Shown here: positions 1 to 26,550 of the stretch, piece by piece | Numbering within the stretch: the first letter of the stretch is position 1 | Layout of the letters: each line of letters starts with the position of its first letter | Source: a virus | Virus record (IMG/VR): IMGVR_UViG_3300008952_000259 | Span: 1 to 26,550 of that record | Reading direction: 5' to 3' (one strand) | DNA length: 26,550 nucleotides | Position numbers and translations under genes: made by a program | Notes under the pieces: generated by a model | The model's database searches: none | What the model was told of the DNA's origin: nothing | The model's input: the letters and a program-made list of their open reading frames with translations, nothing else

Positions 1-712
1 CCACACCACCAAACCCTTTGATTGGTGCACCTGCACGTCTAATTTGTGTATAATCAAACTCAACATAAGCAACACCAAGAAAATAACTATCTAATAATCT
101 AGCCATAGATTCTACCCAACCTTCTCTTGTATCAGGTATAATATATGTTTCCGGTTCTCGATCTGTTTTAGGTCCTCTTATAACAAATGATTCTGCACCT
201 TTTGTATCAAAACCACCACCTACCCCAACCATACTTGCATCCATTAAGAATGTGAATGGTTTTGATAAGTCATCTTTTAGGTTTTGTGTTGATACGAATG
301 CACAGTTATTGAGGGCGGCGTATAATCCTTTTTCTTCTGTTAGTGATGTTCCCATCGACCACAGACCGCGACCAGGAGGCAAGAATTTCATATTGAAAAT
401 CCGTTCATACATTTCTTGTGCTGAACGTTGTGCTTGCCACGCGTTCCACCCTAAATCATATCGTTCAATGTGGTTCTTCTGCATACTGTAAGTTCCTTCT
501 ACAACACGTTTAACAGTTTCCCACCATTGTTCATTTTTTCCATCCTCTTTAAGTCGAGAATAGGTTCTCATATATACTAGTTCACCAAGTCCATTAAATC
601 CAAATGGCGCTTTTTTTCTTTTATATTTTTCTATAAAATTGTCCGATAAGGCAAAATTCACTGTAACTTCTCCCCATTTTTTGTGATGTAAATCAATTTC
701 TGGAATCCACAT
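1..712 (-). CDS. nrdJ: Class II (adenosylcobalamin-dependent) ribonucleoside-triphosphate reductase, N-terminal part
   Basis: This gene runs off the left edge; 237 codons are visible from an ATG at 712. It would reduce ribonucleotides to deoxyribonucleotides in the cytoplasm, supplying precursors for phage replication. Seen: LPPGRGLWSMGT (about 111-122), then ALNNCAFVST (133-142), whose Cys137 is the likely redox cysteine of the active-site pair, then GVGGGFDTKGAE (163-174), PDTREGWVESMARLLDSYF (193-211) and EFDYTQIRRAGAPIKGFGG (218-236). This motif order is that of the monomeric B12-dependent NrdJ family; the B12 lobe and radical-site cysteine lie beyond the window. The start overlaps the preceding gene by 20 bases and no strong ribosome site is seen; an in-frame stop ten codons upstream rules out a much longer N-terminus. 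A class I NrdA is the alternative but fits these motifs less well. Confidence 0.88.
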   Translation of the reverse strand, partial: MWIPEIDLHHKKWGEVTVNFALSDNFIEKYKRKKAPFGFNGLGELVYMRTYSRLKEDGKNEQWWETVKRVVEGTYSMQKNHIERYDLGWNAWQAQRSAQEMYERIFNMKFLPPGRGLWSMGTSLTEEKGLYAALNNCAFVSTQNLKDDLSKPFTFLMDASMVGVGGGFDTKGAESFVIRGPKTDREPETYIIPDTREGWVESMARLLDSYFLGVAYVEFDYTQIRRAGAPIKGFGGV

Positions 713-1328
713 ATAAATATTTCTTTTTTGCTTTTTTACTTAAATAATAAACATAAATATTTTTTGGTTTTCTATTAACATAATATATGTTTTCATCACC
801 CGCTTCATATCTTCTTTTTAACTCTCTACTATAGGGTTTTAACTTCTGATTCATAGATCTTGCATGATATTTCTTACCATCAACCATAAGAGTTTGCCCT
901 TTTCCTGTCTGACCTAAATAATGAAAGTTTGTTGCTTTATATATTACACCTTTGTGTCCTTCTTCCAAATCAGCAAAAGATACAACTACCTCCACATCTG
1001 TATTTTGTCGTAACCATTTTAATGTCTGTGATATAAAGTAACTTTCTGTATTTGTAGGTGTGTCATCTATACAACATAATCTTCTTAATTCTCTACATCT
1101 ATTGGGATTATCTGGATTATATTTTTTAGCTGTTGCTGGCATTGATGGAATTGCATACATAGCAGCTCCAATCATTTCCTTATCAAATCCGAACCTACCT
1201 TCCCTAAATAATGCAAAACACTCCATTTGCTGAATACCATTAGTGTTATGAGAATAATGATGTTTGTGTATAAAATTTTGTATTACTCTCCGTTCAACTG
1301 GTTCTACTATGTAATCAGTTACTTTCAA
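693..1328 (-). CDS. Mom-like GNAT-fold DNA modification protein
   Basis: A 211-residue protein resembling the Mom family of phage Mu, GNAT-fold enzymes that modify adenine in phage DNA and protect it from restriction. Seen: an HHYSH motif at 23-27, ELRRL at 80-84, ESYFIS at 95-100, and VVSFAD followed by GHKGVIYKATNFHYLG (115-139). The HYS, SFAD and GH.G.IY.A..F.Y.G pattern is the signature on which the call rests. The first codon is TTG at 1328: no ATG or GTG exists between an upstream in-frame stop (1350-1352) and residue 36, and starting later would remove the HYS motif. The ribosome site is weak, and the gene overlaps its neighbours on both sides, so expression may rely on coupling. The exact reaction is inferred; a generic GNAT acyltransferase is the alternative. 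Confidence 0.68.
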   Translation of the reverse strand: MKVTDYIVEPVERRVIQNFIHKHHYSHNTNGIQQMECFALFREGRFGFDKEMIGAAMYAIPSMPATAKKYNPDNPNRCRELRRLCCIDDTPTNTESYFISQTLKWLRQNTDVEVVVSFADLEEGHKGVIYKATNFHYLGQTGKGQTLMVDGKKYHARSMNQKLKPYSRELKRRYEAGDENIYYVNRKPKNIYVYYLSKKAKKKYLYVDSRN

Positions 1329-1443
1329 TATGTTTTTCTGTATAATATATTATTACTTCCCCATCGTTATAATATTCTACTTTATCTACATCCCACCAAC
1401 TGTCTAATGTAGTTGAAACTGTATCTTTATATAATGTTTTCAT
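1315..1443 (-). CDS. Very small hypothetical protein (42 aa)
   Basis: A 42-codon ORF from ATG at 1443 to TGA at 1315-1317, beginning MKTLYKDTVSTTLDSWWDVD and ending YYTEKHIESN. A good ribosome site (GGAGAAGAAG directly before the ATG) and overlaps with both neighbours in the same style as the rest of the operon support it as a real gene. The composition is acidic and aromatic, with no motif, membrane segment or signal peptide. The function is unknown. Confidence 0.5.
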   Translation of the reverse strand: MKTLYKDTVSTTLDSWWDVDKVEYYNDGEVIIYYTEKHIESN

Positions 1444-1582
1444 CTTCTTCTCCATATATTTCAGTTTTTAATTTATCCATCAAATCACAAAATTCGTGAT
1501 GTTTTTCTTGACATTTTTTATAGTGACCAAATCGTGTTTCTTGCCACAAATCTACTATATCTTTAATTGTTGTTTTTGCCAT
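1427..1582 (-). CDS. Small hypothetical protein (51 aa)
   Basis: A 51-codon ORF from ATG at 1582 to TAA at 1427-1429, beginning MAKTTIKDIVDLWQETRFGH and ending EEDENII. The start is preceded by AGAGGTCAATT, a good ribosome site, and lies inside the end of the ASCH gene with a 20-base overlap. The central stretch is charged and probably helical, with two Cys (24 and 32) and three His that do not form an obvious metal site. It is unrecognised. It probably belongs with the co-transcribed ASCH, 42-aa and Mom-like genes. Confidence 0.55.
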   Translation of the reverse strand: MAKTTIKDIVDLWQETRFGHYKKCQEKHHEFCDLMDKLKTEIYGEEDENII

Positions 1583-1826
1583 AATTGACCTCTGTTATCT
1601 TACCTAGTTTTATTTCATATCTATCTGTGACATCATACCCCAAATATTCAACCAACATCGTAGGTGCATCTGTAGCATAACCATTTCTAAATTTTATGAT
1701 GTCGTATTCCCTACCTTCAATTCTTTTTTTCCAATAATCTGTTTTATCTCTATATTCAATGGTTTTAGTTCCATTTACTATAGCATCAAAATATTTTCTA
1801 TATAAGTTAAGATGGAGTATCTTCAT
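1563..1826 (-). CDS. ASCH-domain protein
   Basis: An 87-residue protein that looks like a minimal ASCH domain, a PUA-related beta-barrel fold that binds RNA or modified nucleosides. Seen: MKILHLNLYRKYFDAIVNGTKTIEYR at the N-terminus with the typical G-x-K-T-x-E-x-R motif (Gly19, Lys21, Glu24, Arg26), then a YDIIKFRNGY strand-turn (40-49) and a VEYLGYD strand (59-65). It starts inside the end of the helicase gene (20-base overlap) with AGGAT as a ribosome site. Small ASCH proteins are frequent in phages; substrates are mostly unknown, although some act on modified nucleosides. Its position beside a Mom-like modification gene is suggestive but proves nothing. Confidence 0.72.
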   Translation of the reverse strand: MKILHLNLYRKYFDAIVNGTKTIEYRDKTDYWKKRIEGREYDIIKFRNGYATDAPTMLVEYLGYDVTDRYEIKLGKITEVNYGKNNN

Positions 1827-3180
1827 TCATCATATCCTCATATTTATTAGCCAACATTTTCTTCATCAGATTATCTCTATTATCAATCTTTTGTTGTGTT
1901 TCTTTACCACCAACTGATGTTGATTCATATATCTCAACAGCGCCAGTATTAGTGTTTACCTTTGCTGGAAATGTCAACCCATCAGGTCCAAATCTATTTT
2001 TAATAACATGGAATCTACCAGTATTACCAATCTTATCTTCTACTTTCCTACTTAAAGATACTACGAAATCTGCTGTCATAACTTTTTGATATGATTCAGC
2101 CACCTTTGTTGCCTCAATCACATCTTCATCTAAAGCTGAACGATTTGCTTGTGATGCTGTCCATATTGGAATTTCAAACTCACCGGCTAATCCTCTTAAA
2201 TCTTCATATATGTTTCCAAGTGCATGTCTTACTTCTTTAGCATTTCCTGTATCTCTTAATATATCTGCGTAATCTACAACTACCATATCGAAATCCATTC
2301 CCATCATTCTCATTTTTTGTAAATGAGCTGAAATGGTATTCACACTAGCTGATTTTGTTGGAAAATATTTCACCACCAAATCACCATCTACTTTTTCAAT
2401 TCCTTCTTTTACTTCATCTATATGATACTTTAAATTTTGATTAGCTATACCTGTAAAACAACTATCGTATCTCAATCCAACATAAGCCTCATTTAACTCT
2501 AATGTATAGTGAACGACTTTCGTTCCCTTCTTCATGGCTCCGGCTCCGAGAGCACATAATATCCATGTCTTCCCAATACCGGCGGGAGCAACAATCACAC
2601 CCAATTCACCTCCAGCCAAACCACCTTGTGTTAATTCATTTATCACATCCCAAGGGGTAGCTACCGTGTCACGAGCCATCTCTGAATATCGTTCTTCTAT
2701 AGCATTTTCCTCTGAATATTCATGACCCAAATCCCTTTCAGTTCCAGACCTCATAGCAGTATCAATTAAGTTTTTAATATTTTCAAAATCACCTTTACTT
2801 TCTAATATCTCCACAGATTCTAATATAGCATTTTTAAGAGTTTGATTTTTGAAAAAGTTTATTGATTGATCTTTAATAAACTCCAAATCTGGAGCCTCGT
2901 GATATCTAAAAATTTCTTTTAATTTTTCTATAATAGTTGTTTTAAGTACATCGTTCTGTACATCATTTACTTTAACCTTAAACACATCAAGTGTAATTGG
3001 TTTTTTATATTCGTTATAATATAACTTACATTCCTTTACAATCCATTTAAGTGCATCATTGTCAAAATGTTTCTCATCTAATATATCATATATCTGACCC
3101 ATAAATCCTACATCTGTCATTAGACAAGCTATTGATTTTATCTGAAATGTATGTCCGTATTCTGATAATTTATTTGCCAC
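1807..3180 (-). CDS. 41: Replicative DNA helicase, T4 gp41 / DnaB-like
   Basis: The hexameric 5'-3' helicase of the phage replisome. The 457-residue reading begins at GTG 3180, inside the end of the previous gene, preceded by AAAGGGAAAACAAA, which holds a good ribosome site. A longer reading from GTG 3264 would add 28 residues overlapping the neighbour and is less likely. In the short numbering, a helical N-terminal domain (about 1-160) starts NKLSEYGHTFQIKSIACLM. It is followed by the RecA-like motor with Walker A APAGIGKT (198-205), Walker B MVVVDYAD (299-306) and an SQANR sensor segment. A TADFVVSLSRK...HVIKNRFGP stretch near the end matches the DnaB family. It sits after the RNase H/FEN and UvsX genes, as expected for a T4-type replication cluster. 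Confidence 0.9.
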   Translation of the reverse strand: MANKLSEYGHTFQIKSIACLMTDVGFMGQIYDILDEKHFDNDALKWIVKECKLYYNEYKKPITLDVFKVKVNDVQNDVLKTTIIEKLKEIFRYHEAPDLEFIKDQSINFFKNQTLKNAILESVEILESKGDFENIKNLIDTAMRSGTERDLGHEYSEENAIEERYSEMARDTVATPWDVINELTQGGLAGGELGVIVAPAGIGKTWILCALGAGAMKKGTKVVHYTLELNEAYVGLRYDSCFTGIANQNLKYHIDEVKEGIEKVDGDLVVKYFPTKSASVNTISAHLQKMRMMGMDFDMVVVDYADILRDTGNAKEVRHALGNIYEDLRGLAGEFEIPIWTASQANRSALDEDVIEATKVAESYQKVMTADFVVSLSRKVEDKIGNTGRFHVIKNRFGPDGLTFPAKVNTNTGAVEIYESTSVGGKETQQKIDNRDNLMKKMLANKYEDMMNEDTPS

Positions 3181-3910
3181 TTTGTTTTCCCTTTGGTTTA
3201 CTATTAAAAAAATGTTGATGAAGTAATCTACTGTCATATTGGTTTTTGCCAAATCCAGCTTCACCTCTATGAAAAATATCAGATCTAAAAAATATTGCTC
3301 TATTATAAATATTTTCTATCGTTGCTATTTTTTTCCATCTTTTTGGATTTTCGTATTCCCAATGATACTCGGAAACCAATGAATAAGTTTTATCAGTTTC
3401 ACGATCCAACCATATAGTTGTACCTGAATGTTTAAATGTAATTGGATTTAAATAAGTTAGGCATGTATAACCACGTTTAATATAATGACTTTCACCATAA
3501 AAGTCAGGAAAATCAGAAGAAGATGGATAACTATCCGGATGAATCATCATTGGTTGAGCTTCATGATTTCTATAGTGAAATGCTCCATTCCAACAACTAC
3601 CAGCAGTAGTATCCCAATCATCATCAACTTTTTCATCATATTCACCCAAAAAATTATTAAATAAATCTTTATGCCAATCTGTTTTATGAACAGTACCATG
3701 TTTGAAAGAACATTTTCCATTGGGAGAACGATCTATATCCCTCTCCATAGTTATATACCAATTAGGCCTTCCTTCTTGATATCTAACTGGAAAGGGCCAC
3801 CATTTAGCAGATACTGCCATATTTCTAACATCATCTGGATTGTCATAAAAATCATCTATAACTTTTATTGGAACTCTATAATTTACATCAATCTCTTCTA
3901 CTATTCTCAC
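3170..3910 (-). CDS. 2OG-Fe(II) oxygenase-like protein (DUF6445-like), copy 3
   Basis: A 246-residue protein with the layout of the DUF6445/prolyl-4-hydroxylase-like group, which uses Fe(II) and 2-oxoglutarate. Seen: an N-terminal PIKVIDDFYDNPDDVR element (14-29), a candidate iron-binding H-P-D at 124-126, TCLTYLN (149-155), SGTTIWLD (162-169), a distal His214 in FFRSDIFHRG and Arg228 in SRLLHQHFF as the likely 2OG-binding arginine. The first codon is GTG at 3910, sharing one base with the stop of the FEN gene and preceded by AGAGGC. It lies between two replication genes, unlike the tandem pair at 7103-8652, and is clearly diverged from them. The substrate is unknown. Family membership is inferred from motif order. 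Confidence 0.65.
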   Translation of the reverse strand: MRIVEEIDVNYRVPIKVIDDFYDNPDDVRNMAVSAKWWPFPVRYQEGRPNWYITMERDIDRSPNGKCSFKHGTVHKTDWHKDLFNNFLGEYDEKVDDDWDTTAGSCWNGAFHYRNHEAQPMMIHPDSYPSSSDFPDFYGESHYIKRGYTCLTYLNPITFKHSGTTIWLDRETDKTYSLVSEYHWEYENPKRWKKIATIENIYNRAIFFRSDIFHRGEAGFGKNQYDSRLLHQHFFNSKPKGKQSGK

Positions 3911-4974
3911 TATTTTATGCCTCTAAATCTATCTAATCTGGTAAACTCCATAATCCAAGAATCAAGATTAGGAATAGCATTTGTTAATTTATCTTTTAAA
4001 AACATAGTTTGGAACTTATATTTAATTAGTTGTGGTACTTCACCATTTACTGCACCTTGTATTTTCATCTTTGTATGATTTGGAATATCCACATTATTTA
4101 ACTGCATTAATAGATAATTCCGTTTTATTAAATTACTACTATTTTTTATATTTTCCAAGAGTTTTATTTTTTTATTTGAACTTTCTGCAAATTTCAATAA
4201 ATCCCTAACATCAAAATTTTCTTCAGATGAAATTTCCGGGCAGAATTTTTTTATACTTTTTAGTCCTGCGCCTTTTATTCCGGCTATATTATCTGACTTA
4301 TCGCCATCTAATATTCTATATGTTAACATATTTTTAGAATGTATACCATATTCTTCAAACACTTCATTTGTAGTATAAAGTTTCTTCTTTGTTGGTGACC
4401 AAACTTTCACCCTATCATCTACAAGTTGTAAAAAATCTTTATCTGTAGACATTATAAAGATATCACTTTTAGGTAAAAGTTGTTGTGATATATAGGCTAT
4501 TGTATCATCAGCTTCTATACCATCAATTGAAATCAGCGTCAGGGGTAATTGTTCGAGATACTCAATCAATCGCCCCATCTGCTGTTTCATTGACTCCTCC
4601 TCATCTTGGGGTGCAGTACCCCAATCAACATTTCTATTAAGTCTTTGTTTTACCTTTCGGTTTTCCTTATACTCTGGATATATCTTTCTTCTTCTTTTAC
4701 TACCATCTTTACCATCAAAGACAATAATACATCGAGAAGGTTTTAGAATATCACAAGTATAACGAATAGATTTTAAGAAACCCATCATACCACCAATATG
4801 TAATCCGTCTTCATTGATGGCTGGATTTACTGCAAATGATCTAATAAAGGTATTTAATCCATCTATGACTAAAACTCTGTCATTGAGATGTGTTACTGAT
4901 TTATGTTCTTCGTCTTTAACTTGATCTAAAAATGAGATGAACTTATCGTTCAAATCCTTTTTGTTAAAGTTCAT
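3910..4974 (-). CDS. rnh: 5'-3' exonuclease / flap endonuclease, T4 RNase H-like
   Basis: A 354-residue FEN-family nuclease that would remove RNA primers and 5' flaps during lagging-strand synthesis. The acidic metal-binding residues are visible: Asp38 in VLVIDGLN, Asp87 in IIVFDGKDGSKRR, Glu154/Asp156/Asp157 in IEADDT, Asp178 and Asp180 in STDKDF, and Asp223, Asp225 and Asp228 in ILDGDKSDNI. The latter is followed by AGIKGAGLKS, the helix-turn-helix/H3TH DNA-binding region. The length is close to T4 RNase H (about 305) with a longer C-terminus. The ATG overlaps the end of uvsX by 11 bases, consistent with translational coupling. The exo domain of a PolA protein is an alternative origin, but no polymerase part is attached. 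Confidence 0.9.
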   Translation of the reverse strand: MNFNKKDLNDKFISFLDQVKDEEHKSVTHLNDRVLVIDGLNTFIRSFAVNPAINEDGLHIGGMMGFLKSIRYTCDILKPSRCIIVFDGKDGSKRRRKIYPEYKENRKVKQRLNRNVDWGTAPQDEEESMKQQMGRLIEYLEQLPLTLISIDGIEADDTIAYISQQLLPKSDIFIMSTDKDFLQLVDDRVKVWSPTKKKLYTTNEVFEEYGIHSKNMLTYRILDGDKSDNIAGIKGAGLKSIKKFCPEISSEENFDVRDLLKFAESSNKKIKLLENIKNSSNLIKRNYLLMQLNNVDIPNHTKMKIQGAVNGEVPQLIKYKFQTMFLKDKLTNAIPNLDSWIMEFTRLDRFRGIK

Positions 4975-6085
4975 CCACTACCTCATCGGTTTCAGACACA
5001 TCATCTATACCAAGTTGTTTTGAATCATACTGAAGAATACAAGCTTCACAAATTCTCTCATAACAATTTTGTTTTAACTCTGGATTCTTATTCATAAGTT
5101 CTTCAAAATCTTTAGATTGAAATTTATGTTCTTTGATTATCTCACCAGTTTTAGTATCTACTTCAGGTAAAGTATACCAAGCACCAGCGGCTTTAACAAG
5201 TTTATGGTCTTTCATAACAGTCAACCAACTACCATAATCATCTATACCAGTATCAAAGTAAAGTGGGAAATCAGCAGTCCTCATTGGAGGTCCTAATCTG
5301 TTCTTAATCACTTGTGCTTTCATCTTAATACCAATAGTGTTCTTACTACCATCTTTGATTTGTCCTGCATTTTTAAGTCTAACTCTAACTGATGAATGGA
5401 ATGGAAGAGCCTTACCACCTGAAGTAGTCCAAGGGTCTCCAAACATTACACCTAATTTTTGTCTTAACTGATTTGTGAATACAAGAGCAATCTGTTGACG
5501 AGCAATCATTTGAGTAATCTTTCTCATAGCCTTACTTATAACAATTGCCTTTGTAGTTGCCCAACCATCTTTATCATAGTCAGCATCCATCTCTACTTTT
5601 GTAGAAGCAGCTGCTAATGAATCAACCAATATAGTAACTAATCTATCTTTATCTGATTCTCTGATTTTAGAAACAATAGTTTCAATAGTTTCAAATATCT
5701 CTTCAACAGTTTCCAAATGAACATATAACATATTCTTTGTATCTACACCTATAGCATCAAGAAATTCAGGTGATACTGCACTCTCTGTATCTATATAGAC
5801 AGCGACACCACCTTTTCTTTGTGTTGATGTTAGTAGGTGAGCACCTATTAAAGATTTACCACTACCCTCTAAACCATTAAGTTCTGTAATCTTACCCACA
5901 GGTACACCAGCATTAGGTTTATTAGCAATAGCTAAATCTAATATAGTTGAACCAGTAGAAATATAATCAGTAATATCGGTTGGATTTGAATCCTCATCAA
6001 GAAAGTATGCAACCTTTTGATGTTTAAATGTTTTATTTAATTCGGAGGCTATTACACCCGCCAATTCGTCACGCTTATCTGACAT
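4964..6085 (-). CDS. uvsX: UvsX/RecA-type recombinase
   Basis: A 373-residue strand-exchange protein that coats ssDNA and drives recombination-dependent replication and repair. Seen: ISTGSTILDLAI (42-53), Walker A GLEGSGKS (71-78), catalytic Glu100 in YIDTES, Walker B ILVDS with Asp154, then NQLRQKLGVMFGDPWTTSGGKALPFHSS, the RecA loop-1/loop-2 region with the conserved TSGGKAL. The C-terminal tail is strongly acidic (DDVSETDEVVDEL), as in UvsX and RecA. The start at 6085 has a strong ribosome site, AAGGAGAAAAGTT. It follows gp32 after a 97-base gap that holds a hairpin and precedes the FEN nuclease, with which it overlaps. Confidence 0.94.
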   Translation of the reverse strand: MSDKRDELAGVIASELNKTFKHQKVAYFLDEDSNPTDITDYISTGSTILDLAIANKPNAGVPVGKITELNGLEGSGKSLIGAHLLTSTQRKGGVAVYIDTESAVSPEFLDAIGVDTKNMLYVHLETVEEIFETIETIVSKIRESDKDRLVTILVDSLAAASTKVEMDADYDKDGWATTKAIVISKAMRKITQMIARQQIALVFTNQLRQKLGVMFGDPWTTSGGKALPFHSSVRVRLKNAGQIKDGSKNTIGIKMKAQVIKNRLGPPMRTADFPLYFDTGIDDYGSWLTVMKDHKLVKAAGAWYTLPEVDTKTGEIIKEHKFQSKDFEELMNKNPELKQNCYERICEACILQYDSKQLGIDDVSETDEVVDEL

Positions 6086-6100
6086 AACTTTTCTCCTTAT

Positions 6101-6170
6101 GAATTTGTGGTTGTATCCGGTAGCAAGTACATGAGCGGTTTTATCTCAATCTTCAACAACCACACAATTC
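6101..6170 (-). promoter_or_regulatory. Intergenic RNA hairpin between gp32 and uvsX
   Basis: An inverted repeat pairs 6101-6114 (gaatttgtggttgt) with 6156-6170 (acaaccacacaattc): 14 base pairs with one bulged base (6165) around a 41-base loop. In the minus-strand transcript it starts 13 bases after the gp32 stop and ends three bases before the AAGGAG of uvsX. There is no U-tract after it, so it is not a classic intrinsic terminator. It may stabilise the gp32 mRNA end, be processed, or control access to the uvsX ribosome site. Confidence 0.6.
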
Positions 6171-6182
6171 GATTACTGATTA

Positions 6183-6980
6183 TTAATTATTGAACAAACT
6201 ATCAAATGCATCTTCAACATCATCTGTCTTTTTAGTAGCAGCTGGTTTAGCAGTTCCAGTATTTGAAGTTGGAGCTGTAGTAGCAGCAACACCATTAGAT
6301 GTTGTAGTTGTATCTGTTTCAGTAGCTTCTTCTGGATTAAGATAACCAGATAGAGCATCTTTCAAATCATCATAAGATGGTTCAGTATAAAGTTCTGTTA
6401 GATTTGGTTGAGAGTTCAACAATGTTTCTAACTGCTCTTTATTTTCAGTAAGTGGAGTCATATTAGGTTTAACTCTTACAGTAGTTTTACCATATTGATT
6501 ACCAGCTTCAGCAGGTGTTTGTCTTTCAATCATAATATCTCTACCATTTACAGGATCTGTAATATCACCATAATCAGGATCTGCAATCACACTTAATAGT
6601 TCTTGATATACAGTCTTACCGAATCCCCAAAACTTAACACCTTCTGATTCTTGTCCTCTTACGATGACAGGAGCGAAAGTTCTCATTTTAGGTTCTAACC
6701 TTTTACCTTGAATCCACTCATCTTTATCACCTGTGGATTTAAGTTTATCAGCAAACTCTTGAACTGGATCTGGTCGACCAAATGACATTGGTGACATATA
6801 AGTTTTATTTTGTCCTAAATTATAATGAAAGAACAATTCCACAAATGGATTATCTTTATTATGTGAATAAGGAACAATACGAACTATTTGTTTTCCAGGT
6901 TCTGGTTTCCAAAAGTTGTTTGAGGTTGTTGTTTGACTCTGTAACGATTCTAGCTTTGTTTTTATTGCATTTAAGTCCAT
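6183..6980 (-). CDS. 32: Single-stranded DNA-binding protein, T4 gp32-like
   Basis: A 265-residue ssDNA-binding protein that coats unwound DNA and organises the replisome. The core carries FWKPEPGKQIVRIVPYSHNKDNPF, FHYNLGQNKTYMSPMSFGRPDP, GKRLEPKMRTFAPVIVRGQE, GVKFWGFGKTVYQELLSVIADPDYGDITDPVNGRDI, the pattern of gp32 from marine T4-like phages. A low-complexity Thr/Ala linker (about 222-250) leads to an acidic tail ending DDVEDAFDSLFNN, the part that contacts replication partners in T4. There is no cysteine at all, so the zinc site of T4 gp32 is missing. The start has GGAGAAAACGC before the ATG. It is the first gene of the replication block, after a 122-base gap with regulatory-looking structure. 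Confidence 0.92.
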   Translation of the reverse strand: MDLNAIKTKLESLQSQTTTSNNFWKPEPGKQIVRIVPYSHNKDNPFVELFFHYNLGQNKTYMSPMSFGRPDPVQEFADKLKSTGDKDEWIQGKRLEPKMRTFAPVIVRGQESEGVKFWGFGKTVYQELLSVIADPDYGDITDPVNGRDIMIERQTPAEAGNQYGKTTVRVKPNMTPLTENKEQLETLLNSQPNLTELYTEPSYDDLKDALSGYLNPEEATETDTTTTSNGVAATTAPTSNTGTAKPAATKKTDDVEDAFDSLFNN

Positions 6981-7014
6981 GCGTTTTCTCCGTGTTTTAT
7001 CTTTTATTGTTTAT

Positions 7015-7022
7015 TATTTATG
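7015..7022 (-). promoter_or_regulatory. Possible T4-type late promoter -10 (CATAAATA) before gp32
   Basis: On the minus strand CATAAATA at 7022-7015 differs by one base from the T4 late promoter box TATAAATA and lies 35 bases before the gp32 start. The region is AT-rich and the match short, so this is a weak call. T4 gene 32 is known to have more than one promoter, including a late one. Confidence 0.3.
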
Positions 7023-7038
7023 GTTATTCCATATAACC
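7022..7038 (-). promoter_or_regulatory. Small hairpin in the gp32 mRNA leader (possible autoregulatory operator)
   Basis: GGTTAT (7022-7027) and ATAACC (7033-7038) form a 6-bp stem with a 5-base loop, and the same GGTTAT unit is present twice in a row on the minus strand. It is followed towards the gene by about 35 bases of A/U-rich, unstructured leader before GGAG. T4 gp32 represses its own translation by binding a structured leader element plus an unstructured A/U-rich stretch; the arrangement here is similar. Function is inferred. Confidence 0.35.
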
Positions 7039-7066
7039 ATATAACCTATTTTGTACTACACTATAA

Positions 7067-7088
7067 TATATATCCTTTTGGACATATA
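7067..7088 (-). terminator. Hairpin after the oxygenase pair, possible weak terminator
   Basis: A 9-bp stem with one G-U pair, 7067-7075 against 7080-7088, and a TTTT/AAAA loop, 15 bases after the stop of the 7103 gene. The U-tract that would follow on the minus-strand RNA is poor (UUAUAG), so termination would be inefficient. It overlaps an AT-rich TATATTATAG stretch that could be a promoter -10 for the gp32 transcript. Confidence 0.35.
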
Positions 7089-7102
7089 AAACAAGCTTTT
7101 TT

Positions 7103-7822
7103 TTAAGAAAATAATAATTGAGTTTTTCTATTATTTTTCATAAAATCATTTTTTTCTAAAAAAGCACTATGAAATATATTTTCTGGATATAATACCATTC
7201 TATTAAATTTCATATTAACTTTACCTATTAGTTCCCATTGATTATCACCATTACCTACATAAAAATCTGGATAACCATTGGAATCATAATACTCCTTATC
7301 TATCTTATAAATATCTTTAAATTGATCTAATGTTTTAACAATTTCTGTACCAGTTGGTTTATGTCTATAAAAAGCCGTTCCACCCGTACAATCTTCATCG
7401 AAATTTAAATAACACACACCCGCTAATCGTGGTATTCCTTGACTAAATATACCAGCGCTATCTACATGTGGTATAAAAAATTCACTTTCATTTTTTTTAC
7501 CACCATTCATAATCTGAAATACAGCATTATCATTAAATAAACTTGTATATCCCTTATTACCCCTTTCTATTTTATTATAATAACCAAATATTTTTTTAAT
7601 TATTTCAAAATATATCGATCTAAAATTTTTTTCTATATAAACTGAAGATCTGTATGTGGGTGCTCCCATAGTTATATTTCTATCATCGGAGTAATCAAGA
7701 GAATCCATTATATTTAAAATTTTATTTGGATTAACATAAAAATTATCTATATATGCGATTGGTGTTTTGGAATTTCCCACAAAAAATTCGTTAATTTTCA
7801 TTTTATTATTTATTTCGAACAT
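7103..7822 (-). CDS. 2OG-Fe(II) oxygenase-like protein (DUF6445-like), copy 2
   Basis: A 239-residue protein, clearly a paralogue of its upstream neighbour: both share FFVGN.KT...YIDN.YVNP near the N-terminus, FIPHVD, GGTAFYR.KPT, MKFNRM..YPEN and a final LL/QSFFS-like end. The candidate Fe(II) ligands are His119 and Asp121 (PHVD) and His218 in YPENIFHS; Arg232 may bind 2-oxoglutarate. DUF6445 proteins are common in marine phages and cyanobacteria and look like prolyl-4-hydroxylase relatives, but no substrate is established. The ATG at 7822 lies two bases after the stop of copy 1, with no good ribosome site, so coupling is likely; a later ATG at 7801 (MKINEFFVGN) is possible. Confidence 0.72.
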   Translation of the reverse strand: MFEINNKMKINEFFVGNSKTPIAYIDNFYVNPNKILNIMDSLDYSDDRNITMGAPTYRSSVYIEKNFRSIYFEIIKKIFGYYNKIERGNKGYTSLFNDNAVFQIMNGGKKNESEFFIPHVDSAGIFSQGIPRLAGVCYLNFDEDCTGGTAFYRHKPTGTEIVKTLDQFKDIYKIDKEYYDSNGYPDFYVGNGDNQWELIGKVNMKFNRMVLYPENIFHSAFLEKNDFMKNNRKTQLLFS

Positions 7823-7824
7823 TT

Positions 7825-8652
7825 TTAAGAAAAGAATGATTGTACCAATCTTCTATAATCTCCATTAAAATCATCTTGTTCCATATACGGATTATGCCAT
7901 AGATTTTCAGGATATATTATCATCCTATTAAATTTCATCTCCGTTGCACCTATATATTCCCAATACTTGCTATCAGTCTTATTTTGATACCATAATGGTA
8001 TTGCCCCCTTATTAACAGTATAGTTGATAGCATCCGCAGAATCTTCTGATATCAATATCTTTTCTGATTGTGTAGGTTTAAATCTATAAAAAGCTGTTCC
8101 ACCAGCACATTGCGCATCTGTATTTAAATAAATTAAAGAAACTAAACTGGGTTGTCCTTGAGCACCATAAGTTTCTTTTCCACCACCATATGCATGATCT
8201 ACATGTGGTATAAAACTTTGTCCCAATCTAACACCTTCATCCCTCCAACAATCGTTCATCCATTCTCTACTACTTTTTATAAATTGAAAAGCTGAATTAT
8301 CACTCATACCAAGAGAATTATTAAATAAATATTTATCTCTATCTTTATAAAATTTACCAATAAGTTGCGAGTAATTAGGATTTGAAGGAAGATGTTTTTT
8401 ACGAATCATTGCCCTAACAAGTGGAGCTCCAAATGTAAGCGATCGATCTGATGTATAGTGTAATGATAATGCATAATCTCTAACTTTCATTGGATTGACA
8501 TATATATTATCTATATATACAATTAATGTTTTTTCATTACCAACAAAAAATTCAGTAATTTCCATATCTTCATATGAATTAATCTTAAAAGCATCCTTTG
8601 AAGGTGGGTAGCTTTCCTCTTCTATTGTAGTTATAACCGGCTTTGTTCTCAT
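7825..8652 (-). CDS. 2OG-Fe(II) oxygenase-like protein (DUF6445-like), copy 1
   Basis: A 275-residue protein with the same fold signature as the next gene. Seen: FFVGNEKTLIVYIDNIYVNP (35-54), FIPHVDHAYGGG with candidate iron ligands His150 and Asp152, SLIYLNTDAQCAGGTAFYRFKPT (172-194), MKFNRMIIYPENLWHN with distal His253, and a terminal RRLVQSFFS whose Arg267/268 may hold 2-oxoglutarate. Relative to copy 2 it has an extra 25-residue N-terminus and an insert around 130-145 (WMNDCWRDEG). The two genes probably arose by tandem duplication and then diverged. The gene starts one base after the previous stop. Confidence 0.72.
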   Translation of the reverse strand: MRTKPVITTIEEESYPPSKDAFKINSYEDMEITEFFVGNEKTLIVYIDNIYVNPMKVRDYALSLHYTSDRSLTFGAPLVRAMIRKKHLPSNPNYSQLIGKFYKDRDKYLFNNSLGMSDNSAFQFIKSSREWMNDCWRDEGVRLGQSFIPHVDHAYGGGKETYGAQGQPSLVSLIYLNTDAQCAGGTAFYRFKPTQSEKILISEDSADAINYTVNKGAIPLWYQNKTDSKYWEYIGATEMKFNRMIIYPENLWHNPYMEQDDFNGDYRRLVQSFFS

Positions 8653-8653
8653 C

Positions 8654-9052
8654 CTAATTTATTTTTATTATTTTATAAATCCTTGTTGATATCTTATTTA
8701 ATCCATCTGAATTTGTTACCATAAGAGTATTCTTAAAATTCTCCCAAGGTACAATAAATTTACTATCTACTAATCCATTATTTAATTCAGCGATTACTTC
8801 ATTCAATGCATTTATTGTGTATAATGTATTGGAATGTTTCTTCCTATGAAGAGATATAGTTCCCTTTACATCATTGTAATCTGCACCTGCATTTAAATCT
8901 ACATTATATGTACATATTAACTCATTCACATTATTTTCATTCTGTAATACATATATCTTATTAAATGCGATTTTATAGGCATTCTGTATTTTTCGGATTG
9001 TTTTGTCCAAATCTTCTTTTGTTGTGAATGTGGCTAGTAGTTGAGTTTTCAT
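8654..9052 (-). CDS. Hypothetical protein, 132 aa
   Basis: Start chosen at ATG 9052, which shares a base with the TAA of the 649-aa gene (TAATG) and has GGGAG nine bases before it; an ATG at 9061 exists but would have no spacer after GGGAG. The protein begins MKTQLLATFTTKEDLDKTIR, suggesting a beta strand followed by a helix. It has a later TLYTINALNEVIAELNNG segment (76-93 or so) and IVPWENFKNTLMVTNSDGLNKI near the end. It reminds me of small conserved proteins in marine T4-like phages next to structural genes, but I know no function. It is soluble, with no signal or membrane segment. Confidence 0.75.
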   Translation of the reverse strand: MKTQLLATFTTKEDLDKTIRKIQNAYKIAFNKIYVLQNENNVNELICTYNVDLNAGADYNDVKGTISLHRKKHSNTLYTINALNEVIAELNNGLVDSKFIVPWENFKNTLMVTNSDGLNKISTRIYKIIKIN

Positions 9053-11001
9053 TAACCACATCTCCCACTCTTAACAGTATGTTTAGCCATACATTTTTGA
9101 TAATTCGGTGACCATTGAATAGTATCATTAACAGCACCACCTGGGCCAGATTTAGATCGACAAGTTTGAAATGCTACTACATTACCCTTTCTATCATATA
9201 TAATAGCTTTATAAGATTCTCCTTCTTTTTCTATATCACCAACTCTAACATCAAACCCATCTTCTATTTTCTCCCCCTCTTTTAATCCTAAACAACTTTG
9301 ATGTGTTTTTGCATCAGCAGTTACGCCACAATCTAAATCTTGTAAATCTTTATCTTTTAAATCACTTGGTTCAGATTCACCATCTTTATACCACTTACCA
9401 TTTTTCTTTTCATATAAACTACCATCTTTGCCTCTCTTTAAATCCTTTCTTGGATACTCACCCATATTTAATGTAAAGTTTTTATTTGGGATACCACCTG
9501 GATTATGTCCCTCAGCTACATCTAAATGTAATCTTTTAATCATTCTTCTTGTAAATACTTTATCACCTAAACCAGGTTTAATATTATTCAACATCTCTCT
9601 ATTTTCATTTATAGCATCAGTTTGTTTTTCATAATATGATTTCATTTTTTGTTCACTAAATATTGGTTCATCAGCACCATCTCTACCTGTAGAATATTTT
9701 TCATCTTTATATAATCTACTTAAAATTTGAACATCCTCATCTCTTAAATCAGCACCTGGTTGTGATATAGCATTTGTATAAACCCGTAATAATGTTCTTT
9801 TTTGTTCTGGAGATATTGGTGGTTCAATTCCATTTTCTTTCATATATACTTTAACTTCTTTTCTAATTAACATCTTACCTAAATATTTACCTTCAGCTGA
9901 AGATATACCTTTAGGATTACCATCACTACCATTTTCCATTCTAGCTAAAATTCTATCAGCAGTAGCATCATTTTGAACATGTTCATTCATCTTTGTACCT
10001 TGAGCACCAATATATTGTTTTTGTTCTACTCTAGCAGTTGCTATTTTTTTCTTTGCAACCTCATCAGCTTTATCTACCTTAACTTTATCTTCTTTACTTT
10101 CAACTAATTCCTTAGCAGCATTTGATGTTTGAGTTATTTCTTCATTAGGTGAACCATTGGCTTGTATATCTTCTGATGTCATTTTATTTGAAGTATGTAA
10201 TATTTCAACCTTTGGTGGTTTTTGACTTTCGTCTACCAATACAACTAAAGTATCGGTTGGATCATCTCCACCCCCTCCTCCTAATACAATATTTTTATAT
10301 TGATCAATAGGAATACCATTTACTTCCGTAACACCTTGTTTCTTTAATTCTTCTAATTTATTAGCAGTAGCATCTAATGAATCTTTTGAACCCCACACAT
10401 GAGAAACTGTAGTTGCTTCTGGATTCATACCATTTTCTTTTATGTGATTTTCAACTCTTCTCTTTTCCATTCTAGCAGACTGCATAATCATTTTTCTATA
10501 CTTTGGTTTATTATATTTTTTACCAAGTTTAGATTTTGATAATTTTTCATCCAAACAAGCATCTGGATTACCTGTATTTAAACAATCCATACCCATACCA
10601 ACACCTATTTCATTTACTGTGGATGATGCTGTTCCTGGAGCTTTAACAGTTCCATTCATACCACCATCTTTAGCTTTACCATCTACTGAATCTAATTGTT
10701 CTTGACTAATATTAGAACTTTGTTTTTTAGTATCTGTCTTTTCTTTAGATTTACCACTACCTTTAGAACCATCAGCAGCTACACAACCATCTCTTTCAGG
10801 ATTCTGTCCTTGATTACAAGTAGCCTCTGTGATACCTCTCATTCTATTCATCATTCTTATTTTAAAACCAGGAGGTGCATCTATTTTACTTAAAACTTCA
10901 TCAAGTTGAATTAAATCATAATTATCTTTTGGATTAGGCATACCATTAGGTACTCTATATGCCCATTCAGTTAGTATTTCATCTATTATTGAATTATTCA
11001 T
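9052..11001 (-). CDS. 649-aa protein of unknown function, possibly virion-associated
   Basis: The N-terminus NSIIDEILTEWAYRVPNGMPNP...LIQLDEVL (3-37) resembles a short domain I associate with proteins of marine T4-like phages, so the gene is believable but its job is not known. The rest is hydrophilic, Lys/Asp/Gly-rich and repetitive in places, with a GGGGGDD turn near 245-251. Cysteines come in spaced pairs (62/73; DCLNTGNPDACL about 139-148) and five cluster in the last 100 residues, ending CMAKHTVKSGRCG. No catalytic motif is visible. The ATG follows the polymerase stop directly, with GGATAGG as ribosome site. A capsid or tail accessory protein or an internal ejected protein are possibilities. 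Confidence 0.75.
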   Translation of the reverse strand: MNNSIIDEILTEWAYRVPNGMPNPKDNYDLIQLDEVLSKIDAPPGFKIRMMNRMRGITEATCNQGQNPERDGCVAADGSKGSGKSKEKTDTKKQSSNISQEQLDSVDGKAKDGGMNGTVKAPGTASSTVNEIGVGMGMDCLNTGNPDACLDEKLSKSKLGKKYNKPKYRKMIMQSARMEKRRVENHIKENGMNPEATTVSHVWGSKDSLDATANKLEELKKQGVTEVNGIPIDQYKNIVLGGGGGDDPTDTLVVLVDESQKPPKVEILHTSNKMTSEDIQANGSPNEEITQTSNAAKELVESKEDKVKVDKADEVAKKKIATARVEQKQYIGAQGTKMNEHVQNDATADRILARMENGSDGNPKGISSAEGKYLGKMLIRKEVKVYMKENGIEPPISPEQKRTLLRVYTNAISQPGADLRDEDVQILSRLYKDEKYSTGRDGADEPIFSEQKMKSYYEKQTDAINENREMLNNIKPGLGDKVFTRRMIKRLHLDVAEGHNPGGIPNKNFTLNMGEYPRKDLKRGKDGSLYEKKNGKWYKDGESEPSDLKDKDLQDLDCGVTADAKTHQSCLGLKEGEKIEDGFDVRVGDIEKEGESYKAIIYDRKGNVVAFQTCRSKSGPGGAVNDTIQWSPNYQKCMAKHTVKSGRCG

Positions 11002-12261
11002 CTATAACCTATCCGAAATGTCGTTCATTTCGCCGTAATTTGAACCCGCTTTGGATTTAACCATATGTCCATTTCTCTCTAATATGTTCTTTATTTCTGT
11101 CAAAGTAGAAACTCCGTCTTGTTTAGAGAAGTCAAAAAGGAAACTATCGTAACCATACAAAACTAATTTTGTCTTCTTATCTAATAAATAGTGTTTTAAT
11201 TCAATTATCGTCTTTATATTTGATTCGGTTTCATATGCCTGAATCAAGTAGTTGAACAACTTATTTTTGTTCATATCTGTATAGTTTTTAGACAATAGTT
11301 TCCTTCTATAAATATCAGTTTTTATAAAATTATGTTGATTATAATACTCCCAAAAAGCATTGATTTTATCGTATGTTAATCCAAAAAATGTTATGTTTTC
11401 TCTTGTTTCTTTGTCTATCCCACCATATAATAACTTAAAACTTATCTGTTTTGACTCCTCATATGTACTGTCATATTTCTCAGCCAAGTGTTGGTGTACT
11501 GATTCCTTCTCAAATTCATATCCTATCAAATCACCTATAAGTCGTAAGTGATATGCATCATAATCATACTCCACTAACATATCGTATTCGGGTATAATTG
11601 CCTTCCGTTGTTCTGGTTTCATAGCTGCAAAGTTCACATTACCAAAGGAATTAGCTGGTCTACCTGTAGATGTCCATAAGTTATATTTTGTATATAACCT
11701 ACCATCTGATATATGTTTCTTTACTCTCATATCAAATATATCACATACATCATCTGATACTCTTACTCCGTTTTTTTCTATGTAACTGAAGGCTTCTGTT
11801 ACTTCTTTACCATAATCTTCCCAACCCAATGATTTATTTATATCAATCATTTTTCCCATTTGTTTTTCTAATTCTTCACACCATTCTTTGTGTTTTAATA
11901 TGGGTATTATTTCATTCAATCTTTTTGCATTGTAATATTTATTGTAGAAAAAATCATATGCATTATTCCTTATTTTACTCATATCAAATGGTTGATTTTT
12001 TTGAGACCACCATTCCCAATTCATATCTACTACATTTTTAAATGGGTAAATATGTTGTAATACCTTTGCATCTGGAGTGAAAATTAGTTCATTTTCCAAC
12101 CAAGTAAAATCTTCAAGTACACCAACGCAATCGGGGTGAAACTGACAAATCATCTTACTCTCGCCATCTAATTCTTTAACATATAGCAAGGATAATCCAT
12201 TATCCTTATGTAATGGATGTAAGAATGGATCTGAAAATATCGGAATAACAATATAACTCAT
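11002..12261 (-). CDS. Short family A DNA polymerase (PolA palm/fingers)
   Basis: A 419-residue protein with the motifs of family A polymerases but no exonuclease domain. Seen: LWTSTGRPANSFGNVNFAAM (195-214, matching T.TGR.ss..N.QN.p), motif A VEYDYDAYHLRLIGDL (230-245) with catalytic Asp233, motif B ESKQISFKLLYGG (269-281) with Lys271 and the YGG, motif C VLYGYDSFLFDF (367-378) with catalytic Asp372, and a final VKSKAGSNYGEM (401-412). Both metal-binding Asp are kept, but motif C reads Y-D-S instead of the usual H-D-E, motif A lacks the usual Q-I-E, and the conserved Arg of motif B is missing. Length suggests a polymerase core with a replaced N-terminus (1-150 unrecognised). It may be the replicative enzyme or a repair enzyme. 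Confidence 0.8.
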   Translation of the reverse strand: MSYIVIPIFSDPFLHPLHKDNGLSLLYVKELDGESKMICQFHPDCVGVLEDFTWLENELIFTPDAKVLQHIYPFKNVVDMNWEWWSQKNQPFDMSKIRNNAYDFFYNKYYNAKRLNEIIPILKHKEWCEELEKQMGKMIDINKSLGWEDYGKEVTEAFSYIEKNGVRVSDDVCDIFDMRVKKHISDGRLYTKYNLWTSTGRPANSFGNVNFAAMKPEQRKAIIPEYDMLVEYDYDAYHLRLIGDLIGYEFEKESVHQHLAEKYDSTYEESKQISFKLLYGGIDKETRENITFFGLTYDKINAFWEYYNQHNFIKTDIYRRKLLSKNYTDMNKNKLFNYLIQAYETESNIKTIIELKHYLLDKKTKLVLYGYDSFLFDFSKQDGVSTLTEIKNILERNGHMVKSKAGSNYGEMNDISDRL

Positions 12262-12296
12262 ATTATAATATATAACCTTTTTAGTATATGAAACAA

Positions 12297-15200
12297 CTAT
12301 TTTTTATGCCATTCTGGATTTAATTTATCTGGTTTTGGACTATAAACATTCATATATGGATTCCAACCATAGGTATCAGGACAACCTTTTCCTTTATTCC
12401 TACAATTCATAAAATCATCATAATTGTACCATTTTGTTCCAGTCCAATCACCATTTTTGATAGCAAACCCATTTTTTGCAACTTCTTTTTCAAACTTTTG
12501 TCGGCTCTTTGATACTTTTGGTTTTTCCTCTTTCTCATAAAATGGTTTAGGGTTCATCTTTGCTGCAGAAACTGAACGAATACTTCTTGCAAAACATTTA
12601 TTTACACCTTTCTCTAACTCTTTTTTATATCCACTTCCCTGATTATCACTAGCCAGTGGTGTAACCATCCAATTTTTTCCAGAAGTATATATTAAAAATG
12701 GAGTTGGGGTTGGACTATCAGTAAAACCAGATGTAATCTGTTGAGTAAATGCACCTGTAGCACTCAACAACCCAAAATCCCACCAATCATCAAATTCATA
12801 TTTAACGGCAAGTCCGTGAGATTGTTGGGCTTTTAAAAAATTACCCAATCCCCTTTTAGCTACTTTTTCTTTTTGATCTGTTGGTATAGGAGGTAAATTT
12901 ATTGGATACTTAGCAGCCTCAGCAGAAGCATAACACAAAAATTTTTGGTCTATATATTTCAAATCTGCGTCAACAGGTAATGGTTCTAAATTATCAAACA
13001 TATGAAGAATAGAATCTATATCTCTCAATTTTAATACATTTTTTAAATAACTTTTACGTAATCTAAATTCAGCGCTTCCTGCAGAGGTATCACTACTACA
13101 TATTTTCATCATACATGTTAGGGTAGTATCCCATGTAGTTCCTACATTATGAGAAACCTTTGTTATTTGAAAATAAACATTTCTTAAATAATTTTCAGGT
13201 AAATAATTAATTCTTATCAAATCACCAGGAACTAAAGATGATATACCATAAATAGTCAAAGAAGCTTCTATAAATGTCGTTGGACTCATTACTTTCCACG
13301 CCGCATGAGTAGCATTCTTTATCCAAAAATCGTATGGTGTATTAACTAATTTTTGACCTTTAGCTCTAGCTAAATTATCTTCTGCCCTTTTGGTATCTTC
13401 CGGAGTCTCTTCATCATCTACAGCTGTTGGTTTAACTAAATGACCATCTAAATCATTATCAGGATCTACAGCTCTATTAAGATTATAATTTATAACCTTA
13501 GTAAAATCATCCATCGTAGTGTCAGATGCTCTTTTACCGGATATATCAATAACATCTGCAAATCCACCTTCAGCTACTTTTCTTAAATTTTCTTCTGTAT
13601 TTGACCAACCAGAAGAAAGATGTACCTTTTTATTAAAACTAAATGTTCCGGCACTCGATTGACCAGTTATTTTTTCAAATCTTCTACCAGCTTCTTCACC
13701 GATTGAAGGATTATATCTAATAAATATATCACTCTGATTCTTTATATGCCTACTTAACATTTCTAATTTTACAAAACCATCTACCATAGAATTTATTGAC
13801 AATGATGTATCTACAGAACCAGCAGCTTGTATTCCCAACATATTTCCCAACCCACCTGTAGGCATTTTAAATTGTAAGTCATATTGTTTAACTATAGTAT
13901 TTTTACTATATGGTTTAAATAAAAATAATTTTTTTAAGAATTCAGGCATTTCTTGTTGTTCGAGTGGTTGTCCATTATAATCATTAGTATAATTTTGATC
14001 TATAAAAGATATAGTATGTTGACTATAATTATTCGATCTTACAGCCAAATCAACAATCCCACCACTAGCATCTTTTATTCTACTCATAATATTATTAAAA
14101 AATTCCATAGCACTGGTAGCCAAATCCATAGATTCCTTAATCATATCAATAGAAACAAATATCTCTCTTAATGGACAACGTCTTCCCCCCATATTAACTG
14201 ATTTATAATCCCATGATTTATCAAATTCTTCAGCAGCTGCATATTGATCTGGAGTCATATTGGCTGGATCAATTAAATTTCCAGTAGCGTCACTAAATCT
14301 ATCTGGCACCATACCATTTTTTATATTATAAGTTGGACCAGCACTTCCCCAAGTCTCTGGATATAGAAATACAGCACCCTCATAATAATGCCTCTGTGTC
14401 ATAGCATTTTTTAAATCGATAGAATATTTGACAAAAGAATTTCTTGAATTAAATTTTGCTTTTAGTGAACCCTCATCTAATTTTGTTTTAGATGGATTTG
14501 CATTTGTTAAAGATGACATATCATCACTAAATCCAAATTCTTTATTAAAAAATCTATCTTCTAACCACCCAAAATTTGCAAATAATTTCAAATTATTTTC
14601 ATCACTACCAGCATAATATATACCATGTTCTAATGCTAACATAGAAGATCCCAATTCAGCAGTACCGGGTAATTGATACCCATTTCCACCTAATAATTTT
14701 AAAGCAGCTGCTTCTAAAGTTTCTCTTAATTCCTCTTCTGTATCTGGATCTTCCCCCCATCTAGCAGCCTTATCATATATTTTATTATCACCTAAAACTC
14801 CAGAAACAGCCATACCTAACGCTTCTATATCTAAACCATATTTAACTCTTTCTTTCAAATTAGGATCAAAAGCGTTACTTATGAGTGCTGTATTTTTAGA
14901 TACTATTTCAACCATGCAATCAAATCCACCATCTTCTCTTACTTTTGCATCATAATTTATAACATGACCAACTATAGTTTCTAAATCACCCTTTGAAGTT
15001 GTTACAGAACCAGTATCACCATATAGTAAGTCTTCCAATTCATCGGGTTTTTCCAACAAAGTTTTTATATTATATAAATTTGAAGTATCCCAACCAAAAT
15101 CAACAAATATCTGTGCACCAGGTCTTAAAAAATATCTTAAATAAATTCTCTCAAAATCTGAAAAATTATGAACTTGGAAATTAACAGTAGTTTTTTTAAT

Positions 15201-15872
15201 AGTACCTAAAGCTCCTTCAGTTTCCGATGATAAACCAGTTATACCTGCAGGTGGTCTTAAATATTGATTATTATCTGTTTCTTGTTCATATGGTAAAACA
15301 CCCCGTGTCATACCTTCACTCATACCTTCTGGATCTTTTGTAACCTGACTGTTTGGTCCCCTCTCCAATGTATTTAATACATGATTCCCAATTTGGTATA
15401 TTCTTTTAAATGATTTACCCTCATCAGCTGGTATTGGAGACCATTTATGTTTGTTATAAACATCCCCAACCTTCTTCAAATAAATATCCTTATATTCCGG
15501 TTTAAGTGCATTTATACGTTCACCATCATTATTTTCTGCATATTTTTCTTTCTTCCAATCTTCAGCAGCTTGTTTTGAGAGCCCCTCTTCTATAACTTCG
15601 TCTCTAGATAATTTTAGAGATGTCCACATCCTAACAAATGGTGTACGAGAAGACAATTCTGCTACACCACCAAAATTCATATTATTTAATTCATCAAATG
15701 TATAATTAATATCATTACCACTAGCATCTTGATGTTGAACTCTTTGTTCTATTTGTTGGTTAGGGTTAGCTGGAGATTTATATGCAAGTTGTTGCCTAGA
15801 TTCCAATTTCTTTTTAATTACTGTTGGTATGTCAGAACCAAAAATTCTATTTTTTATTCCTTTTACAGCCAT
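12297..15872 (-). CDS. Large baseplate protein, hub-like
   Basis: A 1191-residue structural protein between the LysM/gp53-type gene and the polymerase. Seen: an N-terminal SRTPFVRMWTSL segment (75-86), FQVHNFSDFERIYLRYFLRPGAQIFVDFGW (about 232-262), typical of baseplate hub/wedge proteins of marine myoviruses, and near 875-925 GISSLVPGDLIRINYLPENYL...YFQITKVSHNVGTTWDTTL, the arrangement found at the end of gp27/gpD/VgrG-like hub domains. The tail (950-1191) is basic and unrecognised, with Cys near 1080 and two Cys at 1162 and 1168. The start at 15872 follows AGGAAAATAGGTT, overlapping the previous stop region. The hub assignment is inference from motifs and position. Confidence 0.7.
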   Translation of the reverse strand: MAVKGIKNRIFGSDIPTVIKKKLESRQQLAYKSPANPNQQIEQRVQHQDASGNDINYTFDELNNMNFGGVAELSSRTPFVRMWTSLKLSRDEVIEEGLSKQAAEDWKKEKYAENNDGERINALKPEYKDIYLKKVGDVYNKHKWSPIPADEGKSFKRIYQIGNHVLNTLERGPNSQVTKDPEGMSEGMTRGVLPYEQETDNNQYLRPPAGITGLSSETEGALGTIKKTTVNFQVHNFSDFERIYLRYFLRPGAQIFVDFGWDTSNLYNIKTLLEKPDELEDLLYGDTGSVTTSKGDLETIVGHVINYDAKVREDGGFDCMVEIVSKNTALISNAFDPNLKERVKYGLDIEALGMAVSGVLGDNKIYDKAARWGEDPDTEEELRETLEAAALKLLGGNGYQLPGTAELGSSMLALEHGIYYAGSDENNLKLFANFGWLEDRFFNKEFGFSDDMSSLTNANPSKTKLDEGSLKAKFNSRNSFVKYSIDLKNAMTQRHYYEGAVFLYPETWGSAGPTYNIKNGMVPDRFSDATGNLIDPANMTPDQYAAAEEFDKSWDYKSVNMGGRRCPLREIFVSIDMIKESMDLATSAMEFFNNIMSRIKDASGGIVDLAVRSNNYSQHTISFIDQNYTNDYNGQPLEQQEMPEFLKKLFLFKPYSKNTIVKQYDLQFKMPTGGLGNMLGIQAAGSVDTSLSINSMVDGFVKLEMLSRHIKNQSDIFIRYNPSIGEEAGRRFEKITGQSSAGTFSFNKKVHLSSGWSNTEENLRKVAEGGFADVIDISGKRASDTTMDDFTKVINYNLNRAVDPDNDLDGHLVKPTAVDDEETPEDTKRAEDNLARAKGQKLVNTPYDFWIKNATHAAWKVMSPTTFIEASLTIYGISSLVPGDLIRINYLPENYLRNVYFQITKVSHNVGTTWDTTLTCMMKICSSDTSAGSAEFRLRKSYLKNVLKLRDIDSILHMFDNLEPLPVDADLKYIDQKFLCYASAEAAKYPINLPPIPTDQKEKVAKRGLGNFLKAQQSHGLAVKYEFDDWWDFGLLSATGAFTQQITSGFTDSPTPTPFLIYTSGKNWMVTPLASDNQGSGYKKELEKGVNKCFARSIRSVSAAKMNPKPFYEKEEKPKVSKSRQKFEKEVAKNGFAIKNGDWTGTKWYNYDDFMNCRNKGKGCPDTYGWNPYMNVYSPKPDKLNPEWHKK

Positions 15873-15875
15873 AAC

Positions 15876-16181
15876 CTATTTTCCTATTGCATATTGTGTT
15901 GTAGTTGGTATCCTCAATGATGTTCCTGGTTCAAGTGTCATAAATCTTAAATGATTTGCCTTAGCAATATACCACCATAAATTAACATCACCATAATACT
16001 GTTCAGCCAGTAAATCTAATCTATCTCCTGGTTGTGTCAAAACATAAATGTCAGAATCAGATTTTGGTATTACACTATAAATAGTTGTAGATTGTGAATT
16101 TATATTATATGGATGTGAAACTTTTAACCCACGATGAGATATACTGTTTCTAGTTTTTGTATTTTCATATCTTTTAGCCAT
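15876..16181 (-). CDS. 53: LysM-domain baseplate wedge protein, T4 gp53-like
   Basis: A 101-residue protein whose second half is a LysM-like domain: TQPGDRLDLLAEQYYGDVNLWWYIAKANHLRFMTLEPGTSLRIPT (49-93), with the GD..., YYGD, LWW.IA.AN and PGT.LRIP elements. T4 gp53 and its homologues in marine T4-like phages carry the same domain and lock baseplate wedges together. The N-terminal 45 residues are Ser/Thr/Asn-rich and less ordered. A strong ribosome site (AGGAGATTAATTAA) precedes ATG 16181. It lies between the repeat-rich tail protein and the hub-like protein, as expected for a baseplate cluster. Confidence 0.82.
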   Translation of the reverse strand: MAKRYENTKTRNSISHRGLKVSHPYNINSQSTTIYSVIPKSDSDIYVLTQPGDRLDLLAEQYYGDVNLWWYIAKANHLRFMTLEPGTSLRIPTTTQYAIGK

Positions 16182-16193
16182 TTAATTAATCTC

Positions 16194-19100
16194 CTAAAGC
16201 GATGGTGATGGTGTTGGTCTGTTTTTCATTAACATAGCATTATTCATGTGTTTATCATATATTCTCTTTGTTATACCATAAAATGTTTCTTGATTAGCTG
16301 CATTAGAAGTTTTCTTTGCAAATTCATAATTAGGAACTGTTGAATGAATTACTTGTATTCCCATCTCAACATCTATTATTTTTGGAACTCTATATCCTTC
16401 CTGAATCTCCCAGGGACTTTCATCTGGATAACTATAAGATAAACTCTTTATAAATCCTACAGCTTCAGCTCTATGTGGTGTTGTAGCATCCGAAGGTGTA
16501 GAAGATCCAAATAATTCACCTAATCTAAATTTCATCATTGGTGGTTTCATCATCACTTTACTATCAATTGAAGCTACTTCTTCACCTTCATCATTTTCAA
16601 CTATATGTGGATCTTCAAATTGATGATATTCTGGATATGCTAGGGATGTCAATCTATTTAATTTTACATATATCATATTTAATTCATCTTTCGTTTGTGC
16701 TGCTAATCTTAATGAAAAATTAACTTCTCTCTCAGCATTTGAATAAGTATAAACTGGCTCACTTCGACCAATATAAGTTTCAGAATTCCAGCTTGGACTT
16801 ATAGTTTCTGATAAACCTGTTATATATGCTCTAAAAAATATAATATTTTTATCTCTCAAATCTTTAAAGTAAAATGGCATTCCATGTGTGGAACTATTCA
16901 TTCCTGCTGCTGAACTAGCTATACTACTAAATTCATCTGTAGCTTGAATAGGAAATATAGTATATATATCACCCTTACCCAAATCACCCAATGGTGCATT
17001 TGTAGATACAGATTTTTGTACATTATTCATAGATGAAATTCCAGATGTTTTATCTATACCAGCAGGATCCTTAGCCTTGGGGATATCAGTATCAAAATAA
17101 CTCATAACAGAATTACTGTCACCCGTTAACCAATCCAATGTACTAAAAGCAAATGGTTTATGTGTAGTTTCTTTTTCAGCATAGGTAGCATCTGCAGTAA
17201 GGAAACTTCTACCAGCACTTTGAACTACCTCCCCAACTTGATCAAAACCACCCTCACCAGCTCTCACATCAAGCCATTCTGTATAAGTAACAGGTGCTAA
17301 TAAATTTGCAAGTCCACCCAATGTACCGGCATCTCTTCTAAAATTAACTTGAATAGTTCCAAGACCTTCAGATGGTGTCATAACATTTAACATAGTTGAA
17401 CTTGGATCATAAAGAGGTTGATATTGTTGAAAAGTTCCCAAAAGATTTTGATTTGCAATAAACAATTCACCCATTTGTGAACTCAAAAATTTACCAACTC
17501 TTTCAGTATCATCTTGTAAAGCAGTTGTTGGAAAATATTGATCTGTCCATTTTTGAGACTGACTTCCCACATCTTGAATTACATATGGTTCATTAACAGT
17601 TCCTCTTTCTGTGGCTTGTTTAACACCAAAATCCCAAGATATTTGACTCCAACCACCACCAATAGATCCTTCCTGACTCAACCAAGCAGTAGCAGCTTCA
17701 AAAACACCGAGCCCATATTCTTTTCCTGTTCCGGCTACTCTATTTGGGTTTACAACCCATTCATTAGAAGATAAATTAAAATGTTCTGAAGCAACTATAT
17801 CAGATCCATCAATTTTTTGTCCCAAATATTTAAGAGTAGTCTCTGTTCCATTTGCATCAGCTGCAGTTGTATTAACAGTATGGTCTGTATTATATAATCT
17901 ATCAAACTGATAGGAGTCGCTACCTCTCATATTAAGACCTTTACTAATGTAACTTTTCTCTCCACTTTCAATATCCATTGAAGATGCACTTGTATAAAGA
18001 TCAAGAACAAGACTTGCACCTGTATTAGTTTGATTTCCATAACCATCTCTAGCTGGGTAATTTCTTGCATTATTAACACTGTCGTAATAAGATGTTGATG
18101 GATTCCATGTTCTGGATAACGGATCATCACTTATACCATCATAATTACTATCAGACATATTACCATTATAAAGTTGAAAGTTACCAATAGGACCTGGAAA
18201 ATTTAATAAATTATCTAATATACCATTAGCATCTGTATCATATCCAGACCAAAGAGATGTTAATAAAGTAGGTTGTGCATTAGGGTTGTTTGGGTCTGTC
18301 CATACCATATTAATTAATTTGGAATCACCTTGTGGATTTCCAACAGTCCATCCACCCCATACACTGTTTGGTGAAGTTGGATAACCACCATCTATATTCA
18401 AATCAAAACCAGATATAGAAGCTGAATTAGCCAAACTAGCTTCATGTAGTGACTTTCCACTCATAAAATCTACACCAGCTCCAAATGTATTAGTACTACC
18501 ACCTGTTGTAGTATATACATCCTCAAGTCTATTAGATAATACAGTACCATTATTGTCTACCAATTGAGTTAAAAGTTGTGACTCACCATTTGGAGTATTT
18601 ACACTATAACCACCAGGAAATGATGGATTATAATATGTTGTAAATCTGGAATCAGAACCGGATCCACCATCTGTTACAAAAGAATGTGGTGCGCCATAAC
18701 TACTTCTATTAAATGGACTTATAAAATTAACACCACTAGCTGTTTGTTGACTAAAAGAAGTAGGAACTCCACCCCAAATATTAGTAGAAGTTGGACTATT
18801 TATTGTATAATTACTATCGTAATAACTCGTTGATGGATCCCAAGAAGTAGCAAAACGCGCAGTATCATCAGCACCAATAGGCATACCCATATAATTACTA
18901 CCAGACAATACATTTATTTTTTCCATAAACCCATCATTTTGTGTATAGTCATTTGAAGCTATCATAAAATTCTGAAGATTTGTATCTCCAAATGTTACTG
19001 TATTTGCAGCAGTAGTATATATATTCTCTAATCTACCTGAATATATAGTTCCAGTTAAACCAGAAAGTGTCTCATCCATCATACCTTGATATTTAGAACT

Positions 19101-20402
19101 ACCAAAAGTTTGACCAGGAGTATTAGTATTAAAACCTATATCAAAACCAGACAATGATCCAGTTCCAGAAGCCCAATGAGTATGAGAACTATAACTAGCC
19201 TTTCTAACCGCATCTAAAAAATCTACTCCAGTATCACCATCAGTATTAGTAAAAGATAACCCATTATTATGAAAATCAGTATGAGTTCCAGTTGAAATTA
19301 TTGTACCATCGCTTTGTATATATCTTGAATTACCAGCTTTACCAACACCATATGCATATCCAGATGGTAATCCAAGTTCATAATTAGTTTCTATTTCTGC
19401 GTCAGTAGCCGGATTATCACCTAATTTTGAAATACCAAAACCTAATGTAAATCCTGGAACTGCTGGATTTAATGTAGAATAATATGAATTTACCCCACTC
19501 ATAAAATCTACAGGTCCTGGAAATATATTACCACCAACATTCCAACTATCAAAATTCATTATACTATCTGGTTTTTCAAAATTTAAACCAGTAATATTGT
19601 TAAATTGAGTTGTAAATGGAGTAGTTGAATCAGATAATGTAAATCCATTAGCACCTGTATTATCGAAGAAATCTACAGGCCCACCAAATGTATCAGATAT
19701 TGCATTTCTAGTATGAATACTATCGTAATAATCAGTTGATGGTATCCATTGAGTACCAACAGAAGCTGATGGTGGTGCTAATCCACTTTGAGCAGTTCCT
19801 GGTGAAGCAAATGAATGTGGTGTATCACTAAATGTTACATTACCACCATCCCAACTACGAGCCTCATATCTAGAAGTTGTAGGATCCCAACCCCAACCTG
19901 CTTGATAACCCAAAATGTCACTTGGTGACTTATATTCTTTATTAGCCTTAAATCCTAAAACATTATTATCTGGCATATAATTAACTTCTTGTGGTTGTGT
20001 TGCCAAAGAAGATAAAGAAAACATACTACTCATATCTGTAAGATTACTTGGAGCTATAGGTCCATATTGAACTTCAAAATTTGATACTTCTTTTTTTTGA
20101 GATACACCAAGCAAGGCTTGTTCAGCAAACATACTAAATAATATAGGATCTGACCATCTACCTAACGGTGTACCATCTTCTGGAGTAGAAAAAGTTACTG
20201 TTGGTGATTGTCCTTCCTCCCAACCATCAGGATTCATTGTAGATAATTGTGACATTTGTTGATCTTTTTCATCTAAAAATGCATCTATATCTTCCTGACT
20301 ACGTCCGGTCGTCTCCATATAATCTTTCCAATCGGATCCAGCGCTTTGATGGTATTTCTCTGTTATTCTATCCCACGCATCTTTTAAATTATCGAATGCC
20401 AA
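16194..20402 (-). CDS. 1402-aa tail/baseplate protein with internal repeats and a tube-initiator-like C-terminus
   Basis: The longest gene here. It starts at TTG 20402, which has a perfect GGAG seven bases before it. Residues 1-165 are a separate, partly helical domain. About 170-790 is Gly/Ser/Thr/Asn/Asp-rich with degenerate repeats: W-x-P-[ST]-T-x-x-Y at 172, 219, 521 and 766 (three read PST.YYDS), [GP]VDF at 242, 297, 392 and 643, and RLE.[IV]YTT...TFG at 457 and 625. The C-terminal part (about 1185-1402) has FYFKDLRDKNIIFFRAYITGL, PSWNSETYIGRSEPVYTYSNAEREVNFSL and LNMIYVKLNRLTSLAYPEY, a pattern of tail-tube initiator/cap proteins of the gp48/gp54 kind in myoviruses. That C-terminal role is inferred. 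The repeats could decorate the baseplate or bind the host surface. Confidence 0.75.
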   Translation of the reverse strand: MAFDNLKDAWDRITEKYHQSAGSDWKDYMETTGRSQEDIDAFLDEKDQQMSQLSTMNPDGWEEGQSPTVTFSTPEDGTPLGRWSDPILFSMFAEQALLGVSQKKEVSNFEVQYGPIAPSNLTDMSSMFSLSSLATQPQEVNYMPDNNVLGFKANKEYKSPSDILGYQAGWGWDPTTSRYEARSWDGGNVTFSDTPHSFASPGTAQSGLAPPSASVGTQWIPSTDYYDSIHTRNAISDTFGGPVDFFDNTGANGFTLSDSTTPFTTQFNNITGLNFEKPDSIMNFDSWNVGGNIFPGPVDFMSGVNSYYSTLNPAVPGFTLGFGISKLGDNPATDAEIETNYELGLPSGYAYGVGKAGNSRYIQSDGTIISTGTHTDFHNNGLSFTNTDGDTGVDFLDAVRKASYSSHTHWASGTGSLSGFDIGFNTNTPGQTFGSSKYQGMMDETLSGLTGTIYSGRLENIYTTAANTVTFGDTNLQNFMIASNDYTQNDGFMEKINVLSGSNYMGMPIGADDTARFATSWDPSTSYYDSNYTINSPTSTNIWGGVPTSFSQQTASGVNFISPFNRSSYGAPHSFVTDGGSGSDSRFTTYYNPSFPGGYSVNTPNGESQLLTQLVDNNGTVLSNRLEDVYTTTGGSTNTFGAGVDFMSGKSLHEASLANSASISGFDLNIDGGYPTSPNSVWGGWTVGNPQGDSKLINMVWTDPNNPNAQPTLLTSLWSGYDTDANGILDNLLNFPGPIGNFQLYNGNMSDSNYDGISDDPLSRTWNPSTSYYDSVNNARNYPARDGYGNQTNTGASLVLDLYTSASSMDIESGEKSYISKGLNMRGSDSYQFDRLYNTDHTVNTTAADANGTETTLKYLGQKIDGSDIVASEHFNLSSNEWVVNPNRVAGTGKEYGLGVFEAATAWLSQEGSIGGGWSQISWDFGVKQATERGTVNEPYVIQDVGSQSQKWTDQYFPTTALQDDTERVGKFLSSQMGELFIANQNLLGTFQQYQPLYDPSSTMLNVMTPSEGLGTIQVNFRRDAGTLGGLANLLAPVTYTEWLDVRAGEGGFDQVGEVVQSAGRSFLTADATYAEKETTHKPFAFSTLDWLTGDSNSVMSYFDTDIPKAKDPAGIDKTSGISSMNNVQKSVSTNAPLGDLGKGDIYTIFPIQATDEFSSIASSAAGMNSSTHGMPFYFKDLRDKNIIFFRAYITGLSETISPSWNSETYIGRSEPVYTYSNAEREVNFSLRLAAQTKDELNMIYVKLNRLTSLAYPEYHQFEDPHIVENDEGEEVASIDSKVMMKPPMMKFRLGELFGSSTPSDATTPHRAEAVGFIKSLSYSYPDESPWEIQEGYRVPKIIDVEMGIQVIHSTVPNYEFAKKTSNAANQETFYGITKRIYDKHMNNAMLMKNRPTPSPSL

Positions 20403-20415
20403 TTATTATCTCCTG

Positions 20416-22620
20416 TTATATTAAACTTGTACCAAGTTCAGCTTTTTTGGGTATCTTACCAGCAAAATCTTCTATATATTTACCATCTTTAGTTACCTTT
20501 CCACCAAAACCAGTCACTAAAAAATTTATCCCTTCTTCAATTTTTTTCAATGTATCCAACTCTTCCTTATTACTCTCACTTCCTCCAATAAAAGCACCCA
20601 ATCCAGCAGCACCTGCTATAGCAGCCACACCACCAATAACAGCCAATGTAGGCATAGCAGCCATACCAGCAATAGCAAGCGTACTCAAAGCTGAAGCTAA
20701 CATCCAAAAACCAGCAGCTAACCCCATTATACCTAATATTATACCCGGTTCAGCTAACAATAAAAGTGAATTTGTTATTGTATTACCAATAAGTGCGAAC
20801 CCACCAGCCAAAGAATCTATTATAGGTGGTAACATCTTCAATATACCTACTATAGTTAAACCAACCAAACCAATAGCAACTAAAACTGGAATTCCAATTG
20901 AACCAATAGTTCCTAAAGCAGTCAAACCAGCAGTAAGAGGACCCAATGAACCAGCAAAAGCAGTCATACCAAGAGCAGCAAGTTTACCAAATATCCAAAC
21001 ACTAGCAATAACAGAAGCTCCAATTGCTAAAGCCGCACCAAACATCTGCCAACCAGAACTAGCATTATCTAAAAGTCCACCAAATGAAGATAACCAAGCA
21101 ATACCACTTAATATCTGAATACCAAATGCTTTAACCTGATTAGTAAGTAATGTTATATTTGATATAGCTTCTTTAGATGCTATTTCACTAATATCAAGTT
21201 CTCTCATTCTTGCAAGTTCTTTTGTTGTTTTACCTGCTTCTGATACCATCTTTGACATTTCAGCAGTACCAACCCCAATAGCATCAGCCATAGCTTTTCG
21301 TTGTAAAGCGTTCATAGAGTTCCATTCAGCTTCAGAACCAACTTGTTCTAAAATTTCACTCTGTAATCCAGCCAAATCTCCAACAAGGGCTAATTCTCTG
21401 GCTTTCTGTAAATTTAACTTTCTACCAATCATTATTGATGCATTCATTTCAGCTTCCAATGAAGAACCAAAATCCAATAAACCATCGGCGATTTTAGCTA
21501 CATCACCCAAAGTCATTCCCATTTGTTTTGCTTTTACTGCAGCTTTTGCAATATTTTCACCAGAACCTTTTGTATATGTAGCCACTTCTTCTGAAGAACT
21601 TGCTATATCTTCCATTACACCTGCTGGAGCTACTCCAGCAGACATAGCTAATGCTTTAGTTTGTTTTAAGAAATTTTGTGCTGATTCAGATGAATGTCCA
21701 GCCATAGTCATCAACATACCAGTTAATTGAGATGATTGTTGAGTACTTATACCTAAAGCTTTAGCAGTATCCATTGTCGCTTTACTCATTTCAATAGCAT
21801 CACCAACACCCACACCAAAATTATTTGCTAATTCATTTGTGGAACTAGCTACATCTTCAAAACCATATCCCAATCTGACAGCACTAGCTTCAGCTCCCAA
21901 TAAATCACTTTTAAATTCAGTAACACCCATAGCACCAAAAGATTCACCTATTCTATCAGTAGCATCAGCAATACCTTTTATTAAAGCCCCAGCTACAAAA
22001 ATAGCCAACCCAGCACCAAGTGCCACTTTCCAATTATCAGCTATAAATTTACCTACACTTGAAGCCATAGGTGCTATTTTTTCAGCAAACATCTTTCCAA
22101 TGGTTGAAATACCATCATCAATACCAATAGCTTTTGTAAATGAATTTGATGGTATAAAATCAAGCGCACCATTAATACCACTTTCAACCGAATCTTCTAT
22201 ATTTTTTCTAGCAGCATCTAATTGAAGATTACCCAAAGTACCCTGTATTGAAGATCCTAAATCTTCTGCTACTTTTGGTGCTTTTTTCTTCATCTCCTGT
22301 TCAAATTTATCAGATATAGCTTTAAATTCGTCTTGACTTAACATTCCACTTTGAACTCCTTGAAGAGCATTTGTATATTCTTTAGTTAAATCACCCAATC
22401 CAGCTTTTTGTAACTTTCTTTGGTTTCGTTGAATTAATTCATTGGCCGCTTGAGCTTGATCTAAAAATTGTTTTCTAAAATCACTAGCACCCGTAAGATT
22501 AGCTTTTTTAATTTGTTTTGTTAATTCTTTACCAAAATCTACAGCAGCTTCGTCATAAGCCTTTTTTAAAGCTTTAGCTTCTTTTCTTCTCATATCCGTT
22601 GTTTTATCTTTTGGTGCCAT
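20416..22620 (-). CDS. Tail tape measure protein
   Basis: A 734-residue protein with tape-measure features: a charged helical N-terminus (1-190) rich in Lys, Ala and Gln, a hydrophobic segment VALGAGLAIFVAGALIKGIAD (about 198-218), a long helical middle with Ala/Met/Ser repeats (LAMSAGVAPAGVMEDIASSSEEV), and a run of hydrophobic stretches from about 510 to 700 (GIPVLVAIGLVGLTIVGIL and others) ending in a charged tail. It fills the tail tube and sets its length; at about 1.5 angstrom per residue this would give a tail near 110 nm. It lies after the tube and gp26-type genes and before the baseplate genes, in the usual order. T4 gp29 has the same role, but similarity to it cannot be judged by eye. 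Confidence 0.85.
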   Translation of the reverse strand: MAPKDKTTDMRRKEAKALKKAYDEAAVDFGKELTKQIKKANLTGASDFRKQFLDQAQAANELIQRNQRKLQKAGLGDLTKEYTNALQGVQSGMLSQDEFKAISDKFEQEMKKKAPKVAEDLGSSIQGTLGNLQLDAARKNIEDSVESGINGALDFIPSNSFTKAIGIDDGISTIGKMFAEKIAPMASSVGKFIADNWKVALGAGLAIFVAGALIKGIADATDRIGESFGAMGVTEFKSDLLGAEASAVRLGYGFEDVASSTNELANNFGVGVGDAIEMSKATMDTAKALGISTQQSSQLTGMLMTMAGHSSESAQNFLKQTKALAMSAGVAPAGVMEDIASSSEEVATYTKGSGENIAKAAVKAKQMGMTLGDVAKIADGLLDFGSSLEAEMNASIMIGRKLNLQKARELALVGDLAGLQSEILEQVGSEAEWNSMNALQRKAMADAIGVGTAEMSKMVSEAGKTTKELARMRELDISEIASKEAISNITLLTNQVKAFGIQILSGIAWLSSFGGLLDNASSGWQMFGAALAIGASVIASVWIFGKLAALGMTAFAGSLGPLTAGLTALGTIGSIGIPVLVAIGLVGLTIVGILKMLPPIIDSLAGGFALIGNTITNSLLLLAEPGIILGIMGLAAGFWMLASALSTLAIAGMAAMPTLAVIGGVAAIAGAAGLGAFIGGSESNKEELDTLKKIEEGINFLVTGFGGKVTKDGKYIEDFAGKIPKKAELGTSLI

Positions 22621-22629
22621 TAACTATCT

Positions 22630-22857
22630 CTATTTAATTTTATGAATTTCTTTATCTATACCATACTTTTTCAAAACTTTTTCAGTTTCTAAGGCAAGAT
22701 CATTTAAATGTTTAATTTTCTTTTTGACTTCTGGTTGATTTTTAAAAGCTTTTTCAAGCTTTTTAACTTTATGTTTTTTTATGAAATCAAATATTTTATC
22801 AAGAACGCCCTCTTTGATAATATTTGATGTATTCATATATGACTTCTTTTTTGACAT
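22630..22857 (-). CDS. Small lysine-rich protein (75 aa)
   Basis: Start chosen at ATG 22857, with GGAGAAAACC directly before it; an ATG twelve bases upstream (22869) would lie on the ribosome site. The protein begins MSKKKSYMNTSNIIKEGVLD and continues with a helical, Lys-rich, probably coiled-coil region (KKHKVKKLEKAFKNQPEVKKKIKHLNDLALETEKVLKK in two parts). NIIKEG..DKIF..I near the N-terminus resembles short proteins encoded near the tape measure in marine T4-like phages. It is first in the segment behind the third copy of the promoter-like motif. The function is unknown; a chaperone or internal tail component is possible. Confidence 0.65.
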   Translation of the reverse strand: MSKKKSYMNTSNIIKEGVLDKIFDFIKKHKVKKLEKAFKNQPEVKKKIKHLNDLALETEKVLKKYGIDKEIHKIK

Positions 22858-22882
22858 GGTTTTCTCCATTTAGATGTACCAA

Positions 22883-22897
22883 TTCATATATAAATAT
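22883..22897 (-). promoter_or_regulatory. Promoter-like motif, copy C
   Basis: The minus strand carries ATATTTATATATGAA, identical in three intergenic sites of this window. This copy ends 25 bases before ATG 22857 and lies after the end of the frameshift ORF (22922). No terminator hairpin was found just upstream of it, unlike the other two copies. Confidence 0.5.
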
Positions 22898-22921
22898 AAA
22901 GTTTGTGGAAAAGTTATTGTC

Positions 22922-23149
22922 TTATCTTTGTGGAATATTTGGTCTGCTTATACCAGAAGATGGTTTCTTCTTAGCTTTTTCCATTTCTTTCTTTTCTAAT
23001 TCTTTAACTTTAACTAATTGTTGAGAATAGAAATTTCTTAAATAAGTGGGCATACTGTATATATCATTGTGAGTAAACCCACCTTGTGAATAATACAATA
23101 ATTGAAATATATTTTCGTGAAGTGTAGACCTATGCTCCGGCCTTAGGCC
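22922..23149 (-). CDS. Out-of-frame extension of the gp26-type gene, probably made by ribosomal frameshift
   Basis: A 75-codon ORF in the +1 frame relative to the gp26-type gene, ending TAA at 22922-22924. Its reading frame is open only after a TGA at about 23163-23165 and has no ATG, GTG or TTG before the core LHENIFQLLYYSQGGFTHND; the first possible initiation codon (TTG) lies inside that core. The protein continues IYSMPTYLRNFYSQQLVKVK and a Lys/Glu-rich tail. The F..LYYS.GGFT..D.Y.MP.YLR.FY pattern is the sort of conserved small domain that follows gp26 in T4-like phages. The simplest reading is a fusion to the gp26-type protein through a +1 (or -2) slip at the seven-T run. It could otherwise be a homopolymer sequencing error that splits one gene. 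Confidence 0.65.
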   Translation of the reverse strand, partial: GLRPEHRSTLHENIFQLLYYSQGGFTHNDIYSMPTYLRNFYSQQLVKVKELEKKEMEKAKKKPSSGISRPNIPQR

Positions 23150-23891
23150 AAAAAAATTCGACGGTCATTGGAATGTCCAATGATACCGTCTCACCCTCCA
23201 AATCTATTTCCTGTGATAAGTCAATATCAGGATTAATTCTTGCTATTTCATCTCTTAAAAATAGAGATTCTTTTGATAACATATTATCTACAAAATTATT
23301 GACAATAGATTTAGTATCATCACCATTAATAGAAGTAATTACTTTTTTTAATCTAGTTGTAACTTCGGCTTGTTGTCCTATTTTCTGTAAGGATTTAAGT
23401 TCATCTGCTATTGCAGCTTCATCTCTACCAGTTAAAAGTTTAAATGTTATCTTTACCTTTGTAATTGGTAATTCCAATTCAAAATTATTTTCCGAATAAT
23501 CTACATCTTCTGGCAATTCTTTAAACTCACAAGAAGTTAAATCAAATGTATATGGAAATGCTTCTCCTGTTTTAGGATTTGTAACTTCAACATTATATTC
23601 ACCACCATATGCGAGAATACGAGCAGCTATCATAACTGCATTTTTATCACCAACTACTAAATCTTCCGATGTTATTCCTTCAGTAACAATAAGAGAATTA
23701 AGAAGTTTATCAACTACAACACCTTTTTTAATAAGATTCTGTGATGTAAGGATATCTTCCTCTTTAGCTGTCATATATTTTAGTTCAATTTTACCACTTT
23801 TCAATGGTGAATCTTTTGAATAAAGTTTTCCTTCACTTGGTAATTCTATTGTTTCCGTTGGAAATTTAAATTCTTGTTTTTTTTCTGCCAT
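23130..23891 (-). CDS. 26: Baseplate/tail-assembly protein, T4 gp26-like
   Basis: A 253-residue protein of the T4_baseplate (gp26) family, needed for baseplate hub assembly in T4. Seen: ETIELPSEGKLYSKDSPLKSGKIELKYMTAKEEDILTSQNLIKKGVVVDKLLNSLIV (16-70 in parts), the family signature, then VGDKNAVMIAARILAYGGEY (80-99), LLTGRDEAAI, and a C-terminus IPMTVEFFWPKAGA. The start at 23891 has AGGAG a few bases upstream. The gene sits between the histone-like gene and the tape measure, the position held by tail assembly chaperones in other tailed phages. The TTT-TTT-T run encoding Phe-Phe-Trp near its end overlaps the beginning of the downstream out-of-frame ORF. Confidence 0.85.
   Translation of the reverse strand: MAEKKQEFKFPTETIELPSEGKLYSKDSPLKSGKIELKYMTAKEEDILTSQNLIKKGVVVDKLLNSLIVTEGITSEDLVVGDKNAVMIAARILAYGGEYNVEVTNPKTGEAFPYTFDLTSCEFKELPEDVDYSENNFELELPITKVKITFKLLTGRDEAAIADELKSLQKIGQQAEVTTRLKKVITSINGDDTKSIVNNFVDNMLSKESLFLRDEIARINPDIDLSQEIDLEGETVSLDIPMTVEFFWPKAGA
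23150..23156 (-). promoter_or_regulatory. Candidate ribosomal frameshift (slippery) site, seven T
   Basis: In the minus-strand mRNA the gp26 frame reads GAA TTT TTT TGG CCT. A tRNA-Phe that slips one base forward on TTT-T still reads TTT, and the next codon becomes GGC in the frame of the downstream ORF. The run lies ten codons before the gp26 stop and inside the window where the two frames overlap. Confidence 0.5.
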
Positions 23892-23903
23892 TTTTAGCTC
23901 CTA

Positions 23904-24086
23904 CTATTTTGATTCATTTACAGATGCTTTCCTATAATCAGTAACAAGTTTCTTTACTTCACCAACTGCTTTGCGTGCTCTACCACCAGCGGCTTTGTTA
24001 CCTTTTTCTGTAAATGCTCTATGATTTTCTTGAAAATCTTCCCATAAATTGTTTAATGTTTCATATAATTCGTTTGTTGTTGCCAT
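23904..24086 (-). CDS. Small histone H1/Hc1-like DNA-binding protein
   Basis: A 60-residue protein with GNKAAGGRARKAVGEVKKLVTDYRKASV (27-54 in parts), close to the pattern of the bacterial histone-H1-like Hc1 family (GNKAA..R.R......KL...YRK.S.), here without the long lysine-rich C-terminal tail. The Lys/Arg spacing suggests a helix that binds nucleic acid. In a phage it could coat DNA or affect the host nucleoid, but it sits between the endolysin and the gp26-type gene, so a tail-assembly role is also possible. A strong ribosome site (GGGAGGTAATGTAAC) precedes ATG 24086. The family call is from motif memory. Confidence 0.6.
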   Translation of the reverse strand: MATTNELYETLNNLWEDFQENHRAFTEKGNKAAGGRARKAVGEVKKLVTDYRKASVNESK

Positions 24087-24100
24087 GTTACATTACCTCC

Positions 24101-24595
24101 CTATACTTCGGTTGCCCGTCTATACCAACCAAACCAAAATCGTTCTTGTTCTGGTTTCTTGATAACTAAGTTAGCGAATCTTAATACTCGATAAGCTCGT
24201 ACTCTCTCAAGTTCAAGATTCTGAATTGCTTTTAGTGTAGCTGGTCCTATACCACCATCTACATCAATTTTTTCTTTGTTTTTAGCATTTGCTGCTCTCT
24301 GTAAAACCTTAACTGCTCCACCCTGTCCAAAGTTCACACACATATCAAAATAGATATGTCGTAGTCGAGGGGGAACTTCATCACATTTAGCCCTTCTCCA
24401 ATAATCTTGATGATATATTGTTTTAGCTTGTTCTTTAGTTAAGTTCTTTATATCCACATCTGGATAAAACCGTTTAGTTATACCAAAATTTGTTTCACCA
24501 CCCAAATCATTTGGGTCATTTACATATCCACCTTCGTGTTTTAGTACTACTTCTATAATCTCATTAAATGTAGTTAATTGAGTTTTTTCTGACAT
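24101..24595 (-). CDS. Endolysin, GH108-type muramidase
   Basis: A 164-residue peptidoglycan hydrolase of the GH108 (N-acetylmuramidase, ZliS-like) family. Start chosen at ATG 24595 with AGAGG nine bases upstream; a longer reading from 24667 would cross the promoter-like motif. Seen: VLKHEGGYVNDPNDLGGETNFGIT (near 14-38) with the catalytic Glu of HEGGY, DYWRRAKCDEVP, IYFDMCVNFGQGGAVKVLQ and DGGIGPATLKAI of the C-terminal peptidoglycan-binding part, ending RFWFGWYRRATEV. No signal peptide or membrane segment, so release would need a holin not seen here. It is located among tail genes, so a virion-associated lysin (baseplate) is also possible. Confidence 0.88.
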   Translation of the reverse strand: MSEKTQLTTFNEIIEVVLKHEGGYVNDPNDLGGETNFGITKRFYPDVDIKNLTKEQAKTIYHQDYWRRAKCDEVPPRLRHIYFDMCVNFGQGGAVKVLQRAANAKNKEKIDVDGGIGPATLKAIQNLELERVRAYRVLRFANLVIKKPEQERFWFGWYRRATEV

Positions 24596-24629
24596 CTTTA
24601 ATAACCTCTTTATTATTTTACATAACATT

Positions 24630-24644
24630 TTCATATATAAATAT
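24630..24644 (-). promoter_or_regulatory. Promoter-like motif, copy B
   Basis: ATATTTATATATGAA on the minus strand, identical to the other two copies. It begins seven bases after the U-tract of the terminator that follows the tube gene and ends 34 bases before the endolysin start. Confidence 0.55.
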
Positions 24645-24650
24645 ATACAT

Positions 24651-24681
24651 AAAGAAAAAATCCCCAATTTTTATTGAGGAT
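24651..24681 (-). terminator. Rho-independent terminator after the tube gene
   Basis: A 9-bp stem with one G-U pair, 24660-24668 (atccccaat) against 24673-24681 (attgaggat), with a four-base loop. On the minus strand it is followed by TTTTTTCTTT. It lies 28 bases after the tube stop codon. Confidence 0.8.
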
Positions 24682-24709
24682 TTTTATCGGAATTATTTTT
24701 TTCTACTGA

Positions 24710-25198
24710 TTAGAATTCAAGTATTGCGTAATCATATCTTAAAGTAACTGATATTTCAGCGGGATCACTTGAAGCAAAATCTAAATCATTAAAATTGGCT
24801 GCTTGTATCCAAGATCCTTTTAATGTCCATTGTTCTACAACATCACCTACAGGACCTAAAACTTTAATTAATACATCTTTCTTATAGAAATCTGAATAAC
24901 CATCTCTACCCGTTACTGATTCATGTGAAAGTCTTACCCATTCCATTACTGCTTGTGCGGCTGAAGGAACAACTGGATCATACATTGTAAATTCAACTGT
25001 TTCCCAAGAAGCCTTACCTTTAACATATCTTTTTACATTCATATGATTCAATTCAACTTCTTCAAATGAAATACTTGGTCTATTAGCTGTTTTGATTAGA
25101 TAGGCAGGAATCCCATCAATTGCCATTACATAACGATTTTTTAATTTGGGTTCAAACGGTGTAAACATCGCTTGATTAGCATCAATCAAAGTTGCCAT
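24710..25198 (-). CDS. 19: Tail tube protein, T4 gp19-like
   Basis: A 162-residue tube monomer that would stack as rings inside the sheath. Seen: MATLIDANQAMFTPFEPKLKNRYVM near the start, YLIKTANRPSISFEEVELNHMNVKRYVKGKASWETVEFTMYDP (33-75 in parts), and LKGSWIQAANFNDLDFASSDPAEISVTLRYDYAILEF at the C-terminus, all as in the gp19 family of T4-like phages (T4 gp19 is 163 residues). The ATG at 25198 has GGAG seven bases upstream. It has its own promoter-like motif upstream and terminators on both sides, which would allow the high expression expected for a major tail protein. Confidence 0.95.
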   Translation of the reverse strand: MATLIDANQAMFTPFEPKLKNRYVMAIDGIPAYLIKTANRPSISFEEVELNHMNVKRYVKGKASWETVEFTMYDPVVPSAAQAVMEWVRLSHESVTGRDGYSDFYKKDVLIKVLGPVGDVVEQWTLKGSWIQAANFNDLDFASSDPAEISVTLRYDYAILEF

Positions 25199-25242
25199 AT
25201 TCTTTCTCCTATTATATTAAGTGTCAACTAACAACACATATT

Positions 25243-25257
25243 TTCATATATAAATAT
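25243..25257 (-). promoter_or_regulatory. Promoter-like motif, copy A
   Basis: ATATTTATATATGAA on the minus strand, identical to copies B and C. It lies just after the U-tract of the terminator behind the sheath gene and 44 bases before the tube start. Confidence 0.55.
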
Positions 25258-25260
25258 TGA

Positions 25261-25302
25261 AAAAGTAAAAAAAATGAGGTTTATATTTCAATAAACCTCA
25301 TC
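25261..25302 (-). terminator. Rho-independent terminator after the sheath gene
   Basis: A perfect 11-bp stem, 25275-25285 (atgaggtttat) against 25292-25302 (ataaacctcat), with a six-base loop. It is followed on the minus strand by TTTTTTTACTTTTT and lies 24 bases after the sheath stop. Confidence 0.88.
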
Positions 25303-25326
25303 TTTAGTGTTTTATTTTTTATCTAT

Positions 25327-26550
25327 TTATTCAGGAAATGTTGCACCTGTAGGTTGTATAGTGAAATCTAATACAATAAATTCAGCAGTTTTAGTTGGTT
25401 GAACAAATATTTGACCATAAAGGATATTTCTATCTACTATATCAGGAGTATTATTTGTCTCATCCATTACAACTTTAAATGCGTTCAAACCACTTTGAGC
25501 TTGAACTTGTTCCAAATAAGGATTAGCAATATTCAAGAATCTCTCTCTTGTTTGAGCATTATTTTGTTCAAACACAAGGAATCTTGAAGAAGCTGAAATG
25601 AACTTCTTAACTTTAATCATCAATCTTCTAACATTTACTCTATCAAGTGCTGATGCTTTCTTCTGAAGAGTTTTTTGTCCCCAAACAACAACACCCTGAC
25701 CAGGGAATGTAGCAATTGGATTAACATTAGCTTCATACAAATCATCTCTATTTCCGTGAGTTAATTTTCTTTTAGCTTGAACTGCTGTTGTAATTGTTCC
25801 TCTACTTAAACCAGCAGGAGCATTCCAAGGAGCTCCAACTTTATCATTATAAGCATAAACACCAGCCATTACAACTGATGGTGGCACCCAAACATTTGTT
25901 CCGATTTGAGGATCTGGAACTTGAACCCAAGGCCAATAAGTAGCAGCATAATTTGAATCCATAGCTTTGGCTTCATTTTTAACAAGATTAAAAGCATCCG
26001 TTGCATAATTAACACTATCGACAATAACAAATGCATCACCTCTAGCTTCACAAACATCAATAGCCTTTGATATAATAGATGTATGAGCACTTTGATTTCT
26101 AATTACACCTGGTAGTAATAATAAATTAAAATCATATTCATCTGCATTTGATAATAAATTAAGAGCCTTTATATATTCCTGTCCATCATTTCCACTCAAA
26201 TCAAGTCCTTGCATACTAGCATTAGTAATATTCTCATTAAATGTCATTGGATGAGTAACAGTAGTAGCATCTTTACCACCCTCAAATACACCACCCGAAG
26301 AACCACTACCAATAGCTGGTATTGAACCTGTAAAATCTGATACTCTAACATCACCATTATCATCAAGATAATCTATAGTTTGTTTAATTGTTTCAACTCT
26401 TACATATTTAGAATTATTTGGAAAAGATCCACTCCATTGTAAATATGGATCTACTGTAGAACCTGCTATATTTATAACTTGATTACCAATTAATTTATCA
26501 ATATAATTATCAGCATTAGGATCTAATGAACAATTATTCCAAGTTTCTAC
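25327..26550 (-). CDS. 18: Tail sheath protein, T4 gp18-like (C-terminal 407 residues)
   Basis: The reading frame is open from the stop at 25327-25329 through the right edge, so the N-terminus is missing; the internal ATG at 26247 is not the start. The sheath contracts around the tube to drive it through the host envelope. Seen: a Gly-rich VFEGGKDATTVTHP turn before that Met, NADEYDFNLLLLPGV, YWPWVQVPDPQIGTNVWVPPS, a GQGVVVWGQKTLQKKASALDRVNVRRLMIKVKKFI segment and the family-typical end QPTKTAEFIVLDFTIQPTGATFPE. The last two are the conserved C-terminal domain that links neighbouring subunits. The gene is followed by a strong terminator and then the tube gene, the standard gp18-gp19 order. 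Confidence 0.95.
   Translation of the reverse strand, partial: VETWNNCSLDPNADNYIDKLIGNQVINIAGSTVDPYLQWSGSFPNNSKYVRVETIKQTIDYLDDNGDVRVSDFTGSIPAIGSGSSGGVFEGGKDATTVTHPMTFNENITNASMQGLDLSGNDGQEYIKALNLLSNADEYDFNLLLLPGVIRNQSAHTSIISKAIDVCEARGDAFVIVDSVNYATDAFNLVKNEAKAMDSNYAATYWPWVQVPDPQIGTNVWVPPSVVMAGVYAYNDKVGAPWNAPAGLSRGTITTAVQAKRKLTHGNRDDLYEANVNPIATFPGQGVVVWGQKTLQKKASALDRVNVRRLMIKVKKFISASSRFLVFEQNNAQTRERFLNIANPYLEQVQAQSGLNAFKVVMDETNNTPDIVDRNILYGQIFVQPTKTAEFIVLDFTIQPTGATFPE

Follow-up and report, generated by a model that had tools for sequence, protein, structure and literature searches.

Our analyses of the window (viz. the whole 26,550-nucleotide stretch of viral DNA under study) have identified two overlapping open reading frames (ORFs; 22922-23891) located between the genes for the tail tube and the tape measure protein. 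All of the features described here lie on the minus strand. The first ORF is a gp26-type gene (23130..23891), encoding a 253 aa member of PF12322/phrog_150 that ends in FFWPKAGA and is proposed to be the short form of a tail assembly chaperone (TAC). The second is an extension in the +1 frame (GLRPEHRSTLHENIFQLLYYSQGGFTHNDIYSMPTYLRNFY...; 75 codons and a stop, 22922..23149), which would form the C-terminal part of a 322 aa long form. The gp19-type tail tube gene (24710..25198; phrog_4542, 1e-33) encodes a protein that is 44% identical to its counterpart in Flavobacterium phage immuto. ORFs for a GH108 lysozyme with a peptidoglycan-binding domain (24101-24667) and for a 60 aa histone H1-like Hc1 protein (23904-24086; PF07432, 2e-18) intervene between the tube gene and the chaperone pair; the Hc1-like gene thus sits within the tail module, between the lysozyme and chaperone genes. 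On the other side of the pair, a 79 aa ORF (22630..22869), for which family searches gave no convincing match, separates the extension from the gene for a probable tape measure protein of 734 aa (20416..22620), which matches the annotated tape measure protein of phage immuto (BLASTP, 6e-17). The resulting gene order, tube - short form - extension - tape measure, agrees with the original prediction, which had placed the pair just before the tape measure gene, and a large ORF is present at the tape measure place in 46 of 46 relatives with enough DNA. No tRNA or Rfam element was found in the window.

The gp26-type ORF ends with the codons GTC GAA TTT TTT TGG CCT AAG GCC GGA GCA TAG, its stop (23130..23132) giving an overlap of 17 nt with the extension. 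The +1 frame is shut upstream by a TGA (23165..23167) and is then open to a TAA (22924-22922), with 75 codons past the second Phe. ATG, GTG and TTG are absent from the window between this TGA and the core LHENIFQLLYYSQGGFT; the earliest of these codons in the extension is a TTG at residue 17, within the conserved core. The startless +1 ORF that had been described in the original prediction is therefore present, together with its upstream TGA. A run of seven T (23156-23150) forms part of the sequence TTT_TTT_TGG_CCT (23145..23156), which is the proposed +1 slip site, with UUU in the P site and UGG in the A site. The sequence TTYTTTTGGCCT occurs a single time in the 26.5-kb window, against an expectation of 0.01, and an in-frame F-F/L-W slip of the same type is absent from all other ORFs of the window.

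Relatives of this locus were identified by a tblastn search of 50,697 phage records with the extension and by scans of viral contigs. The tblastn search matched Microcystis phage Mel-JY01 (6e-7) and four records of Flavobacterium phage immuto, in all of which the match begins at the first residue after the slip and the region is annotated as a truncated or separate hypothetical ORF. In immuto (L001, 1504-1746) the annotated extension starts internally (1636-1746), so that its first 44 residues are missing; the immuto junction reads TTT CTT TGG CCT, with GLTPEYRAG... as the extension. The contig scans yielded 71 relatives with the gp26-type query, 37 with the extension and more than 600 with the gp26 of Mel-JY01, of which 80 were kept; 65 of this last set were analysed and all have the same frame relation. 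Wherever the DNA of a close relative could be read, the extension begins at the same motif and is in the +1 frame. After reduction to a non-redundant set (<90% nucleotide identity), the same junction and frame relation are found in 113 lineages, and 8 further contigs with TTT TTT TGG CCT were found in bacterial genome bins, mostly from Flavobacteriales. Because the junction and frame relation recur in all of these lineages and bin contigs, they are not due to chance. Across 57 codons, the +1 frame is open in 56 of the 56 non-redundant lineages tested and the zero frame in none (0/56). An extension-like +1 frame is also seen in the distant members Listeria LIS04 (TTT TTT AGT ACC) and Streptococcus GXN1 (TTC TTT CGT CCC), and other distant members (L077 and L003) carry variant motifs.

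The codons at the junction are strongly constrained. In the zero frame the 113 lineages read TTY/CTT-TTT-TGG-CCT, or TTY/CTT-YTT-TGG-CCT when codon 2 variants are included: codon 1 is TTT in 106, TTC in 4 and CTT in 3; codon 2 is TTT in 108, CTT in 4, CTA in 1 and never TTC; codon 3 is TGG in 111 and TAC in 2; and codon 4 is CCT in all 113. The codon that follows varies freely, and the codon before the slip also varies (GAG, GAC, GGG, AGC, TCC). Controls on the same tree were provided by further columns of these sequences at which Phe or Pro is conserved. TTC is found in 0/108 at codon 2 vs. 25/103 (24%) at another conserved Phe column, and CCT in 113/113 at codon 4 vs. 23-38% at seven other conserved Pro columns. 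The avoidance of TTC relative to the control column indicates that the ability to re-pair in the +1 frame is required of codon 2, and a P-site codon with this ability (CUU/UUU before U) is present in 112 of the 113 lineages. The T of CCT may be held either by the Leu codon of the +1 frame (CTN) or by the site itself. Four contigs (L027-L030), which represent one non-redundant lineage, have TTT CTA TGG; re-pairing at codon 2 would be poor in them, and the shift may occur at the first TTT.

The frame relation is retained in relatives with TTC TTT TGG, TTT CTT TGG or TTT CTA TGG. Since these variants break the T-run, a sequencing error within the run is excluded as a general explanation. The original prediction had placed the slip on the seven-T run, and while the TTT TTT TGG junction that it named has been upheld, the signal is YTT_TGG_CCT rather than the run. 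The same variants bear upon transcriptional slippage, by which RNA polymerase would drop one U or add two and the ribosome would remain unshifted. Such slippage would be in keeping with the seven T found in the window and in most relatives. However, no more than three or four T stand in a row in the relatives that carry TTTCTTTGG, TTCTTTTGG or TTTCTATGG, whose extension is still in the +1 frame, and the invariant TGGCCT downstream would be unexpected for a polymerase-based event. Because the T-run is dispensable (as in TTTCTTTGG and TTCTTTTGG), polymerase slippage is disfavoured and we consider it extremely improbable.

The region past the junction is under purifying selection in the +1 frame. 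In Nei-Gojobori comparisons of pairs of non-redundant lineages, dN/dS for this region is 0.10 in the +1 frame, a rough ratio because dS is saturated in that frame, vs. 2.1 in frame 0 and 1.15 in frame +2. In an alignment of 61 members the +1 sequence invariably begins with Gly-Leu, whereas the last residues of the short form vary among relatives in both sequence and length.

A constrained extension could also be a separate small protein, made by re-initiation or from a non-standard start adjacent to the gp26-type stop codon. The annotated start of cyanophage gp51 is an ATG just past the gp26 stop, some upstream ATG is present in the +1 frame in 40 of the 113 lineages, and in phage LR756511 the extension is a following ORF with its own ATG, all of which would suit such a protein. 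However, 47 of the 113 lineages, including the window, lack ATG, GTG and TTG all the way from the +1-frame stop to the core, and in only 6 does one of these codons lie between the slip and the core. Conservation of the +1 frame sets in at the junction, ahead of the zero-frame stop; a separate start would require neither the avoidance of TTC at codon 2 nor the invariant CCT; and the same two parts form a single protein in T4. A separately started protein is thus quite improbable. The relatives show neither a conserved start codon for the second ORF, nor the error in T-run length, nor the unconserved downstream protein that the original prediction had listed as findings contrary to it.

The frame relation, the site and the selection that acts on the extension support the proposal, made in the original prediction, of a +1 shift that yields a short and a long TAC. 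To judge from these comparisons of sequences, a +1 programmed frameshift by which one gene would encode both chaperones is the best explanation of the locus, and we regard it as highly probable. The marine T4-related phage represented by the window and hundreds of its uncultured relatives very probably make two versions of the chaperone from one gene, with some ribosomes skipping one base at the nearly constant UUU UGG CCU. We infer that this change of frame is ribosomal and that codon 2 is its place. Most ribosomes would read GAA UUU UUU UGG CCU AAG and continue to the UAG, producing the 253 aa short form of the T4 gp26 type. A minority, according to the efficiency that we envisage, would pause when the second UUU is occupied by peptidyl-tRNA-Phe (or, in the CUU relatives, CUU by tRNA-Leu) and the A site holds UGG. 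The P-site tRNA would then re-pair one base downstream (UUU to UUU), making GGC the next A-site codon, and translation in the +1 frame would lead to the 322 aa long form of the T4 gp51 type, which would carry the 75 aa extension at its C-terminus (junction VEFF|GLRPEHR). UGG CCU, being invariant, is the obvious candidate for what causes the pause.

The +1 shift might alternatively take place later than UUU, viz. at the proline codon (CCU to CUN, with tRNA-Pro in the P site) or on tRNA-Trp. Proline codons are known +1 sites in tail proteins of Listeria PSA and SPP1 (PMC5009743, PMC6316719), and these precedents, together with the invariance of CCT (113/113), could be taken in favour of a later shift. 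However, the free variation of the codon after CCT means that the lineages share no slow A-site codon, the absence of TTC from codon 2 would be left unexplained, and the T of CCT is already accounted for by the +1 Leu codon (CTN) of the extension. We consider a later shift unlikely in comparison with one at UUU.

A known counterpart of a shift at UUU is the RF2 (prfB) site of E. coli, CUU_UGA_C, where likewise a P-site YUU re-pairs to UUU and the A-site codon begins with UG. The P-site codons at our junction (UUU and CUU) are those that work at the RF2 site, at which they are among the best +1 codons (Curran, 1993, as cited in PMC10885494). The two sites differ in that RF2 has a stop codon in the A site, whereas the window clade has the sense codon UGG (111 lineages) or UAC (2 lineages). 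The Shine-Dalgarno-like element located 3 nt upstream in RF2 has no conserved equivalent at the site of the window clade, and the RF2 shift is autoregulatory whereas the latter site involves no autoregulation. No conserved RNA structure was detected downstream (z of -1.35 for the window and no consensus structure in 18 relatives). Inverted repeats (GGCCT...AGGCC) near the slip site were considered as a stimulator and rejected, as they are found in some members only and are not conserved. UGG is not very rare, with 14 per 1000 codons in the window. The sense codons of the site, the lack of a very rare codon and the lack of a conserved RNA structure were counted against the +1 model, as were the lineage with TTT CTA TGG and, for the chaperone pair, the weak fold matches to TACs and the weak direct match of the extension to T4 gp51 described below.

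Both parts of the proposed long form can be related to T4 proteins. The short form matches PF12322 (T4_baseplate) with an E-value of 5e-11 (43 bits, cut-off 24.5), and this family and phrog_150 are matched by 48 and 58 of 61 relatives, respectively. PF12322/phrog_150 includes both gp26 and gp51 of T4, which are two paralogous genes. T4 gp26 spans only positions 10-236 of the 282 positions of phrog_150 and T4 gp51 spans positions 3-281 in one frame, and gp51 is accordingly read from its sequence as a gp26-type domain plus a C-terminal part. In the phages P-SSM2, S-PM2 and HTVC008M, phrog_150 is matched by gp26 (to position 234) and then by a 'gp51' ORF in the -1 frame (about 206/227-282). At this junction, 68 of 68 unique cyanophage contigs have NNT TTT TTC, which contains the -1 heptamer T_TTT_TTC, and pelagiphage HTVC008M has AGT TTT TTT with no ATG, GTG or TTG just before the core. 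Across the cyanophage and pelagiphage contigs (L145-L224, L225-L235; L142, 1690-1730) the -1 sequence is an invariant TTTTTTC, or mostly TTTTTTT in the pelagiphage. The cyanophage gp26 and 'gp51' thus appear to be the same pair, joined by the -1 heptamer TTTTTTC. Cyanophage gp51 has been reported to be only some 20% as long as other gp51 proteins and to lack the first 200 residues (PMC3037559); the -1 junction in cyanophages and pelagiphages would explain this shortness, because the remainder is gp26, joined by the shift.

Profile comparisons (hhalign) connect these proteins in steps. The window-clade long form matches the cyanophage long form (prob 97, E 9e-12) and its extension the cyanophage extension (prob 95, E 5e-8); the cyanophage extension in turn matches the C-terminus of T4 gp51 (prob 97, 2e-11) and the cyanophage long form matches gp51 (prob 99, 6e-18). 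Column-shuffled controls lie far below these cyanophage-linked scores. The direct match of the window-clade extension to T4 gp51 is weak (prob 8), although in the right register, and homology of the extension to gp51 is thus indicated only stepwise, through the cyanophage intermediate. The window pair resembles that of the Kyanoviridae cyanophages and pelagiphages in having the junction after Phe-Phe, a homologous extension and a single locus. It differs in that their extension is in the -1 frame, whereas that of the window clade is in the +1 frame, and the cyanophages have an ATG after the stop. Likewise, the window short form is a PF12322 member as in T4 and the long form combines a gp26-type domain with a gp51-like C-terminal extension, whereas T4 has two genes on opposite strands and no shift. 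The pairing of gp26 with the extension that was put forward in the original prediction is therefore supported and can be refined: the pair appears equivalent to T4 gp26 plus gp51, with the long form corresponding to gp51.

The assignment of this pair as TACs draws on architecture and fold. In lambda gpG/gpGT and other TACs, as proposed for the window, a short form and a frameshift-extended long form are encoded between the tube and tape measure genes, and several features by which G/GT-type pairs are recognized are seen here, viz. two overlapping ORFs in this position, a second ORF without its own start, a conserved frame relation and a slippery sequence at the overlap. The likeness claimed is one of arrangement. 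Lambda and most other TACs use a -1 shift at a slippery heptamer, whereas the window clade has +1 at YUU_UGG_CCU. The short form (61 sequences) and the T4-type gp51 were modelled separately with AlphaFold. For the short-form model (mean pLDDT 92.7), the top two PDB matches by VIA, both weak and involving residues 1-97, are YqbN (3klu; Z 5.3, rmsd 7.4, 91 aligned residues), a chaperone of the XkdN type, and that of HK97 (tail assembly chaperone, 2ob9; Z 5.0, rmsd 5.5, 84 aligned residues; Foldseek prob 0.57, E 0.44). As these Z values are low, the matches to TAC folds provide support that falls short of proof. The gp51 model (pLDDT 85) had no clear counterpart in the PDB, TACs were not among its matches, and a direct search of the PDB sequences gave nothing relevant.

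The change of frame could be real and the pair nonetheless be a component of the baseplate hub or a hub-assembly factor rather than a tube/tape measure chaperone. The family names used in Pfam, PHROGs and the T4 literature (baseplate hub subunit, hub assembly catalyst or chaperone) point in this direction, and in BFVD the short-form model matches T4-like baseplate hub (assembly) proteins. However, the gene order, the two-form architecture and the best fold matches, weak as they are, are those of TACs, and Vladimirov et al. (2022), as cited in PMC10885494 and PMC12846349, name TAC genes of T4-like phages and propose two genes instead of a shift. A role in the hub alone has, in our estimation, little probability. 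If the pair works in the manner of lambda gpG/gpGT, its short form would coat the tape measure protein, the extension of the long form would recruit tail tube subunits, and the frameshift would set the ratio of the two forms.

G-T frameshifting is widely conserved, with T4 as the exception (2016 recoding review, PMC5009743), and +1 cases among frameshifted tail chaperones are rare and mostly unproven. In the HF1 group of haloviruses a +1 TAC shift has been proposed at UUU_CGC (PMC7230728); like the window site, it is a proposed +1 shift at UUU in the TAC gene of a contractile-tailed virus, and it differs in its A-site codon, CGC, and in its archaeal hosts, although a member of the wider family, L004 (TTC TTT CGT), is similar to it. 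For SPP1 a -1 TAC shift has been proposed at UUUUUUC (PMC6316719), which is the heptamer found at the cyanophage gp26-gp51 junction. The T4-like TACs are already published, and the idea that T4 gp26/gp51 are previously unrecognized TACs was dropped in view of Vladimirov et al. (2022), as represented in the papers that cite it. What is new is a +1 site of sense codons only, the RF2-like YUU_UGG_CCU, of which we found no account in the literature, the work of Vladimirov et al. (2022) being covered through its citations. We judge it likely that, in widespread T4-related phages, the +1 signal consists wholly of this short run of sense codons, with no stop codon, conserved RNA structure or Shine-Dalgarno-like stimulator, and that, for the homologous junction, cyanophages use a -1 shift at UUUUUUC whereas T4 has a gene duplication in its place. 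One chaperone pair would then be made in three ways. The hundreds of uncultured T4 relatives point to a +1 site constrained enough for its minimal signal to be tested with a simple reporter, and the annotations of hundreds of phages, which give a 'hypothetical protein' or, as for immuto, a truncated ORF, would have to be corrected.

Some further observations concern individual relatives. In the jumbo phage LR756511 (L006, ~2269), the extension-like ORF after the gp26-type gene is in a different frame, which makes a fourth arrangement. L335, a 2.8 Mb 'chromosome' in a bin of candidate division WOR-3, contains the chaperone gene (TTT TTT TGG CCT) with a large ORF downstream, and is either a provirus or a misplaced phage contig. 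DUF6760 (PF20546) was rejected as the family of the extension and kept as a lead only, the match being weak, below the cut-off and limited to 19 of 61 members. DUF6760 is found in contractile injection system loci. The resemblance is collinear from the first residues of the extension (A3 members, e.g. L093, 3004-3189), and the same domain might serve in contractile injection systems.
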